A DNA stretch of 64,000 bases. Source: Tritonibacter litoralis (lineage in GTDB: Bacteria > Pseudomonadota > Alphaproteobacteria > Rhodobacterales > Rhodobacteraceae). Made by a program: the position numbers and the translations under genes. The stretch spans positions 1 to 64,000 of the forward strand of contig NZ_WIBF01000010.1 in the NCBI RefSeq assembly GCF_009496005.1, written 5' to 3'. How positions within the stretch are numbered: position 1 is the first letter of the stretch; each line of letters opens with the position of its first letter. This document shows, piece after piece, positions 1 through 64,000 of the stretch. A model generated the notes under the pieces. The model was not told the DNA's origin. It saw nothing but the letters and a program-made list of their open reading frames with translations, and made no database searches.

Positions 1-22
1 TAAGATAAAATAACAAACACAC

Positions 23-31
23 TTATCCACA
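23..31 (+). other. DnaA-box-like nonamer
   Basis: TTATCCACA matches the high-affinity DnaA box exactly. It sits in an AT-rich, gene-free stretch (about 1-85) that contrasts with the GC-rich remainder. I see only one copy, and the window starts here, so an origin cannot be claimed. Confidence 0.3.
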
Positions 32-64
32 AAACAAACCAAACAAACTCCAAATCAAACAATC

Positions 65-114
65 AAAACGAGTCGGGAAAACATAAACACCGACTCGTTT
101 TTACGAGTCGGTGT
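65..114. terminator. Two mutually exclusive perfect hairpins
   Basis: Three related segments compete for pairing. AAAACGAGTCGG at 65-76 pairs with CCGACTCGTTTT at 90-101 (12 bp). The segment 87-97 pairs with 104-114 (11 bp) around a TTTTTA loop. The middle segment takes part in both stems, so only one can form. The T-run after the first stem looks like a rho-independent terminator for a rightward gene that ends before the window. A terminator/antiterminator switch is possible but unproven. Confidence 0.5.
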
Positions 115-182
115 CGAAAACCGCAGGATTACCACTGGCGGCGGAGATGAGACCGCAAGGTGGCCTGCGTATACAGTAGGAC

Positions 183-632
183 TTAGGCGCGGACGCAGGC
201 CGCGGGGCGCATAGCATCCATCATATCGACAGGATCACAGACCAGTGCATCCAGAGTAACTTCATCCAGGGCATGAAAGAACGCTTGGGCCGCATCTGAC
301 AGCGCGGTGCGCAGGCGGCACACGTTCAGTTGCGGGCACGTATCATCACCGTCACCAAAACATTCAACGATCGGCACCGGGCCTTCAACCTGACGAAACA
401 CATCACCCACACGGATCTCGGACGCGGGGCGCGCAAGGGCGATACCACCGCGGCGGCCACGATGGGTGTTGAGGAAACCCAGCTGGCTAAGCTGATTGAT
501 TACCTGAGCCAGGTGATTTTCCGAAATCTTGCAGCGGTCCGCGATTTCGGATTTGGTCACAAGACGATCGCTGTTGGCCGCACAATACATCAGCAACCGG
601 ACAGCAATATTGGTTCGTTTGGTAATACGCAT
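183..632 (-). CDS. nsrR: Rrf2-family regulator, NsrR-like
   Basis: A 149-residue cytoplasmic repressor of the Rrf2 family. The N-terminal winged helix (MRITKRTNIAVRLLMYCA) is followed by a wing containing THRGRRGG and then three cysteines spaced C-x7-C-x5-C (VECF...TCPQLNVCRL). These are the expected ligands of an NO-sensitive [2Fe-2S] or [4Fe-4S] cluster. The remainder, FFHALDEVTLDALV, also resembles NsrR. The start at 632 has a GGAG ribosome-binding site; the longer open frame upstream is antisense to the next gene. It is divergent from a gamma-glutamylcyclotransferase gene. A perfect inverted repeat spans its own start region, suggesting autoregulation. IscR or RirA identity is less likely from the cysteine spacing, but the exact ligand is inferred. 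Confidence 0.8.
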   Translation of the reverse strand: MRITKRTNIAVRLLMYCAANSDRLVTKSEIADRCKISENHLAQVINQLSQLGFLNTHRGRRGGIALARPASEIRVGDVFRQVEGPVPIVECFGDGDDTCPQLNVCRLRTALSDAAQAFFHALDEVTLDALVCDPVDMMDAMRPAACVRA

Positions 633-634
633 AA

Positions 635-660
635 GACATCTCCGGATAAATTCAGATGTC
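635..660. promoter_or_regulatory. Inverted repeat at nsrR start, candidate operator
   Basis: GACATCT (635-641) and AGATGTC (654-660) form a perfect 7-bp dyad with a 12-bp spacer. It overlies the ribosome-binding site of the leftward regulator. Rrf2 proteins commonly bind such dyads, so autorepression is likely, by inference. Confidence 0.4.
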
Positions 661-690
661 GAAGGGTTGCACAGTGCGGCAAAGACCGGT

Positions 691-704
691 TTGACATACA
701 TCAA
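691..704. promoter_or_regulatory. FNR/DNR-type box
   Basis: TTGACATACATCAA matches the FNR/FnrL/DNR consensus TTGAT-N4-ATCAA with one mismatch. It lies between the divergent nsrR-like gene and the gamma-glutamylcyclotransferase gene, 22 bp upstream of the latter's start. A role in oxygen or NO control is inferred. Confidence 0.45.
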
Positions 705-725
705 TCTGATTTGGAGAAAACGAGA

Positions 726-1292
726 ATGCAGAGCCCCTATTTTTTTGGCTATGGCAGTTTGGTGAATGTTGCGACCCACACTTATGTCGATCCACGGCCT
801 GCACGGCTGTCCGGGTGGCGGCGGGCTTGGGTTCAGACGGATGTCCACCCGCTTGCATTTTTGAGCGCGGTTCCGGACGAGGCGTCGGTTATTTCTGGAC
901 TGGTGGCCTCGGTCCCTGGGGCAGATTGGGCGGCGTTGGATCTGCGGGAAACCGGGTATGATCGCCTGCCCGCGGCCGACCAGGTGGACCACGACCTGCC
1001 CGCGGAAACCGACGTTCAGGTTTATTCAGTGCCCAAGGCGACCCATATCACAGCGGAACCTCCCCTGCCCGTTTTGCTCAGCTACCTGGACGTTGTGGTG
1101 CAAGGCTATCTGCAGGTCTTTGGGGAAGAAGGTGTCGCCGGATTCTTTGACACCACCGACAGCTGGGATCGTCCGTTTGTAGATGACCGTACGGCACCCA
1201 GATATCCGCGTGCGCAGGTTCTGGATGCAAAAGAAACCGCACTGGTCGATCACTGGCTGGCAAAAACCGCCGCGATCCGGGTCGAGGTCTAA
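726..1292 (+). CDS. Gamma-glutamylcyclotransferase family protein
   Basis: A 188-residue protein of the GGCT/ChaC-like fold. Such enzymes release 5-oxoproline from gamma-glutamyl compounds such as glutathione. The substrate-binding signature YGSL is at residues 9-12, and LRETGYDR carries a candidate catalytic glutamate. I chose the ATG at 726 because MQSPYFFGYGSL is the usual family N-terminus; the open frame extends further upstream into antisense of nsrR. It stands alone between a divergent regulator and the convergent gltX, with a hairpin terminator after the stop. The exact substrate is not deducible. Confidence 0.8.
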   Translation: MQSPYFFGYGSLVNVATHTYVDPRPARLSGWRRAWVQTDVHPLAFLSAVPDEASVISGLVASVPGADWAALDLRETGYDRLPAADQVDHDLPAETDVQVYSVPKATHITAEPPLPVLLSYLDVVVQGYLQVFGEEGVAGFFDTTDSWDRPFVDDRTAPRYPRAQVLDAKETALVDHWLAKTAAIRVEV

Positions 1293-1314
1293 GTGGCGAG
1301 TTGATCAAAAACAA

Positions 1315-1341
1315 AAAGGCGCGCTCAGATCGCGCGCCTTT
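1315..1341. terminator. Bidirectional hairpin terminator
   Basis: AAAGGCGCGC (1315-1324) pairs with GCGCGCCTTT (1332-1341) around a 7-nt loop. A-tracts and T-tracts flank both sides. It lies between the convergent GGCT gene and gltX. Confidence 0.75.
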
Positions 1342-1362
1342 GTCCTTTGCGGTAAACAAACG

Positions 1363-2688
1363 TTAGCCGCGAGCGCGGACAACTTGCATCAGAGGCAGCA
1401 ACGCGCCCATGTCGGGGCCGCGTTCCATGCCCGTGACAGCCTTGCGTAATGGCATAAACAGGCCTTTGCCCTTGCGACCGGTTGCGTCCTTGACGGCCGT
1501 GGTCCAGGCCTTCCAGCTTGTGCTGTCATATGGCCCCTCAGGCAGTAGCGTCATGGCCTGGGCCACAAACTCCTGATCCTCATCCGCAATCAAAGGCTCC
1601 GCACCCTCTTGGCACAGGCTCCACCACTGCGCCAGATCCCCCAATGTGGTGATGTTTTCCCGAGCCACATCCCAGAACGCCGGTTGGGTCTGGGCTGGAA
1701 CGCCAAGCGCATCGAGCTCTGATTTCACATCTTCCGCCGATTGCGCCTGCAAATAGCGCGCCGTCAGCGGGAAGACATCCTGCACGTCAAACTTGGTTGG
1801 TGCGGTTCCAAAACGAGAGACATCAAAGCCTTCGATTAGTTCAGCCATATCCGTGCGCAGCTCCACCGGATCGGATGAACCAAGGCGCGCCATCAAGGAC
1901 AGAAGCGCCATCGGCTGCACGCCCTGTTCGCGCAGATCACGCAACGCCAAAGTGCCGAGCCGTTTGGACAATGCCTCGCCCTGCGGGCCGGTCAACAGCG
2001 AATGGTGTGCAAACTCGGGATGATCAAAGCCCAGCGCTTCCATAATCTGGATCTGGGTCGCCGTATTGGTCACATGGTCCGAGCCGCGCACCACATGGGT
2101 CACACCCATGTCCGTGTCATCTACCACAGAGGCCAGCGTATAAAGGAACTGACCGTCACCACGGATCAGAACCGGATCCGACACCGAGGCCGCATCGATG
2201 GACGTGTCCCCACCAATGCCATCGGTCCAGTTGATCCGCGCATGGTTAAGCTTGAACCGCCAGACGCCATCACCGCGTTCCGCACGCAACGCGTCCTTTT
2301 CCGCGTCCGACAGCGCCAGCGCCGCGCGGTCATACACCGGCGGTTTGCCCATGTTCAGCTGTTTCTTGCGTTTCAGATCCAGCTCGGTTGGAGTTTCAAA
2401 CGCCTCATAAAACCGACCAGCCGCGCGCAATTTGTCGGCGGCGTCGACATACATATCCAGACGCTCTGACTGACGTTCAATCCGATCCCAAGTCAGACCC
2501 AACCATTCAAGATCCTGCTTGATGGCATCAACATATTCTTCTTTTGACCGTTCCGGGTCGGTGTCATCAATCCGCAGGATGAAGGTGCCGCCTGCCTTGC
2601 GGGCAATCAGATAGTTCATCAGCGCGGTGCGCAGGTTGCCCACATGGATATAGCCGGTGGGCGACGGAGCAAATCGGGTGGTGGTCAT
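1363..2688 (-). CDS. gltX: Glutamate--tRNA ligase
   Basis: A 441-residue class I aminoacyl-tRNA synthetase that charges tRNA(Glu), and in many alphaproteobacteria also tRNA(Gln), which is later amidated. The N-terminal RFAPSPTGYIHVGN holds the HIGH-type motif. The KMSKS counterpart is EALSKRLGTL, a common GltX variant. The start at 2688 (MTTTRFAPSPTG) is preceded by AGGAG; the open frame continues upstream with no homologous sequence. Alphaproteobacteria often have two GltX paralogues, and which one this is cannot be told here. Confidence 0.93.
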   Translation of the reverse strand: MTTTRFAPSPTGYIHVGNLRTALMNYLIARKAGGTFILRIDDTDPERSKEEYVDAIKQDLEWLGLTWDRIERQSERLDMYVDAADKLRAAGRFYEAFETPTELDLKRKKQLNMGKPPVYDRAALALSDAEKDALRAERGDGVWRFKLNHARINWTDGIGGDTSIDAASVSDPVLIRGDGQFLYTLASVVDDTDMGVTHVVRGSDHVTNTATQIQIMEALGFDHPEFAHHSLLTGPQGEALSKRLGTLALRDLREQGVQPMALLSLMARLGSSDPVELRTDMAELIEGFDVSRFGTAPTKFDVQDVFPLTARYLQAQSAEDVKSELDALGVPAQTQPAFWDVARENITTLGDLAQWWSLCQEGAEPLIADEDQEFVAQAMTLLPEGPYDSTSWKAWTTAVKDATGRKGKGLFMPLRKAVTGMERGPDMGALLPLMQVVRARG

Positions 2689-2766
2689 CAAGCATCTCCT
2701 GTTGCGATTTGCTCTGTCATATGCGGGCCCGTTTGTCCAGTTGAGCAAGGCCGCGCGCTTGCCCAA

Positions 2767-2814
2767 GCGCCCTCTGGGCGCTGCCTCCGGCTGACGTATT
2801 TGGAAAAAGATGAA
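2767..2814 (+). repeat. Dispersed Rhodobacterales intergenic element, copy A
   Basis: The 32-nt core at 2783-2814 runs from GCCTCCGGC to AAAAGATGAA. It is preceded by a small hairpin, GCGCCC-TCT-GGGCGC (2767-2781). A second copy lies on the minus strand at 20673-20704 with 27 of 32 positions identical and the same hairpin-then-core order. It lies in the 288-bp gap between gltX and the MBL gene. Function unknown. Confidence 0.6.
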
Positions 2815-2976
2815 ATTGGGGCCGCAAAAACGAGATTTCTGGGCAGGAGGTGTTTCACAGCAGCCGTCGCGTTTTCGTTGCAAACCTCACGCGCTCGTCA
2901 TTACCATTTAATCGCCCTGACGTGAAAAACGCCTAGGTTAAAGGCGTTCGACTGCCCAATGGAATGAGGTTCCACC

Positions 2977-3909
2977 ATGTCTTTCAAGTTTTCCCGCCGC
3001 GCAGCCCTTGGTGCTGCAGCCGCACTGCCCCTGTCGCTGACGGCGCGCCCGCTTCTGGCGAAGGGCAGCGTCACCCCGGCCAACAGCACAAAGGCCCGCA
3101 GCTTTGCAATTGGCAAATTTGTTGTCACCACACTGTTGGATGGGTCGGTTCTACGTGAAGATGCCCGCCAGATTTTTAGCGAAAGCACAACCGAAGAAGA
3201 ATTCAATGCCGTGTCGGCAGCGAACTTCATCTCTCCAGAACAGGCGCAGTTCTATTTCACGCCGACCCTGGTGGACACCGGCGCAGAGCTGGTTCTGTTT
3301 GATACAGGCCTTGGCAATGGCGGCATCCAAGCGGGCCTGGCAGAGGTCGGCGTTACCCCAGATCAAATCGATGTTGTTGTCATCACCCATATGCATCCAG
3401 ACCACATTGGCGGGTTGATGAGCAATGGCGCCGTTACCTTTCCCAATGCACGTTACGTGACTGCGGCGGCGGAATATGACTTCTGGTCCGGCTTTGACGA
3501 GACGCACCGCGTCGGAGGCTTGGTCAAGAAAAACGTGACGCCGCTGGCAGAAAAGACAACCTTTATCAAAGACGGCGAAGCCGTTGTCTCTGGCATCACG
3601 GCCATTTCGGCAGCGGGCCACACGCCGGGTCACACGATCTACATGTTGGAAAGCGACGGCCAGCAGCTGCTGCTGACCGCGGATATGGCGAACCACTATG
3701 TTTGGGCGTTCCAGAACCCCGAATGGTCGATCGTGTTTGATGGCGACAAGGAACAAGCGGCCAAAACCCGCCGTAAGAACCTGGATATGCTCGCAACAGA
3801 CAAGATCCCGATGATCGGCTACCACATGCCGTTCCCGGGCATGGGTTTTGTTGAGACACGCGGATCGGGCTTTCGCTTTGTTCCGGTCAGCTATCAGTTT
3901 TCGCTTTAA
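2977..3909 (+). CDS. Tat-exported MBL-fold metallo-hydrolase
   Basis: A 310-residue metallo-beta-lactamase-fold hydrolase. The N-terminus carries a twin-arginine signal (SRRAALG, then a hydrophobic stretch ending near LTARPLLA), so export to the periplasm as a folded, metal-loaded protein is expected. The metal motif THMHPDHIGG is followed by GHTPGHT and a C-terminal YHMPFPGMG, as in the lactonase/AttM-like branch. The ATG at 2977 is preceded by GAGG. It is monocistronic between two leftward genes, with strong hairpins downstream. A lactonase or other ester hydrolase is possible; the substrate cannot be assigned. Confidence 0.85.
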   Translation: MSFKFSRRAALGAAAALPLSLTARPLLAKGSVTPANSTKARSFAIGKFVVTTLLDGSVLREDARQIFSESTTEEEFNAVSAANFISPEQAQFYFTPTLVDTGAELVLFDTGLGNGGIQAGLAEVGVTPDQIDVVVITHMHPDHIGGLMSNGAVTFPNARYVTAAAEYDFWSGFDETHRVGGLVKKNVTPLAEKTTFIKDGEAVVSGITAISAAGHTPGHTIYMLESDGQQLLLTADMANHYVWAFQNPEWSIVFDGDKEQAAKTRRKNLDMLATDKIPMIGYHMPFPGMGFVETRGSGFRFVPVSYQFSL

Positions 3910-3953
3910 GCGTAACTGCGAAAGGGGAGAGGCTCCCGCGCCCTCGGCCCCTT

Positions 3954-4048
3954 CCCGCCCTATCGGGCGGGCACGGACCTCACGCTTGGGGGTGGCGCCG
4001 CGCACAGCGCGGCGCCACCCCCAACGGGCACAGGTTTGCCTGCAAACC
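3954..4048. terminator. Cluster of three perfect hairpins incl. 18-bp stem
   Basis: Between the convergent MBL gene and nadE lie three perfect hairpins. They are 3954-3971 (7 bp, TATC loop), 3986-4024 (18 bp, ACA loop) and 4033-4048 (7 bp, CT loop). No long T-run follows the largest stem, so it may act as a transcript-end protector or cruciform as much as a terminator. No coding sequence is visible in the gap. Confidence 0.6.
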
Positions 4049-4089
4049 GAAGCCGGGCGGGAGAGCTTGCTTGATCCTGGAGGGGTCGT

Positions 4090-5748
4090 CTATTGAGGTG
4101 AGCGCCAGCGGTTCACAATTGGGTAGCGCCGGTCCAACCAGAATGCCCTTGGCGTGAGCCGGGCTCCGGGTGCGGATTGGAACCGTTTGTATTCGCTGAT
4201 GAAGACCAGATGTTCGACTCGCTTAGCCTCTGCTGAATCAAATCCAGCCGCTACGCAATCCGCAACAGAGCCGTCCTGATCCACCAAAATGTCCAGTATC
4301 GCATCCAACACTGGATAATCAGGCAAGCTGTCGCTGTCTTTTTGGTCCTCACGTAGTTCCGCTGACGGCGGCTTGTCGATCACATTGGCGCGGATCACCT
4401 CACCGGCGGGTCCCATCATCCAGCTGCGATGATGAGCATTGCGCCAGCGGCAGGTTTCAAACACGCGGGTTTTATAGAGATCCTTGATCGGGTTATAGCC
4501 CCCGTTCATATCGCCATAAATCGTGGCATATCCAACTGCGACCTCGGATTTATTTCCTGTGGTCAGTAGCATCTCTCCGAACTTGTTGGACATTGCCATC
4601 AACAGCAATCCACGCAGGCGGGATTGGATGTTTTCTTCGGTCAGATCCGCATCACGCCCTGCAAAAAATGGTGCCAGCGTATTGGTTATCGCATCCCGCC
4701 CGTCTGAGATCGGGACATAATCATAGTGAACGCCCAGCGCCTTGGCGACGGCCTCGGCATCCGCGAGAGATTCGGCCGAGGTGTATTCAGATGGCAGCAT
4801 CACACAGCGGACGTTTTCAGCACCGATGGCATCAACTGCAATGGCCGCAACCAGCGCCGAATCCACGCCGCCAGATAACCCCAGCAGAACTTTGCCAAAT
4901 CCGCTTTTGCGCAGGTAATCACGGAGCGCTTCAACCATCACCCGGTAATCCTGCTCCCAGGCATCCGGCAGATGGGCTTTCTCGCCTTCAACCGCACGCC
5001 AGCCGTCCGGGCCGCGCTCCAGATCCAGCTGTGTCACCGCCTCATCAAACACCGGCATCTGCAGGGCCAAAGCGCCACCGGGGTTCAGCACAAAACTGCC
5101 ACCATCAAAGACCTGATCATCCTGCCCACCAACCATATTCAGGTAGATCACCGGCAAACCCGTTTCGACGCAACGGGCGACCATATGGTTCTGGCGCACT
5201 TCCATTTTATCGCGATAGTAGGGTGAGCCATTGGGGATCAGCAGGAACTCGGCCCCGGTTTCCTCCAGCGTTTCCGCCACATCCACGTGCCACCCGTCTT
5301 CACAAATTGGCGAGCCCACACGGGTGTCCCCCACAACATAAGGGCCTCCGAGCGGTCCTGCGTCAAAGATGCGAACCTCGTCAAACACGGTCTCATTAGG
5401 AAGGTGATGCTTCAACACGCGGCTGGCGACCTTCCCCCCTTTGAGGATCAGATAGGCGTTGAAAAGCTTGCCGTCTTCAGCCCAGGGACAGCCGATGGCC
5501 AATGCAGGTCCATCGGCACAGCGGACTGCCAGATCCTCGGCTGCGGCCATTGCAGCATGGTGAAACGCCGGTTTCATCACCAGATCCTGTGCATTGTAGC
5601 CAGTCAGGAACATTTCCGGCAGCGCCACCAGATCCGCCGCAGCGCTGCGACCTTCTTCCCAGGCGGCAAACGCCTTGGCCGCATTGCCCGCAATATCACC
5701 CACGGTCGGGTTGAGCTGCGCCAGTGTTATGCGAAACCGATCAGCCAT
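4090..5748 (-). CDS. nadE: Glutamine-dependent NAD+ synthetase
   Basis: A 552-residue, two-domain enzyme that makes NAD+ from deamido-NAD+ with glutamine as nitrogen donor. The N-terminal nitrilase-type glutaminase domain (about 1-255) has the triad Glu45, Lys113 (KHHLPNE) and Cys149 (PICEDGWH). The C-terminal synthetase domain has the pyrophosphatase loop SGGVDS at 292-297. The start at 5748 (MADRFRITLAQLNP) has an AGGA site; an upstream in-frame Met would add 12 residues without a good site. It is divergent from the MORN gene. Confidence 0.94.
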   Translation of the reverse strand: MADRFRITLAQLNPTVGDIAGNAAKAFAAWEEGRSAAADLVALPEMFLTGYNAQDLVMKPAFHHAAMAAAEDLAVRCADGPALAIGCPWAEDGKLFNAYLILKGGKVASRVLKHHLPNETVFDEVRIFDAGPLGGPYVVGDTRVGSPICEDGWHVDVAETLEETGAEFLLIPNGSPYYRDKMEVRQNHMVARCVETGLPVIYLNMVGGQDDQVFDGGSFVLNPGGALALQMPVFDEAVTQLDLERGPDGWRAVEGEKAHLPDAWEQDYRVMVEALRDYLRKSGFGKVLLGLSGGVDSALVAAIAVDAIGAENVRCVMLPSEYTSAESLADAEAVAKALGVHYDYVPISDGRDAITNTLAPFFAGRDADLTEENIQSRLRGLLLMAMSNKFGEMLLTTGNKSEVAVGYATIYGDMNGGYNPIKDLYKTRVFETCRWRNAHHRSWMMGPAGEVIRANVIDKPPSAELREDQKDSDSLPDYPVLDAILDILVDQDGSVADCVAAGFDSAEAKRVEHLVFISEYKRFQSAPGARLTPRAFWLDRRYPIVNRWRSPQ

Positions 5749-5917
5749 GTCTGTCCTACATCTTTTGGTCGTTCTCTTTGCCATTTATCAGATCATCCGC
5801 CTAAGGAAAGCCTCGAGCGCAAAAGAGATTGCGACAACGCGACGGCTGGCATAGTTTTTGCCCAAGCATTGAAGGCGACCAGAACGGTTGCCCCCCAGAA
5901 GGCAGGCAGAGGTTAAT

Positions 5918-7360
5918 ATGATCCGCTTTGGCACTTTCACCGCACTCACGACCGTGCTGACTTTGACCACGGCTGCTTGGGCGCAGGACAGCCAGCCGAT
6001 CACCACCCAGGATGAGATCGGCGGAATCTATGAAGGCGCGTTCAAAGGCGGGCTGCAACATGGGATCGGCACTTATACGTTGCCCAATGGCTATGAATAC
6101 TCTGGCGAATGGGTCGAAGGCGAAATTCAAGGCAACGGTGTCGCCCGCTTCCCCAACGGGTCGATCTATGAAGGGGAATTTGCCAAAGGCAAACCCGAGG
6201 GCCTTGGCAAGATCACCTTTGCCGACGGCGGCACCTATGAAGGTGAATGGCTGGACGGGGAGATCAACGGACAAGGCATCGCGATCTATGCCAATGGCAT
6301 GCGCTACGAAGGTGCCTTTGCTGCGGGCAAACACCATGGTCAGGGCACCATGACAAACCCGGATGGGTATCAATATGCGGGCAACTGGGTGGAAGGGCAC
6401 AAGGAAGGCAAGGGCAAGATCCTGCAAGCCAATGGTGCCACCTATGAAGGCGACATCCGCGATGGGAAGCTGGATGGTTTTGGCAAGCTGACTCTGCCAG
6501 ATGGGTTGGTTTACGAGGGCGAATGGTTGAACGACCAGATGCACGGCCAAGGCAAGCTGACACTCCCCAATGGCGACATCTACGAAGGCCCGCTGGTCGC
6601 GGGACGCCGTCAGGGGAATGGCAAGCTGAGCTATGCGGATGGCTCGTCCTATCAAGGCGCATTTGAAGATGACCTGCGCCATGGCCAGGGCACATTTACC
6701 GGCACGGATGGGTATACCTATACGGGTGCATGGTCTGGTGGTCAGATCGAAGGCCAGGGCAGAGTCACCTACCCCGATGGATCGGTCTATGAAGGCGCGT
6801 TCCGCGCGGACCTGCCGGATGGTGAGGGCAAGGTAACCTACCCCGATGGGTCGTCTTATGAGGGCAACTGGATCGCGGGCGTGATCGAGGGCGAAGGCAC
6901 CTCGACCTATCCCAATGGTGTTGTCTATGTCGGCACTTTCAAAAACGCCAAACACCACGGCCAAGGCGTGATGACCTATACAGACGGCTACCGTTATGAG
7001 GGCGGTTGGGACAACAACCTGCGTCAGGGCGAGGCGGTTGTGACCTATGCGGACGGCTCGGTTTACACCGGTGGGTTTGAGGCCGGGCAACGCCAGGGTT
7101 CCGGTAAAATCGTGATGGTTGACGGCTTCAGCTATGAGGGTCACTGGGAACAGGGCAAGATCACGGGCAAAGGCATCGCGCGCTATGCCAATGGCGACAT
7201 CTACGAAGGTGGGTTTTTGAACGGCAAACGTCAGGGCCCCGGTGTGATCCGTTATGCCAGCGGTCAGGAAAAAGCAGGCCAGTGGGAAAACGGTGCGCTG
7301 GTTGTGGATCCGACCGAGACGGTTGAGGACGAAACCACAACCGAGGCGGCCAGCGAATAA
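5918..7360 (+). CDS. Secreted MORN-repeat protein, 18 repeats
   Basis: A 480-residue protein with a Sec signal peptide (MIRFGTFTALTTVLTLTTAAWAQ) followed by an almost uninterrupted array of 18 MORN repeats of exactly 23 residues. Each has the form YEGxW/F...GxGxxxxxDGxx, and a degenerate 19th repeat precedes an acidic tail (ETVEDETTTEAASE). Repeats fall into a four-unit super-period in which GYxY...W units recur at repeats 1, 5, 10 and 14. The start at 5918 has AGAGG upstream; the open frame begins 10 codons earlier. MORN arrays bind phospholipid or act as scaffolds; a periplasmic or surface role is inferred, with no specific function. Confidence 0.88.
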   Translation: MIRFGTFTALTTVLTLTTAAWAQDSQPITTQDEIGGIYEGAFKGGLQHGIGTYTLPNGYEYSGEWVEGEIQGNGVARFPNGSIYEGEFAKGKPEGLGKITFADGGTYEGEWLDGEINGQGIAIYANGMRYEGAFAAGKHHGQGTMTNPDGYQYAGNWVEGHKEGKGKILQANGATYEGDIRDGKLDGFGKLTLPDGLVYEGEWLNDQMHGQGKLTLPNGDIYEGPLVAGRRQGNGKLSYADGSSYQGAFEDDLRHGQGTFTGTDGYTYTGAWSGGQIEGQGRVTYPDGSVYEGAFRADLPDGEGKVTYPDGSSYEGNWIAGVIEGEGTSTYPNGVVYVGTFKNAKHHGQGVMTYTDGYRYEGGWDNNLRQGEAVVTYADGSVYTGGFEAGQRQGSGKIVMVDGFSYEGHWEQGKITGKGIARYANGDIYEGGFLNGKRQGPGVIRYASGQEKAGQWENGALVVDPTETVEDETTTEAASE

Positions 7361-7385
7361 CGCAAGCCCAGTTGGATAAAACGCC

Positions 7386-7419
7386 AATGCGCCCGTCAAT
7401 CATCATTGGCGGGCGCATT
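7386..7419. terminator. Hairpin terminator
   Basis: AATGCGCCCG (7386-7395) pairs with CGGGCGCATT (7410-7419), followed by GTTGTT. It lies between the convergent MORN gene and the FMN-binding protein gene. Confidence 0.65.
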
Positions 7420-7433
7420 GTTGTTCAGTTGCT

Positions 7434-8102
7434 TTACCCCAGCTTGATGCGGCTCAGGTGATCGGGCTGGGGCACATCTAAGCGGGTTTCGGCGTCATCG
7501 ATTGGCGGCATCAGGTTCATTTCGATCGGCACCACACCCGCCCAGATCGGCAGCTCATAGTCTTCCTCATCATCTTTAGGGCCGCCGCTGCGGATCTTTG
7601 CGGCCCCTTCGGTGATCGGCATACGCATGACCCATGTCGCCTTGAACTCTTGATCCGTCATCGGCCGCAAGGTCTCCCAACGGCCAGGAAACAACGCGTC
7701 AAACATCCGCTCCAAACTGGTTGCCGCGTGATCCCCCTCGACCCGCTCGGCCTCACCAAACAACATAACCGAGCGGAAATTCACCGAGTGGTGCATGGCT
7801 GAACGCGCCAACACATAGCCATCCAGGCAAGACACCGACAGGCAGACTGACTTTCCCTCCATCGCGCGCAGGGCCCGGCTGGCCGCAGAACCATGCCAAT
7901 AGACATAATCCCCCTCGCGCCACTGAAGGGTGGGCAAAATCGAAGGCGCGCCATCGATTTCATAAGCAATATGGCACATGGGCATTGCTGCCAGAACCTG
8001 ATCAATCGCTGCGCGATCATAATGACCACGTTCATGCGAACGCCGCAGGCGGCTGCGGTTGGTTTTCAGCGGGGCTTGGTCGGTGGATTGGGACATAGGC
8101 AT
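7434..8102 (-). CDS. Pyridoxamine 5'-phosphate oxidase-like FMN protein
   Basis: A 222-residue split-barrel flavoprotein of the PNPOx-like/nitroimidazole-resistance (Nim-like) group. RSHERGHYDRAAIDQVLA leads into the barrel, and GSAASRALRAM with SVSCLDGYVLARSAMHHSVNFRSV are the regions that bind FMN in relatives. Start: the ATG at 8102 or at 8096 (MSQSTDQ), and neither has a strong ribosome-binding site. It is divergent from a MocR regulator 90 bp away, an arrangement typical of a MocR target gene. The substrate is unknown; true PdxH activity is unlikely at this similarity level. Confidence 0.8.
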   Translation of the reverse strand: MPMSQSTDQAPLKTNRSRLRRSHERGHYDRAAIDQVLAAMPMCHIAYEIDGAPSILPTLQWREGDYVYWHGSAASRALRAMEGKSVCLSVSCLDGYVLARSAMHHSVNFRSVMLFGEAERVEGDHAATSLERMFDALFPGRWETLRPMTDQEFKATWVMRMPITEGAAKIRSGGPKDDEEDYELPIWAGVVPIEMNLMPPIDDAETRLDVPQPDHLSRIKLG

Positions 8103-8192
8103 CTACTTCATTCAAATTACGACTTACGCTTGACCTAAAGGTGATGCGGTCCTTTCATAAGATCCAGTTCTGATATAAATGAGCATACCAAT

Positions 8193-9590
8193 ATGATCGA
8201 TCTCTCCACGCTCATAAAACCCGACGATCCAAAACCGATCTATGTGCAGCTGGTCGAGGGGCTGAGGCATGCGATTACCCAAGGGCGGCTGGCCGTAGGG
8301 ACCCGCCTGCCAGCTTCGCGCACATTGGCGCATGATCTTGGCGTGTCGCGCAGCACCGTGATCCAAAGCTATGACCAGTTGGTGGCCGAAGGCTACATTG
8401 CCTCGCGCCCCGGCTCTGGCGTCTTTGTGGAAGATATTACGCCCTTGGCCGCTGTCCCCGCCCCCATCGCGCCACTTGCAACTTCACAAGCCCCTCACTC
8501 CTATACATCAGGTATGCTACGGCCAGGTGAGCCGGATCCAGCGCTGTTTCCCACGGGTGTTTGGGCGCGGACAATTGCGCGGGTGTCGCGGTCGACGCCC
8601 GAGGCGTTGTGTATTCTCAATGATCCTTTTGGCGATGATATGTTGCGGGCCGAGATCGCGAACTACCTACATCGCTGGCGCGGCATGACCTGCACGCCCG
8701 ATCAGATCCTTGTCACCTCTGGCGCGCGCGAAGCCTTGGAGCTGGGCCTGGATCTTGTCATCGATGGACAAGACATCGGCTTGGAAAGCCCCGGTTTCTC
8801 CCCCCTGCACCGGTTTGCGGCGGTGCGCCATTGGCCCGTGCGCTGGCTGACACCCGGCCAACACGGTCCCGAACTTCCAAGGGATCTGGCCAAGGTCACT
8901 GTATTGACACCCTCACATCAGTTTCCATTGGGCGGCACCCTCCCCATTGCACAAAGGCAAGCGTTTTTAGCGCAGGCACAGGCCCAGGACGCCTGGATCA
9001 TCGAGGATGATTTTGACAGTGAGTTTCGCTATGCCGGGCAGCCGGTGCCCGCGATGGCAGGGTTGGATCAGACCGGGCGATGCCTTTACGTCGGGACCTT
9101 CTCTAAAACATTCTCCCACGCAATCCGCCTTGGATATCTGGTGCTGCCGCCCGCCTTGGTCCCACACATGCGGCAACGTTTTGTGCATCCCAGCGCCGGG
9201 GCCAGTGTGACCGCCCAACGCCCGCTGGCGCATTTCATGGCCGACGGGCAATACGACAAACACATCCGCCGCGCGCGCCGCCACTATGGCGAGCGATATG
9301 AGGCGGCCGTTACCGCCCTTGCCAACTGGCCCAAGGTCTGGGGGCGGTTTCGACACCACCGTGCCGGCATGCAGATCGCGTTTCACCTGGCAGAAGGCAT
9401 TGATGACACCCAGATTTGTGCGACCGCGGCCAGCGAGGGTTTTGCAGTCCAACCTCTGTCCTCAAACACCCCCGTCGGCGCAGCGCAGGGGCTTTTAATC
9501 GGCTTTTGCCGCACTCAGCCTCAAGACATCGCCCCGCAGATCGCGCAACTGGGCCAACATATCAGCGCCACACAGACCCGTGCGTTTTGA
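8193..9590 (+). CDS. MocR-type (GntR/aminotransferase) regulator
   Basis: A 465-residue regulator with an N-terminal GntR winged helix (about 12-75; GTRLPASRTLAHDLGVSRST) fused to a fold-type I aminotransferase domain. The PLP lysine is in VGTFSKTFSHAIRLGY. MocR proteins (PdxR, GabR, TauR relatives) sense PLP or amine ligands through this domain. The divergent FMN-binding PNPOx-like gene is the likely target. The start at 8193 lacks a clear ribosome-binding site. Its stop overlaps a TTGACC sequence just before the leu leader. PdxR identity is possible but unproven. Confidence 0.88.
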   Translation: MIDLSTLIKPDDPKPIYVQLVEGLRHAITQGRLAVGTRLPASRTLAHDLGVSRSTVIQSYDQLVAEGYIASRPGSGVFVEDITPLAAVPAPIAPLATSQAPHSYTSGMLRPGEPDPALFPTGVWARTIARVSRSTPEALCILNDPFGDDMLRAEIANYLHRWRGMTCTPDQILVTSGAREALELGLDLVIDGQDIGLESPGFSPLHRFAAVRHWPVRWLTPGQHGPELPRDLAKVTVLTPSHQFPLGGTLPIAQRQAFLAQAQAQDAWIIEDDFDSEFRYAGQPVPAMAGLDQTGRCLYVGTFSKTFSHAIRLGYLVLPPALVPHMRQRFVHPSAGASVTAQRPLAHFMADGQYDKHIRRARRHYGERYEAAVTALANWPKVWGRFRHHRAGMQIAFHLAEGIDDTQICATAASEGFAVQPLSSNTPVGAAQGLLIGFCRTQPQDIAPQIAQLGQHISATQTRAF

Positions 9591-9628
9591 CCCTTTTCAT
9601 TTTGTGCGACGCCTGTATAAATCGCCCT

Positions 9629-9715
9629 ATGACCGTTCGCGCACATATCACCCAAGCCGACACCGCCCTGTGCGGTGCGCTAGCGCGCGACCTACTGCTC
9701 CTAATCCGCCTCTGA
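9629..9715 (+). CDS. leuL: leu operon leader peptide
   Basis: A 28-codon reading frame ending RDLLLLIRL, with four consecutive leucine codons (CTA CTG CTC CTA, including the rarer CTA) near its end. It starts 172 bp before leuA. A TATAAA at 9616-9621 places the probable transcription start at or next to the ATG, so the leader mRNA may be leaderless. The stop lies inside the first strand of a perfect hairpin. This is the standard architecture of ribosome-mediated attenuation: low Leu-tRNA stalls the ribosome and changes the downstream fold. Confidence 0.75.
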   Translation: MTVRAHITQADTALCGALARDLLLLIRL

Positions 9716-9761
9716 GCGTGCCATTTGGCGCGCCCGCTCAGAGGGTTTGGATTGCGCGCCA
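9661..9761 (+). promoter_or_regulatory. leuA attenuator hairpins
   Basis: There are three competing structures. CACCGC (9661-9666) pairs with GCGGTG (9672-9677). CCTCTGAGCG (9709-9718) pairs perfectly with CGCTCAGAGG (9735-9744). TGGCGCGC (9726-9733) pairs with GCGCGCCA (9754-9761). The second and third interleave and cannot both form. I see no long T-run after the last stem, so the read-out may be transcriptional or translational. Confidence 0.6.
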
Positions 9762-9800
9762 GAAATGGATTTAGGACAGAGACACAGAAAGCTTACCGAC

Positions 9801-11375
9801 ATGACCACTGCATCTGACAAAGATCGCGTATTGATCTTCGACACCACTCTGCGTGACGGCGAACAAAGCCCTGGCGCAACCATGACCCACGACGAGAAGC
9901 TGGAGATCGCTGAGCTTCTGGACGATATGGGCGTGGATATTATCGAAGCCGGTTTCCCAATTGCCTCCGAAGGCGACTTCCGCGCGGTGTCCGAGATTGC
10001 GGAACGCTCAAAGAACGCCACCATCTGCGGTCTGGCACGTGCCAACTTCAAAGACATCGACCGCTGCGCCGAAGCGGTGCGCAAATCGGCCCGCCCGCGC
10101 ATTCACACTTTTATCGGCACCTCGCCCCTGCACCGCGCCATCCCGAACCTGACGATGGATGAGATGGCCGACAAAATCCATGAAACCGTGTCCCACGCCC
10201 GCAATCTGGTGGACAATGTCCAATGGTCCCCGATGGATGCGACTCGGACCGAGTGGGATTACCTGTGCCGCGTGATCGAGATCGCGATCAAAGCCGGTGC
10301 CACCACCATCAACATCCCTGACACCGTGGGCTATACCGCACCGGTGGAAAGCGCCGACCTGATCAAACGGTTGATCGAGACCGTACCGGGCGCCGACGAT
10401 GTGATCTTTGCCACCCACTGCCACAATGACCTCGGCATGGCGACCGCCAATGCGCTGGCCGCGGTGGCGGGCGGGGCGCGTCAGATCGAATGCACCATCA
10501 ACGGTCTGGGCGAACGCGCTGGCAACACCGCGCTGGAAGAGGTTGTGATGGCCCTCAAGGTGCGCAATGACATCATGCCCTTCCACACCGGGATCGACAC
10601 CCAGAAGATCATGCATATCTCGCGCCGTGTTTCGACCGTCTCTGGTTTTGTGGTCCAGCCGAACAAAGCGATTGTCGGCAAGAACGCCTTTGCCCATGAA
10701 AGCGGCATCCACCAGGACGGCATGCTGAAGAACAAGGAAACCTTTGAAATCATGCGCCCCGAAGATGTGGGCCTGTCGGGCACATCGCTGCCGCTGGGCA
10801 AACATTCTGGCCGGGCTGCGCTGCGCGACAAGCTCAGCCAGCTGGGGTATGAGATCGGTGACAACCAGTTGAAGGACCTGTTTGTCCGTTTCAAAGAGCT
10901 GGCGGATCGCAAGAAAGAAGTGCTGGACGATGACATCGTTGCCCTGATGCGCGTCAGTGAGAACGCTGAAGAAGATCATCTGCAATTGGTCTCGATGAAA
11001 GTTGTCTGCGGCACCGGCGGCCCAGCCGAAGCCACGGTTGAGATGGAAGTGGACGGCGCAGACATCACTGCAACATCGGAAGGCGATGGTCCGGTAGATG
11101 CAACGTTCAAGGCAATCCGCAAAATCCACCCGAACACCGCACGCCTGCAGCTTTATCAGGTGCATGCGGTCACAGCGGGCACCGATGCGCAAGCCACGGT
11201 GACGGTACGACTCGAAGAAGAGGGCAATATCGCCACCGGCGAAAGCGCCAATACAGATACGGTGGTGGCCTCGGCCAAAGCCTATATCCACGCGCTGAAC
11301 CGTTTGATCGTACGCCGGGGTAAAATGGGAGAAGGCGCCGACGCGCGCGAGATCTCTTATAAAGACGTGCACTGA
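9801..11375 (+). CDS. leuA: 2-isopropylmalate synthase
   Basis: A 524-residue enzyme that condenses acetyl-CoA with 2-ketoisovalerate, the first committed step of leucine synthesis. The catalytic TIM barrel has DTTLRDGEQSPG near the N-terminus, THCHNDLGMA for metal binding and ECTINGLGERAGN. The C-terminal part is the LeuA dimerisation/leucine-feedback domain. The start at 9801 (MTTASDKDRV) is the only Met near the conserved N-terminus, with a poor ribosome-binding site. It lies directly behind the leucine leader peptide, so attenuation control is expected. A terminator follows. Confidence 0.95.
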   Translation: MTTASDKDRVLIFDTTLRDGEQSPGATMTHDEKLEIAELLDDMGVDIIEAGFPIASEGDFRAVSEIAERSKNATICGLARANFKDIDRCAEAVRKSARPRIHTFIGTSPLHRAIPNLTMDEMADKIHETVSHARNLVDNVQWSPMDATRTEWDYLCRVIEIAIKAGATTINIPDTVGYTAPVESADLIKRLIETVPGADDVIFATHCHNDLGMATANALAAVAGGARQIECTINGLGERAGNTALEEVVMALKVRNDIMPFHTGIDTQKIMHISRRVSTVSGFVVQPNKAIVGKNAFAHESGIHQDGMLKNKETFEIMRPEDVGLSGTSLPLGKHSGRAALRDKLSQLGYEIGDNQLKDLFVRFKELADRKKEVLDDDIVALMRVSENAEEDHLQLVSMKVVCGTGGPAEATVEMEVDGADITATSEGDGPVDATFKAIRKIHPNTARLQLYQVHAVTAGTDAQATVTVRLEEEGNIATGESANTDTVVASAKAYIHALNRLIVRRGKMGEGADAREISYKDVH

Positions 11376-11402
11376 CGCTTCGTAACGACTGCACGCAAAA
11401 CC

Positions 11403-11439
11403 AAAGGGCGGTCTGGTCTGAACCAGTTCGCCCTTTTTT
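11403..11439 (+). terminator. leuA rho-independent terminator
   Basis: AAAGGGCG (11403-11410) pairs with CGCCCTTT (11429-11436), and TTT completes a six-T tract. The loop itself contains CTGGT/ACCAG. Confidence 0.85.
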
Positions 11440-11440
11440 G

Positions 11441-11703
11441 CGGCGCGGCGCTGCGCACGTTGGAAAGACAAGCCCTCCCGCCCCCGCAGCTGCTCTGGCT
11501 GCGCCAGAACCGCTTGGCGGCGTTGGGCCGAGCGCTGCTGGCGCAGCGCGGTCGGCGTTCAACTGGACCGATGCGTCGGAACGCCAACCGCAGCGCACCG
11601 CAGGTGCGCTGCCACGCCCAAAGCTTTGTCAGAGGTCTTTGACCTCTAGCCAAGGCGCGGGAGCACCGCGTTTCAGCTCATGCCGCCATAACAGAGACTT
11701 GCC
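11441..11703. other. GC-rich non-coding hairpin region
   Basis: No credible gene lies here. Perfect hairpins occur at 11532-11549 (GCGCTGC/GCAGCGC), 11590-11612 (GCAGCGCACC/GGTGCGCTGC) and 11631-11647 (AGAGGTC/GACCTCT). With the leuA terminator they separate the convergent leuA and rlmJ. The style resembles the gaps at 3910-4089 and 22840-22950. Confidence 0.5.
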
Positions 11704-12489
11704 TCAGAGCTGGCGAAACCTGTCGGAAAGCTTTGCGCTTTCCTCTTCGATCCCATAGGGCGCGTTCACGACAAACATGCCGGATCCAATCATACGGTGC
11801 CCTTCGCGTGCGGCCGGGAACGTTACTTCGTGGCAAAACGTCCCGGGCAAATTCTGATGTTTCAGCGCGTTGATCATGGGTCTGTGCAGACCCTCGCGCA
11901 GGATTGGATACCAAAGCGCGATCACGCCCACATTCCACTTGCGGTGCAGTTTCGCAATGATCCCCGGCAGGCGCGCGTATTCGGTTTTAATCTCATAGCT
12001 CGGGTCAATCAAAAGCATCCCCCGACGGGGTGTCGGTGGCGCTAGCGACAGTGCCAGCTCATAGCCGTCCTGTTTGTGGACTTTGGCCCCGCGCCCCTTC
12101 AGCGCTTGACGCAGGGCTGTGTTTTCCTGCGGATGCAGCTCTGCAAAATGTAGGCTGTCTTGGGCCCGCAGCAGCGACGCCGCAATCAAGGGAGAGCCAG
12201 GATAGGCCTGCGCTCCATGATCTTGGCGCAACTTGGCCACCACATCCATCAGCGGGTGATCCGCGGGCAAAATACCCTCTGAGACAAAGCGCTCGACCCC
12301 CGCAGCGGCCTCACCGGTTTTTACCGCTTCGGGCGCATCCAAATGATACAGCCCGCGCCCCGCATGGGTTTCCATATAGGTCAACGGTTTGTCTTTTTGG
12401 GTCAGATACGTCAGCATCCAGGCCAGCAGCGCATGTTTCTGCACATCCGCCAGATTGCCCGCGTGATAGATATGTTGATAGGAAAGCAT
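11704..12489 (-). CDS. rlmJ: 23S rRNA (adenine2030-N6)-methyltransferase
   Basis: A 261-residue SAM-dependent methyltransferase that modifies A2030 of 23S rRNA. The N-terminus MLSYQHIYHAGNLADVQKH is diagnostic for RlmJ. YPGSPLIAASLLR and AELHPQE follow in the SAM-binding region, and the catalytic motif is LLIDPSYE, the DPPY-like loop. The start at 12489 has a strong GAGGGGG ribosome-binding site. It is divergent from mreB. Confidence 0.92.
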   Translation of the reverse strand: MLSYQHIYHAGNLADVQKHALLAWMLTYLTQKDKPLTYMETHAGRGLYHLDAPEAVKTGEAAAGVERFVSEGILPADHPLMDVVAKLRQDHGAQAYPGSPLIAASLLRAQDSLHFAELHPQENTALRQALKGRGAKVHKQDGYELALSLAPPTPRRGMLLIDPSYEIKTEYARLPGIIAKLHRKWNVGVIALWYPILREGLHRPMINALKHQNLPGTFCHEVTFPAAREGHRMIGSGMFVVNAPYGIEEESAKLSDRFRQL

Positions 12490-12719
12490 ATCCCCCTCTA
12501 CCGCGAAGCGACACATGAAGAAATGGCAAACTGCGGATCTTTTGCGCGAATCTTGCGCCGGGTTTGCGTAGATATGCGCCGCCTATCTCCTTTGACGCCA
12601 AGTCTTTTCTTGCCCACCAGCGAAAAGGCGCTGTTCCTGCGTATTCCAGTCTTTCGCGCGATGCCTGCGCTGCTTATAAGATCATAACGCCCTCCCACTT
12701 CAAGGGAGTCGGCATTTGA

Positions 12720-13793
<1,074 letters not shown>

Positions 13794-13846
13794 GGCCCTG
13801 GCCCGCGTCTTCTGACCGGGCTGGACCACTCCCGAAAGGAACCCCC

Positions 13847-14779
13847 GTGTCCCGAGACCGGACTCAGCGTGAAGATTTTACAACCCCGCTGCGTCGCCTG
13901 CTGATTGGGGTTTTATGTTTGTGCCTGGCCGCAGTGTTTCTGGTCTGGCGTATCGACAACCCGCGCGTTGAACGGTTCCGCGCGCAGGTCATTGACCGTT
14001 TTGTGCCCAATTTGGACTGGGCTATGGCACCGGTCACGGGAACGATCAACCTGCTGCGCGATTTTCAAAGCTATCAACGACTGGCCGAGCAGAACCAGGA
14101 ACTGCGGTCTGAGCTGCGCCAGATGCGCGCCTGGAAAGAGGCCGCATTGCAGTTGGAGCAGGAAAACGCCCGGCTATTGGATCTGAACAACGTTCGCCTG
14201 GACCCCCGGCTGACCTATATCACCGGTGTGGTTATGGCCGACAGCGGTTCACCGTTTCGTCAGTCCGTGTTGCTGAACGTGGGATCACGTGACGGCATTC
14301 AGGACGGCTGGGCGGCGATGGATGGGATTGGTCTGGTGGGGCGGATCTCCGGCACTGGGCGCAACACCGCACGGGTCATTTTGCTGACGGATACCGCAAT
14401 GGCAGTGCCGGCCACCATCCAGCCGTCGGGCCAAACTGCATTGGTCACCGGCGACAATACAGCCGCGCCGGTTCTGAACTTCCTTGAAAACCCGGACCTT
14501 GTGCGCCCTGGTGACCGGGTGATCAGCTCGGGCGATGGCAGCGTGTTTCCGGCGGGGCTTTTGATTGGTCAGGTCGCCTTGGACCCTTCTGGACGTCTTC
14601 GGGTGCGCCTGTCGGCCGATTATGAGCGGTTGGAATTCCTGCGGGTGCTGCGCCATCACGGGACCGAGGTGATCACCGATCCCGGCGGGCTGGTGGTGCC
14701 TGATCCGGGCGCAACCACACCGCGCGAACGCCCCCAAAACCTAGAGGATCTGGCCCAAAGCGGAGCAGACAATGGGTAG
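13847..14779 (+). CDS. mreC: Rod shape-determining protein MreC
   Basis: A 310-residue bitopic inner-membrane protein that links MreB to PBP2 in the elongasome. A transmembrane helix (LLIGVLCLCLAAVFLVW) lies near residues 18-34. It is followed by a coiled coil (QNQELRSELRQMRAWKEAALQLEQ, given here only as a region near residues 82-110) and the beta-domain. It starts with GTG at 13847, set by AAAGGA six bases upstream. Overlaps mreD by 8 bp. Confidence 0.92.
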   Translation: MSRDRTQREDFTTPLRRLLIGVLCLCLAAVFLVWRIDNPRVERFRAQVIDRFVPNLDWAMAPVTGTINLLRDFQSYQRLAEQNQELRSELRQMRAWKEAALQLEQENARLLDLNNVRLDPRLTYITGVVMADSGSPFRQSVLLNVGSRDGIQDGWAAMDGIGLVGRISGTGRNTARVILLTDTAMAVPATIQPSGQTALVTGDNTAAPVLNFLENPDLVRPGDRVISSGDGSVFPAGLLIGQVALDPSGRLRVRLSADYERLEFLRVLRHHGTEVITDPGGLVVPDPGATTPRERPQNLEDLAQSGADNG

Positions 14780-15308
14780 CGGTCAACGCGCCAAAATCTG
14801 GTTGATGCGGGCAAATTTCGCGCTGATCGCGCTGGTGATTATGTTTTTCCAACTGCTGCCGCTGGAAACGCTGCCTCGCAAATGGGCACCGCCTGATATC
14901 ATTATGGGCTTTGCCTTTGCTTGGTCTCTAAGACGCCCGGACTATGTGCCGGCGCTTCTTTTGGCGGTTATTCTGTTGCTCACAGACCTCCTGTTCCAAC
15001 GCCCACCGGGCTTGCTGGCGCTGCTGGTTGTATTGGCCTGCGAGGTTCTGAAATCGCGTGTCCTCTCTCAACGTGAAACCACATTTGCCGCCGAATGGTT
15101 CGAAGTCGCCCTGGCCGTTGCCGCCGTCACCGCGCTGGATCGCATTATTTTGAACCTTACCGGCGTTGCACAGGCGGCTTTGACGCTGACATTGATCCAG
15201 ATGATCATGACAATTGCCGCTTATCCGATTCTGGCTGTGATCAGCCAAAGCATATTTGGTGTACGCAAACTCACTCCGGTCGAAGCAGATGCCATAGGGG
15301 CCCGCTGA
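14772..15308 (+). CDS. mreD: Rod shape-determining protein MreD
   Basis: A 178-residue integral membrane protein of the elongasome with about five hydrophobic helices. The assignment rests on size, hydrophobicity and position between mreC and mrdA, because MreD diverges strongly in sequence. It overlaps mreC by 8 bp, and its TGA shares a base with the ATG of mrdA (TGATG), so translational coupling along the operon is likely. Confidence 0.88.
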   Translation: MGSGQRAKIWLMRANFALIALVIMFFQLLPLETLPRKWAPPDIIMGFAFAWSLRRPDYVPALLLAVILLLTDLLFQRPPGLLALLVVLACEVLKSRVLSQRETTFAAEWFEVALAVAAVTALDRIILNLTGVAQAALTLTLIQMIMTIAAYPILAVISQSIFGVRKLTPVEADAIGAR

Positions 15309-17257
15309 TGAAACGCAATCCACAGGAACAAAACGGTGCGCATCGGACGTTCTCTCGTCGGGCTTTGTTGCTGGGCGGCGCGCAGCTGGCCTTTGCCGGT
15401 GGTCTGGCCATGCGCATGCGGTATCTGCAGGTTGAACAGGCCGACCAATTCCGGCTTTTGGCCGAGGAAAACCGGATCAAGTTTCAGCTGATCCCGCCCG
15501 CCCGTGGGGAAATCTTTGACCGCAATGGCATGATCCTCGCACGGAACACGCCATCATATCGGATCAATATTGTCCCCGAAGACGCAGGCGACGTGGAAAA
15601 AGTGATTCATGATCTGGGTCTGCTTATTGATCTGGATCCGGATGATCTGGAACGTGCACGGACTGAAATGCGGCGCAACCGAAATGCGCCCTTCCGTCCG
15701 ATCACCTTGGCAGATCAGATCAATTGGGAGGACATCTCCAAAGTTGCGGTCAACGCCCCGGCCCTGCCTGGGATTTCCCCAGAGATCGGCCTGTTGCGCA
15801 GCTATCCGATGATGAACAGCCTCGCCCATGTTGTGGGCTATGTCGGTCCCGTCTCGGACTACGACCTCAGCCAGCTTGAAGACCCGGAACCGATCCTCAA
15901 GGAACCGCGTTTCCAGATCGGCAAGGTGGGTTTTGAGGCCAAACGTGAGGAAACACTGCGTGGCAAGGCGGGCACCAAACAGGTTGAGGTGAACGCGGCC
16001 GGGCGCGTGATGCGAGAGCTGAGCCGCCGGGAGGGGGAAGCCGGCGCGGATATGCAGCTGACAATTGACGCAGAGCTGCAAAGCTATGTTCAGGCGCGAT
16101 TGGGCCGCGAAAGCGCCAGCGCCGTGGTGATCGACTGTGAGAACGGAGATTTGGCGGCGATCTGTTCAGCGCCAAGTTTCGACCCGAACCTTTTTGTGCG
16201 CGGCATCTCTGTGGCCGACTACCGCTTCCTGACAGAGGACAACTATCGCCCGCTGGCGAATAAAACCGTACAGGGCACATATCCCCCCGGTTCGACCTTT
16301 AAAATGGTGGTGGCTATGGCCGCGCTTGAGGCTGGGTTGATCGGCACCGATGACACTGTTTGGTGCCCCGGTCACCTGGAGGTTGCTGGCCGCCGATTCC
16401 ACTGCTGGAAACGGGCGGGTCACGGGCATGTGGATCTAAACGGCTCGCTCAAAGGCTCCTGCGACATTTATTACTATGATCTCGCGCTCAAGGTCGGAAT
16501 CGACAAGATTTCAGAGATGGCACAACGGTTTGGCCTTGGCACTCGCCACGACCTGCCGATGTCTGCAGTGGCTGCGGGGCTGGCACCCAACAAAGCCTGG
16601 AAAGAACGTGTGCACCAGCAGGATTGGCGCGTTGGCGACACGGTGAACGCATCCATCGGCCAGGGCTATATGCTGGCCTCTCCGCTGCAGCTTGCAATCA
16701 TGTCCGCGCGGCTTGCCACCGGTCGGTCTGTGACACCGCGTCTGATCAAATCCATTGATGGGATCGAACAGCCCTCGGGCGCGGGCGAATCCATGGGGCT
16801 GAACGAAAACAACCTGCGCGTCGTGCGCAAAGGGATGTATTCCGTCAGCAACGAGCGCCGCGGCACAGCCTATCGCAATCGGATCGTGTCTGAAGGCATG
16901 CGCATGGCCGGCAAAACCGGCACCAGCCAGGTCCGCAATATCACCGCCGCAGAACGCGCCGCAGGCGTGATCCGCAACGAAGACCTGCCCTGGGAGCGCC
17001 GGGACCACGCGTTGTTTGTGTGTTTTGCCCCTTATGACAATCCCAAATACGCCGTCTCTGTTGTGGTTGAACACGGCGGGGGTGGCTCCAAAGCCGCAGC
17101 CCCGATTGCGCGCGATGTTCTGCTTCAGGCGCTTTATGGTGGCACCCCGCCGTTGGATGCCTACCCCAAAGGGGACCGGAGCCGGATCAAAGCCCAACAG
17201 GAACGACTGGCGCGCGACATCCAAAAAGCGCGCCACCCAGAGAGTGATCAAGCATGA
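15308..17257 (+). CDS. mrdA: Penicillin-binding protein 2 (MrdA)
   Basis: A 649-residue class B transpeptidase of the elongasome. An N-terminal anchor (about 16-37) is followed by the PBP dimer domain. The transpeptidase domain has the SxxK motif PPGSTFK (Ser329, Lys332) and the KTGTSQ motif further on. The ATG at 15308 overlaps the mreD stop; the open frame extends upstream inside mreD but lacks homology there. It works with RodA, whose gene overlaps its end by 4 bp. Confidence 0.95.
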   Translation: MKRNPQEQNGAHRTFSRRALLLGGAQLAFAGGLAMRMRYLQVEQADQFRLLAEENRIKFQLIPPARGEIFDRNGMILARNTPSYRINIVPEDAGDVEKVIHDLGLLIDLDPDDLERARTEMRRNRNAPFRPITLADQINWEDISKVAVNAPALPGISPEIGLLRSYPMMNSLAHVVGYVGPVSDYDLSQLEDPEPILKEPRFQIGKVGFEAKREETLRGKAGTKQVEVNAAGRVMRELSRREGEAGADMQLTIDAELQSYVQARLGRESASAVVIDCENGDLAAICSAPSFDPNLFVRGISVADYRFLTEDNYRPLANKTVQGTYPPGSTFKMVVAMAALEAGLIGTDDTVWCPGHLEVAGRRFHCWKRAGHGHVDLNGSLKGSCDIYYYDLALKVGIDKISEMAQRFGLGTRHDLPMSAVAAGLAPNKAWKERVHQQDWRVGDTVNASIGQGYMLASPLQLAIMSARLATGRSVTPRLIKSIDGIEQPSGAGESMGLNENNLRVVRKGMYSVSNERRGTAYRNRIVSEGMRMAGKTGTSQVRNITAAERAAGVIRNEDLPWERRDHALFVCFAPYDNPKYAVSVVVEHGGGGSKAAAPIARDVLLQALYGGTPPLDAYPKGDRSRIKAQQERLARDIQKARHPESDQA

Positions 17258-18393
17258 GCTATCTCGCCTATCACGCCAAGACGACCCCAAGCGGCCTGCG
17301 CAAGATCCTGTATCTGAACTGGCCGCTCGTCTTGTTGCTGGGCACCGTGGCCAGCGTCGGCTTCCTGATGCTCTACTCGGTTGCCGGGGGGGATTTCTCC
17401 CCCTGGGTTGAACCGCAATTTAAACGGTTTCTGCTTGGCATCGGCGTCATGCTCTTTGTCGCCATGGTGCCGATCTGGTTCTGGCGCAATGTCTCGGTGG
17501 TGGCCTATCTTGGCTCCTTTGCTCTGTTGCTGGCGGTTGAGTTCTTCGGCACGGTCGGCATGGGCGCGCAACGGTGGATCGACATCGGTTTCATGCGACT
17601 ACAGCCCTCAGAACTGATGAAGATCACATTGGTCATGTTATTGGCCGCCTATTACGATTGGCTTCCACAAGACCGCACATCACGTCCGTTTTGGATTCTG
17701 CTGCCGGTGGCCATGATCCTGATCCCAACCGCGCTGGTTCTGAAACAGCCCGATCTTGGGACCTCGATCCTATTGATGGCCTCAGGCGGAGGTGTGATGT
17801 TCCTGGCGGGGGTGCATTGGGGCTATTTCGCCGCTGTAATTTCGGCCGGTGTGGGTCTGGTTGCTGCCGTTTTCCAAAGCCGGGGAACCGATTGGCAGCT
17901 GCTCAAAGACTATCAGTTCCGCCGCATTGATACCTTCCTTGACCCATCCCAAGACCCGCTAGGCGCCGGCTATCACATCACCCAGTCTAAAATCGCGCTC
18001 GGCTCTGGGGGCTGGTCTGGCCGTGGTTTTATGCAGGGAACCCAGTCCCGTCTGAACTTCCTGCCCGAGAAACACACGGATTTTATCTTTACCACACTTG
18101 CAGAAGAGTTCGGTTTTATCGGCGGCTTTACCCTGCTCAGTATCTATATGCTGATCATCGTCTTTTGCGTCGCAGCCGCAATTGCAACCAAGGATCGATT
18201 CTCTTCCCTGGTGACCATGGGGATTGCGCTGACGTTCTTCCTTTTCTTCGCCGTGAACATGTCGATGGTCATGGGGCTTGCGCCCGTTGTAGGGGTCCCT
18301 TTGCCGATGGTGTCTTACGGTGGCTCCGCGATGCTGGTTCTGCTTGCGGCCTTTGGACTGGTGCAAAGCGCCAATATCCACCGTCCCCGTTAG
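17254..18393 (+). CDS. rodA: Peptidoglycan glycosyltransferase RodA
   Basis: A 379-residue SEDS-family polytopic membrane protein that polymerises lipid II during elongation together with PBP2. About ten hydrophobic helices are visible. Conserved blocks include LKQPDLGTS, FLPEKHTDFIFTTLAEEFG and GLAPVVGVPLPMVSYGGS. It starts at the ATGA overlap with mrdA. Its TAG stop is interleaved with the TAA stop of the convergent LysR gene (TTAG at 18390-18393). Confidence 0.95.
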   Translation: MSYLAYHAKTTPSGLRKILYLNWPLVLLLGTVASVGFLMLYSVAGGDFSPWVEPQFKRFLLGIGVMLFVAMVPIWFWRNVSVVAYLGSFALLLAVEFFGTVGMGAQRWIDIGFMRLQPSELMKITLVMLLAAYYDWLPQDRTSRPFWILLPVAMILIPTALVLKQPDLGTSILLMASGGGVMFLAGVHWGYFAAVISAGVGLVAAVFQSRGTDWQLLKDYQFRRIDTFLDPSQDPLGAGYHITQSKIALGSGGWSGRGFMQGTQSRLNFLPEKHTDFIFTTLAEEFGFIGGFTLLSIYMLIIVFCVAAAIATKDRFSSLVTMGIALTFFLFFAVNMSMVMGLAPVVGVPLPMVSYGGSAMLVLLAAFGLVQSANIHRPR

Positions 18394-19220
18394 GTCTGCA
18401 AAACACCCTCGCACAGCAGTGCGATCAATTTGCTGTCGGCATCCCGCTGGTGACACAACACGCCCAACGGGCGCATATGCCCAGCATATGGCGTAAAACA
18501 GATGCTGGCGTGGCGCGCCAAACCCCGCCACTGGGGCAAGACCGCCTGTGCAGCACCTTCTGCAACCAGTTGCGCAATCACCTCCAGCGCGTCCATCTCC
18601 GCCAGAATCTCCGGTTCGGCTGTCAATTCCTCCAGCAACGCCCAGCATTGCGCGCCGCCCCAGGCTTCGCGGCTGTATACCAGATACGGAAGATCAGACC
18701 GCGCATCCGCAGGACGCAAGACACCTATGGGCTGCTGCACGATCTCAAAAAAGGCAAAGGCCTTGGGTATCACAAAGGGCGGCGCAACCAGCAAGGCCGC
18801 ATCAATCACGTCCTGTTCCAGGGCCTCATACAGCGACTGCGAGGTTCCGGGAACCAGCTGCACAGCCAGATCCGGGGCTTCCGCGTTCATGTGGCGCAAC
18901 AGAGGCCCTGCGTAATCCCACATCGCAGTGGATACCGCGCCCAACCGCAAGCGACCGGACAGAACCGCTCCCCGCAGCGTGTTCTGCAACTGCGTCGTCT
19001 CGCGCAGAATCTGACGCACCTGCGGCAGAACATTGCGACAGGCCTCGGTGGGCTGCACCACACGCCCTGCCCGGCGCAGCAATTCGACCCCCATTTCACC
19101 TTCCAGCGCCGTGACACGCTGTGCAATTGCCGAAGCCGTAACATGCTCCCGCCGCGCCGCCGCTGCAAAAGACCCTTCCTCGACCACTGCGACAAGGCTG
19201 GAGAGAAACCGCGTATCCAT
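18390..19220 (-). CDS. LysR-family regulator, ArgP/IciA-like
   Basis: A 276-residue LysR-type regulator. The N-terminal HTH (FLSSLVAVVEEGSFAAAARR...ASAIAQRV) resembles ArgP/IciA, and a type 2 periplasmic-binding-fold effector domain follows. It is divergent from the VOC and GhrA-like pair, which are the obvious candidate targets. In ArgP-type proteins the usual target is an amino-acid exporter, and none is adjacent, so the specific name is withheld. The stop overlaps that of rodA. Confidence 0.85.
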   Translation of the reverse strand: MDTRFLSSLVAVVEEGSFAAAARREHVTASAIAQRVTALEGEMGVELLRRAGRVVQPTEACRNVLPQVRQILRETTQLQNTLRGAVLSGRLRLGAVSTAMWDYAGPLLRHMNAEAPDLAVQLVPGTSQSLYEALEQDVIDAALLVAPPFVIPKAFAFFEIVQQPIGVLRPADARSDLPYLVYSREAWGGAQCWALLEELTAEPEILAEMDALEVIAQLVAEGAAQAVLPQWRGLARHASICFTPYAGHMRPLGVLCHQRDADSKLIALLCEGVLQT

Positions 19221-19310
19221 AGAAAACCTTGTGTCTGACCGCAGAAAAACAAGCTACCCTTCTGCATCCTATCCGCATAGATCTGTCAGCAACAGAGACA
19301 GGAGCCGCGC

Positions 19311-19721
19311 ATGAGCATTTTTCACCTCGCCTATCACGTCGACGATCTGGCCGCAGCGCGCCAGTTTTACGGCGACCTTCTTGGCTGTGCCGAGGGGCGC
19401 AGCACCGACACTTGGGTTGATTTCAACTTCTTTGGGCACCAGATCTCGCTCCACCTTGGACCCGTTTTCGCCACGGCAAATACCGGCAAAGTTGGCGCTC
19501 ATATGGTGCCGATGCCGCATCTCGGCGTGATCCTACGCCAGGCCGAGTGGCACGCGTTGGCGGATCGTTTGACGGCCGCAAACCTCGCCTTTACGATCGC
19601 GCCAACAACACGTTTCGCCGGTGAACCCGGCGAACAAAGCACCATGTTCTTTCACGACCCCGCAGGCAACCCAATCGAAATCAAAGGGTTCCGCGACATG
19701 GCCGGAGTATTTGCCACATGA
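19311..19721 (+). CDS. VOC-family (glyoxalase/dioxygenase-like) protein
   Basis: A 136-residue single vicinal-oxygen-chelate domain protein. It begins FHLAYHVDDLAAARQFYGDLLG and ends FFHDPAGNPIEIKGF. Metal-ligand candidates are His8, the QISLHLG histidine and Glu in NPIEIKG. The GACAGGAG ribosome-binding site supports the start. It overlaps the next gene by 4 bp (ATGA). Related proteins are lyases, dioxygenases or resistance proteins; no substrate can be assigned. Confidence 0.82.
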   Translation: MSIFHLAYHVDDLAAARQFYGDLLGCAEGRSTDTWVDFNFFGHQISLHLGPVFATANTGKVGAHMVPMPHLGVILRQAEWHALADRLTAANLAFTIAPTTRFAGEPGEQSTMFFHDPAGNPIEIKGFRDMAGVFAT

Positions 19722-20644
19722 TCAACGTCGAATTTGCCGCAGGCGCACACCGCTTGGAAAACTATGCAAAGCCATTGCAGCGCGCTTTTGACCAAGCCGG
19801 ATTGGATGTGGACCTGCGCATCGGCCACAGACCTCAGGATGTGGACTACATCATCTATGCTCCAGGCTCCGACCTGCAGGATTTCACACCCTATTCCCGC
19901 GCCAAAGCCGTCCTCAATCTCTGGGCTGGCGTCGAACGTATTGTTGGCAATGAAACCCTCACCATGCCGCTCTGCCGCATGGTGGATCCCGGTCTTACGA
20001 CGGCGATGGTGGAATGGGTTTGCGGCCACAGCCTGCGGTATCACCTTGATATTGACCGCTGCCTTGCGACCCAAAACCGATGGGAGCCTTTCCTGCCCCC
20101 TCTGGCCTGTGAACGCCCTGTCACGGTGCTGGGTCTTGGTGAACTTGGCCAGGCCTGTGCCACGGCTTTGTCGGCCCTGGGGTTCCCTGTCAGCGGCTGG
20201 TCCCGCAGCCCACGCGATGTCGCAGGTGTCACCTGTCATTCAGGTGCAGAGGGGCTCAAAGATGCGCTCAGTCGCGCACAGATCCTGGTGCTGTTGCTGC
20301 CAGACACCCCTGCCACGCAGAACCTGCTGAACGTGGAAACACTCAGCTGGCTGCCGCATGGGGCGCGGATCCTGAACCCTGGCCGCGGCCCTTTGATCGA
20401 TGACGATGCCTTGCTTACAGCGCTAGATACAGGCCAGATTGCCCAGGCCACATTGGATGTGTTTCGCGTGGAACCTTTGCCCCTGGGACACCCGTATTGG
20501 ACACACCCAAAAGTCACGGTCACACCGCATATTGCTGCGGAAACACGCCCCCTGACCGCGTCGCAGGTTGTGGCCGAAAACATCCGCCGTGGCGAAGATG
20601 GCGCGGAGTTCCTCTATCAGGTGGACCGCAGCGCCGGATATTGA
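19718..20644 (+). CDS. 2-hydroxyacid dehydrogenase, GhrA-like
   Basis: A 308-residue D-isomer-specific 2-hydroxyacid dehydrogenase, closest to glyoxylate/hydroxypyruvate reductase A. The NAD(P) Rossmann motif is VLGLGELGQACA. It is followed by LLPDTPATQNL, NPGRGPLIDDDAL, the catalytic-region segment DVFRVEPLPLGHPYW, and TPHIAA with the catalytic histidine. Co-transcribed with the VOC gene through a 4-bp overlap. Terminated by a GC hairpin and followed by dispersed element copy B. Confidence 0.85.
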   Translation: MINVEFAAGAHRLENYAKPLQRAFDQAGLDVDLRIGHRPQDVDYIIYAPGSDLQDFTPYSRAKAVLNLWAGVERIVGNETLTMPLCRMVDPGLTTAMVEWVCGHSLRYHLDIDRCLATQNRWEPFLPPLACERPVTVLGLGELGQACATALSALGFPVSGWSRSPRDVAGVTCHSGAEGLKDALSRAQILVLLLPDTPATQNLLNVETLSWLPHGARILNPGRGPLIDDDALLTALDTGQIAQATLDVFRVEPLPLGHPYWTHPKVTVTPHIAAETRPLTASQVVAENIRRGEDGAEFLYQVDRSAGY

Positions 20645-20651
20645 CAGGAAA

Positions 20652-20670
20652 CGGGGGCACACGGCCCCCG
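20652..20670 (+). terminator. Hairpin terminator after ghrA-like gene
   Basis: CGGGGGC (20652-20658) pairs with GCCCCCG (20664-20670), followed by CTTTCATCTTTTC. Confidence 0.7.
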
Positions 20671-20672
20671 CT

Positions 20673-20758
20673 TTCATCTTTTCAAAAATACTTCCGCCGG
20701 AGGCACCTGTGTTTTGCACATCGCAAAACACAAAAACCTGCATTTGCCGCAAGGCAAA
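20673..20758 (-). repeat. Dispersed intergenic element, copy B, with hairpins
   Basis: The core at 20673-20704 (minus strand, from GCCTCCGGC to AAAAGATGAA) matches copy A at 2783-2814 at 27 of 32 positions. Immediately 5' of it, on the same strand, is a 9-bp hairpin at 20709-20731 (GTGTTTTGC/GCAAAACAC), then a 6-bp hairpin at 20743-20758 with a GCAA loop. It sits between convergent genes. Confidence 0.6.
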
Positions 20759-20763
20759 TTCCG

Positions 20764-22779
20764 TTACCCCGCGGCCAGACCTCGCCCTTTGAGCAGCGCA
20801 TCCACACCCGGTAAACGCCCGCGGAAATTGGTATAAAGCTCTTTGGGATCCACCGACCCGCCAGTGGACAGAATATGCGTCTCCAATGCACGGGCACGAT
20901 CCGGGTCAAAGGCGCCGCCCGCTTCCTCAAAGGCTTCAAACGCATCTGCATCCATCACCTCGGACCACATATAACTGTAGTATCCTGAGCTATAGCCGTC
21001 GCCTGCAAATACATGGGCGAAATGTGGTGTGGCGTGGCGCATTGTTATCGCGGCGGGCATTCCGATCTCGTCCAGAACCGCAGCCTGTTTTGCCATTGGA
21101 TCAGCAGGTGCAGGACCATCATGAAAGGCAAGATCCACCAAGGCAGAGGCCACATATTCTACGGTCTGGAACCCCATGTCATAGGTTGCAGCCCCCAAAA
21201 CCCGTTGCAACAGATCCTGAGGCATGGCCTCGCCGGTCTCCGCATGCGTTGCAAATTTCTGCAAGACCTCCGGCACCTCCAGCCAATGCTCATAAAGCTG
21301 GCTTGGCAGTTCCACAAAGTCGCGCGCCACCGAGGTGCCCGAGATGCTCTCATACGTCACATCCGACAACATCTGATGCAGCGCGTGGCCAAACTCATGA
21401 AACAAGGTGCGCGCATCATCCCAGCTCAGAAGCGCCGGTGCGCCCTTGGCAAAATTGCAGACGTTGATCACAATTGGAGCCTGCATATCCGGAAACTTGG
21501 CCTGGCTGCGCATGGCCGAACACCAGGCACCGGATCGTTTCGAGCCACGTGCAAAGTAATCACCAATAAAGACCGCCACATGTTCGCCGCCGCGCGTCAC
21601 TTCCCAGGCGCGGCAATCCGGGTGATACAGCGGCACATCCAACCGAGCGAATTCCAATCCAAACAAGCGGTTCGCACAGTCAAAGGAGGCCTCGATCATG
21701 CGGTCCAGCTGCAGGTAAGGTTTCAACTCCGCCTCATCCAGATCATGCTCCTGGGCGCGGCGTTTTTCCGCGTAGTAGCGCCAATCCCAAGGCTCCAGCG
21801 GGCCATTGATCCCATCGTCCTGCATCATCTTTGTCAGATGCTCTGCATCCTGATCTGCCTGCGCCTTGGCTGGGGTCCAGACATCCATCAACAAGCCACG
21901 CACGGCCTCTGGCGTTTCTGCCATTTCTGTTTCCAGCTTGTAAGCGGCAAAGCTGGCATAGCCGAGCAGTTTCGCACGCTCTTCGCGCAAGGACAGGATC
22001 TCAGCCGCGATGGCACGATTGTCCGTTTCACCACCGTTTGCACCACGTGCCGCCCAAGCTTCAAAAGCCGTCTTGCGCAGATCCCGTCGCGGTGAAAACT
22101 GCAGGAACGGCGTAATGATCGAACGCGCCAGCGTCACAACCGGGCCTGCGGCCCCTTTCTCCTCACCCGCTGCGCGGGCCGCCGCAATCACAAAGTCTGG
22201 CAGCCCTTCCAGATCGTCTTCTGAAAGCTCCATAAACCAGTCGCGTTCATCCGCCAGCAGGTTCTGAGTAAAATTGGTGCCCAATGTGGCCAGTCGCGAT
22301 TTGATCTCTTGCATGCGGGTGTCCTCTGCGCCTTCAAGAGCTGCGCCACCGCGCACAAACCCGCGATGGGTCAGCATCAGAACCCGCGCTTGTTCGTCGG
22401 TCAGATACAAACCGTCACGCTGATCCCAAACGTCTTTGACCCGCGCATAAAGCGCCTTATTCGCGGTGATCGCGGAAAAATGCGCCGCAAGCTTAGGGGA
22501 AAACGCCCGCTGCAACGCTTCACGCGCAGGATTGCTGTCCGCTCCGGCAACGGTGAAGAACACGGATAGAACCTGCTCCAATGCCACACAAGGCGTCTCG
22601 AGCGCTTCAATCACATTGGCAAAGCTTGGCGCGTCGGGATTCTCTGCGATCGCTGCAATCTGTGCGTTATGCGCCGTCAGAGCCGCATCCAGGGCTGGCG
22701 CAAAATCATCATCGGAAATCTCTGAAAACGGGGCGAGGCCAAAGGGCGTGGACCAAGTCGCCAAAAGCGGGTTCGTCAT
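20764..22779 (-). CDS. M3-family oligopeptidase (Dcp/OpdA-like)
   Basis: A 671-residue cytoplasmic zinc peptidase of family M3. The HExxH zinc site is TLFHEFGHALHQML, and the downstream region carries the expected Glu ligand (EYVASALVDLAFH region). Length and the N-terminal MTNPLLATWSTPFGLAPF favour peptidyl-dipeptidase Dcp or oligopeptidase A. The start at 22779 has a strong AAAGGAG site; the longer open frame upstream has no support. Its role is degradation of peptides released by proteases. Confidence 0.9.
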   Translation of the reverse strand: MTNPLLATWSTPFGLAPFSEISDDDFAPALDAALTAHNAQIAAIAENPDAPSFANVIEALETPCVALEQVLSVFFTVAGADSNPAREALQRAFSPKLAAHFSAITANKALYARVKDVWDQRDGLYLTDEQARVLMLTHRGFVRGGAALEGAEDTRMQEIKSRLATLGTNFTQNLLADERDWFMELSEDDLEGLPDFVIAAARAAGEEKGAAGPVVTLARSIITPFLQFSPRRDLRKTAFEAWAARGANGGETDNRAIAAEILSLREERAKLLGYASFAAYKLETEMAETPEAVRGLLMDVWTPAKAQADQDAEHLTKMMQDDGINGPLEPWDWRYYAEKRRAQEHDLDEAELKPYLQLDRMIEASFDCANRLFGLEFARLDVPLYHPDCRAWEVTRGGEHVAVFIGDYFARGSKRSGAWCSAMRSQAKFPDMQAPIVINVCNFAKGAPALLSWDDARTLFHEFGHALHQMLSDVTYESISGTSVARDFVELPSQLYEHWLEVPEVLQKFATHAETGEAMPQDLLQRVLGAATYDMGFQTVEYVASALVDLAFHDGPAPADPMAKQAAVLDEIGMPAAITMRHATPHFAHVFAGDGYSSGYYSYMWSEVMDADAFEAFEEAGGAFDPDRARALETHILSTGGSVDPKELYTNFRGRLPGVDALLKGRGLAAG

Positions 22780-22953
22780 GGGTAAATCTCCTTTGAAGAG
22801 CAGGCTAGCGGGATGTTTTTGGGGGCGCAATGTGTTGTGGGACATGAAGGCCAAAGGCCAAGCGCTCCCGCCCGTGTCAGAGGCGTCCTTGCGGACCCCT
22901 CCTCCCCCGTTGGGCGTGGCCGCGCTGGCGCGCGGCGGTTACGCCAAATGCAA
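22780..22953. other. GC-rich intergenic hairpin segment
   Basis: Non-coding gap between the leftward M3 peptidase and MoeB-like genes. Small perfect hairpins are at 22849-22859 (GGCC-AAA-GGCC) and 22920-22935 (CCGCGC-TGGC-GCGCGG). The composition (CGCTCCCGCCC...CCCGTTGGGCG) resembles the other GC-rich gaps, and it may be part of a dispersed family. Confidence 0.4.
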
Positions 22954-24006
22954 CTACGCCGCTCCTTGGCTACCGCAGACCGGGCAATCTGCACGCGGTT
23001 TGAGCGCTATACGCCGGGTCTCGGCATAAAGCGCATCGTAGATCAACATTGCTCCGCGCAGGGTCTCTCCGCTGCCGGTGATATGTTTCAGCGCTTCCAC
23101 AGCCATCATCGCGCCGACAACACCCGGCAAGGGGCCAATCACGCCGGCCTCGGCACAGGCCGGAGCCAGACCTGGGGCGGGTGCTTCGGGAAAGATGCAC
23201 TGATAACAGGGGCCACCCGCGGCCGGATGATAGAGAGAGATCTGCCCCTCCCATTGGGTCAGTGCGCCAGATATCAGCGGTTTACCCAGCTCAACAGCCA
23301 CCCGGTTCGCGAGATACCGCGTGTCAAAATTATCTGTCCCATCCAAAATCAGATCATATTCTGCGAACAGCTCGGACGCGATGTCTGCGCCAAGCCTGCG
23401 GTGATAGGGCTTTACTGAGACATAGGGGTTTTGCGCCTCCATCGCAGCCTGGGCAGAGAAAACCTTGGGCATACCAATATTAGCGTCCGAATGAATCACC
23501 TGCCGCTGCAAGTTGGCATTTTCCACCACGTCATCATCGATCACACCAATGGTGCCCACCCCGGCCGCTGCCAGATACTGGAGCGCAGGCGCGCCCAGGC
23601 CGCCGGCCCCGATCACCAGAACCTTGGCGGCCTTGAGCTTTTTCTGCCCAGCGCCGCCAATTTCACGCAGAACAATATGGCGGGCATAGCGGTTCAGCTC
23701 TGTCGGCGTGAATGCGCCTTTCTTTTCATCTGTGGTGCTCATGTCGTTGCCTTTTGCTCGTTCTTTCAGCCACCTCACGCCATAGGCATAGGCCGAGATG
23801 GCCACGCCCAGCGCGCCGGCCAGAAGCCATGGCACCACTGAGCCACCCAAATTCACGCGCAATGGCGCAGTCTCGGGCAAGGTGAGCTGCACCGTGATAA
23901 TCGCACCATAAAGAACCAGTAACAAAAGCCGACGCAGCGCGCTGCCCATGCCCAGAAACCCACCGCCCCACCAGATCAGCGCAGCGAGGATCAGGACAGA
24001 AATCAT
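22954..24006 (-). CDS. moeB: MoeB/ThiF/HesA adenylyltransferase with membrane N-terminus
   Basis: A 350-residue E1-like enzyme that would adenylate the C-terminal glycine of a sulfur-carrier protein (MoaD or ThiS type). The ATP-binding motif is VLVIGAGGLGAPALQYLAAAG. The zinc-binding cysteines are CYQC and CPVC, and ACAEAGVIGPLPG holds a candidate catalytic Cys. About 85 extra N-terminal residues carry two or three hydrophobic helices, absent from E. coli MoeB. The ATG at 24006 shares a base with the dut stop (TAATG), supporting the long form; a second Met (MSTTDEKKG) begins the soluble domain. Confidence 0.85.
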   Translation of the reverse strand: MISVLILAALIWWGGGFLGMGSALRRLLLLVLYGAIITVQLTLPETAPLRVNLGGSVVPWLLAGALGVAISAYAYGVRWLKERAKGNDMSTTDEKKGAFTPTELNRYARHIVLREIGGAGQKKLKAAKVLVIGAGGLGAPALQYLAAAGVGTIGVIDDDVVENANLQRQVIHSDANIGMPKVFSAQAAMEAQNPYVSVKPYHRRLGADIASELFAEYDLILDGTDNFDTRYLANRVAVELGKPLISGALTQWEGQISLYHPAAGGPCYQCIFPEAPAPGLAPACAEAGVIGPLPGVVGAMMAVEALKHITGSGETLRGAMLIYDALYAETRRIALKPRADCPVCGSQGAA

Positions 24007-24476
24007 TATGAACGCCCGGTCGAGCCAAAGCCGCCCGCACCCCGTTCTGTGTCGCTGAGGTTATCTGTCAATTCAAATCGCGCCTGCACCACAGGAGCCA
24101 GGATCATCTGCGCGATGCGGTCGCCATGGGCAATGGTAAACGCCTCTTGGCCTGCGTTCATCACAATCACGCCCAAGGGACCGCGGTAATCACTGTCGAT
24201 GGTTCCGGGTGTATTGGGCAGGGTGATCCCGTGTTTCAACGCCAGCCCCGAACGCGGACGGATCTGGATTTCATAGCCTGCGGGGATTTCCAGCCGCAGC
24301 CCTGTGGGCACCAGCACCCGCTCGCCCGGTGCCAAGATCACGCTTGCGCGATCCGGCAGATTGGCCCGCACGTCTGCACCCGCTGCACCGGTGGTTTCAT
24401 ATGACGGCAAGGGGACATCACGGTCCGCCGTGTCGTCGAAGGTAACTTTTACCGGAATGGCAGGGCTTAATGTCAT
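24006..24476 (-). CDS. dut: dUTP diphosphatase
   Basis: A 156-residue homotrimeric dUTPase that hydrolyses dUTP to dUMP, keeping uracil out of DNA and supplying thymidylate synthesis. The five motifs are visible: GAAGADVRA (1), [10 protein letters not shown] (2), [13 protein letters not shown] (3), [10 protein letters not shown] (4) and the C-terminal [10 protein letters not shown] (5). Located between coaBC (upstream) and the MoeB-like gene (downstream, overlapping by one base). Confidence 0.96.
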
Positions 24477-24519
24477 TGGGCTGGTCCTTCAGCTCTTGGG
24501 GCAACTGTGGGCGCGGCTG

Positions 24520-25728
24520 TCATCTGCTCGGCTCTTTGGTAAGGCTCTCGGCAATCTTGGCAGCAAGCCGATCGGCAACTGCGGATTTATCCATGCGAGG
24601 CCAGGTTTCGGCCCCCGTCGCCGATATCAGAACAACCGCATTTTCAGTGCCGCCCATAATTCCCGTTTCAGGGGAAACATCATTGGCCACGATCCAATCA
24701 CAGCCTTTGCGCAGCCGCTTGGCGGTGGCGTTTTCGACCACATCATTGGTCTCTGCGGCAAAGCCCACGACCAATTCCGGACGCCCGGTTTTCATCTGGG
24801 CAACACTGCGCAGGATATCAGGGTTTTCCGCAAAGGTGAGCGCGGGCTGGCCATCGGTGGTTTTCTTCAGCTTGCGGTTGGATGCAGAGGCCACCCGCCA
24901 ATCGGCCACGGCCGCGGCAAAGACGCCAGCGTCTGCGGGCAACGCGGCCTGCACTGCGGCCTCCATGTCTCGGGCCGTTTCGACAGCCACCACGTCTACG
25001 CCTGCGGGGGGCCGCACGGTTGCCGGGCCCGTGATAAACACCACTTCCGCTCCCAGCGCGGTCAGAGCACGGGCCACCGCTGTGCCTTGCGCCCCGGAAG
25101 AGCGATTGGCGATGTAACGCACCGGGTCTATTGGCTCATGCGTTGGGCCAGAGGTGACGATTATCCGTTTCCCCGCCAAAGGGCCCTTGGAGACGGCACT
25201 GGAAATTGCAGACAGGATCGCATCAGGCTCGCTCATGCGACCGGGACCAAATTCGCCGCAGGCCATATTGCCCGCCTCTGGTCCGACAAACTGCACCCCA
25301 TCTGCCCGCAACTGCGCGATATTGCGTTGGGTCGCCGGATGCTCCCACATGCGCACATTCATCGCGGGCGCAACCAGAACAGGTGTATCCGTGGCCAACA
25401 GCAGGGTCGAGGCCAGATCATTGGCCAATCCACCCGCCATTTTTGCCATCAGATCTGCCGTAGCCGGCGCCACAACCACCAGATCTGCGCTGCGAGACAG
25501 CTGGATATGGCCCATCTCTGCCTCGGACGTCAGATCAAACAGGTCCTGATGCACCGGCGCTCCCGCCAGGGCAGAGACAGACAAGGGCGTCACGAACTCA
25601 GCGCCGGCACGGGTCAGCACTGGTGTCACGGCACCGCCCTGGTCCTGGATCCGCCGGATCAGTTCCAACGTTTTATAGGCCGCAATGCCGCCGCCGATAA
25701 TCAGTAGGATGCGTTTGCCTGCCAGCAT
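24520..25728 (-). CDS. coaBC: Bifunctional CoaBC (PPC synthetase/decarboxylase)
   Basis: A 402-residue enzyme for two steps of coenzyme A synthesis: condensation of 4'-phosphopantothenate with cysteine (CoaB), then decarboxylation (CoaC). The N-terminal flavoprotein domain starts GKRILLIIGGGIAAYKTLEL, and the catalytic cysteine is in ACGEFGPGRM. The C-terminal CTP-dependent domain begins KRIIVTSGPTHEPIDPVRYI. dut follows 43 bp downstream, a common pairing in bacteria. A 12-bp palindrome lies 31 bp upstream of the start. Confidence 0.95.
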   Translation of the reverse strand: MLAGKRILLIIGGGIAAYKTLELIRRIQDQGGAVTPVLTRAGAEFVTPLSVSALAGAPVHQDLFDLTSEAEMGHIQLSRSADLVVVAPATADLMAKMAGGLANDLASTLLLATDTPVLVAPAMNVRMWEHPATQRNIAQLRADGVQFVGPEAGNMACGEFGPGRMSEPDAILSAISSAVSKGPLAGKRIIVTSGPTHEPIDPVRYIANRSSGAQGTAVARALTALGAEVVFITGPATVRPPAGVDVVAVETARDMEAAVQAALPADAGVFAAAVADWRVASASNRKLKKTTDGQPALTFAENPDILRSVAQMKTGRPELVVGFAAETNDVVENATAKRLRKGCDWIVANDVSPETGIMGGTENAVVLISATGAETWPRMDKSAVADRLAAKIAESLTKEPSR

Positions 25729-25758
25729 GCTTCAAGCCTCGTGTTGCACAACGGGTCT

Positions 25759-25770
25759 GACTGTACAGTC
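25759..25770. promoter_or_regulatory. 12-bp perfect palindrome upstream of coaBC
   Basis: GACTGTACAGTC, placed 31 bp before the coaBC start in the 118-bp gap after rpoH. It could be an operator; no family match is recognised. Confidence 0.25.
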
Positions 25771-25846
25771 CCGCTCCGCCAGAGGGAAACAGCTTTTCCG
25801 AACAAAGCGCAATGCGACATCGCGCGACCACAGGCTGCGCCGCGCG

Positions 25847-26725
25847 TCACATCAAAAGATTGGCGACCTCTCGCGATTGCGACTGCAAGTTCTTGCGCAT
25901 TTTTACAAAGGCCCCGGCCTCCAGCTGTCGCACCCGCTCTTTGGACAGGCCCAGCTCACGACCAAGGCTTTCCAGGGTCCGCGGCGGTTCGTTTAACTTG
26001 CGGGCCCGGATGATCAGCCGTTCCCGTTCGTTCAACGACATCATTGCCGTCGCTAACCATTTGCGCAGTTGATGACGGTCCAGCGAGTCTTGAACAACTT
26101 CCGCCGCCTGCGCGCGTTCATCTTCCAGCGCCTCGATCCATTCACGGCCGTCCTCATCCGAGGACTGCACCGCATTCAACGAGAAGTCCGCCCCCGACAG
26201 GCGGCCATCCATCATCTGAACATCACGCAGCGGGACGCCGATCTCAGCAGCGATTTTTTCATGCAGCTGATGTTTGTCAAGCTTCATGCCATCTGCAAAA
26301 GCATCCCGTTCCAGCTGCGCCTGAATGCGGCGCATGTTAAAGAACAATGACTTTTGCGAAGACGTCGATCCCGTGCGCACCATGGACCAATTGCGCATCA
26401 CATATTCCTGGATCGACGCTTTGATCCACCAGACCGCATAGGTCGAAAACCGCACGCCCCGATCTGGATCGAATTTATCCGCCGCTTTCATCAGACCCAG
26501 CCCTGCTTCTTGGATCAGGTCATTCATCGGCGCGCCGTATCGTTTGAATTTGGCCGCCATGGATATCGCCAGACGCATATAGGCGTTGATCAAGCGGTGC
26601 AGCGCTTCCACATCTTGGTGGTCACGCCAAGCATAGGCCAGTTGCAGTTCTGTTTCTGCATCCAACAATTCCGCGCTCATGGCCCGTTTGGGCAACGGAT
26701 TTGGACTGGAGTCGTCAAGTGCCAT
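25847..26725 (-). CDS. rpoH: RpoH-family sigma-32 factor, RpoHII-like
   Basis: A 292-residue heat-shock-type sigma factor. Region 2 (AYMRLAISMAAKF...DLIQEAGLGLMKAADKFDP...FSTYAVWWIKASIQEYVMRNW) binds core enzyme and the -10 element. The RpoH box is QKSLFFNMRR. Region 4 ends ESLGRELGLSKERVRQLE. The MALDDSS N-terminus resembles the RpoHII type of Rhodobacteraceae, which serves singlet-oxygen and stress responses under RpoE; that subtype is an inference. It is divergent from cobU across a 249-bp gap. Confidence 0.92.
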   Translation of the reverse strand: MALDDSSPNPLPKRAMSAELLDAETELQLAYAWRDHQDVEALHRLINAYMRLAISMAAKFKRYGAPMNDLIQEAGLGLMKAADKFDPDRGVRFSTYAVWWIKASIQEYVMRNWSMVRTGSTSSQKSLFFNMRRIQAQLERDAFADGMKLDKHQLHEKIAAEIGVPLRDVQMMDGRLSGADFSLNAVQSSDEDGREWIEALEDERAQAAEVVQDSLDRHQLRKWLATAMMSLNERERLIIRARKLNEPPRTLESLGRELGLSKERVRQLEAGAFVKMRKNLQSQSREVANLLM

Positions 26726-26974
26726 GTCTTCCCCCCGAAATCAGATAAACCGAATACGCCCTGCGGGAAGTTTTGGATTAGTTTTTAAAAGGTCCGGTGA
26801 TCGATTGCGTGCTGAATCACCTGGGAACGGCCGCTAGCGGTACGGCTGTTGCTGCCTTGCGCCGATGTTGTGGCTCCCCCCCTCTGAGGATCCAAACATT
26901 CAGGTAGGCTTGTCTTTGACGGACCTTGCGGATACCCACAGGGACATCTCTATCGTAACCCTAGGGTAATAAAA
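26726..26974. other. 249-bp divergent gap rpoH/cobU with folded segment
   Basis: Holds the promoters of both genes. A closed fold is possible at 26863-26948: GATGT (26863-26867) pairs with ACATC (26944-26948), and TGTGG pairs with CCACA inside it. CCCTAGGG, within a 10-bp palindrome at 26958-26967, overlaps the cobU ribosome-binding site. I looked for a cobalamin riboswitch and could not support one. Confidence 0.35.
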
Positions 26975-27496
26975 TTGTCCGGCTCTGTCACACTCATTCT
27001 TGGCGGCGCGGCTTCTGGCAAATCCAAATTTGCCGAAGAATTTTGCGCAAACACTGGAAAAGAAAAGATTTATTGGGCCACATCACAAATTTTCGATGAC
27101 GAGATGCGCGCCAAGCTGGCACGCCATATTGCCCAACGTGGGCCGCATTGGACCACCCTCGAGGAAGCGTTTTCAGCAAAACTCGCCCTATCCGGTCTAA
27201 ACCCGGACCAGATCTGTTTGATGGATTGCGCCACGATGTGGCTGACAAACCACCTGTTGGCCGATCATGCGCTGACGGAAGCTGAGGCAGAATTGTTTGC
27301 CGCGATGGACGGCTGCTGCGCGGATCTGGTGATTGTCAGCAATGAAACCGGCATGGGCATTGTCCCTGAAAACGCCCTGGCGCGCCGATTTCGCGAAGCC
27401 CAGGGACGGCTGAACATCGCCTTGGCAGAACGGGCGGAGCGCGTGATCCTGGTGGCGGCAGGTCTGCCCCTGGTTATGAAAGGGCGCGCGCTGTGA
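26975..27496 (+). CDS. cobU: Adenosylcobinamide kinase / GTP:adenosylcobinamide-P guanylyltransferase
   Basis: A 173-residue bifunctional enzyme (CobU/CobP) of cobalamin nucleotide-loop assembly. The P-loop GGAASGKS is at residues 10-17; the family motifs IYWATSQIFDDEM and VSNETGMGIVPENALARRFRE follow. It starts with TTG at 26975, with AGGG eight to eleven bases upstream; no ATG is suitably placed. It overlaps the next gene by 4 bp (GTGA), forming a small cobalamin operon. Confidence 0.92.
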   Translation: MSGSVTLILGGAASGKSKFAEEFCANTGKEKIYWATSQIFDDEMRAKLARHIAQRGPHWTTLEEAFSAKLALSGLNPDQICLMDCATMWLTNHLLADHALTEAEAELFAAMDGCCADLVIVSNETGMGIVPENALARRFREAQGRLNIALAERAERVILVAAGLPLVMKGRAL

Positions 27497-28071
27497 CCCG
27501 GTTTTACCTGCTCCGTCATGGGCCCACCCATGCAAAATCAATGGTCGGCTGGTCTGATCTACCGGCAGATCTCAGCGACACAGCCGCCTTGGCGCGGATC
27601 CATGATTATGTGCCAAACGATGCATTGGTTGTCAGTTCAGATCTGTCCCGCGCCGTGGAAACGGCCCATGCGGTTCAAGGTCAGCGACAGCGCCTGCCCC
27701 ATGATCCCCGTTTGCGCGAGATGCATTTTGGCGCCTGGGAGCTGAGAACATGGGCCGAGCTTGAGGCCGAAACACCCGATCACATTCGCGCCTTTTGGGA
27801 GACCCCCGGCGATGTCCAACCGCCAGATGGTGAAAGCTGGAACCAGCTTTGCACGCGTGTGGACACTGTTTTTGATGACCTGGCCACACAGTATGCGGGG
27901 CAAAACCTCTTGGTCGTCGGGCATTTTGGTCAGATCCTGACGCAAGTTCAACGCGCAGATCAATTGACAGCAGAGGAAGCCTTTGCCCATCGCATCGATA
28001 ACTTGTCGGTCACCGAGGTCGTCAAAGGTTCGGATGGCTGGTCTTTGCAGAGAATAAATCAAATTTTGTGA
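27493..28071 (+). CDS. cobC: Histidine phosphatase, probable alpha-ribazole phosphatase CobC
   Basis: A 192-residue phosphoglycerate-mutase-like phosphatase. The catalytic RHG motif is in YLLRHGPTH near the N-terminus, and the second histidine is in VVGHFGQIL. Coupling to cobU by the 4-bp GTGA overlap (GTG start at 27493) makes alpha-ribazole-5'-phosphate phosphatase the likely role in nucleotide-loop assembly. Sequence alone would only give the family. The AT-rich 80-bp gap after it holds no gene. Confidence 0.8.
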   Translation: MTRFYLLRHGPTHAKSMVGWSDLPADLSDTAALARIHDYVPNDALVVSSDLSRAVETAHAVQGQRQRLPHDPRLREMHFGAWELRTWAELEAETPDHIRAFWETPGDVQPPDGESWNQLCTRVDTVFDDLATQYAGQNLLVVGHFGQILTQVQRADQLTAEEAFAHRIDNLSVTEVVKGSDGWSLQRINQIL

Positions 28072-28152
28072 TGCAAAACAAAAATATATAAGATTTGATT
28101 ATGTAATTTTTCTGCTTAGGCTGCCACCAAAGCCTATCAGAAAGGGTATTCC

Positions 28153-28830
28153 ATGTACGAGCTTTTTATTGGTGACCGCCTTTTTTCCAGCTGGTCGATG
28201 CGCGGATGGTTGATGCTGCGCAAATTTGATCTGCCGCATCAGGTGCACATGATTGGTCTTTACAGTGGCACAATGGCCGCCGACATGGAACCATTGGCAC
28301 CGGCCAAATTGGTCCCAACCTTGCGGACGTCGGCAGGTGTGGTTGTGGGTGAAAGCTTGGCTATGGCTGAAACTCTGGCCGAAGAAAACCCCGACGCAGG
28401 CCTGTGGCCAACGGATCCGGCGGCCCGGGCCACGGCACGGTGGCTTTGTGCGGAAATGGTTGGCGGTTTCTCAGCCCTGCGCGGCGAATGCCCGATGCAG
28501 CTGCGCCATGTCTGGCAGGGTTTCTCAGTTTCCGACGCTGTTCAGAAGGATCTGGACCGGCTCGCAACCCTGTGGGCCCATGCGCGCAGGTTTTCGGATG
28601 GTAAGGGTCCAGGATTGTTTGGCAGCTATTCACTGGCGGATGTGTTCTATACCCCGGTTGCGGCGCGGATCATCGGGTATGGCCTGCCCGTCTCTGACGA
28701 AGATCGCGCCTATTGCCTCACCCTGCTCTCGGACCCGGCGGTGAAGGACTGGCGCGCTGAGGCGCTCAAAACCACCTATGACCCGATGCCTTATGATCTG
28801 GCGCTCACGCATGTCTCTTGGCCAGTCTGA
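28153..28830 (+). CDS. Glutathione S-transferase family protein
   Basis: A 225-residue GST. The N-terminal thioredoxin-like domain begins YELFIGDRLFSSWSMRGWLMLRKF, with serines near the glutathione thiol position. VPTLRTSAGVVVGESLAMAE holds the cis-Pro and the Glu-Ser pair that binds the gamma-glutamyl group. The alpha-helical domain follows. AAAGGG precedes the ATG. It appears monocistronic. The xenobiotic or metabolic substrate is unknown. Confidence 0.88.
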   Translation: MYELFIGDRLFSSWSMRGWLMLRKFDLPHQVHMIGLYSGTMAADMEPLAPAKLVPTLRTSAGVVVGESLAMAETLAEENPDAGLWPTDPAARATARWLCAEMVGGFSALRGECPMQLRHVWQGFSVSDAVQKDLDRLATLWAHARRFSDGKGPGLFGSYSLADVFYTPVAARIIGYGLPVSDEDRAYCLTLLSDPAVKDWRAEALKTTYDPMPYDLALTHVSWPV

Positions 28831-28913
28831 GCGATTTCACGCAGGCCTGATGCCGCGTTAAGCTTCTGGAAACCATGATTGCCAAGCCTGTCTGCCATCA
28901 AGGGAGACAGGCA

Positions 28914-30431
28914 ATGACCACACGCTGCTACACAGTTGCCTTCCAAGGGGTTGAGGCGCGCACCGTCGAGGTGCAATGTGCCGTCGCCCCCGGCTTGCCT
29001 GCCTTTAATCTGGTTGGCCTCCCGGACAAAGCGGTCAGCGAGGCCCGCGAACGAGTACGCGCGGCGTTTTCAAACATGTCCGTGGCCTTACCGTCCAAAC
29101 GGATCACCTTGAACCTGTCACCCGCGGACCTGCCAAAAGAAGGCAGCCATTTTGATCTGCCTATTGCCCTGGCCCTGCTGGCCGCGATCGACATTATTCC
29201 CCCGGATCTGGCGGCTGAGACTGTGGCACTGGGAGAACTCTCGTTAGATGGCAAAGTGATGCCGGTTCTGGGCGCTTTGCCTGCGGCCCTGAACGCCGCC
29301 GAGGCCAAGCGGACATTGCTGTGCCCTAAAACCTCCAGCGCCGAGGCGGCTTGGGTCGATGCGGCCACGGTTATTGGCGCGGACAGCCTGATGGATGTGG
29401 TGCGCCATTTCAGCGGACAGATGCCGTTACCGCCTGCACAGGCTGGCGAAGTGCTAGAGGGCGAGACACACAAAGACCTGCGTGATGTCAAAGGCCAGGA
29501 ACGCGCCAAACGTGCCTTGGAAATTGCAGCAGCAGGTCGCCATCATATGCTGATGGTCGGCCCGCCGGGGTCCGGCAAATCCATGTTGTCTGCGCGTCTG
29601 CCCTCCCTGTTGCCGCCCTTGACCGCAACAGAAGCGTTGGAAACCTCCATGATCCAATCCCTGTGCGGATTGTTAGACGAAGGCGGCATCCGCCGGTCAC
29701 GTCCCTTTCGTGAACCCCATCACACAGCGTCCATGGCGGCCATTGTCGGTGGCGGGCGGCGGGCGCAACCGGGAGAGATCAGCCTGGCTCATCACGGTGT
29801 CTTGTTTCTGGATGAACTGCCCGAATTCAGCCGAACGGTGTTGGAAACCCTGCGCCAGCCCATTGAAACGGGAGAGGTGATGGTGGCACGCGCCAATGCC
29901 CATGTGACTTATCCGTGCAAGTTCATGCTGCTGGCCGCAGCAAACCCCTGCAAATGCGGACATTTGGCGGACCCAAACCGCGCCTGCGCCCGCGCTCCCG
30001 GATGTGGTGAGGATTACCTTGGCCGCATTTCGGGGCCATTGATGGACCGGTTTGATTTGCGGGTGGATGTACCGCCGGTCGCGTTTACGGATCTGGATAT
30101 GCCGCCCCCTGTGGAAGGCTCTGCCGAGGTGGCACCACGGATTGCCATGGCGCGCGAAATCCAAACGGCGCGATACGCCGACCAAGACGGCGTGCAGCTG
30201 AACACAGATGCCGAAGGTGCCGTTTTGGAAAATGTAGCGCAATCCTGCGCAGACGGCCGCGCGCTTTTAAAACAAGCTGCGGATCGATTTGGCCTGACCG
30301 CACGGGGTTATCACCGTGTGCTGCGCGTGGCGCGCACAATTGCGGATCTGGATGCCTCGGATCGGATCGAACGCACCCATATGGCCGAGGCGATCAGCTA
30401 TCGCCTCAACCCTGCTTTGAACAAGGCTTAA
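28914..30431 (+). CDS. comM: YifB/ComM Mg-chelatase-like AAA+ ATPase
   Basis: A 505-residue protein with an N-terminal ChlI-like (Lon-S5 fold) domain, a central AAA+ module with Walker [15 protein letters not shown] and Walker [12 protein letters not shown], and a C-terminal lid domain. ComM homologues are hexameric helicases that promote branch migration during natural transformation. The start at 28914 has AAGGGAG upstream. The TAA stop is interleaved with the gshB stop (TTAA at 30428-30431). Confidence 0.92.
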
Positions 30432-31360
30432 ACCTTGGCCTCAATCGCCTGCCAGACCTTTTCGGCGATGTTCACACCGTCAAACCGCTCCAGCTCTTGG
30501 ATCCCGGTGGGCGAGGTCACGTTGATCTCGGTCAGATAGTCACCAATCACGTCGATCCCCACAAAGATCTGGCCCTTTTCCCGCAACAAGGGACCAATGG
30601 CGGCGCAGATCTCAAGGTCGCGGTCCGTCAGGCCGATCTTCTCGGGACGCCCGCCGACATGCATATTCGAACGGGTCTCACCGGCGGCTGGCACACGGTT
30701 GATCGCGCCAACCGGCTCCCCATCCACCAGGATCACCCGTTTGTCTCCGTTAGAGACATCCGGCAGGAATTTCTGCACAATCAACGGCTCGCGGCTGAAG
30801 CCGGTGAACAGCTCATAAAGCGAGGACAGGTTGCGGTCGTTTTGATCCAGACGGAACACACCCGCACCACCATTGCCGTAAAGCGGCTTTAGGATGATAT
30901 CGCCGTGCTTTTCCTTGAACGCTTTGATCGTATCCAGATCCCGCGCGATGGTGGTTGGCGGCGTCAGATCCGGGAAATTCAACACCAGCAGCTTTTCGGG
31001 ATAGTTGCGCACCCAGAACGGGTCATTCACAACCAGGGCCTGCCCTTTGAGCCGATCCAACAGATGGGTCGAGGTGATATAATGCATGTCAAACGGTGGG
31101 TCCTGACGCAGCCAGATCACATCAAAATCCGCCAGATCCACTTCGCGCAGATCACCCAAAACCGCAGGCGCATCCGCAACCCGCTGCACGGTCATGTCAT
31201 GGCCACGTGCGGTGATCCGCCCCTCTTGAAAGGCCAGCTGGTCCGGTGCGTAGTAAAACAATTCATGCCCGCGGGCCTGAGCCTCTTCGGCCAGACGAAA
31301 GCTGCTGTCGGCGTTGATGTCGACCCCAAGGATGGGATCCATCTGAAAGGCGATTTTCAT
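30428..31360 (-). CDS. gshB: Glutathione synthetase
   Basis: A 310-residue ATP-grasp enzyme joining gamma-glutamylcysteine and glycine. The N-terminus [19 protein letters not shown] is typical of bacterial GshB. ATP-grasp motifs include [33 protein letters not shown] and the C-terminal [16 protein letters not shown]. Downstream of yraN in the leftward group rsmI-yraN-gshB. It pairs functionally with the GST and the gamma-glutamylcyclotransferase elsewhere in the window. Confidence 0.95.
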
Positions 31361-31423
31361 GGCACATGTCCCCTGTCGTGTTGGCCCAATACATGGCGTA
31401 GCGATCCGTTTTGTTCAATGGGG

Positions 31424-31801
31424 TCAGCCCAATCCAAAGGCATTTTCAAGGATTTCGATCTGCCCTTGCCCGTCCACCAAGGCGGCATCAAATCTCATAT
31501 CGCAATGGTGCAACTCGGGGTGTTCGGCTAGAAACGCCTCTGCTGCGCGATAGATCCGGGTCTGTTGCGCGTGGCTCAGGTGGCTGGCGGCCTGAGCATG
31601 GGTCTGGCTGTGTTTGACTTCCACGAACACCAGCTGTGCGCCTGCGCGCAAAATCAGATCGATCTCACCCCCTGCCCCACGCCAGCGCTGCGCCTCTACT
31701 ATCATGCCGCGCGCCGCATAGGCGCGCAGAACCGCCTGTTCCGCCGAAGCCCCTGCCAAATAGGCCCGCTGGCCTGTGGTTTGGCGGGGATTGCGCGCCA
31801 T
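31424..31801 (-). CDS. yraN: YraN (UPF0102) family protein
   Basis: A 125-residue PD-(D/E)XK nuclease-like protein. The active-site pattern is GGEIDLILRAGAQLVFVEVKH (residues E, D, E and K within it). Biochemical role not established. It lies one base downstream of rsmI, and the rsmI-yraN-LpoA grouping is conserved across proteobacteria. Confidence 0.9.
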   Translation of the reverse strand: MARNPRQTTGQRAYLAGASAEQAVLRAYAARGMIVEAQRWRGAGGEIDLILRAGAQLVFVEVKHSQTHAQAASHLSHAQQTRIYRAAEAFLAEHPELHHCDMRFDAALVDGQGQIEILENAFGLG

Positions 31802-31802
31802 T

Positions 31803-32663
31803 TTATGCGTCGTCCTTAGCCAGTTTCAGCGCCAGCTGGTACACTTTGCGCCGGGGCAGATCATGAGTTTTGGAGACCAGATCCGCCGCATCCTTGACCG
31901 AGTTGTCTTTGAGCGCGGCGCGCAAATCGCTTTCAAGATCATCGGCGCTGACCTCCACATCCCGCATGCGTTCCACCACCAGAACAATCTCACCTTTGAC
32001 CGGTTTCTCTGACAGGTTCTGCGCCAGTTCAGCCAAGGGCAGCCTGCGCACCTCCTCAAACTTTTTCGTGAGCTCACGACACATCGCGGCGGGACGGTTG
32101 CCCAGAACCTCTGCCATGTCCCGCAGCGCCGCTTCGACCCGTTTGGGAGATTCGTAAAACACCAGCGTTCCAGGAACGGGTTTCAGCTCTTCCAATCGTT
32201 TGCGACGCGCGCCGGTGGCATTGGGCAGAAATCCTGCAAAGAAAAACGCATCTGTCGGCAAGCCCGCCAGGGTCAGCGCGGTAATTGCTGCCGAAGCGCC
32301 CGGCGCGCAGGTCACAAGATGCCCCGCCTCCGAGGCTGCGCGGCTCAGATCATATCCCGGATCGGCAATAAGCGGCATGCCCGCCTCGGATGCATATGCA
32401 ACAGACTGTCCCGCCGCGATCGCCTCCAGAAGGCGCGCGCGCGTGCCAGCACCGCTGTGATCATGATAAGCAATCACATTGCGCCCTTCCAGGGGAACGC
32501 CGTGTATTTCCAAAAGCTTGCGCAGACTGCGCGTGTCCTCAGCCGCAATAACATCCGCCGAGGCTAAGACGTCCAATGCGCGTAACGTGATGTCGCGTGC
32601 CGTCCCAATGGGTGTGGCAACAAAATACAGTCCCGGCTGCAATCGGACTTTCAGGTGATTCAA
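31803..32663 (-). CDS. rsmI: 16S rRNA 2'-O-ribose C1402 methyltransferase
   Basis: A 286-residue tetrapyrrole-methylase-fold SAM enzyme that modifies the ribose of C1402 in the P-site of 16S rRNA. The N-terminal signature is YFVATPIGTARDITLRAL, followed by IAAEDTRSLRKLL and PLIADPGYDLSRAA. It is divergent from the LpoA-like lipoprotein gene with an 89-bp gap and is probably co-transcribed with yraN. Confidence 0.94.
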   Translation of the reverse strand: MNHLKVRLQPGLYFVATPIGTARDITLRALDVLASADVIAAEDTRSLRKLLEIHGVPLEGRNVIAYHDHSGAGTRARLLEAIAAGQSVAYASEAGMPLIADPGYDLSRAASEAGHLVTCAPGASAAITALTLAGLPTDAFFFAGFLPNATGARRKRLEELKPVPGTLVFYESPKRVEAALRDMAEVLGNRPAAMCRELTKKFEEVRRLPLAELAQNLSEKPVKGEIVLVVERMRDVEVSADDLESDLRAALKDNSVKDAADLVSKTHDLPRRKVYQLALKLAKDDA

Positions 32664-32752
32664 CGCTGGACCCGCCTTATTGGTTGTTTATTATTTACGC
32701 TTGAACCCCAAAAACGGCCCTCGTGGTCGGAGCTAGGAGCAAAAGCATTATT

Positions 32753-33925
32753 ATGTTTGCTGTTTTCAAGAACGCCCGCAAGATGGCATGTGGCGCCGCA
32801 CTGGCAATTTCCGCCTTGGCCCTTGCCGCGTGCGAACCCATTGCATTGAATACCGGTCCTACGATCAACCCCTCAAAACCCGTCAAAGTTGCCCTGTTGG
32901 TGCCGCGTGGCTCAGCCCAGTCAGGGGACTCTGTATTGGCGCAAAGCCTTGAAAATTCGGCGCGTCTGGCCATCGCCGATCTTGATGGCGTCGAAGTTGA
33001 TCTGCGCGTTTACGACACCGCAGGTTCACCCGAGGTGGCCGCCACCGCGGCCGGTCAGGCGGTCAAAGATGGCGCCAGCATTATCCTTGGCCCGCTTTAT
33101 GCTGAGGCCGCCAATGCGGCCGGGCTGGTTGCGGCCCAACGCGGCGTGAACGTTCTGGCGTTTTCCAACAATACGGCCATTGCCGGTGGCAACGTGTTCA
33201 TTCTGGGGTCGACTTTTGAAAACACCGCACGCCGCCTGTCGCGTTACTCTGCGGCACAGGGCAAATCGAACATTCTGGTTGTAACCGGTGACAACCCCGC
33301 CGGTGCCGCCGGGCGCGACGCGATCAACCGTGCTGCCGCAGGGTCAACCGCGCGGGTCACGGGCTCTGTCAGCTATGAGCTGTCCCAACAAGGCGTGATC
33401 AACGCAATCCCGACCATTCGGGATGCGGCCGCAAGCGGTGGCGCAGATGCCGTGTTCTTGACGGCGACCACAGCCGGTGCTCTGCCCCTGCTGACCCAGC
33501 TTCTGCCAGAGGCGGGTGTGTCACCAGAGCAATACCAATACATCGGCTTGACCCGCTGGGATATTCCCACGCAAACGCTGGAGCTTCCGGGCGTGCAAAA
33601 CGCGTGGTTTGCCTTGCCTGATCCCGCGCAATCCAGCCGCTTTCGCGAACGCTATACCGCGACTTATGGCGCGGCCCCGCACCCGATCGGCGGACTCGCC
33701 TATGACGGGATCGCGGCGATTGGTGCTTTGGCGCAACAAGGCAACAGTGACGCTTTGACGGCTGCGGCGCTGACCCAAGGTGCAGGTTTCCAAGGGACCG
33801 GCGGCATCTTCCGCCTGCGATCCGATGGCACTAACGAGCGCGGCCTGGCCGTCGCCACGATCCAAGACAAAAAGGTTGTCGTAATTGACCCAGCCCCCAA
33901 AAGCTTTGCCGGCGCAGGCTTCTGA
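32753..33925 (+). CDS. Penicillin-binding protein activator, LpoA/YraM-like lipoprotein
   Basis: A 390-residue outer-membrane lipoprotein with a periplasmic-binding-protein type 1 fold (LppC/LpoA family). The lipobox is LALAAC with Cys near residue 29. The body has VALLVPRGSAQSGDSV and LGPLYAEAANAAGLVA, as in relatives. In enterics LpoA activates PBP1A; in alphaproteobacteria this is an inference. I chose the ATG at 32753, with AGGAG 13 bases upstream (long spacing). The 3' end overlaps glnD by 41 bp in another frame. Confidence 0.85.
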   Translation: MFAVFKNARKMACGAALAISALALAACEPIALNTGPTINPSKPVKVALLVPRGSAQSGDSVLAQSLENSARLAIADLDGVEVDLRVYDTAGSPEVAATAAGQAVKDGASIILGPLYAEAANAAGLVAAQRGVNVLAFSNNTAIAGGNVFILGSTFENTARRLSRYSAAQGKSNILVVTGDNPAGAAGRDAINRAAAGSTARVTGSVSYELSQQGVINAIPTIRDAAASGGADAVFLTATTAGALPLLTQLLPEAGVSPEQYQYIGLTRWDIPTQTLELPGVQNAWFALPDPAQSSRFRERYTATYGAAPHPIGGLAYDGIAAIGALAQQGNSDALTAAALTQGAGFQGTGGIFRLRSDGTNERGLAVATIQDKKVVVIDPAPKSFAGAGF

Positions 33926-36716
33926 CGCGCCCACCACTGTGCAAGCGGACCCCGAAACACCCCAACAGGTGCCATTGATCTTGGCACCTGAATTGATTTT
34001 CGACGTCAAAGCAGCTGAAGCGTTTATTGCAACACAGGCCGAGACCTTGTCCGGGGGCGACCTGAGACAAGCTGTCGTGGGGCTCTTGCGCGACAACAAC
34101 AAGGCCGGGCGCGCCGCGATTGCCGAAGCTTTCGCCGCCGCTCCCTTTGCGGCGCGTGAGCTGACGCAGTCTTATACATATCTGACAGATTGCCTTGTGC
34201 GCACAGCATTTCATGCGGCCACCCGACACCTGCATCCCAATGGCTCTCCGACACAAGCGGAACGCATTGCGGTGATGGCCGTCGGCGGTTATGGCCGCGG
34301 AGAGATGGCACCGTTTTCCGATGTAGACCTGCTGTTTCTGACCCCTTACAAAATCACCGCCTGGGCCGAAAGCGTGATCGAAACCTCGCTTTACATCCTG
34401 TGGGATCTGCGCCTGAAGGTCGGCCATTCCAGCCGCACGATCCGCGACTGCATCCGCCTCGGCAAAGAAGACTTCACCATCCGCACGGCCATGTTGGAAC
34501 ACCGTTTCCTAACCGGTGACGCTCCGTTGGCGCAGGAGCTGGAAGATAAACTTAACACCGATCTCTTTGCCCATAATGCACGCGAGTTTGTTGCGGCCAA
34601 ACTGGCGGAGCGCGACAGCCGTCACCTGAAACAGGGTGAACGTTATATGGTAGAGCCCAACGTCAAAGAGGGCAAAGGCGGTCTGCGGGATCTTCAATCC
34701 CTTTTCTGGATCGCCAAATATCTGTACCGGGTGCAGGACGCCGAAGAGCTGGTGAGCCTCGGGCTTTTTAGCTCGGATGAGTTTGAAGAGTTCACCAAGG
34801 CCGAAAGCTTCCTGTGGGCCGTGCGTTCGCACCTACACCTGTCAGCCGGTCGCGCCACCGAGCAGTTGAGTTTTGACCAACAAGTTGAAGTGGCCAGCCG
34901 CATGGGGTTCAAAGACACGGCCGCGCGACGTGGGGTTGAAGTCTTCATGCAGGAATACTTCCGCCATGCAACGCGCGTGGGTGATGTAACGCGGATCTTC
35001 TTGACCAAATTGGAAGCGAGCCAGCAAAAAGAAGAACCCTTGCTAGATCGGATTTTCCGCCGTCGTCCTAAGGTCAAACCGGGTTTTGTGGTGGTTCACA
35101 ATCGTCTGCAAATCGAAGACCCCGAGACCTTTCTGGAGGACCGTCTGAACTTTTTGCGCCTGTTTCAGGAAGGCCTGCGCACCGGAATGTTGATCCACCC
35201 GGACGCGATGCGGCTGGTCGCCGCAAACCTGCATCTGATCGACGACGAGATGCGCCAAGACAAGGAAGCCAATCGCATCTTCCTGGATCTGATGCTGAAA
35301 CACGGCAATCCCGAACGTGCCCTACGTCGGATGAACGAGCTCGGTGTGCTTGGGGCGTTTGTGCCCGAGTTCGAACAGATCGTCGCGATGATGCAGTTCA
35401 ATATGTACCACTTTTACACGGTGGACGAACATACGATTCAGGTGATCTCCAACTATGCTGCGATCGAACGCGGCGAACTGGAAGGCGAACTGCCGCTGTC
35501 GTCCGAGATCCTGCGCAAAGGTTTGAACCGCCGTGTTCTGTTCCTTGCGATGTTGCTGCATGATATTGGCAAAGGCCGCGAAGAGGATCATTCCATCGTG
35601 GGCGCCCGCATCGCGCGTAAACTGGGACCGCGATTTGGCCTGAACAAGGCCGATTGCGAAACCCTGGAATGGCTGGTGCGCTATCACCTGCTCATGTCTG
35701 ATATGGCCCAAAAACGCGACATCGCGGACCCTCGCACGGTGCGCGATTTTGCCAAGGCCGTCAAAACCGTAAAACGGCTGGACCTTCTGTTGTTGCTGAC
35801 CGTCTGTGACATTCGCGGTGTCGGACCAAATACGTGGAACAACTGGAAAGCCGTGCTGCTGCGTGCGCTTTATGGTCAGACCCGCAAAGCACTGGAAGGC
35901 GGTATGGAGGCTCTCAGCCGTGAGACACGCGGCCATGAAGCCAAGACCAAACTCCGGGCTGCGCTGCCAGACTGGCCTAAGGCTGCATTGAAACGGGAAA
36001 CCAATCGCCATTACCCGCCCTATTGGCAGGGGCTTCACGTCACCGCCCATGTGGATTTTGCGGTTATGCTGCGTGAACTGCAGGACAGCGACGACCCTGG
36101 CACAATCTTGATCCGCATGTTCCCGGATGAAGACCGCGACGCGACGCGCGCGTGTTTTGCCATGGTCGATCATCCCGGAATCTTTGCCCGCGTGGCCGGA
36201 GCTTTGGCGCTGGTTGGGGCCAATGTGGTCGACGCGCGGTCTTATACAACAAAAGACGGTTATGTGACGGATGCGTTCTGGATTCAGGACGCGGACGGCA
36301 GCCCATTTGAAGCCTCGCGCCTGCGGCGTTTGGAGCAGATGATCAACAAGATCCTCAAAGGTGAAGTTGTTGCAACCGAAGCCCTGAAAGACCGCGACAA
36401 GATCAAGAAACGCGAGCGTGCGTTCAATGTGCCCACGCATATCACCTTTGATAATGAAGGGTCCGAGATCTACACGATCATCGAGGTCGACACTCGTGAC
36501 CGGGCCGGGCTGTTGTATGATCTCGCCCGCACCCTGGCGCATATGAATGTCTATATCGCCAACGCAGTGATCGCGACCTATGGAGAACAGGTTGTGGACA
36601 CCTTCTATGTCAAGGACATGTTCGGGTTGAAGTACTACTCAGAGTCCAAACAGCGAACGCTCAAGAAGAAGCTGATGGAGGCGATCAAAGAGGGCGCCAA
36701 GCGGGCCGAAACATGA
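33885..36716 (+). CDS. glnD: Bifunctional PII uridylyltransferase / uridylyl-removing enzyme
   Basis: A protein of about 943 residues that senses glutamine and uridylylates or deuridylylates PII (GlnB/GlnK) to control nitrogen assimilation. Domains in order: nucleotidyltransferase (VGGYGRGEMAPFSDVDLLFL), HD hydrolase (LLHDIGKGREEDHSIVGA) and two C-terminal ACT domains. The start is uncertain: a TTG at 33885 has AAAGG nine bases upstream and overlaps the previous gene by 41 bp; a GTG at 33939 is the next choice. Overlaps murJ by ATGA. Confidence 0.93.
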   Translation: MTQPPKALPAQASDAPTTVQADPETPQQVPLILAPELIFDVKAAEAFIATQAETLSGGDLRQAVVGLLRDNNKAGRAAIAEAFAAAPFAARELTQSYTYLTDCLVRTAFHAATRHLHPNGSPTQAERIAVMAVGGYGRGEMAPFSDVDLLFLTPYKITAWAESVIETSLYILWDLRLKVGHSSRTIRDCIRLGKEDFTIRTAMLEHRFLTGDAPLAQELEDKLNTDLFAHNAREFVAAKLAERDSRHLKQGERYMVEPNVKEGKGGLRDLQSLFWIAKYLYRVQDAEELVSLGLFSSDEFEEFTKAESFLWAVRSHLHLSAGRATEQLSFDQQVEVASRMGFKDTAARRGVEVFMQEYFRHATRVGDVTRIFLTKLEASQQKEEPLLDRIFRRRPKVKPGFVVVHNRLQIEDPETFLEDRLNFLRLFQEGLRTGMLIHPDAMRLVAANLHLIDDEMRQDKEANRIFLDLMLKHGNPERALRRMNELGVLGAFVPEFEQIVAMMQFNMYHFYTVDEHTIQVISNYAAIERGELEGELPLSSEILRKGLNRRVLFLAMLLHDIGKGREEDHSIVGARIARKLGPRFGLNKADCETLEWLVRYHLLMSDMAQKRDIADPRTVRDFAKAVKTVKRLDLLLLLTVCDIRGVGPNTWNNWKAVLLRALYGQTRKALEGGMEALSRETRGHEAKTKLRAALPDWPKAALKRETNRHYPPYWQGLHVTAHVDFAVMLRELQDSDDPGTILIRMFPDEDRDATRACFAMVDHPGIFARVAGALALVGANVVDARSYTTKDGYVTDAFWIQDADGSPFEASRLRRLEQMINKILKGEVVATEALKDRDKIKKRERAFNVPTHITFDNEGSEIYTIIEVDTRDRAGLLYDLARTLAHMNVYIANAVIATYGEQVVDTFYVKDMFGLKYYSESKQRTLKKKLMEAIKEGAKRAET

Positions 36717-38260
36717 AGCCGATCAAACTGTTTTCGGGGTTCATGACCGTCGGGTTCTGGACCTTGGCCAGCCGTATCCTCGGCTTTTTGCGGGAAATTC
36801 TGATTGCCGCCTATATTGGTCCGGGGCCGGTGTTTGATGCCTTTGTGGCGGCCTTTCGGCTGCCCAATATGTTCCGCCGTTTTCTGGCCGAAGGTGCGTT
36901 TAACGCAGCTTTTGTTCCGATGCTGTCCAAAAAGGTTGAGGACGACAGCGGCGCAGTCGAATTTGCGCAGGATGCCTTCAACCTGCTGAGCGCTGCGGTG
37001 CTGGCTTTGGTGGCCTTTGCGATGATTTTTATGCCTGCGATGATCTGGTTCACGTCAGGCATAGATCCCGCTGACGGGCGTTTTGACACCACGGTCGGCT
37101 TTGGCCGCATCGTCTTTCCCTATATCCTATGCATGTCCTTGGCAGCGCTGTTTTCTGGCGTTCTGAATGCAACCGGCCGGTTTTCTGCGGCGGCCGCAGC
37201 CTCGGCCCTGCTGAATGTTGTCGCAATCCCCGCCATGATTGCCGGCGCGGTCCTTGGCGGCACGGTCATCGACTGGCTGGTCTGGTCCATTCCCCTGGCT
37301 GGACTGGCGCAGCTGGTATTGGTCTGGGTTTCTGCCGAACAGGCCGGTTTCAAACTGCGCCCCGGCCTGCCCCGGTTGACCAAAGATATGCGCCGCATGG
37401 TTCGTGTGGCGCTGCCCGCGGCCCTTGCCATGGGGGTCACTCAGGTCAACCTGGTGGTCGGTCAGCGCGTGGCACAAGACATCGAAAACGCGCTCAGCTG
37501 GCTGTTTATTGCGGATCGCTTGTATCAACTGCCCCTGGGCGTGGTTGGCATCGCAATTGGGATCGTATTGCTGCCGGATTTGTCCCGCCGCCTGCGCGCG
37601 GACGATGACGCAGGTGCGCAGAACGCGCTGTCCCGCGCGGGCGAGTTTTCCCTGCTGCTGACCCTGCCGTCGATGGTGGCGTTTGTCGCGATCCCTCTGC
37701 CTTTGATCTCCGTTCTTTATGAACGTGGAGCGACAGATGCCAATGATGTGGCGGCGATTGCGCTGGCGGTGGCCATCTATGGTGTGGGCCTGCCCGCATT
37801 TGTGCTGCAGAAAGTCCTGCAGCCCTTGTATTTTGCACGCGAAGACACCAAATCCCCGTTTCGCTTTGCCTTGGTGGGCATGGTTGTCAACGCAGGTCTG
37901 GCCTTTGGGCTGAAGCCATATGCTGGATGGATTGCACCGGCCATCGCAGCCAGTGCGGCGGGTTGGGCGATCGTTCTCTTGCTCTGGTGGGGCACCCGCC
38001 GCATGGGCGACGTGGCGCAGTTTGACACCCGGTTTTACAGCCGCAGCTGGCGCATCCTGGTCGCCTCTCTGGTGATGGGCGCTGTTGTGTGGCTGGCGTA
38101 TCAGCAGTTCTCGTGGCTGTTTTACCTTCCCACCTGGCGATATCTGTCGCTTCTGGCGCTGATCGCCTTGGGCGCGCTCAGTTATTTTGTCGCAACTCAT
38201 GTTTTGGGCGCGATGAAACTGTCAGAGATGAAACAGTCCCTGCGCCGCGGGCGTAGTTAA
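36713..38260 (+). CDS. murJ: Lipid II flippase MurJ
   Basis: A 515-residue MOP-superfamily membrane protein with about 13-14 helices that moves lipid II across the inner membrane. The N-terminus contains FMTVGFWTLASRILGFLRE, and AFRLPNMFRRFLAEGAFNAAF is the diagnostic MviN/MurJ block. glnD-murJ synteny is common in Rhodobacterales, and the 4-bp overlap suggests co-translation. The TAA stop is interleaved with that of the rhomboid-like gene (TTAA at 38257-38260). Confidence 0.95.
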   Translation: MKPIKLFSGFMTVGFWTLASRILGFLREILIAAYIGPGPVFDAFVAAFRLPNMFRRFLAEGAFNAAFVPMLSKKVEDDSGAVEFAQDAFNLLSAAVLALVAFAMIFMPAMIWFTSGIDPADGRFDTTVGFGRIVFPYILCMSLAALFSGVLNATGRFSAAAAASALLNVVAIPAMIAGAVLGGTVIDWLVWSIPLAGLAQLVLVWVSAEQAGFKLRPGLPRLTKDMRRMVRVALPAALAMGVTQVNLVVGQRVAQDIENALSWLFIADRLYQLPLGVVGIAIGIVLLPDLSRRLRADDDAGAQNALSRAGEFSLLLTLPSMVAFVAIPLPLISVLYERGATDANDVAAIALAVAIYGVGLPAFVLQKVLQPLYFAREDTKSPFRFALVGMVVNAGLAFGLKPYAGWIAPAIAASAAGWAIVLLLWWGTRRMGDVAQFDTRFYSRSWRILVASLVMGAVVWLAYQQFSWLFYLPTWRYLSLLALIALGALSYFVATHVLGAMKLSEMKQSLRRGRS

Positions 38261-38940
38261 TTGCGGCGGATCTTTTCGAGGATCCGCTGCCATCCGCCCG
38301 GCACCAGAAAAAACGACAGCCCAAAGCCTGCGCCAAACCCCGCAAGATCCGCAATCCAATCGGGACGAGAGCCAAAGATCAGGCCAAACAACAGCTGAAC
38401 CCCCATTAGCATGCCAATCAGACCAAAGGCACGCGCCTGCTGTTCTCCCATCGCGCCCAAGGCAATCCAGCGCACGAAGGTAAACGCTCCGATCAATCCG
38501 TAGACCGCCGGAAAGCCACCGATCAGCGGATATTCGGAGCCAATCAGCGCATAGACCAAAGCCCCCGTGATGCCCGATGCCAAGAACACGACAAGCATGC
38601 GGATCTCGCCAAAGACCTCAGCCACCATTTTGCCAAGCGCCAAAAGAAACACGCAGACAAAGATCGCCTGGGTGAAGGAGCCATGGACAAAGAGGTATGA
38701 AACACAGCGGATCAAATGCTCCAGCGGCCAGCGAGAGGTGTCGATCATCCACCAGAAGATATCCGACGAAAACGCATAGGACTGCAACGCATCCAGCCGC
38801 CACCCCACGGCCGAGGGCCCACCAACAATGCCCCGCGCACCCAAGGAAAACGCAGCTTCGATCCCCATGATGATCAGGGCCAGCGCGACAACAACGGCGG
38901 GCACGGTGTTAAACGGGGATTGCGTGTCTGGATTGCGCAT
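38257..38940 (-). CDS. Rhomboid-fold membrane protein lacking catalytic residues
   Basis: A 227-residue protein with about six membrane helices and rhomboid-family layout (SYLFVHGSFTQAIFV, then GITGALVYAL). The GxSG serine motif reads GGFPAVYGLIGAF (residues 141-153), so Pro144 stands where the catalytic Ser is expected. The TM6 histidine region reads DWIADLAGFGAGFG with Asp198 in place of His. It is therefore probably a pseudoprotease that binds or retains membrane clients. The start at 38940 has AGGAG upstream; the longer open frame is antisense to the trpS start. Confidence 0.85.
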   Translation of the reverse strand: MRNPDTQSPFNTVPAVVVALALIIMGIEAAFSLGARGIVGGPSAVGWRLDALQSYAFSSDIFWWMIDTSRWPLEHLIRCVSYLFVHGSFTQAIFVCVFLLALGKMVAEVFGEIRMLVVFLASGITGALVYALIGSEYPLIGGFPAVYGLIGAFTFVRWIALGAMGEQQARAFGLIGMLMGVQLLFGLIFGSRPDWIADLAGFGAGFGLSFFLVPGGWQRILEKIRRN

Positions 38941-39042
38941 CAATTGTGCTCCTGTGCCACGCCTTTCGGGCTGGCTGTTGACGATAGGTTGCGCCATGGG
39001 TAAGCGACTGAGGTGCAATTTTCCAGACGGGAGTTTCCTGAC

Positions 39043-40071
39043 ATGAGCGAAACCAGCTTCACCCCGCGTGTCTTCTCGGGCATCCAGCCTTCGGGCAACC
39101 TGCACCTGGGCAATTACCTGGGCGCATTGAAGCGGTTTGTGGATTGGCAGGATCGCGATGTAGAATCGATTTTCTGCATGGTTGACCTGCATGCGATCAC
39201 CGTCTGGCAGGATCCAGCAGACCTGAAGCAATCAACCCGCGAACTGTGTGCCGGTTTCATCGCCTCGGGGCTTGATCCAGAGAAGTCGATCCTGATCAAT
39301 CAGAGCCAGGTGCCTGAACATGCCCAACTGGCCTGGGTGTTCAACTGCGTGGCGCGCATGGGTTGGATGCAGCGCATGACCCAGTTCAAGGACAAGGCGG
39401 GTAAGAACGCGCAGAACGCCTCACTTGGCCTCTTTGCTTATCCGGCACTGATGGCCGCGGATATCCTGACCTATCACGCAACCCATGTTCCGGTGGGCGA
39501 GGATCAAAAGCAGCACCTGGAGCTGACCCGCGACATCGCGACCAAGTTCAACCATGACTATGGGGTCGATTTCTTCCCGATCACCGAACCGGTCATCGAA
39601 GGGGCAGCCACCCGCGTGATGTCCCTGCGCGACGGCTCCAAGAAGATGTCCAAATCTGATCCATCTGATGCAAGCCGTATCAACCTGACCGATGACGCCG
39701 ACACCATCGCCAAGAAGATCCGCAAGGCCAAGACCGATCCCGAGGCGCTGCCGTCTGAGGCAAAAGGGCTGGAAGAGCGCCCTGAGGCGCGCAACCTGGT
39801 CAATATCTATGCGGCGATGAACAACCAGACCGTGGATCAGGTTTTGGCGGATGTGGGTGGCAAGCAGTTCTCGGAATTCAAACCGATGCTGGCAGAATTG
39901 GCCGTGGCCAAGATGTCGCCGATCACGACCGAGATGGCCCGGCTGATGGAAAACCAGGACGAGATCGACAAGATCCTGACCCGTGGCTCAGAACGGGCCC
40001 GCGCCATCACTGCCCCCATCCTGCGCAAGACGTATGAGATCATGGGCATGGTGCCGCCGGTCGAGGTCTAA
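39043..40071 (+). CDS. trpS: Tryptophan--tRNA ligase
   Basis: A 342-residue class I synthetase. The HIGH-type motif is in [18 protein letters not shown], and KMSKSDPSD is a canonical KMSKS loop. The start at 39043 ([13 protein letters not shown]) has GGGAG upstream. Monocistronic, with a strong terminator 13 bp after the stop. Confidence 0.97.
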
Positions 40072-40083
40072 GCGTTTCCACAG

Positions 40084-40112
40084 AAATGCCGCCCCAACAG
40101 GGCGGCATTTTT
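40084..40112 (+). terminator. trpS rho-independent terminator
   Basis: AAATGCCGCCC (40084-40094), loop CAACA, GGGCGGCATTT (40100-40110), then TT. Confidence 0.88.
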
Positions 40113-40210
40113 CTTGACCCAGTCCAAATCGCCAAATTACTGGAAACAAAAGCGTTTTTATTGACCTCTCGTTTTCCACAAAGAAAAATCACTTTTCCTG
40201 CATTTCCGAC

Positions 40211-40238
40211 TTGACCCCCCCCGCGCTATTCCTTAAAT
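40211..40238 (+). promoter_or_regulatory. tRNA-Met promoter
   Basis: TTGACC (40211-40216), a 16-bp spacer beginning with a run of C (eight consecutive Cs counting the end of the -35), and TTAAAT (40233-40238). The expected start is near 40245, about 32 bases before the mature tRNA. The leader holds CACTG-AGA-CAGTG. Confidence 0.65.
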
Positions 40239-40276
40239 CGCCTCCACACAGTCACTGAGACAGTGAATGTCACTGT

Positions 40277-40353
40277 GGCGGAGTAGCTCAGCTGGTTAGA
40301 GCAGCGGAATCATAATCCGCGTGTCGGGGGTTCAAGTCCCTCCTCCGCTACCA
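40277..40353 (+). tRNA. tRNA-Met (CAT), elongator type
   Basis: A 77-nt cloverleaf. The acceptor GGCGGAG pairs with CTCCGCT (one G-T pair). The D arm is GCTC...GAGC, the anticodon stem GCGGA/TCCGC with loop ATCATAA, and the T arm GGGGG-TTCAAGT-CCCTC. CCA is encoded (40351-40353). The anticodon CAT is at 40311-40313. Elongator Met is favoured over lysidine-modified Ile2 or initiator because it lacks the initiator's mismatched first pair and GGG/CCC anticodon stem. Confidence 0.93.
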
Positions 40354-40411
40354 CCTTTCCCCAAAATCAAACCGGATTTAGTGTCCCTTGAAACCGCACA
40401 GGGGAGAGATC

Positions 40412-40440
40412 GCGCGCCAAAAAGGCGCGCTATTTTGTTT
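40412..40440. terminator. Bidirectional terminator tRNA / aminotransferase
   Basis: GCGCGCC (40412-40418), loop AAAAA, GGCGCGC (40424-40430), then TATTTTGTTT on the plus strand. It abuts the stop of the leftward aminotransferase gene. Confidence 0.75.
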
Positions 40441-41761
40441 AAGGGAGCGCCGCCGCCAAAGCCGAGCTCAGCCCGTCAACGATCAGCCCGATGTGGTCGT
40501 CTTCCATGATAAACGGCGGTGCCAGCAGGATATGTGCGCCGTTTTGGCCGTCGATGGTGCCGCCCATCGGATAACAGATCAGTCCAGCTTCAAAGGCGGC
40601 AGCCTTGACCTTGTTTGCAAGGTTCAGATCCGGCGCAAAAGGCGTTTTGCTGTCGCGATCAGCCACCAGCTCCAGCCCCAGAAACAGGCCACGGCCTCGG
40701 ATATCGCCGATATGCGCATGCTGTCCGAATTCACTGTGAAGCGCAGCACGCAGCTTCTCCCCCATTGGCGCGACGCGATCGACGACCTTGTCATCAATCA
40801 ACCGCTCCAGAACCGCCAGCGACGCCGCTGCAGCCATCGGGTGCCCCATATAGGTGTGACCATGCTGAAAAAAGCCGCTGCCGTCGCGAATGGCGTTATA
40901 GATCGTGGTGGAACAGAGCATCGCGCCGATCGGTTGATAGCCTGCCCCCAACCCTTTGGCGACGGCACAGATATCGGGGCTGATCTCATCCTGCTCACTG
41001 GCAAACAAAGTGCCGGTGCGCCCCATACCACACATCACCTCATCCAGAATGAGGAGGACGCCGTGAGCATCGCAGATCTCACGCACCCGCTTGAAATACC
41101 CCTCAACCGGCGGCACGGCGCCGGACGTGGCACCAACAACGGGCTCTGCAACAAAGGCCATGACGTTTTCATGCCCCAGCTCTTGGATCTTTGCCTCCAG
41201 CTCATTGGCAACGCGCTGACCATAGTCAAAACTGCTCTCCCCGTCGCCTTGATCGCGATAGGCGTAACAGGGCGCGATGTGGTGCGTCTCGACCAAGAGC
41301 GGATCAAATTGGGCCCGCCGCCACGCGTTGCCGCCAGTGGCCAAAGCCCCCAACGTATTGCCGTGATAGCTTTGACGGCGCGCAATGACATGGCGACGGC
41401 TTGGCTCACCGATCTCCAGAAAATACTGCCTTGCCAGTTTCAACGCGCTTTCCATCGCCTCGGACCCGCCAGAAACCAGATAAACCCGATCAAGCCCCGC
41501 AGGCGCATGTTTGATCAGCTTCTCGGCCAGTGCCTCAGCCGCGTCGGTCGTAAAAAACCCGGTATGAGCAAAGGCGACCTGCTCAAGCTGCGCCTGCAAC
41601 GCTGCTGTGACTTTGGCGTCTGTATGCCCCAAACAGGACACCGCCGCCCCACCGGACCCATCGAAATACCGTTTCCCGTTTTCGTCTATTAGAAACGGCC
41701 CGTCTCCTCCACGGGCTACAGGCAAGGTTTTGCGGGTATGACGTGGGAAGACGTGGCTCAT
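40439..41761 (-). CDS. Class III PLP aminotransferase
   Basis: A 440-residue fold-type I, class III (omega) aminotransferase. Motifs are YLVSGGSEAMESALKLARQY, LLILDEVMCGMGRTGTLFA and the PLP lysine in ICAVAKGLGAGYQPIGAML. It is the second gene of a leftward pair, one base after the BKACE gene. With a beta-keto acid cleavage enzyme as partner, the natural substrate may be a beta-amino acid or omega-amine whose keto product is cleaved; that is inference. Taurine or putrescine transamination remains possible. Confidence 0.88.
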   Translation of the reverse strand: MSHVFPRHTRKTLPVARGGDGPFLIDENGKRYFDGSGGAAVSCLGHTDAKVTAALQAQLEQVAFAHTGFFTTDAAEALAEKLIKHAPAGLDRVYLVSGGSEAMESALKLARQYFLEIGEPSRRHVIARRQSYHGNTLGALATGGNAWRRAQFDPLLVETHHIAPCYAYRDQGDGESSFDYGQRVANELEAKIQELGHENVMAFVAEPVVGATSGAVPPVEGYFKRVREICDAHGVLLILDEVMCGMGRTGTLFASEQDEISPDICAVAKGLGAGYQPIGAMLCSTTIYNAIRDGSGFFQHGHTYMGHPMAAAASLAVLERLIDDKVVDRVAPMGEKLRAALHSEFGQHAHIGDIRGRGLFLGLELVADRDSKTPFAPDLNLANKVKAAAFEAGLICYPMGGTIDGQNGAHILLAPPFIMEDDHIGLIVDGLSSALAAALP

Positions 41762-41762
41762 T

Positions 41763-42605
41763 TTATTGATCTTTCAATAGTGTTCTATTCAGCGCATGTG
41801 CCAGCTTCACTACGGCTGACACGCTTTCGGCATTGTCCTGAAGCGGTTCCCCGTTTGGACGATTGAGGTTGTTTTCAAACCCTATGCGCACATGCCCGCC
41901 CAACGCGATGGCAGCCTGTGCCACCTCCAATTCGGTATCGCCAAAGGCACAGACGGTCCAATCCGGAAACCCATCTCCCAGGGCCGCGACAAAGGGGGCC
42001 ACATCGGACGGGTCTGCGGCCTGTTCCGAGGCGTATTTGCCAAAAACCAAAATGACGCGGGTCATGGATTGCGGCACGATCTCTGCCGCCAACAGACCTT
42101 TTAGCAGTTCGAGATCTTCTAGCGAGTACAGGATGTGTTGGACATCAATACCAATACGCGCGCACATCGCATAGAAATGCGGTGCCAGATGTGTGTCCCT
42201 CAGAACTTCGCGTACAGAAACGCTGGCCGAAGCCGGGCGCAGCTCCCGCAACACTTCATATTGTTCAAGTGCGGAAAACACGCCTGCGGATTCCGTTGTG
42301 ACCTGGATTGCCATATCGGGGGCAATTGCGCGAATGGCTGCAATCGCTTGCTCATACAGGTCAACGGACAGGGAATGCTGCCCTTTTTCATCACGCACAT
42401 GCAGATGTATCTCATCCGCGCCGGCCGCGTAACACTCGCGCGCACAGACCGCAATCTCTGCAACCGAAATCGGCAAAGCCGGATGTTGGTCCGCCTGTCT
42501 GCGGGCCCCATTTGGCGCGACCGTAATCTTGAGCGGTTTGTGATTTGAGGTAATCGACACCGCCGCACCCACGGCAATATCACTTTCATCGGATTTGACC
42601 TGCAT
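41763..42605 (-). CDS. BKACE (beta-keto acid cleavage) enzyme
   Basis: A 280-residue TIM-barrel enzyme of the BKACE (former DUF849) family. These use acetyl-CoA to split a beta-keto acid into acetoacetate and a new CoA ester. The N-terminal region has ITVAPNGARR and ADQHPALPISVAEIA. The metal-binding block is ADEIHLHVRDEKGQHSL. RIGFENNLNRPNGEPLQDN near the end is also typical. The start at 42605 (MQVKSDE) follows AGAGG with short spacing. First gene of the leftward operon, divergent from an RpiR regulator. Confidence 0.88.
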   Translation of the reverse strand: MQVKSDESDIAVGAAVSITSNHKPLKITVAPNGARRQADQHPALPISVAEIAVCARECYAAGADEIHLHVRDEKGQHSLSVDLYEQAIAAIRAIAPDMAIQVTTESAGVFSALEQYEVLRELRPASASVSVREVLRDTHLAPHFYAMCARIGIDVQHILYSLEDLELLKGLLAAEIVPQSMTRVILVFGKYASEQAADPSDVAPFVAALGDGFPDWTVCAFGDTELEVAQAAIALGGHVRIGFENNLNRPNGEPLQDNAESVSAVVKLAHALNRTLLKDQ

Positions 42606-42681
42606 GGTCCTCTTTCTGCGTCGTGTTTCTGCTGGCAAGTTTCTACGTGCTCTGCAAAAGAACAATTTTAGGCAGCACGCA

Positions 42682-42730
42682 TGAAACAAGTGTTTCAAAA
42701 GTTGACTTCGAATAAAACGAATGAAAATAT
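42682..42730. promoter_or_regulatory. RpiR operator dyad and promoter
   Basis: TGAAACA-AG-TGTTTCA (42682-42697) is a perfect 16-bp palindrome of the GAAA/TTTC kind used by RpiR/MurR regulators. It is followed by TTGACT (42702-42707), a 17-bp spacer and AAATAT (42725-42730) for the rightward regulator gene. It lies between both divergent transcription units and so could control both. Confidence 0.6.
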
Positions 42731-42750
42731 CGAGTCAAGGGAGGCTCTCA

Positions 42751-43617
42751 TTGCCCAACGAGACAAGAATAGAAGACACTGTGTCGAAACATTATCCTGA
42801 GCTTAGCCAAACCTTGCGGGTTGCGGCGGATTTTGTGGTTGCCAATCAAATGGATGTGGCAACGCGATCGCTGCGATCTGTCTCGGGCAGCAGCGGAGTT
42901 TCTCCGGCGGCGTTTTCCCGCCTAGCACGCGCTTTGGGCTTCGAAACTTATGAAAACCTGCGTGAAACATGCCGAAATGGGCTGTGGGACCGCGGCGCAA
43001 GCTTTGCGGAACGGGCCGAACGGCTCCGCAATTGCGCTGATGAAACAGATGCGATTCTCCACCGTCACACGACCGCCTGTTTGAACAATATCTCGGAAAT
43101 GACCGACGCCATCGCCACCGCCCGTTTGCGTGCTGCGGTGGATGCGTTGCAAGCTGCCAATTCGGTGCTTTTGTTTGGCGCTTTCAGCTCATTTGGGATC
43201 ATCGAATACATGGGCTATCTGGCGCAGTTTTTTGCGTCAAACTGGTCCATCGGCGGACGTATGGGGACCTCTCTTGGAAGTTCCTTGGCAGACCTTGGAT
43301 CCACGGATGTGGTGCTGATTGTCACCAAAACCCCGTATGCACGCCGCGCCGTTGCCGTGGCTGAACGGGCCAAAACAACCGGGGCACAGGTTATTGTTGT
43401 AACAGACAGTCATATCTGCCCTGCAATAAAGTTCGCAAATTTCCCCTTTATTGTTCCGTCGGACAGCCCTCAATTTTTCTCATCCTACGCCGCAACCATT
43501 GCATTGCTGGAAACTATCATTGCAATGGTTGTCGCGCAGACCGGTGATAAGGCCACAAACCGAATTGCCGAAATAGAAGGTCACAACAACCGTCTGGGAG
43601 AGTTCTGGACGGAGTGA
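42751..43617 (+). CDS. RpiR/MurR-family regulator with SIS domain
   Basis: A 288-residue regulator. The N-terminal RpiR HTH (about 1-80; ATRSLRSVSGSSGVSPAAFSRLARALGF) is followed by a SIS effector domain (about 120-260; VLLFGAFSSFGIIEYMG). The SIS domain normally binds sugar phosphates, but RpiR proteins also sense other ligands. The start is the TTG at 42751, set by AAGGGAGG six bases upstream; the ATG at 42721 falls inside the promoter. Likely controls the divergent BKACE operon and the TRAP genes downstream. Confidence 0.88.
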   Translation: MPNETRIEDTVSKHYPELSQTLRVAADFVVANQMDVATRSLRSVSGSSGVSPAAFSRLARALGFETYENLRETCRNGLWDRGASFAERAERLRNCADETDAILHRHTTACLNNISEMTDAIATARLRAAVDALQAANSVLLFGAFSSFGIIEYMGYLAQFFASNWSIGGRMGTSLGSSLADLGSTDVVLIVTKTPYARRAVAVAERAKTTGAQVIVVTDSHICPAIKFANFPFIVPSDSPQFFSSYAATIALLETIIAMVVAQTGDKATNRIAEIEGHNNRLGEFWTE

Positions 43618-43656
43618 GACCGAAACCAAGACCAAAAAACCTAATGGGAGCAAACT

Positions 43657-44619
43657 ATGAAGCACACATTTAAACTGGCAGGGGTTGCTGCAATCTCGAC
43701 CCTGGCGTTTGCAGGAACCGCATCTGCGGATGAGTTTATTTCAATTGGTACCGGTGGTGTAACCGGCGTTTATTATCCGACCGGTGGCGCGATCTGCCGT
43801 CTGGTCAACAAAAGCCGCAAGGAACATGGCATCCGTTGTGCGGTCGAATCCACCGGTGGTTCCGTTTACAACATCAACACCATCAAAGGTGGTGAGCTGG
43901 AATTTGGCGTTGCGCAGTCCGACTGGCAGTACCACGCCTATAACGGCACGTCCAAATTCTCGGACAATCCGTTTCCCGGCATCCGCGCCGTCTTCTCGGT
44001 CCACCCGGAACCCTTCACCCTGGTGGTGCGCGGTGACAGCGGCATCGAAGACTTTGCAAGCCTCAAAGGTAAGCGCGTAAACGTTGGCAACCCAGGGTCC
44101 GGTCAGCGCGCAACCATGGAAGTTGTGATGGACGCCTATGGTATTGCCATGGACGACTTCACTCTGGCGACCGAGTACAAAGGCTCGGAAATGGCGAAAC
44201 AGCTGTGTGACGGCAATATCGACGCGATGATCTACACCATCGGTCACCCGTCCGCCGCGATCAAAGAAGCCACAACCACCTGTGATGCGCATCTGGTGTC
44301 TGTAACCGGTCCTGAGATCGACAAGCTGGTTGCTGACAACCCGTTCTATCGCACCGCGACCATTCCGGGCGGCACCTACAAGGGCACCGACGGCGACACC
44401 ACCACCTTTGGTGTGGGCGCGACCTTTGTGACCTCGGACAAAGTTTCGGAAGACGTGGTTTACGTAGTCGCCAAATCGGTGATGGAAAACATCGAAGACT
44501 TCCGCAAACTGCACCCTGCTTTTGCAAATCTGGAACCGTCCGAGATGGTCTCCGATGGCCTGAGCGCACCGCTTCATGATGGTGCGGCCAAAGCCTATAA
44601 AGAGCTGGGCCTGAAGTAA
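43657..44619 (+). CDS. TAXI-family TRAP transporter solute-binding protein
   Basis: A 320-residue periplasmic binding protein with signal peptide (cleavage near ASADEFI). FISIGTGGVTGVYYPTGGAICRLVN and GSVYNINTIKGGELEFGVAQSDWQ are the TAXI hallmarks. It delivers the substrate to the fused permease encoded next. TAXI ligands known so far are mainly acidic, such as glutamate or dicarboxylates; the ligand here is unknown but probably feeds the adjacent aminotransferase and BKACE. The ribosome-binding site is GGGAG. Confidence 0.93.
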   Translation: MKHTFKLAGVAAISTLAFAGTASADEFISIGTGGVTGVYYPTGGAICRLVNKSRKEHGIRCAVESTGGSVYNINTIKGGELEFGVAQSDWQYHAYNGTSKFSDNPFPGIRAVFSVHPEPFTLVVRGDSGIEDFASLKGKRVNVGNPGSGQRATMEVVMDAYGIAMDDFTLATEYKGSEMAKQLCDGNIDAMIYTIGHPSAAIKEATTTCDAHLVSVTGPEIDKLVADNPFYRTATIPGGTYKGTDGDTTTFGVGATFVTSDKVSEDVVYVVAKSVMENIEDFRKLHPAFANLEPSEMVSDGLSAPLHDGAAKAYKELGLK

Positions 44620-44670
44620 GCGGCACGCCTGTCGCAATAACAATAATACACGAAACAGGGCGTGCCGCTT
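44618..44670 (+). promoter_or_regulatory. Intercistronic stem-loop after TAXI gene
   Basis: AAGCGGCACGCCTGT (44618-44632) pairs with ACAGGGCGTGCCGCTT (44655-44670) with a single bulged G. It begins within the stop codon. Such hairpins usually stabilise the binding-protein mRNA and lower permease expression; no T-run follows. Confidence 0.55.
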
Positions 44671-44716
44671 GGGTTGGACCAAGGCGGCGCGCCCCCATTT
44701 GTTTCAGGGGATTCAC

Positions 44717-47350
44717 ATGACACAGCAGGACCACACCCAAGGGAGTGCGGCCGCAGACGCGATGGTGGCCGAAGCGGACACCGGCGCGCGCAACGCCACC
44801 GGCGTGCAGGGCAAGACCATCCTGGCGCTTTGTATTATCTGGTCTTTATTCCAGCTTTATATCGCCTCCAAACTGCCCGGCATCATGGCGCAGCTGACGG
44901 GGTTTTCGGATTTCGCCAATATCGTGGCGCAAGCGCGTTATGTGCACTTGGCCTTTGCCATTGCGCTGGCCACTCTTGCTTTCCCGCTGTTCAAAACCTC
45001 ACCACGTGATCGTATTCCGGCCTATGACTGGGTGCTGTTGGCGCTGGGGGTCGGGGCCTGTCTCTATCTGGTGATCTTCCGCTATCAGATTGCTGACCGC
45101 CCAGGTCTGTGGAGCACCAGCGATATCGCGGTATCAGCCACCGGCATGGTGGTTTTGATGGTCTGCGTCTACCGCGCGCTTGGTCTGCCGCTGGTCATCA
45201 TTGCCTCTGCCTTTGTGCTGTTTGCTTTCTTTGGTGGCTATTCCGAATGGGTGCGCGAGCTGACGAATTACGGCGGCGCCTCCCTCAGCAAGGCTCTGGG
45301 GCATTACTGGATGCAAACTGAAGGCGTCTTTGGCGTGGCCCTTGGGGTGTCGACCACGATGATCTTTTTGTTTGTTCTGTTTGGCGCGCTTTTGGACCGT
45401 GCAGGCGGCGGCAATTGGTTCATCAAAGTTGCCATTGCCCTCTTGGGTGCGCTGCGCGGCGGCCCGGCCAAAGCGTCCGTCCTGTCATCTATGCTGACCG
45501 GCATGATCTCCGGCTCGTCCATCGCCAACACCGTGACCACCGGCACCTTTACCATTCCTCTGATGAAGCGCATTGGCTTTCCAGCGGAAAAGGCGGGCGC
45601 GGTAGAGGTTGCCTCCTCCACCAATGGTCAGCTGACCCCGCCTGTGATGGGGGCCGCGGCCTTCCTGATGGTGGAATACGTCAACATTCCCTACATCGAC
45701 GTGGTGAAACATGCGTTTCTGCCTGCGGTGATCTCTTACATCGCGCTGTTGTACATTGTGCATCTGGAGAGCCTGAAGATCGGCCTTGAAGGTCTGCACA
45801 AACGCGGGCGCAAGATCGGGGTTTTGATGATCCTGATCCTGTTCCTCTCTGGTTTCATCTTCCTCGGATTGGCGACCTTCCTGATGATCGGCGTGCGTGC
45901 GCTCTTGGATCCCATTATGGGCGACACGATCTATGCGGCCCTGGCCATTGTGGCGGTGCTGTATGTTGTGCTGGTTGCTGTGGCTGCGCGGTATCCGGAT
46001 GTTGAGGTCGACGATCCCAACGCCGCCGTACCCGAAGCACCGCGCCTGACGCCGACGCTGTTGGGCGGAGCCTATTTCGCGCTGCCGATCTTCATTTTGG
46101 TGTGGAACCTGATGGTGCGCACCGAAAGCCTGGACCGGCTGTCCCCGGCCTTGTCCGCATTTTGGGCAACCATCTTTATGGTCATCGTTGCGCTGACGCA
46201 CCGCCCCCTCAAAGCGTTCTTTCGCCAGCATGATTTTGTGGCCGAGGTCACGGCAGGCTGGAACGATTTTGTCCAAGGTCTGATCATGGGCGCGCGCAAT
46301 ATGATCGGGATTGGTGTCGCCACCGGTGCCGCTGGCATCATTGTTGGCACCATCTCTTTGACCGGCGCGCATCAGGTGATCGCACAGGTGATCGAGGTTG
46401 TCTCGGGCGGGAACCTGATGGTTCTGCTGTTCCTGGTTGCGATCCTGTCGCTGATCCTGGGCATGGGGCTGCCGACCACCGCGAACTATATCGTCGTGTC
46501 CAGCCTGATGGCTCCGGTGATTGTCACTGTGGGCGCGCAGGCGGGCCTGACCGTGCCCCTGATCGCCGTTCATATGTTTGTGTTCTACTTTGGCATCCTC
46601 GCCGATGACACGCCACCCGTGGGCCTTGCGGCTTATGCGGCGGCTGCGATCTCGCGTGGGGATCCGATCAAGACCGGCATCCAGGGCTTTGGCTATGACA
46701 TCCGCACGGCGTTGTTGCCGTTCCTGTTCATCTTCAACACTGATCTGTTGTTGATTGACGTGGGGCCGCTCAAGGCGGTGTTTGTCTTTGCCGTGGCTTT
46801 GGTGGCGATGCTCTTGTTTGCGGCAGCAACCCAAGGGTACTTCATCGCAAAATCCCGACTATGGGAAACCGCTGCGCTGCTGCTGATTGCCTTCACGCTG
46901 TTCCGTCCGGGCTACTTCCTCGACATGGTGTCCGAAAAATACGCCGAAGCCTCTGGCCCGGCGGCGATCACCCTCATGTCTGAACAGGCGGATGCCAGCG
47001 ACATCAGGCTTGTGGTCGCAGGACCGGATTTTGACACTGGCGACATACGACGCACCACCGTTGTGATTCCCGCCGTTGCAGGCGACGGCACCGCGGCACT
47101 GGATGATCAAGGGCTGACAGTCCTGCAGGATGGCGACACGCTGGCGCTCGAGGAACCCTTCCCCGGCACGCCACATTTCGACACGCTGGGGACGGAATAT
47201 GATTTCTATGGCGACACGCCGGTTCAGATTGAACTGGTTCAAGTGGAAAATGACCGCCTGCCCAAAGAGATCTTCTTCATCCCGGCCTTCCTGTTGTTGG
47301 CGGCTTTGGTCCTGATCCAGCGCCGCCGCGCCACCCAACCTGCGTTTTAG
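44717..47350 (+). CDS. TRAP transporter fused permease (DctQM type) with DUF3394
   Basis: An 877-residue membrane protein fusing the small four-helix and large twelve-helix TRAP subunits. GMISGSSIANTVTTGTFTIPLMKRIGF and ILGMGLPTTANYIVVSSLMAPV are typical large-subunit loops. A C-terminal soluble segment (about 755-845, from DIRLVVAGPDF) followed by a final helix matches DUF3394, found in TAXI-associated permeases. It uses the Na+ or H+ gradient with the TAXI protein. The start at 44717 has CAGGGG upstream. Confidence 0.92.
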   Translation: MTQQDHTQGSAAADAMVAEADTGARNATGVQGKTILALCIIWSLFQLYIASKLPGIMAQLTGFSDFANIVAQARYVHLAFAIALATLAFPLFKTSPRDRIPAYDWVLLALGVGACLYLVIFRYQIADRPGLWSTSDIAVSATGMVVLMVCVYRALGLPLVIIASAFVLFAFFGGYSEWVRELTNYGGASLSKALGHYWMQTEGVFGVALGVSTTMIFLFVLFGALLDRAGGGNWFIKVAIALLGALRGGPAKASVLSSMLTGMISGSSIANTVTTGTFTIPLMKRIGFPAEKAGAVEVASSTNGQLTPPVMGAAAFLMVEYVNIPYIDVVKHAFLPAVISYIALLYIVHLESLKIGLEGLHKRGRKIGVLMILILFLSGFIFLGLATFLMIGVRALLDPIMGDTIYAALAIVAVLYVVLVAVAARYPDVEVDDPNAAVPEAPRLTPTLLGGAYFALPIFILVWNLMVRTESLDRLSPALSAFWATIFMVIVALTHRPLKAFFRQHDFVAEVTAGWNDFVQGLIMGARNMIGIGVATGAAGIIVGTISLTGAHQVIAQVIEVVSGGNLMVLLFLVAILSLILGMGLPTTANYIVVSSLMAPVIVTVGAQAGLTVPLIAVHMFVFYFGILADDTPPVGLAAYAAAAISRGDPIKTGIQGFGYDIRTALLPFLFIFNTDLLLIDVGPLKAVFVFAVALVAMLLFAAATQGYFIAKSRLWETAALLLIAFTLFRPGYFLDMVSEKYAEASGPAAITLMSEQADASDIRLVVAGPDFDTGDIRRTTVVIPAVAGDGTAALDDQGLTVLQDGDTLALEEPFPGTPHFDTLGTEYDFYGDTPVQIELVQVENDRLPKEIFFIPAFLLLAALVLIQRRRATQPAF

Positions 47351-47361
47351 GGGAGAGTAAG

Positions 47362-47787
47362 ATGTTCAAGACCATATTGCTTGCTGTTGATGTAAACGAT
47401 CCCAAAGGCGCCGAACGTCCAGCTGCAACAGCGCTGCAACTGGCTGGTGCCGCCGGGGCCAAGCTGCACATTATGAACGTGGTGCCTGATTTCGGGATGG
47501 CGATTGTGGGCTCCTTTTTCACCCAGGATCACAATGCCCAGATCATGGCGGAAGCCAAAACCGCACTGGAAACCTGGGCCAAGGCTTTGAAGGACGCCCC
47601 CAAAGATACGGTTCTCCACGTCGATCAAGGCACCATCTATGAGGAGGTTTTGAAAGAGGCTGCGCGGATCAAAGCCGATGCAATTGTTGTTGGGGCTCAT
47701 AAATCTCAGCTCAAGGACTACTTGATCGGCCCCAATGCGGCGCGGATTGCGCGTCATGCCCAGCAATCGGTGTTTGTCGTCCGATAA
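47362..47787 (+). CDS. Universal stress protein, UspA family
   Basis: A 141-residue Usp-fold protein. The N-terminal FKTILLAVDVNDPKG and the ATP-binding motif GAHKSQLKDYLIGPNAARIARHA (G-2x-G-9x-G-S/T-like) are visible. It is 11 bp downstream of the TRAP permease, as with TeaD of the ectoine TRAP system, where the Usp modulates transport. A perfect terminator follows. Confidence 0.88.
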   Translation: MFKTILLAVDVNDPKGAERPAATALQLAGAAGAKLHIMNVVPDFGMAIVGSFFTQDHNAQIMAEAKTALETWAKALKDAPKDTVLHVDQGTIYEEVLKEAARIKADAIVVGAHKSQLKDYLIGPNAARIARHAQQSVFVVR

Positions 47788-47797
47788 TGGCCTTGGT

Positions 47798-47831
47798 CAT
47801 GCGGGGCAGGTTTTTAGGGCCCCGCATGTTT
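47798..47831 (+). terminator. Terminator of TRAP-usp operon
   Basis: CATGCGGGGC (47798-47807) pairs with GCCCCGCATG (47819-47828) around an 11-nt loop, followed by TTT. Confidence 0.75.
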
Positions 47832-47850
47832 CCACAAAATACCAGAAAAA

Positions 47851-47917
47851 CTGCCTGGTAAATGTCTTGGAGCGCTAACCCCCTCCGGAGCGAACACCTC
47901 CAGATCTACCAAGGCAG
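47851..47917. ncRNA. Candidate structured RNA with CCCCCUCC loop
   Basis: A 67-nt element closes as CTGCCT-GGTA with TACC-A-AGGCAG. It continues as TTGGAG with CTCCAG, then CGCT with AGCG. On the plus strand the apical loop AACCCCCTCCGG exposes an anti-Shine-Dalgarno-like sequence, as in alphaproteobacterial sRNAs. On the minus strand the stem is followed by TTTTT and would act as a terminator for the guanidine operon. Orientation is undecided; I recognise no Rfam family. Confidence 0.35.
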
Positions 47918-47969
47918 GATCCCCAAAACCGATCGCAAAAGACCACTTGACGCTTGGGGTGGATAACAA

Positions 47970-47996
47970 CGCTCCCGCCCAAAAAAGGCGGGAGCG
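47970..47996 (-). terminator. Terminator of the guanidine operon
   Basis: CGCTCCCGCC (47970-47979) pairs perfectly with GGCGGGAGCG (47987-47996). It lies 28 bp after the stop of the last leftward gene, with a T-rich loop on that strand and TTGTTA after it. Confidence 0.6.
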
Positions 47997-48024
47997 AGCA
48001 ATACTTTTGAAAAACTCGTTTGGC

Positions 48025-48183
48025 TTAGCGCGAGCGGAAAAAGAAGTAGGCCGACGCCATCACAACCATTACCACCAGGATGGGGGTCACTTCGGTGCCA
48101 TGGGGATGCAGATGCGCCCCCTCATGGGCCCAAGCCGGAGCTGTTGCAGCCAGTGTCGCGGTTACGGTCAGAAGGGTTTTCAT
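48025..48183 (-). CDS. 52-residue His-containing membrane peptide
   Basis: A small gene overlooked by length cut-offs. The product has a signal peptide (MKTLLTVTATLAATAPAWA), then HEGAHLHPHGTE with four histidines, a membrane helix (TPILVVMVVMASAYFFF) and a basic end RSR. This predicts a periplasmic histidine patch tethered to the membrane. Its ATG overlaps the stop of the upstream His-rich gene as ATGA, strong evidence for translation in the operon. Metal (nickel or zinc) capture for the guanidine hydrolase is inferred; no family is recognised with certainty. Confidence 0.75.
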   Translation of the reverse strand: MKTLLTVTATLAATAPAWAHEGAHLHPHGTEVTPILVVMVVMASAYFFFRSR

Positions 48184-48641
48184 GTTTCGATTTCCTGTTT
48201 GCGTTCCAGTAGAAACTCACGAATGTCGCGGGTCTGTTTTTCATCCATAGAGACATAGATGAGCGCCATATTGGTTCGCTCTGTCACCATCTCACCCGGA
48301 AAAGGCAAGTAACTCAGCTCTCGCGAGCCAAAGGAAGGAGAGGCGGTGCCCACCTGCCATTCGGTCTTCAGCTCGATATCAATCAGCTTCAGCGCCTTGG
48401 CCCCATCCTTGGACGGGCGCTCAAATGGCACGCCGGCCAGTTTCAGATAGCTCGCCTTGTCTGTGGCCTGCAGAAACCCTTCGATAAACTGGGTCGCCAG
48501 AACTTGTAGATCTGCCGCCACATCTTCGGCATGCATATGAGAATGCAGGTGATCCCCATGGGCGTGGTTATGCCCTGCCCCATGATGATGGTGGTCAGGA
48601 TGATGGTGGTGATGGTCGTGTGGGTGATCGTGGGGCATCAT
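48180..48641 (-). CDS. His-rich putative metallochaperone
   Basis: A 153-residue soluble protein with 19 histidines in its first 37 residues, spaced as HDH, HHHHH, HHHH and HxH. A conserved-looking alpha/beta body follows (AEDVAADLQVLATQFIEGF...SFGSRELSYLPFPGEMVTERTNMALIY). The His-rich arm resembles those of nickel chaperones such as HypB or UreE, but the body has no GTPase P-loop. It overlaps both neighbours by 4 bp in the guanidine operon, directly after the hydrolase gene. Its likely role is nickel storage or delivery to that enzyme. Function not demonstrated from sequence. Confidence 0.8.
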   Translation of the reverse strand: MMPHDHPHDHHHHHPDHHHHGAGHNHAHGDHLHSHMHAEDVAADLQVLATQFIEGFLQATDKASYLKLAGVPFERPSKDGAKALKLIDIELKTEWQVGTASPSFGSRELSYLPFPGEMVTERTNMALIYVSMDEKQTRDIREFLLERKQEIET

Positions 48642-49912
48642 TCACCTATCTTATGAGGTTCAGCATTGGCCCAGCGTTTGCCCTCGAACTCGCCATGCGG
48701 GAGCGACACCGGCTTGTCGATATGACGCTTGTGCGCGCCCAGTTTGCCGTTTGACACCATTGCACCCAGCACATCCACGATAACACGCGTGCCCATCAGT
48801 GCCGTGATGTCCGACGTGTCATAGGGCGGTGAGACCTCGACCAGTTCCATGCCACAGATGCCTTCGGCAGCGATGCCAGAGGCCAGCGCCAGCGCTTCGC
48901 GCGGCAGGAAACCACCGGGTTCGGGCCAGCCTGTCCCTGGGACAAAGCCACAGTCGATGCTGTCGATGTCAAAGGACATATAGACCATATCCACATCTTT
49001 CCACGCCATCTCCAAAGCCATTTCGATGGTCTTGGCGATGCCCATCTTCTCAACGTCGCCCATGGTGATGATATTGGTGTTACGCTCGCGCGCGACTTTC
49101 ACCGCCTCGCGCGGAACCTGCCAGCCACCGATCCCGATCTGCACCAGATTGGTGGCCGGAACATTGGGCAGGTTGGTCGAATGGAACCAGGGCGTTGTGT
49201 GCATCCGCTCATCCAGGTCTTTCTCCTGAATGTCGGCGTGGCGGTCGAAATGCACGATACCGATCCGTTTGGACGTACATTCTGCGATGCCGCGCACACA
49301 AGGGAAGCCAATGGAATGATCGCCGCCAATCATGATCGGCAAGGACCCGGACGAGAATACATGGCTGACGCCACGGCTGATCTGGTCAAAGCTCTTTTCG
49401 ATATTGGCGGGGATCGTGAACACATCCCCTGCGTCACACAGTGTCATCTGTTCGCGCAGATCAACACCCAGCTCATAGTTATAGGGCGTATAAAGCGCCG
49501 AGATCTTGCGCACACCTTGCGGGCCGAACCGTGTGCCCGGACGGTAGGTGGTGCCGCCGTCAAACGGAATGCCCAGAACCGTTGCATCGTAATTCGCAAC
49601 ATCCAGCACATCTTCGGCATAGGGCGCTTTGAGGAAGGTGTTAATGCCCGCAAAATGCGGCAGCTCACCACGGGCAAAGGTTGGAATCGACTTATCCTCG
49701 ATCGTGTCCGCCCCCGTCAGCCCCATGCGCAGCGCCCAGCGGCGCTCTTCCTCAAGGCGGCCTTCGGGCAGGTCGGCTTCTTTTTGCATGGCTTTCCAAC
49801 CCGCGAGCTTAGTCAGATCGGGGTGGTGGGCGCGTCTGTCGCGCCGGTCCAATCGCGCCCGCTGATCGGCCGGATGGTGCGATCGGTTATGCGGTCGCTG
49901 TGTGAACAACAT
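48638..49912 (-). CDS. gdmH: Ureohydrolase, probable Ni-dependent guanidine hydrolase
   Basis: A 424-residue arginase/agmatinase-fold enzyme. Metal ligands are His199 (GGDHS), Asp223, His225 and Asp227 (HFDRHAD), and Asp315 and Asp317 (SFDIDSID). About 100 residues precede the core, longer than agmatinases and like GdmH of cyanobacteria. HFDRH replaces the usual HFDAH, and PGTGWPEPGG replaces PGTGTPEPGG. The start at 49912 is set by AAGGAG seven bases upstream and overlaps the ATPase gene by 26 bp. The guanidine-I riboswitch on this operon makes guanidine, giving urea and ammonium, the expected substrate. Agmatinase or guanidinobutyrase is the alternative. Confidence 0.85.
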   Translation of the reverse strand: MLFTQRPHNRSHHPADQRARLDRRDRRAHHPDLTKLAGWKAMQKEADLPEGRLEEERRWALRMGLTGADTIEDKSIPTFARGELPHFAGINTFLKAPYAEDVLDVANYDATVLGIPFDGGTTYRPGTRFGPQGVRKISALYTPYNYELGVDLREQMTLCDAGDVFTIPANIEKSFDQISRGVSHVFSSGSLPIMIGGDHSIGFPCVRGIAECTSKRIGIVHFDRHADIQEKDLDERMHTTPWFHSTNLPNVPATNLVQIGIGGWQVPREAVKVARERNTNIITMGDVEKMGIAKTIEMALEMAWKDVDMVYMSFDIDSIDCGFVPGTGWPEPGGFLPREALALASGIAAEGICGMELVEVSPPYDTSDITALMGTRVIVDVLGAMVSNGKLGAHKRHIDKPVSLPHGEFEGKRWANAEPHKIGE

Positions 49913-50660
49913 TTTCGTTCTCCTTGGTGGTTTGGAAAGGAATGCCGTTGTTACGGGCATCAAAGTCATAGGTGATCGTGGCGCCGTAACGCCCCGGATC
50001 ATGCGGGTCCCAGCGGGGCTTGTCGAAAACCAGACAACGGTCGCCCAGCTTGAAGCCTTCTTCCAGATCATGGGTGACCATAAAGACTGTCATATTGGTC
50101 TCGGCCCGCAGCTCTTGCAGAAAGTCATGCATTTTCAGCCGGGTGCCAGGATCCAGCGCGCCAAAAGGTTCATCCAGCAGCAACACCCTGGGTTTGGCTG
50201 TCAACGCCTGCCCAATGGCCAAACGCTGCTGCATCCCCCCCGAAAGCGCGGCGGGGTATTGCTCGGCCACGTGATTAAGACCGATCCGCTCCAACATCTC
50301 ATCCGCGCGTTCTACGGCCGCGCGCCGGGCGGTGCCAAACAGCCGCCCCCATGGGGTCTTGAACCCTTCGCCTGCGATCAGATTTTCGCGCACGGTCAGA
50401 TGCGGAAACACGGAATAGCGTTGAAACACAACGCCGCGCTCCAGGTTGGGCTCCACCGCCGGTTCACCGCCATCAATGCGAATGGTGCCTTTCTTGGGCG
50501 TCTCTTCCGCCAGAAGCATCCGCAGAAAAGTGGATTTGCCGCAGCCCGACGCGCCAACGATTGAGATAAACTCCCCCTCGTCCACGGTGACATTGACCCG
50601 TTCCAGGATCGAGCGATCGCCATAGGCCTGCCAGACGTTTGAGACATCAACAAAACTCAT
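49887..50660 (-). CDS. ABC transporter ATPase (nitrate/taurine type), guanidine uptake
   Basis: A 257-residue ATPase of the SsuB/TauB/NrtD group. Walker A is VGASGCGKSTFLR, the signature LSGGMQQRLAIGQAL, and Walker B RVLLLDEPFGALD, followed by the H-loop FMVTHDLEEGF. It starts at the ATGA overlap with the permease gene, and its 3' end overlaps the hydrolase gene. Position under the guanidine riboswitch indicates guanidine import, as for the related transporter next to cyanobacterial gdmH. Confidence 0.92.
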   Translation of the reverse strand: MSFVDVSNVWQAYGDRSILERVNVTVDEGEFISIVGASGCGKSTFLRMLLAEETPKKGTIRIDGGEPAVEPNLERGVVFQRYSVFPHLTVRENLIAGEGFKTPWGRLFGTARRAAVERADEMLERIGLNHVAEQYPAALSGGMQQRLAIGQALTAKPRVLLLDEPFGALDPGTRLKMHDFLQELRAETNMTVFMVTHDLEEGFKLGDRCLVFDKPRWDPHDPGRYGATITYDFDARNNGIPFQTTKENENVVHTATA

Positions 50661-51469
50661 AGACCCGCCTCCATCCATGGAAAGGCCTTGCGGGACAGGG
50701 TCTTGAGCAGCCAGTCGATGACAAAGGCCAGAAGCGTGATCCAGATGACGTAGGTCAGGATCACATCCATCGCGAGGTAACGGCGCACCAGAAAGATCCG
50801 GTAGCCCAGGCCCACGTTTGAAGCCACCGCTTCCGCCGCGATAAGGAACAGCCAAGCCGAGCCCAGCGACAGGCGGATGTTTGAAATCAAGCGCGGCAGC
50901 AGCTGTGGTAGAACCACGTTCAGCGCCACCACCCAGGTGGACGCACCAAGGGTCTGCGCCTTCACAAATTGTTCGCGGGGAATATCCAGCACCCGCTGTG
51001 ACAGATCTCGCGTCATGAAGGGCGTGATGCCAATGACAATCAGCACCACTTTGGACACTTCGCCAAGCCCAAAGACGATAAACAGGATCGGCAACAGCGC
51101 CAAAGGGGGCACCATGGACAGAACCGCGACAAAGCCGGACAGGCCGCTGCGGGCATAAGGCAAAAGGCCGATCGCCATACCAATTATCAGCGCAATCGTG
51201 GCCGAGATCACAACGCCCCCCATTAGACGTGCGAGGCTGGCGAATGTGTCTTTCCACAGCAGAATATCCTGACTGCGCCGGTCAGGTTCCGTGAACAGCC
51301 GCACCGCCGTGTCCCAGATGGTGCCGGGTGCCGGCAGCAGCTTGTCCGACGGGTTGGCCGTCAATCGGATCTCAGAGCCGATGGCATAGGCGGCCAGCAC
51401 AAGTATGAACGGCAGCATCGCCAAGGCCACCGCCCCGGGACGCGCCGGAATTTGGTTCATCAATCGCAT
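50657..51469 (-). CDS. ABC transporter permease (SsuC/TauC type)
   Basis: A 270-residue membrane protein with about six helices. The EAA loop region is REQFVKAQTLGASTWVVALNVVLPQLLPRL. The start at 51469 (MRLMNQIPARPG) has GAGGG upstream; an in-frame Met at 51460 is weaker. Second gene of the guanidine operon, 67 bp after the binding-protein gene and overlapping the ATPase gene by 4 bp. Confidence 0.9.
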   Translation of the reverse strand: MRLMNQIPARPGAVALAMLPFILVLAAYAIGSEIRLTANPSDKLLPAPGTIWDTAVRLFTEPDRRSQDILLWKDTFASLARLMGGVVISATIALIIGMAIGLLPYARSGLSGFVAVLSMVPPLALLPILFIVFGLGEVSKVVLIVIGITPFMTRDLSQRVLDIPREQFVKAQTLGASTWVVALNVVLPQLLPRLISNIRLSLGSAWLFLIAAEAVASNVGLGYRIFLVRRYLAMDVILTYVIWITLLAFVIDWLLKTLSRKAFPWMEAGL

Positions 51470-51536
51470 GGTGAAACCCTCGCTAAGTTGGTCCGTGAGT
51501 GGTGGGGCCACCGCATAGCCGCAGCCCCGCGAGGGA

Positions 51537-52604
51537 TCAGAGAGCGCCGTCGGCCGCCATTTGCATATAGGTCGCGTCAAACCGGAACTTCACATTGCCC
51601 GCGTCACCGGTTGTGCTGCCATCGGGGTACGCAATGCCCACAAAATCCGCGCTTGGCGCGCCCTCCCCCAAGATCCCCTTGTCAAACAGGAACTCTGCCA
51701 CATTGGTCATCGTGGTGGGCAAATCGGCGGATTGAGCCTGCGCGACAGCGTCTGCGGGATCAAAGAACATCTCTGTCGCGGCCAACTGCGCTTTATAGCC
51801 CGCCAAATCTGTGCCCGATGCTTCGGCCATTGCCGTCAACGTGGCTTCATCACCCGCTGCCATCAGCGACATGACCTCATACCATGCGCCCGCCACTGCT
51901 TTGCCAAACGCCGGATTGTCGGCCAGGGTTTCGGTGTTCACCACCATCAGGTCCAGGATTTCACCGGGGATTTTGGAGCTGTCAAACAGCACAGTCGCAT
52001 CGGGGTTTGATCCTGTGATCTCGGACACCAGCGGGTTCCAGGTCACCACCGATTTCACGTCCGAGGTCGCATAGGCCGCGATCATATCCGCGTCCGAAGT
52101 GTTGATGACCCCGCCAAGGTCCGCCTCTTTCAGGCCAACGGTGTCCAACCCGCGCGCCAGAAGGTAGTGTGAGACCGACAGCTCCACGAGGTTGACTGGC
52201 GCGCCTTTCAGATCTTCCAGCGTGCCTTCCCCTTTGAGGATCACTGCATCGTTGCCGTTGGAGTAGTCGCCAATAATCAGTGCCGTCGTGTCGACCCCAC
52301 CGCCAGAGGGGATCGAAAGCGTGTCCATATTGGTGGCCGATACGCCGTCAAATGCACCGGCTGTGTATTGGTTGATGGATTCCACATAGTCGTTGATCTG
52401 GACGATCTCCACGTCGATACCGTATTTTTCAGCCCATTTGTCCATGATGCCACTGTCTTCGAGATAGCCCCACGGCATCCAGCCCACATAAATGGACCAG
52501 GCCAGTTTGAACTCGGTCTTTTCCTCAGCAGCCAGTGGCGCGACGCTTCCGGCAAGAATACCTAATGCAAGAGCGGTAGCGGACAGAAACTTGGTCTTGG
52601 TCAT
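51537..52604 (-). CDS. ABC transporter substrate-binding protein (NMT1/SsuA-like)
   Basis: A 355-residue periplasmic binding protein with signal peptide (MTKTKFLSATALALGILAGS...PLAAEEK). FKLAWSIYVGWMPWGYLEDSGIMDKWAEKYGIDVEIVQ is the N-lobe pattern of nitrate/sulfonate/taurine binding proteins, rich in Trp that could cage a small cation by pi stacking. First gene after the guanidine-I riboswitch, 90 bp downstream of it, with GGGGAAAG before the ATG. Predicted ligand: guanidinium. Confidence 0.9.
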   Translation of the reverse strand: MTKTKFLSATALALGILAGSVAPLAAEEKTEFKLAWSIYVGWMPWGYLEDSGIMDKWAEKYGIDVEIVQINDYVESINQYTAGAFDGVSATNMDTLSIPSGGGVDTTALIIGDYSNGNDAVILKGEGTLEDLKGAPVNLVELSVSHYLLARGLDTVGLKEADLGGVINTSDADMIAAYATSDVKSVVTWNPLVSEITGSNPDATVLFDSSKIPGEILDLMVVNTETLADNPAFGKAVAGAWYEVMSLMAAGDEATLTAMAEASGTDLAGYKAQLAATEMFFDPADAVAQAQSADLPTTMTNVAEFLFDKGILGEGAPSADFVGIAYPDGSTTGDAGNVKFRFDATYMQMAADGAL

Positions 52605-52694
52605 GACTTTCCCCGTTGTCGCGTCCCGCCCATGTTTTTGATTGGTTTACGAGCCGCTGGCGGAACAAAGAGATAAGGCGCGGACGAAACCTGC

Positions 52695-52809
52695 GCAGTA
52701 CTCTCCCGGGATTTTGGCCCGCCGTGTGCCTAAGGGGAATTTGCCCCACAGGTGGCGCTTCTCGGACCAGACTTGTCAGTTTACGACAACGGAACCCTAA
52801 GCACCCTGC
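52695..52809 (-). promoter_or_regulatory. Guanidine-I (ykkC) riboswitch
   Basis: On the minus strand the conserved blocks appear in order. They are TTAGGGTTCCG (about 52790-52800), CTGGTCCGAGAA (52770-52759), ACACGGCGGG (52727-52718) and CAAAATCCCGGGAGAG (52716-52701). P1 is closed by GTGCT (52804-52800) with AGTAC (52702-52698), extended by GCA/TGC. These match the ykkC consensus (GGGUUCCG, CUGGUCCGAGAG, ACACGG, AAAAgCCCGGGAGA). Ligand binding normally switches the downstream genes on; 90 nt separate it from the first start codon. Confidence 0.93.
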
Positions 52810-52815
52810 AGCCTC

Positions 52816-52845
52816 AGTAGGGGACGGGACGATGGATTCTGTCAA
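52816..52845 (-). promoter_or_regulatory. Promoter of the guanidine operon
   Basis: On the minus strand, a perfect TTGACA (52845-52840) is followed after about 18 bp by CCTACT (52821-52816). This predicts a start near 52809, exactly where the riboswitch aptamer begins. Confidence 0.55.
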
Positions 52846-52899
52846 AAATCGCTGCCCTTAAATCGGGCTTCAAAACGCATCCGCATAGTTTTTCACCTC

Positions 52900-52922
52900 G
52901 ATTACGAAAGCTTTGCGTAATC
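52900..52922. promoter_or_regulatory. Dyad between guanidine and glucosylglycerate units
   Basis: GATTACG (52900-52906) and CGTAATC (52916-52922) form a perfect 7-bp inverted repeat with AAAGCTTT inside. It lies 168 bp before the phosphatase gene and could be an operator for the rightward pair. The rest of the 52605-53089 gap holds the riboswitch, its promoter and no gene. Confidence 0.3.
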
Positions 52923-53089
52923 CTGAGGCGGAAAACACGTCCAACCTGTCGTTTTACGGACATGCTCCCCCGCTAGGATCACGTGAACCCCATTAATGCG
53001 CACAATAAATAGGCATCCAGTAGCGACCAATGTTGTCGCTTTTGAGCGCTGCAATGGCCAGACCTCAAACGCCTTGCTACGGTGAGAGT

Positions 53090-53878
53090 ATGACGAGCGC
53101 ACTTCCCCTTTTGGTCTTTTCAGACCTTGATGGCACTTTATTGGATCACCAAACCTACAGCTGGGCCGCCGCCCGCCCCGCGCTGAACGCGCTTGCCGAT
53201 TGTGGGGCTGGTGTGGTTCTGGCCAGCAGTAAGACCGCCGTTGAAATCCAGATTTTACAACAAGAGATGGGGCTGACCCAATGGCCCGCCATTGTTGAAA
53301 ACGGGGCCGGCGTGATCTGGCGCGCGGACAGCGATGTCTTTGACACCGCGAGTTATGACAAGCTGCGTGTGGCCTTGGCCGATCTGCCATCCGGGTTCGT
53401 GGGATTTGGAGACATGTCCGATCAGGATGTGGTTGATGAAACCGGCCTGTCCCTGGAAGGTGCAAAAGCCGCACGGATGAGGTGTTTCAGCGAACCCGGC
53501 CTTTGGCAGGGCCCTGTGGACAGGCTGGCAGAGTTTTTGGATGCTGCCCGCGACAAAGGTATATATGCGCGTCAGGGCGGGCGATTTCTGACCTTGTCCT
53601 TTGGCCGCACCAAAGCTGACGCCATGGCCGAGGTTGCGGCGCGTCTGGCCCCCAAAACAACGCTCGCTCTGGGCGATGCACCCAATGATATTGAGATGTT
53701 GTTGGCCGCAGACCACGGGGTCTTGGTGGCAAACCCGTCTGCGCCCCCCATCCCCAAAACGCCGGACACGAAAAAGTTGATCCGCACCATCGAACACGGC
53801 CCCATGGGGTGGAACCAGGCGGTTCTCTCCCTATTGAACGACCAAAACCTGACCAAAGGCACAACTGCACATGGCTGA
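53090..53878 (+). CDS. gpgP: HAD phosphatase, probable glucosyl-3-phosphoglycerate phosphatase
   Basis: A 262-residue HAD-superfamily (Cof/MPGP subtype) phosphatase. Motif I is FSDLDGTLLDH, motif II VVLASSKTAVE, and motif IV LALGDAPNDIEMLLAAD. MPGP-type enzymes remove phosphate from mannosyl- or glucosyl-3-phosphoglycerate. It overlaps the synthase gene by 8 bp, so the pair makes glucosylglycerate (or mannosylglycerate), a compatible solute. The start at 53090 has GGTGAG upstream. The sugar specificity is inferred from neighbours. Confidence 0.85.
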   Translation: MTSALPLLVFSDLDGTLLDHQTYSWAAARPALNALADCGAGVVLASSKTAVEIQILQQEMGLTQWPAIVENGAGVIWRADSDVFDTASYDKLRVALADLPSGFVGFGDMSDQDVVDETGLSLEGAKAARMRCFSEPGLWQGPVDRLAEFLDAARDKGIYARQGGRFLTLSFGRTKADAMAEVAARLAPKTTLALGDAPNDIEMLLAADHGVLVANPSAPPIPKTPDTKKLIRTIEHGPMGWNQAVLSLLNDQNLTKGTTAHG

Positions 53879-55106
53879 CTTTCACCAAAACGGCAACATC
53901 ACCACTTTGCACAATCTGCGCCAGCGCCCCTTGGGCAGTTTGGACCACGAAATTTCCGTGATCGCCGAAAGCCGCAAAGTGTCACTGATCCTACCGTGTC
54001 TCTATTCCGAGCTGGAAGGGCCCGCCCTTGGCAATATTCTGGAGGAGCTGGCGCAGGTCCCCTATTTGCACCGGATCATCATTGGCCTGGACCGCGCGGA
54101 TGAGGCGCAGTTTCTCAAGGCGCGTGAGTTCTTTTCCCGTCTGCCACAAGAGCATGTGGTGATCTGGAACGACAGCCCGCGCATGTTGGAAATGCAGTCA
54201 CGACTGGTTGAACTGGGGCTGGCCCCCCAAGAACCCGGCAAGGGCAAAAACGTCTGGTCCTGTATCGGCTATCTGATCGCCTGCGCCGACAGCTCGATCA
54301 TGGCGATCCATGATTGTGACATCGTGACTTACAATCGGGAGATGCTGGCGCGGCTGATCTATCCGGTGGTGAACCCTGCGTTCCCATACCAAATGTCCAA
54401 AGGGTTCTATCCACGGATCGGTGACGGAAAGCTGAATGGCCGCGTCACTCGCCTGCTGGTCAGCCCCTTGTTGATTGCCTTGAAACGTGTGATCGGAGAC
54501 CGCGACTACCTCGATTACCTGCGCAGCTTCCGATACCCGTTGTCGGGCGAATTTGCCATGCGCACGCCGATCCTGCCGGATCTGCGGATCCCCTCCGATT
54601 GGGGTCTGGAAATCGGTGTCCTGTCCGAGGCCTGGCGCAACCTCGCGCCGAAATCCGTCTGCCAGGTTGAGATTTCGGACGCCTATGATCACAAGCACCA
54701 GGATCTGTCGCCTGAGGATGCCTCAAAAGGCCTCAGCCGCATGTCCGTTGACATCTGCAAAGCCATCTTCCGCAAGCTGGCGGCGGATGGCACCGTATTC
54801 ACCCCCAATATATTCCGCACGCTCAAGGCGACCTACTACCGATCAGCGTTGGACCTTCTGGAAGGCTATTACAACGATGCCAAGATGAACGGGCTGGAGC
54901 TGGACCGCCACAAGGAGGAAAAATCGATCGAGATGTTTGCAGAAAACATCCTGCTGGCCGGTCAGATCTTCTTGGAAAACCCGCATGAAACGCCGTTTAT
55001 CCCCACCTGGAACCGGGTGCATTCCGCAGACATGAGCTTTCTGTCGGATATGCACCGGGCCGTGGCGGCGGATCTAGCGGAGTTTACTCCGCCTTCCGGT
55101 TCGTAA
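53871..55106 (+). CDS. gpgS: Glucosyl-3-phosphoglycerate synthase (GT-A fold)
   Basis: A 411-residue glycosyltransferase of the GpgS/GT81 kind, transferring glucose from a nucleotide sugar to 3-phosphoglycerate. The metal-binding DxD is in MAIHDCDIVTYN (Asp148, Asp150). GKGKNVWSCIGYLIA, YQMSKGFYPRI and DYLRSFRYPLSGEFAMR are acceptor and donor-site segments. Coupled to the phosphatase gene. Its 3' end overlaps the convergent phosphorylase gene by 23 bp. A mannosyl version (MpgS) is less likely given the GpgS-like length and the adjacent GH13_18 gene. Confidence 0.85.
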   Translation: MADFHQNGNITTLHNLRQRPLGSLDHEISVIAESRKVSLILPCLYSELEGPALGNILEELAQVPYLHRIIIGLDRADEAQFLKAREFFSRLPQEHVVIWNDSPRMLEMQSRLVELGLAPQEPGKGKNVWSCIGYLIACADSSIMAIHDCDIVTYNREMLARLIYPVVNPAFPYQMSKGFYPRIGDGKLNGRVTRLLVSPLLIALKRVIGDRDYLDYLRSFRYPLSGEFAMRTPILPDLRIPSDWGLEIGVLSEAWRNLAPKSVCQVEISDAYDHKHQDLSPEDASKGLSRMSVDICKAIFRKLAADGTVFTPNIFRTLKATYYRSALDLLEGYYNDAKMNGLELDRHKEEKSIEMFAENILLAGQIFLENPHETPFIPTWNRVHSADMSFLSDMHRAVAADLAEFTPPSGS

Positions 55107-56835
55107 TCCAGCGGCACTGGTAAGGCGCCAAAACAATGTCTTCACCGGTGGGAGAGATCACCTCACCGGTGAGAAGATCCATCCAATCATCCCCTTCAAT
55201 AAGATTGACCGCCATAGGGCTGATGCCCAGGGTTTCGTCCGACACATTATGAAGGGCAAAGATCGACTGATCCCGGTCCAGACTTTGCCGCCACAGGCCA
55301 AAGATCCGGTCATCCAGGCGCAGCGTGAACTGCGTGGCATTGGGGTGGAAGGCCGGTTGCTCTCCACGCAGACGCAGGCGCCGGGACAATTCCGCCATAA
55401 CCAGCGATTGATTTGATCCCGGATCCGCCAGACGTGCATTCAGTTCGGCATAGTCCCAGCGATGGCGGTTGATCGCCCGGTTCATACCGCGCCGCTCCAC
55501 GGCTTCGTGATCGTTTGGCGTGGCCAACAGGGAATGGATGTAAAACGCCGGGATCCCTTCCAGCGACATCACAATCGTCTGCGACGCAATGAACCGCGCC
55601 AGATGATAGGCATCCTCGCCATTAAAGGTCGCGCGCATCGCCTCAAAGAAGCTGCAGTTCAGTTCATAGGGTTCCTCGCCCCCGCCCGGCAGCGCCCGCA
55701 TCGACACCAAACCGCCAATGCTGCGTACGGTTTCGATCATCCGCTCTTTTTCTTCCGGCGGCAGCACCCCTTCGGCAGGACGCATGCCGATGCCATCATG
55801 GCTTGCGGTGAAATTCAGATAGGCACAGCCCAATTGCGCAGGCGGCATCGCTGATTGCCAGCGCAGCAGATACTCCGCAGACCCCGATTGCATCGCATGC
55901 AGGATCAGCGGCGGCAGCGGAAAGTTATAGACCGCGTGCGCTTCGTTCCGGTTGCCGAAATAACTGAGGTTTTCGGTACGCGGCACATTGGTTTCCGTCA
56001 GCAGAACCACCGTCTCCTGCGTATAGTCACACAACAGCCGCATCAGCTGAACAATCGCATGGGTTTGCGGCAGGTGGATACTGGTGGTGCCAACCTCCTT
56101 CCACAGAAAGGCCACCGCATCCAGACGCAGGATACGCACACCGTTGTCGATATGCATGCGGATGATACGCAGCATCTCAACCAGCACCTCAGGATTGGCA
56201 AAATTCAGGTCGATCTGGTCGTGGCTAAAGGTACACCAGACGTGGCGCGGGCCATCGCTGGTCTCGACCTCGCGCAACAACGGCGTGGTGCGGGGGCGGA
56301 CAACCGCGCTCAGATCATCGGTGGGCGAGGCCTCGTAAAAGAATTTATCATGCGGGGATTTGCCCTGAAGGTAGTTATTGAACCAGGCGCTCTGGCTCGA
56401 CATGTGGTTCAGGACCAGATCCGACATCAGATGGAAATCATCCGCAATCCGCTGAATATCCGGCCAATCCCCTAGCTGCGGGTTCACCGCACGATAGTCG
56501 GTAACGGCAAACCCATCATCCGACGTGAAGGGAAAAAACGGCAGGATGTGCACGCCATGGATCACCCCCTGCAGATGCCGTTTCAGAAAATCATGCAATA
56601 CATCCAGGGGCTTGTGTGCCTTGTCGACAATCGAGTTGCCATAGGTGATCAGGACGCTGTCCTTCTCTGACCACAGATTATTGCCGGGTTTTCGCCCTTG
56701 TTTACGTCGATGGCTGCCTTCCGGCCAAAAGGCGTCAATGACCTCCTCGGCCAGAGCTTCAACATCTTGTTCGGGGTAAACCTGACCCAAAAGGTCACAC
56801 AGGCGGCGAGACAGAGAAAGATTTGACGTGGACAC
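55084..56835 (-). CDS. GH13_18 sugar phosphorylase, probable glucosylglycerate phosphorylase
   Basis: A 583-residue GH13 subfamily 18 (sucrose-phosphorylase-like) enzyme. The nucleophile is Asp239 (RILRLDAVAF), the acid/base Glu281 (LLTETNVP), and the transition-state stabiliser is in ASHDGIGMRP (His346-Asp347). Length exceeds classical sucrose phosphorylase (about 490-500) and fits glucosylglycerate phosphorylases. Next to gpgS/gpgP it would recycle glucosylglycerate to glucose 1-phosphate and glycerate. It starts with GTG at 56835 with a weak ribosome-binding site. A sucrose or glucosylglycerol substrate is the alternative. Confidence 0.85.
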   Translation of the reverse strand: MSTSNLSLSRRLCDLLGQVYPEQDVEALAEEVIDAFWPEGSHRRKQGRKPGNNLWSEKDSVLITYGNSIVDKAHKPLDVLHDFLKRHLQGVIHGVHILPFFPFTSDDGFAVTDYRAVNPQLGDWPDIQRIADDFHLMSDLVLNHMSSQSAWFNNYLQGKSPHDKFFYEASPTDDLSAVVRPRTTPLLREVETSDGPRHVWCTFSHDQIDLNFANPEVLVEMLRIIRMHIDNGVRILRLDAVAFLWKEVGTTSIHLPQTHAIVQLMRLLCDYTQETVVLLTETNVPRTENLSYFGNRNEAHAVYNFPLPPLILHAMQSGSAEYLLRWQSAMPPAQLGCAYLNFTASHDGIGMRPAEGVLPPEEKERMIETVRSIGGLVSMRALPGGGEEPYELNCSFFEAMRATFNGEDAYHLARFIASQTIVMSLEGIPAFYIHSLLATPNDHEAVERRGMNRAINRHRWDYAELNARLADPGSNQSLVMAELSRRLRLRGEQPAFHPNATQFTLRLDDRIFGLWRQSLDRDQSIFALHNVSDETLGISPMAVNLIEGDDWMDLLTGEVISPTGEDIVLAPYQCRWITNRKAE

Positions 56836-56854
56836 GGGGGCCTATTTGTTCGTT

Positions 56855-56872
56855 CAGTTCCGGAAACAACTG
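56855..56872. promoter_or_regulatory. Short dyad upstream of the phosphorylase gene
   Basis: CAGTT (56855-56859), 8-bp spacer, AACTG (56868-56872), 20 bp before the start codon. A possible repressor site; weak on its own. Confidence 0.25.
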
Positions 56873-56996
56873 GTAAAATGTTTGGCCCCTTTGCCCCCCC
56901 TGTCAACATGAAGCCGGAAATGCTTATGAAAAAGGACACAACCCGCGTGGTTTATGCGGATTGCGTCCATTCTGTAATCGTTACGCGTATCTGGCG

Positions 56997-58643
56997 TCAG
57001 CGATGGCCGCTCGCCAAATTCTGGTGTTGCACGGATGGCAGCTCTCCAAAACCGCGCCGGGGTGCACGTAGGGAAAACTCGGGCAAGCTGGAAAGCAGCA
57101 TCCGAATAGCATCGCTTCCGGTGCCGCCCGTCCGCGAGATCTGATTGATCACGCTCAGCACCCGAAGGGTTGGAGCAAACCCTGGATTGTCCGACAGTGC
57201 CCGCTCTGCGCGTTCCGCCGCTTGTTCAAATGCGCCAGCGGACAAGTAAGCGACAGCGGACAGCGTCTCAAAATAATACTTCTGCGGGCCGATGGGCAGC
57301 AATTCACACGCCGCTTGTGTCAGTTCTATCGCCTGTTCCGGCATCTCAAGATAGGCACAGGTCAGCCCTTTGAGACCCAGCGCAAGGGCCTCGTTCGGGT
57401 TATCTTCCAATGCCAGCTCAAACGAGGCATAGGCGGCATCAAAGTTGTAAGACATCTGACAATCCACCATCCCGTTCAGCGCATGGGCCAAGGAATACAG
57501 CGGATCCACGGCCAGAGCCGCTTCGGCATGATGGCGCGCGGCGGCCAGATCTGCGGCACGGCTTTCGGACAAGCCATGTTCAAACCGAAGCACATGCCAA
57601 ATCCCTTGCCAGCACCGCACGGTTGGATGGTTCCGCTCGCGTTCAGACAGGGTGCGCAATATGTCCTTGGACTGTTCGAACATCGCCCGCTGACCCATCT
57701 GCATCATGGAAATGGCCGACATCAACAGTGTGTGGTTTTCCAACTCGTGCATCTGGTTGAAGGAAGCAGTGTCCATCGCCTCTCCCCAGATCGTGCGCGA
57801 GATGTCCCGCACCATACGTTGGGTGTGCACAAAGGCTGCAGCGCCTTTGGTTGTCGAGTCATCCTCATACCTGCGGGACCAGATCAGTTTCTGCCGCTGT
57901 ACATCATGCAGATCCAAATCAATCGTCACGTGATCTTGATTGATCGAGACATAGCCCCCCACCATATAAACCGCCTGCTTAGCCGCATCCGGCTGACCGA
58001 TGGATGCCGCGCCAAGGTCAAAATGCTTGGCTGCCATGTAGGATGTGACACTAAAGGCCTGCGACCGAGCCAGACAACGGGTCAGATCCTCGGTCAGAAA
58101 GGACAAATTGGGTTTAGGCGCGCTGTCGTCTGTGCGGACCTGAAACGGCAGAACCGCAATGGAGGGCAAAACCGCATCTTTGTTGCGGCGCAGACCGCTG
58201 TGCGCAACCCGTGACATGTTTTTTGACGCAAGATCCGTGCGAACAGATTGGCCGCGCATCTTTTCCAACCATTGGGAGAATTTTTCTTCATGGGAGAGTT
58301 CGAACCCCTCCATAAATTCTCCTTTATTTGCATCATCGTCGATTTCAACGTGATCAATCTTAAGCGTCACCCGCTCCCGGTTGGCCATCAACAGCTTGGC
58401 GGCATCCGGGCCTAGGTGCCGCTTTAACGTCGATAAAGCCGTGCGCAAACTGGCTTTGGCTTGTTCCGGTTGAGATAAACACCACAGCGTATTTTCCAAG
58501 AAAGAACGCGTTCTTACACCGCCCTCCCCCGTTGTCAGCAAAGCAAGCAAAGCTTGATGTTTGGCCCCCAATGGAATGCTTTGGCCATTGGCATGGAATA
58601 CGCCAAACGCACCGAAGTGCCGGACTTTCAATAATACAACCAT
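56997..58643 (-). CDS. SARP-like regulator with TolB-type and TPR domains
   Basis: A 548-residue protein. The N-terminus (about 1-95) looks like an OmpR/SARP winged helix with BTAD-like start (VVLLKVRHFGAFGVFHANGQ...KHQALLALL, SLRTALSTLKRHLG). A middle domain resembles TolB N-terminal/FlgO-type segments (SIAVLPFQVRTDD, then FLTEDLTRCLARSQAFSV). The C-terminal third is TPR-like (EAALAVDPLYSLAHALNGMV, ALEDNPNEALALGLKGLTCAY). Similar architectures occur in rhizobial and roseobacter regulators and adenylate-cyclase relatives. Target unknown; it is next to the glucosylglycerate genes, 161 bp upstream of the phosphorylase. Weak ribosome-binding site. Confidence 0.75.
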   Translation of the reverse strand: MVVLLKVRHFGAFGVFHANGQSIPLGAKHQALLALLTTGEGGVRTRSFLENTLWCLSQPEQAKASLRTALSTLKRHLGPDAAKLLMANRERVTLKIDHVEIDDDANKGEFMEGFELSHEEKFSQWLEKMRGQSVRTDLASKNMSRVAHSGLRRNKDAVLPSIAVLPFQVRTDDSAPKPNLSFLTEDLTRCLARSQAFSVTSYMAAKHFDLGAASIGQPDAAKQAVYMVGGYVSINQDHVTIDLDLHDVQRQKLIWSRRYEDDSTTKGAAAFVHTQRMVRDISRTIWGEAMDTASFNQMHELENHTLLMSAISMMQMGQRAMFEQSKDILRTLSERERNHPTVRCWQGIWHVLRFEHGLSESRAADLAAARHHAEAALAVDPLYSLAHALNGMVDCQMSYNFDAAYASFELALEDNPNEALALGLKGLTCAYLEMPEQAIELTQAACELLPIGPQKYYFETLSAVAYLSAGAFEQAAERAERALSDNPGFAPTLRVLSVINQISRTGGTGSDAIRMLLSSLPEFSLRAPRRGFGELPSVQHQNLASGHR

Positions 58644-59004
58644 TTTTTCACCAAATGCTCATGACACCTTTTGAATAACACTATCGCATGACATAAATAA
58701 AATTCAACTATTACTACTTAGGATTGTAAAAATATAATGTGAGAAATATTGAAGTGACCCAATACGTTGACACTCTACGTAAAATTGAGGCCTTACAATG
58801 GGCATTAACCCTTAGGTATATACACCCATGGTTGCAGTAAGTCTACCGCAAAGTCTCAATCCTATGAATGGCTTGCGTCACCAACTCAGATCGACAAACC
58901 AAGACAAAGCGGCTTGCACTCAACCTGTGAGTAACCTTTTAGCACCTACCCTGGAGGTCTTGGGGTTATCGGCTCAAAGGCCAATCTTGAACCGCGTCAC
59001 AGGA
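58644..59004. other. AT-rich 361-bp gene-free gap
   Basis: Clearly richer in A+T than its surroundings, especially 58644-58820. It should contain the leftward promoter of the SARP-like gene. A TTGACA at 58767-58772 points rightward, but the nearest TACAAT is 21 bp away and no gene follows. I find no convincing reading frame, RNA or repeat. Confidence 0.5.
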
Positions 59005-59403
59005 TCACAAGCACTCTATGTCGCCGGCAAGATCCTTGAGAATGGGGCAATCCGGACGGTTGTCACCTGCACAGCAATGAACCAGCTCAGTGAGCGTGTC
59101 ACGCATGGCCTCCAGATCTGCAATCTTTGCTTCGATCTTGGTCAGATGCTCCTGGGCGAGCGCTTTGACATCCGCGCTGGCACGGGTGTCATCCTCATAA
59201 AGGCCCAACAGAGTCCTGCAATCCTCGATCGAGAAGCCCAATGCCCGCGCACGCGCCAAAAATGCGAGCTTGTGGAGATCATTTTCAGCAAAGCACCGGT
59301 ATCCGTTGGCACTGCGATGTGGACGGATCAAGCCTATGTCTTCGTAATAACGGATCGTTTTTGCGGGCAAACCAGAGCGCTCCGCGACATCACCGATATT
59401 CAT
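59005..59403 (-). CDS. cueR: Cu(I)-responsive MerR-family regulator CueR
   Basis: A 132-residue MerR regulator. The N-terminal HTH (MNIGDVAERSGLPAKTIRYYEDIGLI) precedes a dimerisation helix. The metal loop CCAGDNRPDCPIL has two cysteines in CueR spacing (C-x8-C counting the second of the CC pair), typical of Cu(I)/Ag(I)/Au(I) sensors. It is 42 bp downstream of copA in the same direction, so it is autoregulated through the copA promoter. Confidence 0.93.
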   Translation of the reverse strand: MNIGDVAERSGLPAKTIRYYEDIGLIRPHRSANGYRCFAENDLHKLAFLARARALGFSIEDCRTLLGLYEDDTRASADVKALAQEHLTKIEAKIADLEAMRDTLTELVHCCAGDNRPDCPILKDLAGDIECL

Positions 59404-59445
59404 GCTAGATCGTTCCTTTGCTCAACCAATGCGCGGGGCACCTTA

Positions 59446-61884
59446 TCACCCATGCTGATTATCATGTAAGACCGGATCTAAATTTCGCAAGCGCAGCGCG
59501 TTGGTCAGAACCAAAACACTGGAGGCCGCCATTGCCCCTGCAGCCAAGGCCGGAGACAGCTGCGGCCCGCCAAATGGCACCAAAAGACCGGCCGCAACCG
59601 GGATCAACAGCACGTTGTACCCAAAGGCCCAGCCTAGGTTCTGGCGTATGTTGCGCATGGTCCGTCGGCTTGCGTCTAACGCGGTCACAACGGACGAAAG
59701 CTGCCCGGATGACAGCACGACTTCGGCCGCTTCGATTGCAACGTCCGTGCCATTGCCCAGCGCCACGCCACAATCTGCCGCCGCAAGAGCCGGAGCGTCA
59801 TTGATGCCGTCACCGACAAAGGCCGTTGCGCCAAAGGTCGTCTGCAGTTCTGTGAGCTTGGTCAATTTGTCCGCTGGTAAACACTCTGCAAACACGTGAT
59901 CGATGCCAAGCTGATCCGCCACATGCGCGGCTGTACCCTTAGCGTCGCCAGACAACATCGCAACCGCCACACCGCGCTGTTTCAATGCGGCCACGGTTTG
60001 GGCCGCATCTTCGCGAATGGGATCACTGACGGCGATCAGTGCCGCCGCTGCGCCAGCGACTGAAACGGCAACGGGTGTCACACCGTGTTGCGCCATCGAG
60101 GTGGCCTGATCCATCCATCCATCCGGCAAAGAGGCTGTTTCCGCCACAAAGGCCAAGCGCCCCACACGCACGTCACGGCCTTCGACTTGCGCCACAATCC
60201 CGCGGCCTGCATGGGCGTGAACCGCTTCCGCATCGGGCAGCGCAGCCGCGCCTGCAGCGGCCACAAGGGCGCGCGCAATGGGATGTTCAGATTGCGCTTC
60301 AACGGCCGCAACCAAGGGCATCAGCTCTTCACGGCGCCATTCACCGTGGAAAGCGATATCCGTGACCACGGGACGCCCCTGTGTTAGCGTTCCTGTTTTG
60401 TCAAAGACCACCAGTTTGACGTCTTCCAATTGCTGCAATGCGGTGCCTTTGCGGAACAACACGCCAAGCTGCGCAGCCCGGCCCAGCGCCACCATGATCG
60501 AGGTTGGCGTGGCCAGCCCCATGGCGCAAGGACACGCAATGATCAACACGGCCACCCCAGAGACAAGCGCAGCAGTCCCCTGCCCCAAGGCCAGCCAGAT
60601 CAAAACCGTCAGCCCCGCAATGGCCAAGACCGCTGGCACGAACCGCAGCGTGATCCGGTCCACCAAAGCCTGAACCGGGAGCTTTGCGCCCTGCGCGCGT
60701 TCCACCATGTGAATGATCTGCGCCAGACGTGTATCCCGGCCCACGCCGGTGACCTCAACCTCAATAACGCCCGTGCCATTGTTGGTGCCTGCGCTGACGA
60801 ATGCGCCAGCCGCCTTGGCCACCGGCAACGGCTCTCCGGTCAGCATGCTCTCATCGATGTCGCTGCGCCCGGATACAATTGTGCCATCGACGGCCACCCG
60901 CTCTCCGGGACGCAAGCGGATGCGGTCGCCTGTTTGGATGTCAGCGATCGCCACGTTCTTGGGGCCGTTGTCTGTCACAACCAACGCCGTGTCTGGCTGC
61001 AGACCGGCCAGGGTGCGAATGGCCGCGCCTGTGCGCCCTTTGGCGCGTGCTTCCAGCAGGCGACCCAACAGGATCAGCGTCACAATCACAGCTGCCGACT
61101 CGTAATAGACCTGCACCGCTTCGTCCGGCAGAACGCCAGGCGCAAAGGTCGCAACCAGCGAATACCCAAAAGCAGCCGCTGTCCCCAGCGCCACCAAGGC
61201 ATTCATATCCGGCGCGCCACGCAACAGCCCCGGAATCCCCCGCTCAAAAAACCGCCGCCCCGGCCCGGCCAGAACCAGCGCAACCAAAATGGCCTGTAGT
61301 GTCCAGCTCAAGGACTGGCCAAGCGTGGCCATGACCCAATGATGGAAGGCCGGAACCATATGGCCACCCATTTCCAAGACAAAAACAGGCAGCGTCAGCA
61401 CCAGCGCTGTCCAGACATCACGCTGCAGCGCTTTGACCTCGCTGGGTTTATCAGACGGTGCCTCATCACTGGAACGCGCGTCATAACCTGCGCCTTTGGT
61501 GGCGTTCTGCAGGTCCCCAACCGACACGATGCCGGCAACATAGCGAACCCGTGCCATGCCATCCGTGAGGGTCACAGTCACAGACAACACCCCATCCAAC
61601 GCGCCCAACGCAGCTTCGACCCGCCCCACACAGGAACCGCAGTTCATCCCCGACAGGGCCAACGTCACCTCATGTTCTGCGAATGGGTAACCCGCGCCCT
61701 TGACCGCCTGTACAAGCGGCGCAATCGACAGCGCCCGGTCTGCCTCAATTGTCGCTGTTGCCGTTGCAAAATTAACCGAAGCCCCCTGCACGCCGGGCAC
61801 CGCCTGCAGTGCGCGTTCTGCGCGCCCAGCACAGCCTGCGCAATTCAATCCAGTGAGTTGCAAAGCATATTCTTGATGCGCCAC
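59446..61884 (-). CDS. copA: Cu(+)-exporting P-type ATPase
   Basis: An 812-residue P1B-1 ATPase. Two N-terminal HMA domains have LNCAGC and MNCGSC. The membrane copper site is IIACPCAMGLATP, the phosphorylation site VFDKTGTLTQG, and the hinge VGDGINDAPALAAADCG. It exports cytoplasmic Cu(I) to the periplasm. The start is uncertain: GTG at 61884 with AGGA upstream is preferred; a TTG at 61914 would add ten residues. Transcribed with cueR from a CueR-type promoter. Confidence 0.95.
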   Translation of the reverse strand: MAHQEYALQLTGLNCAGCAGRAERALQAVPGVQGASVNFATATATIEADRALSIAPLVQAVKGAGYPFAEHEVTLALSGMNCGSCVGRVEAALGALDGVLSVTVTLTDGMARVRYVAGIVSVGDLQNATKGAGYDARSSDEAPSDKPSEVKALQRDVWTALVLTLPVFVLEMGGHMVPAFHHWVMATLGQSLSWTLQAILVALVLAGPGRRFFERGIPGLLRGAPDMNALVALGTAAAFGYSLVATFAPGVLPDEAVQVYYESAAVIVTLILLGRLLEARAKGRTGAAIRTLAGLQPDTALVVTDNGPKNVAIADIQTGDRIRLRPGERVAVDGTIVSGRSDIDESMLTGEPLPVAKAAGAFVSAGTNNGTGVIEVEVTGVGRDTRLAQIIHMVERAQGAKLPVQALVDRITLRFVPAVLAIAGLTVLIWLALGQGTAALVSGVAVLIIACPCAMGLATPTSIMVALGRAAQLGVLFRKGTALQQLEDVKLVVFDKTGTLTQGRPVVTDIAFHGEWRREELMPLVAAVEAQSEHPIARALVAAAGAAALPDAEAVHAHAGRGIVAQVEGRDVRVGRLAFVAETASLPDGWMDQATSMAQHGVTPVAVSVAGAAAALIAVSDPIREDAAQTVAALKQRGVAVAMLSGDAKGTAAHVADQLGIDHVFAECLPADKLTKLTELQTTFGATAFVGDGINDAPALAAADCGVALGNGTDVAIEAAEVVLSSGQLSSVVTALDASRRTMRNIRQNLGWAFGYNVLLIPVAAGLLVPFGGPQLSPALAAGAMAASSVLVLTNALRLRNLDPVLHDNQHG

Positions 61885-61938
61885 GGGCAGGTCCTTTTTG
61901 AGTGCCAAGATCAAAGATCCAGATCGTCTTTGCAGGTG

Positions 61939-61969
61939 GATATGCTCCTTCCAGCAACCGGAAGGTCAA
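61939..61969 (-). promoter_or_regulatory. CueR-controlled copA promoter
   Basis: On the minus strand, TTGACC (61969-61964), a 19-bp spacer and CATATC (61944-61939). The spacer holds the dyad ACCTTCC-GGTTGCT-GGAAGGA, matching E. coli copA. The overlong 19-bp spacing is the hallmark of MerR-type activation by DNA distortion. Confidence 0.85.
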
Positions 61970-62166
61970 CACCTTTTGACATGTTTTTGTGATCTGTCCT
62001 GCAGCCTTGCGATGTGATTGACGTTTTACGGCGCTTCTGTGTGAAAACGGCGGGGTGTGATAAGCTTTTCAAATGGTGCGTTAAACGAGATGCCCTTGCA
62101 GGATGACCCAATTGCGGGTTAGCCGTTTTCAATACCTTCGCCGGTGAAGGACAAACCGCTCCGCAA

Positions 62167-62197
62167 ATCGCTCTGTGGCTCCAGAGCGATCAGCCAC
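62167..62197 (+). promoter_or_regulatory. Interleaved hairpins before the adhC ribosome-binding site
   Basis: ATCGCTCT (62167-62174) pairs with AGAGCGAT (62183-62190). GTGGCT (62175-62180) pairs with AGCCAC (62192-62197). The two stems interleave, so they are alternatives, six bases before AAGGA. The rest of the 61885-62215 gap holds the copA promoter and no gene. Confidence 0.4.
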
Positions 62198-62215
62198 AAC
62201 AAAAAGGATGTCGTC

Positions 62216-63352
62216 ATGATGCGTACCCGCGCCGCCGTTGCACTGGAACCAGGCAAACCGCTGGAGATCATGGAAGTGAACCTAGACGGCCCGAAAAAGG
62301 GTGAGGTTCTGGTTGAGATCAAAGCCACAGGGCTGTGCCACACAGATGAATTCACCCGTTCCGGTGATGACCCCGAAGGGATTTTCCCCTGCGTTCTGGG
62401 TCACGAAGGGGCTGGTGTTGTATTGGAAGTTGGCGAAGGCGTGACCACGCTGAAACCGGGCGATCACGTGATCCCGCTTTACACGCCCGAATGTGGTAAA
62501 TGCCACGCTTGCCGGTCGGGCAAAACCAACCTGTGCACAGCAATCCGTGGCACCCAGGGTCAAGGCTTGATGCCCGATGGAACCACCCGGTTCTCCATGC
62601 TGGATGGCACGCCGATCTATCATTACATGGGCTGCTCCACCTTTGCCAACCACACCGTGGTGCCCGAGATTGCCCTGGCCAAGGTGCGCGATGACGCCCC
62701 ATTTGATAAGATCTGCTATATCGGTTGTGGCGTCACGACAGGTATCGGCGCAGTGATCAATACCGCCGGTGTGGAACAGGGCGCAACGGCTGCGGTCTTT
62801 GGCCTCGGTGGCATCGGTCTGAACGTGATCCAAGGCCTCGAGATGGCCGGAGCCAGCAAGATCATCGGCGTCGACCTGAATGACGACAAAGCCGAGATGG
62901 CGCGCAAATTCGGTATGACCGATTTTGTAAACCCGTCCAAACTGGATGGTCAAACCGTGACCGAAGCGATCATTGAACTGACCAAAACCGACGAAGATGC
63001 GTTCGGCGGTGTAGATTACTCCTTTGATGCGACGGGTAATGTGAAGGTTATGCGCGATGCGCTGGAATGTTCGCACCGGGGTTGGGGCGTGTCCGTGATT
63101 ATCGGCGTAGCGCCTGCAGGTGCAGAGATTTCAACGCGTCCCTTCCAGTTGGTGACCGGTCGCGTCTGGAAAGGCACCGCCTTTGGCGGCGCAAAGGGGC
63201 GCACTGACGTGCCAAAATTTGTAGATTGGTACATGGACGGCAAGATCGAGATTGACCCGATGATCACGCACAAGTTGTCGCTGGATGAGATCAACCACGG
63301 TTTCCACCTGATGCACGAAGGGAAATCGATCCGCGCGGTTGTCGAGTTTTAA
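62216..63352 (+). CDS. frmA: S-(hydroxymethyl)glutathione dehydrogenase (class III ADH)
   Basis: A 378-residue zinc alcohol dehydrogenase that oxidises S-hydroxymethylglutathione during formaldehyde detoxification and also reduces S-nitrosoglutathione. The catalytic zinc block is GLCHTDEF with [10 protein letters not shown]. The structural zinc cysteines lie in [17 protein letters not shown]. The NAD motif is [14 protein letters not shown]. Start at 62216 or 62219 ([10 protein letters not shown]), both behind AAGGA. A strong terminator follows. No frmB/fghA esterase gene is adjacent. Confidence 0.95.
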
Positions 63353-63377
63353 TCGCAACAGCACATACTGAAACGAG

Positions 63378-63412
63378 AACAGCCGCAGGCCATTCCCTGC
63401 GGCTGTTTCATG
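63378..63412. terminator. Bidirectional terminator frmA / spoVR
   Basis: AACAGCCGCAGG (63378-63389) pairs perfectly with CCTGCGGCTGTT (63396-63407) around a 6-nt loop. Confidence 0.82.
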
Positions 63413-63427
63413 TTAAACATTGGCAAC

Positions 63428-64000
63428 CTAGGACGAGATTTCCAGCTCTACCGCGTCCAGCGTGACCCCATAGCCCCAGAGCCTGCGCAAATGCAGCAGC
63501 ACCTGCTCTTTGTCCTCTTCGTTCAAGTGAATTCCATCGCGAACTGTATGTGTGAGTTTTAGCTCGCGATCCCCCTTCAAGTCCGCATCTGTAACCTGAA
63601 TATCGGGCTCGATATAGGCGAGGTCATATTGCTTGGCCAAATCGCGGCGAATGGTACGATAACCCGCGCGGTTGTGGATTGTGCTGACCACCAGATTTGG
63701 CTGTGTCGCATCATCGGTCAACGTAAACAGCTTGAACTTGCGGATCAGGTTAGGCGACAGGAATTGCTGGATAAAGCTTTCATCGCGGTAATTCGCCCAG
63801 GCGTCCCGCAACACTTTGCGCCAGTCTGGATCGCCCGCGAAATCCGGGAACCATTCGCGGTCCTCGTCTGTCGGGTTCTGACAGATCCGCTTGATGTCCT
63901 GCATCATTGCAAAGCCCAGCGCATAAGGGTTGAGCCCAGAAAAGCGCGGATCATCAAATTCCGGCTGCAAGACCACATTGGTGTGGCTGTGCATCATCTC
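63428..64000 (-). CDS. SpoVR-family protein, 3' part only
   Basis: The C-terminal portion (at least 189 residues) of a SpoVR/YcgB-family protein, normally about 500 residues; the gene runs past the window end. Typical segments are NPYALGFAMMQDIKRIC, WRKVLRDAWANYRDESFIQQFLSP and YIEPDIQVTDADLKGDREL. It is usually encoded with the PrkA kinase and YeaH in a stress-related operon, which would lie beyond 64000. Stop TAG at 63428-63430. Confidence 0.9.
   Translation of the reverse strand, partial: EMMHSHTNVVLQPEFDDPRFSGLNPYALGFAMMQDIKRICQNPTDEDREWFPDFAGDPDWRKVLRDAWANYRDESFIQQFLSPNLIRKFKLFTLTDDATQPNLVVSTIHNRAGYRTIRRDLAKQYDLAYIEPDIQVTDADLKGDRELKLTHTVRDGIHLNEEDKEQVLLHLRRLWGYGVTLDAVELEISS

Follow-up and report, generated by a model that had tools for sequence, protein, structure and literature searches.

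The DNA analyzed, called the window here, is a 64,000-nucleotide stretch of Tritonibacter litoralis (GCF_009496005.1, contig NZ_WIBF01000010.1, positions 1 to 64,000). On its minus strand, a riboswitch is followed leftward by genes for an ABC binding protein, a permease, an ATPase, and a ureohydrolase and by two histidine-containing genes, which is the content and direction that an earlier sequence-only reading had reported. The genes were also said to be mostly overlapping, and four of the five junctions do overlap (by 4, 26, 4, and 4 nt), the sole exception being a 67-nt gap between the binding protein and permease genes. In 49 of 49 related loci, the ureohydrolase gene gdmH, the His-tailed gene, and the ABC-gene relatives all lie on the same strand; this arrangement and the E values indicate that the operon is not due to chance. 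Among related loci, the binding protein is reduced to a 67-aa remnant in L086, and the ABC genes are 4 to 6 kb away in L019. A terminator-like hairpin with 11 pairs, 9 of them G-C, is located at 47970..47996 on the minus strand, 28 nt beyond the last operon stop. Since the scan found nine such sites versus 5.2 expected from shuffles, the assignment of this hairpin rests on its strength and position. These data confirm the riboswitch-headed guanidine operon. Its riboswitch, ABC, and GdmH part is a new member of an already known operon type; what is new is the His-tailed companion of gdmH, for which we use the working label GdmX.

Riboswitch, leader, and import genes

An Rfam covariance-model search placed a guanidine-I riboswitch aptamer (RF00442) at 52701..52811 on the minus strand, matching model positions 1 to 107 in full with 84.6 bits (gathering score, 63; E value, 1.2e-13). 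The sequence-only reading had called a ykkC element at 52695-52809 and had set the absence of such a match beforehand as one of three refuting outcomes. The element is present at that place; the match runs from 52811 to 52701, and the claimed end lay 6 nt too far. An alignment of 16 leaders revealed compensatory changes in the aptamer helices. Past the aptamer, the leader (52605..52700, minus strand) contains a conserved GUUCCGCC/GGCGGGAC hairpin and then a Shine-Dalgarno-like site, and the terminator scan found no terminator-like site or U-run terminator within it. The element resembles the guanidine-I family in its full-length match above the gathering score and differs in having this hairpin ahead of a Shine-Dalgarno-like site and in lacking a U-run terminator. 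The element is predicted to sense guanidinium and control expression, and the mode of control by the leader hairpin is one that we infer from the leader sequence.

The three ABC genes are encoded on the minus strand, as claimed. The substrate-binding protein (51537..52604) passes the curated cutoff of TIGR03427 ABC_peri_uca, a model whose name refers to urea, with 516.1 bits (cutoff, 333.9); its genomic context suggests a role in binding guanidine. The permease (50657..51469, with the start at 51469 picked by eye) matches PF00528 with an E value of 2.3e-20, and the ATPase (49887..50660) matches PF00005 with an E value of 5.2e-34.

The ureohydrolase groups with guanidinases

The ureohydrolase gene (48638..49912, minus strand) encodes 424 aa. 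Its product scored 529.5 bits to 7esr/7oi1 and 528 bits to 9fek, which are solved guanidinases, and the next best score was 171. Apart from 7esr and 9fek, chains named as agmatinases reached no more than 129 bits, versus 529 for the guanidinases. The sequence-only reading had described the protein as GdmH-like, had proposed a phylogeny, and had named firm clustering inside agmatinases as a further refuting outcome, which did not occur. In our tree, which was built without an agmatinase row and drew a program warning of long branches, the protein fell inside the guanidinase clade with 7esr and 9fek (support, 100/99). Guanidinobutyrase, guanidinopropionase, PAH, and the genome's own ureohydrolase paralogues fell outside that clade. 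The bit scores and the tree together reject another ureohydrolase identity, and the separation from agmatinases comes from score. Residues T122 and W329 align with Thr97 and Trp305 (Synechocystis numbering), the specificity determinants of guanidinases in the account given in parts of PMC11410670; both are therefore present. By these sequence measures the ureohydrolase is a true GdmH, and it is predicted to hydrolyze guanidine in a Ni-dependent manner.

GdmX is a His-tailed protein linked to gdmH

The next gene, gdmX (48180..48641, minus strand), encodes 153 aa, with a variable His tail and a conserved 116-residue domain; its designation rests on its linkage to gdmH and on this anatomy. The sequence-only reading had seen the His-rich genes and assigned them no role. 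Among GdmX relatives, the tail has a median of 15 His and the remainder of the protein a median of 1. Tails of this kind also bind Zn, Co, and Cu. Three relatives (G558, G580, and G757) are nearly tailless, with 1 to 3 His, and retain the conserved domain; G558 also lacks HypB. The conserved domain had no Pfam, NCBIfam, or clear PDB match, and the fold gives no hint of function. Models for HypA, HypB, UreE, or similar chaperones matched 0 of 61 GdmX members at an E value of 0.1; the libraries searched presumably include the HypA and UreE models. Weak matches among these members were to a viral movement protein in Pfam (one member) and, in NCBIfam, to a nickel/cobalt efflux transporter (three members) and three other models (one member each). 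HypB, UreE, and Hpn are His-rich nickel proteins; GdmX resembles them in that it carries a His-rich segment and is associated with a nickel enzyme, whereas the chaperone models did not recognize it. GdmX is an unstudied protein, with an earlier mention possible in Funck et al. 2022 (Nature 603:515) or its supplementary files.

gdmX followed gdmH in 50 of 50 gdmH-seeded alphaproteobacterial loci examined: 43 of 43 in the order (window included), a further 4 of 4 in the phylum search, and 3 of 3 on alphaproteobacterial plasmids. In G380, the gdmH match lies in a short open frame and breaks off after residue 333 of 424, presumably at a contig end; this match and four of five Sinorhizobium plasmid matches were left out of these counts. 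gdmH also lay ahead of GdmX in all 80 named loci, the nearest 80 of 185 named relatives. This set overlaps in part with the genome set (L100 and G002:C15 are one such case), and the two therefore cannot be treated as independent. In the phylum search, 7 of 398 genomes carried gdmH, and the same 7 carried gdmX (Fisher, 3.4e-15, with two draws taken as one set). In Alphaproteobacteria, GdmX spans taxa as different as marine roseobacters and Sinorhizobium fredii NGR234. In G889, the riboswitch, gdmH, and GdmX are present without adjoining ABC genes, which indicates that GdmX travels with the enzyme and not with the transporter and disfavors a role as a transporter accessory.

Of 11 class-level GdmX matches (window excluded), two lacked gdmH within the sequence retrieved: G557, which has only a GdmX fragment, and G794, in which a cut binding-protein gene abuts GdmX. 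A weak match in G052 (E value, 1e-3) covered only query residues 6 to 48, mostly the His tail. GdmX was absent from the four actinobacterial gdmH loci examined. For comammox guanidinases, parts of PMC11410670 report no dedicated or recognized Ni-loading protein and call the loading mechanism unclear. Together, these two observations indicate that this enzyme type can exist without GdmX.

Nickel chaperones and urease in GdmX-bearing genomes

GdmH is described as Ni dependent and served by Ni chaperones in parts of PMC11399263 and PMC12186494, and hypA and hypB genes are described as accompanying cyanobacterial gdmH in parts of PMC8390497 and PMC12186494. Profile searches found neither hypA nor hypB among the six operon genes here, and Tritonibacter HypA and HypB queries had no match in 80 of 80 related stretches, taken up to 8 kb to each side. 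The genome-wide chaperone search was for HypB (model TIGR00073), which was absent from 49 of 63 genomes having both gdmH and GdmX and over the cutoff in 14, including the Tritonibacter genome and G889. This absence disfavors HypA/HypB as the general route of GdmH loading. The number of tail His residues was unrelated to the presence of HypB (p = 0.40), and the idea that tail length tracks HypB absence was dropped. Urease was found in 50 of 50 genomes searched, and UreG-like matches turned up in the HypB searches. Given the HypB-bearing genomes and the presence of urease in every genome searched for it, nickel could also reach GdmH through HypA/HypB or UreE/UreG. In the Tritonibacter genome, urease is encoded on a contig other than that of the operon. 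The earlier interpretation is therefore supported in part: the description of the operon as complete and self-contained lacks support, since the urea produced by GdmH needs urease; hypA and hypB are also absent from the operon.

Discussion

We consider it probable, though well short of assured, that GdmX is a dedicated nickel-loading factor that takes the place of HypA/HypB within a guanidine import and hydrolysis operon. Guanidinium would bind the leader RNA and switch on a single transcript, and the ABC proteins would bring guanidine into the cell. GdmH, a putative nickel ureohydrolase, would split it into urea and ammonium, and the urea would then be cleaved by urease encoded elsewhere, so that Tritonibacter may use guanidine as a nitrogen source. 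GdmX would be translated from a frame whose start lies within the 3' end of gdmH. Its His tail may gather Ni(II), and its conserved domain may dock on GdmH and pass the metal on, so that no GTPase would be needed for the step that HypA/HypB carry out for cyanobacterial GdmH. Several observations count against this reading: the HypB-bearing genomes, the urease in all 50 genomes, the missing relation between tail His number and HypB, the three nearly tailless relatives, and the guanidinases that occur without GdmX. A broader proposal, which we advance tentatively as having slightly less than an even chance, is that GdmX represents a new class of GTPase-independent nickel metallochaperone. Such a protein would combine a His-tail collector with a docking domain whose fold may be a new one, would mature the ureohydrolase alone, and would have taken over from HypA/HypB in a single event at the root of the alphaproteobacterial guanidinases.

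GdmX could instead serve to store or buffer nickel, holding down its free concentration while the operon is on, with GdmH loaded passively, by UreE/UreG, or in some strains by HypA/HypB. The varying length of the His-rich tail, the urease and UreG-like matches, and the HypB-bearing genomes fit such a store, but the conserved domain persists where the tail is nearly lost, and GdmX is linked only to gdmH, even though all 50 genomes have urease; we regard this explanation as unlikely. The persistence of the domain without the tail, the obligate pairing, and the overlapping frames would also suit a structural or regulatory subunit or assembly factor of GdmH in which the tail is secondary. However, parts of PMC11410670 describe the solved guanidinases as homohexamers without such a partner, and a median of 15 tail His residues is hard to account for without metal, making this role improbable. 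The urea-derived name of the binding-protein model leaves some room for an operon serving a substituted guanidine or other guanidino compound rather than free guanidine. Given the guanidine-I riboswitch and the T122/W329 pair, determinants of specificity according to parts of PMC11410670, we consider that very improbable.

As described in parts of PMC8390497 and PMC12186494, the Synechocystis gdmH (sll1077) operon shares the guanidine-I riboswitch, the ABC importer genes, and the GdmH specificity residues with the operon studied here; hypA/hypB are found there, whereas here gdmH is followed by GdmX, often with a small His-containing membrane peptide. The Nitrospira inopinata guanidinase belongs to the same enzyme clade and is also under guanidine-I control but, in the account in parts of PMC11410670, is accompanied by an APC permease rather than ABC genes and lacks a recognized nickel-loading protein. 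The metformin and dimethylguanidine hydrolases (MefH/DmgH) are likewise Ni-dependent ureohydrolases, activated by operon-encoded chaperones; parts of PMC11399263 place hypA, hypB, and hupE with a two-gene enzyme there, in contrast to GdmX with a one-gene enzyme here. GdmX is a concrete candidate in Alphaproteobacteria for the nickel loading of GdmH outside cyanobacteria. If the proposed role is correct, GdmX would be a nickel delivery route without a GTPase, a practical aid for producing active guanidinases, and a marker for genomes capable of guanidine nitrogen use.

The last operon gene (48025..48183, minus strand) encodes a 52-aa peptide that reads as a signal-like start, the motif AHEGAHLHPHG, and a membrane stretch. 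A loose pattern found open reading frames resembling it in 25 of 65 loci, and its codons were compared with those of two relatives, dS being computable for one of them. A possible role for the peptide is to retain nickel on the outward-facing side of the membrane.

Riboswitch and operon organization

The sequence-only reading had proposed a guanidine-I riboswitch heading an import and hydrolysis operon. The Rfam Guanidine-I model matched 52811-52701 (-) over its whole length (E = 1.2e-13) at 84.6 bits, above its gathering score of 63, confirming the riboswitch. Leftward of it lie genes for an ABC binding protein, a permease, an ATPase, an arginase-family enzyme (GdmH), a 153-aa His-tailed protein (here GdmX), and a 52-aa His-containing peptide, with four of the five junctions overlapping, as that reading had described. 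A terminator-like hairpin of 11 pairs is found 28 nt beyond the last operon stop. The binding protein passes TIGR03427, a model named for putative urea transport; since the riboswitch and GdmH are present, guanidine is a likelier cargo than urea. The 52-aa peptide (48025-48183) has a signal-like start, the motif AHEGAHLHPHG, and one membrane stretch. It resembles a His peptide that is exported and anchored in the membrane, for which any role would be a guess. ORFs resembling it by a loose pattern directly follow GdmX in 25 of 65 loci.

The combination of riboswitch, importer, and GdmH is a known operon type, of which the window is a further member. The new element is the unnamed partner GdmX, standing in place of hypA/hypB. 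Published work places cyanobacterial gdmH in one operon with hypA/hypB or nickel delivery genes (PMC8390497; PMC12186494), whereas the operon in the window carries GdmX instead. No earlier report of GdmX was found in a literature search that lay outside the main GdmH paper and all supplements.

GdmH belongs to the guanidinase clade

The 424-aa GdmH (48638-49912, -) was compared with PDB sequences and scored 529.5 bits against 7esr/7oi1 and 528 bits against 9fek, the next match reaching 171 bits. According to PMC11410670, 7OI1 and 7ESR are the Synechocystis guanidinase, 9FEK is that of N. inopinata, and T97 and W305 are guanidine specificity residues. In a 38-row tree, for which the program warns of long branches and in which paralogue rows L218 and L219 are one sequence from overlapping loci, GdmH grouped with 7esr, 9fek, and four actinobacterial relatives (support, 100/99). 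Guanidinobutyrase, guanidinopropionase, proclavaminate amidinohydrolase, and paralogues from the window's genome fell outside this clade. The proposed GdmH-like ureohydrolase is thus borne out by phylogeny, and the PDB scores agree. The specificity residues correspond to T122 and W329 in the window GdmH, and both are present in 25/25 GdmX-linked rows. Among six other guanidinase-clade rows, the threonine is kept in all six and the tryptophan in five, the Embleya protein, one of the actinobacterial relatives (L212, L213, L214, and L215), lacking it.

GdmX accompanies gdmH

Linkage was examined with searches seeded both from gdmH and from GdmX. Among 390 genomes of the order, 44 had gdmH at E = 1e-100, and all 43 loci examined, the window included, had GdmX downstream on the same strand. 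A phylum search found gdmH in 7/398 genomes, three counted before and four from other alphaproteobacterial families; GdmX was present in all four of the latter. The GdmX profile recovered the identical seven genomes from 398 phylum genomes (Fisher, 3.4e-15, taking both 398-genome draws as one set of equal size and same listed members). Seven of 11 gdmH plasmid records were examined, and GdmX was found in 3/3 alphaproteobacterial and 0/4 actinobacterial records. The fetched stretches of actinobacterial loci L212 to L215 contained no match to GdmX or HypA/HypB.

A GdmX-seeded scan of named genomes yielded 185 relatives. Among the best 80 of these, gdmH was upstream in 80/80, and HypA and HypB queries found no match in the same stretches. 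A class-level profile search found GdmX in 12/385 genomes; besides the window's, gdmH adjoins it in nine and not in two. In 46/49 loci, no more than 35 nt separate the GdmX start from the gdmH stop, with wider scripted distances in L020 (523 nt), L069 (122 nt), and L078 (387 nt). One locus (L208, genome G889) combines the riboswitch with gdmH and GdmX and has no adjoining ABC genes that match; this genome does have HypB. In another (L086, genome G436), the binding-protein gene after the riboswitch is a 67-aa remnant, and permease, ATPase, gdmH, and GdmX are retained.

Properties of GdmX

All 19 histidines of the window GdmX (48180-48641, -) lie within residues 1 to 37. Across 61 members, the tail holds a median of 15 histidines (1 to 27) and the remainder a median of 1; in L018 a further His run stands at the C terminus, and the G794 copy has its own there. 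In the predicted structure (pLDDT, 91.9), residues 38 to 153 form two helices and a sheet, with another helix at the C terminus. Pfam and NCBIfam gave no meaningful match to GdmX members, and its profile found nothing below E = 0.29 among PDB sequences. Structure searches gave no convincing match, which is no proof of a new fold. Two annotated plasmid records label GdmX a hypothetical protein. No signal-like start was seen by eye, so GdmX should be cytosolic. Between the window and genome G002, gdmX has a dN of 0.07 and a dS of 1.7; the gene is therefore under purifying selection.

Nickel chaperones, urease, and the proposed role of GdmX

Nickel chaperones activate GdmH, according to PMC11399263. 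HypB was above the cut-off in 11/50 genomes of one set and in 3/15 of a second. The second set includes G557 and G794, whose fetched stretches contain no gdmH. Among the 63 genomes that carry gdmH as well as GdmX, 14 have HypB and 49 lack it. Further HypB-search matches were weaker (60 to 85 bits) and look like UreG; the one in the window's genome adjoins urease. On contigs that carry both HypB and gdmH, the closest pair is ~46 kb apart (G129). In the window's genome, an apparent hydrogenase cluster contains HypA- and HypB-like genes, so their help with GdmH is possible in this strain. Urease alpha is encoded there on a different contig from the operon and was present in 49/49 further genomes tested, all gdmH genomes without HypB. 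Within about 8 kb of gdmH, L212 has urease genes and L195 and L199 a UreG-like gene, matching urea as the GdmH product.

The simplest account of these gene patterns is that GdmX would put nickel into GdmH. GdmH is of a nickel enzyme type, and most of these genomes lack HypB; GdmX is its near-obligate, His-tailed partner, encoded by an overlapping gene, and stays beside gdmH in G889, where transporter genes do not adjoin and HypB is present. GdmX could instead be a nickel store or a noncatalytic subunit. In three nearly tail-less lineages (G558, G580, and G757), 1 to 3 tail histidines remain, with HypB in two and absent in one, and the GdmX domain is retained, which argues against a pure store and is compatible with a subunit. 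Over 61 genomes, tail histidines showed no relation to HypB presence (p = 0.40).

Riboswitch distribution, output, and flanking genes

Guanidine-I was above the cut-off in 59 of 63 gdmH genomes, with one sub-threshold match and three genomes without any. It lies inside the fetched gdmH stretch in 58 (57 loci plus the window) and in G580 on a different contig. One relative has a second copy (G321:C11:33894-34002) ~98 kb from the gdmH-linked one. Sixteen of the 58 available leaders were compared. Immediately 5' of the Shine-Dalgarno-like site, a GUUCCGCC/GGCGGGAC hairpin is paired in 14 to 16 of the 16, a pairing supported by sequence conservation without compensatory change. A scan between aptamer and first gene found no terminator-like site. 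Because the hairpin abuts the Shine-Dalgarno-like site and no such terminator precedes the first gene, translational or Rho-linked control is likelier than intrinsic termination.

Beyond the riboswitch, a 411-aa ORF without a Pfam match (53871-55106, +) overlaps a HAD-phosphatase gene (53081-53878); by resemblance, the two may form a sugar-phosphoglycerate synthase/phosphatase pair. On the other side of the operon, a TRAP permease fusion carrying DctM and DUF3394 domains (44714-47350, +) is followed by a universal stress protein (47362-47787).
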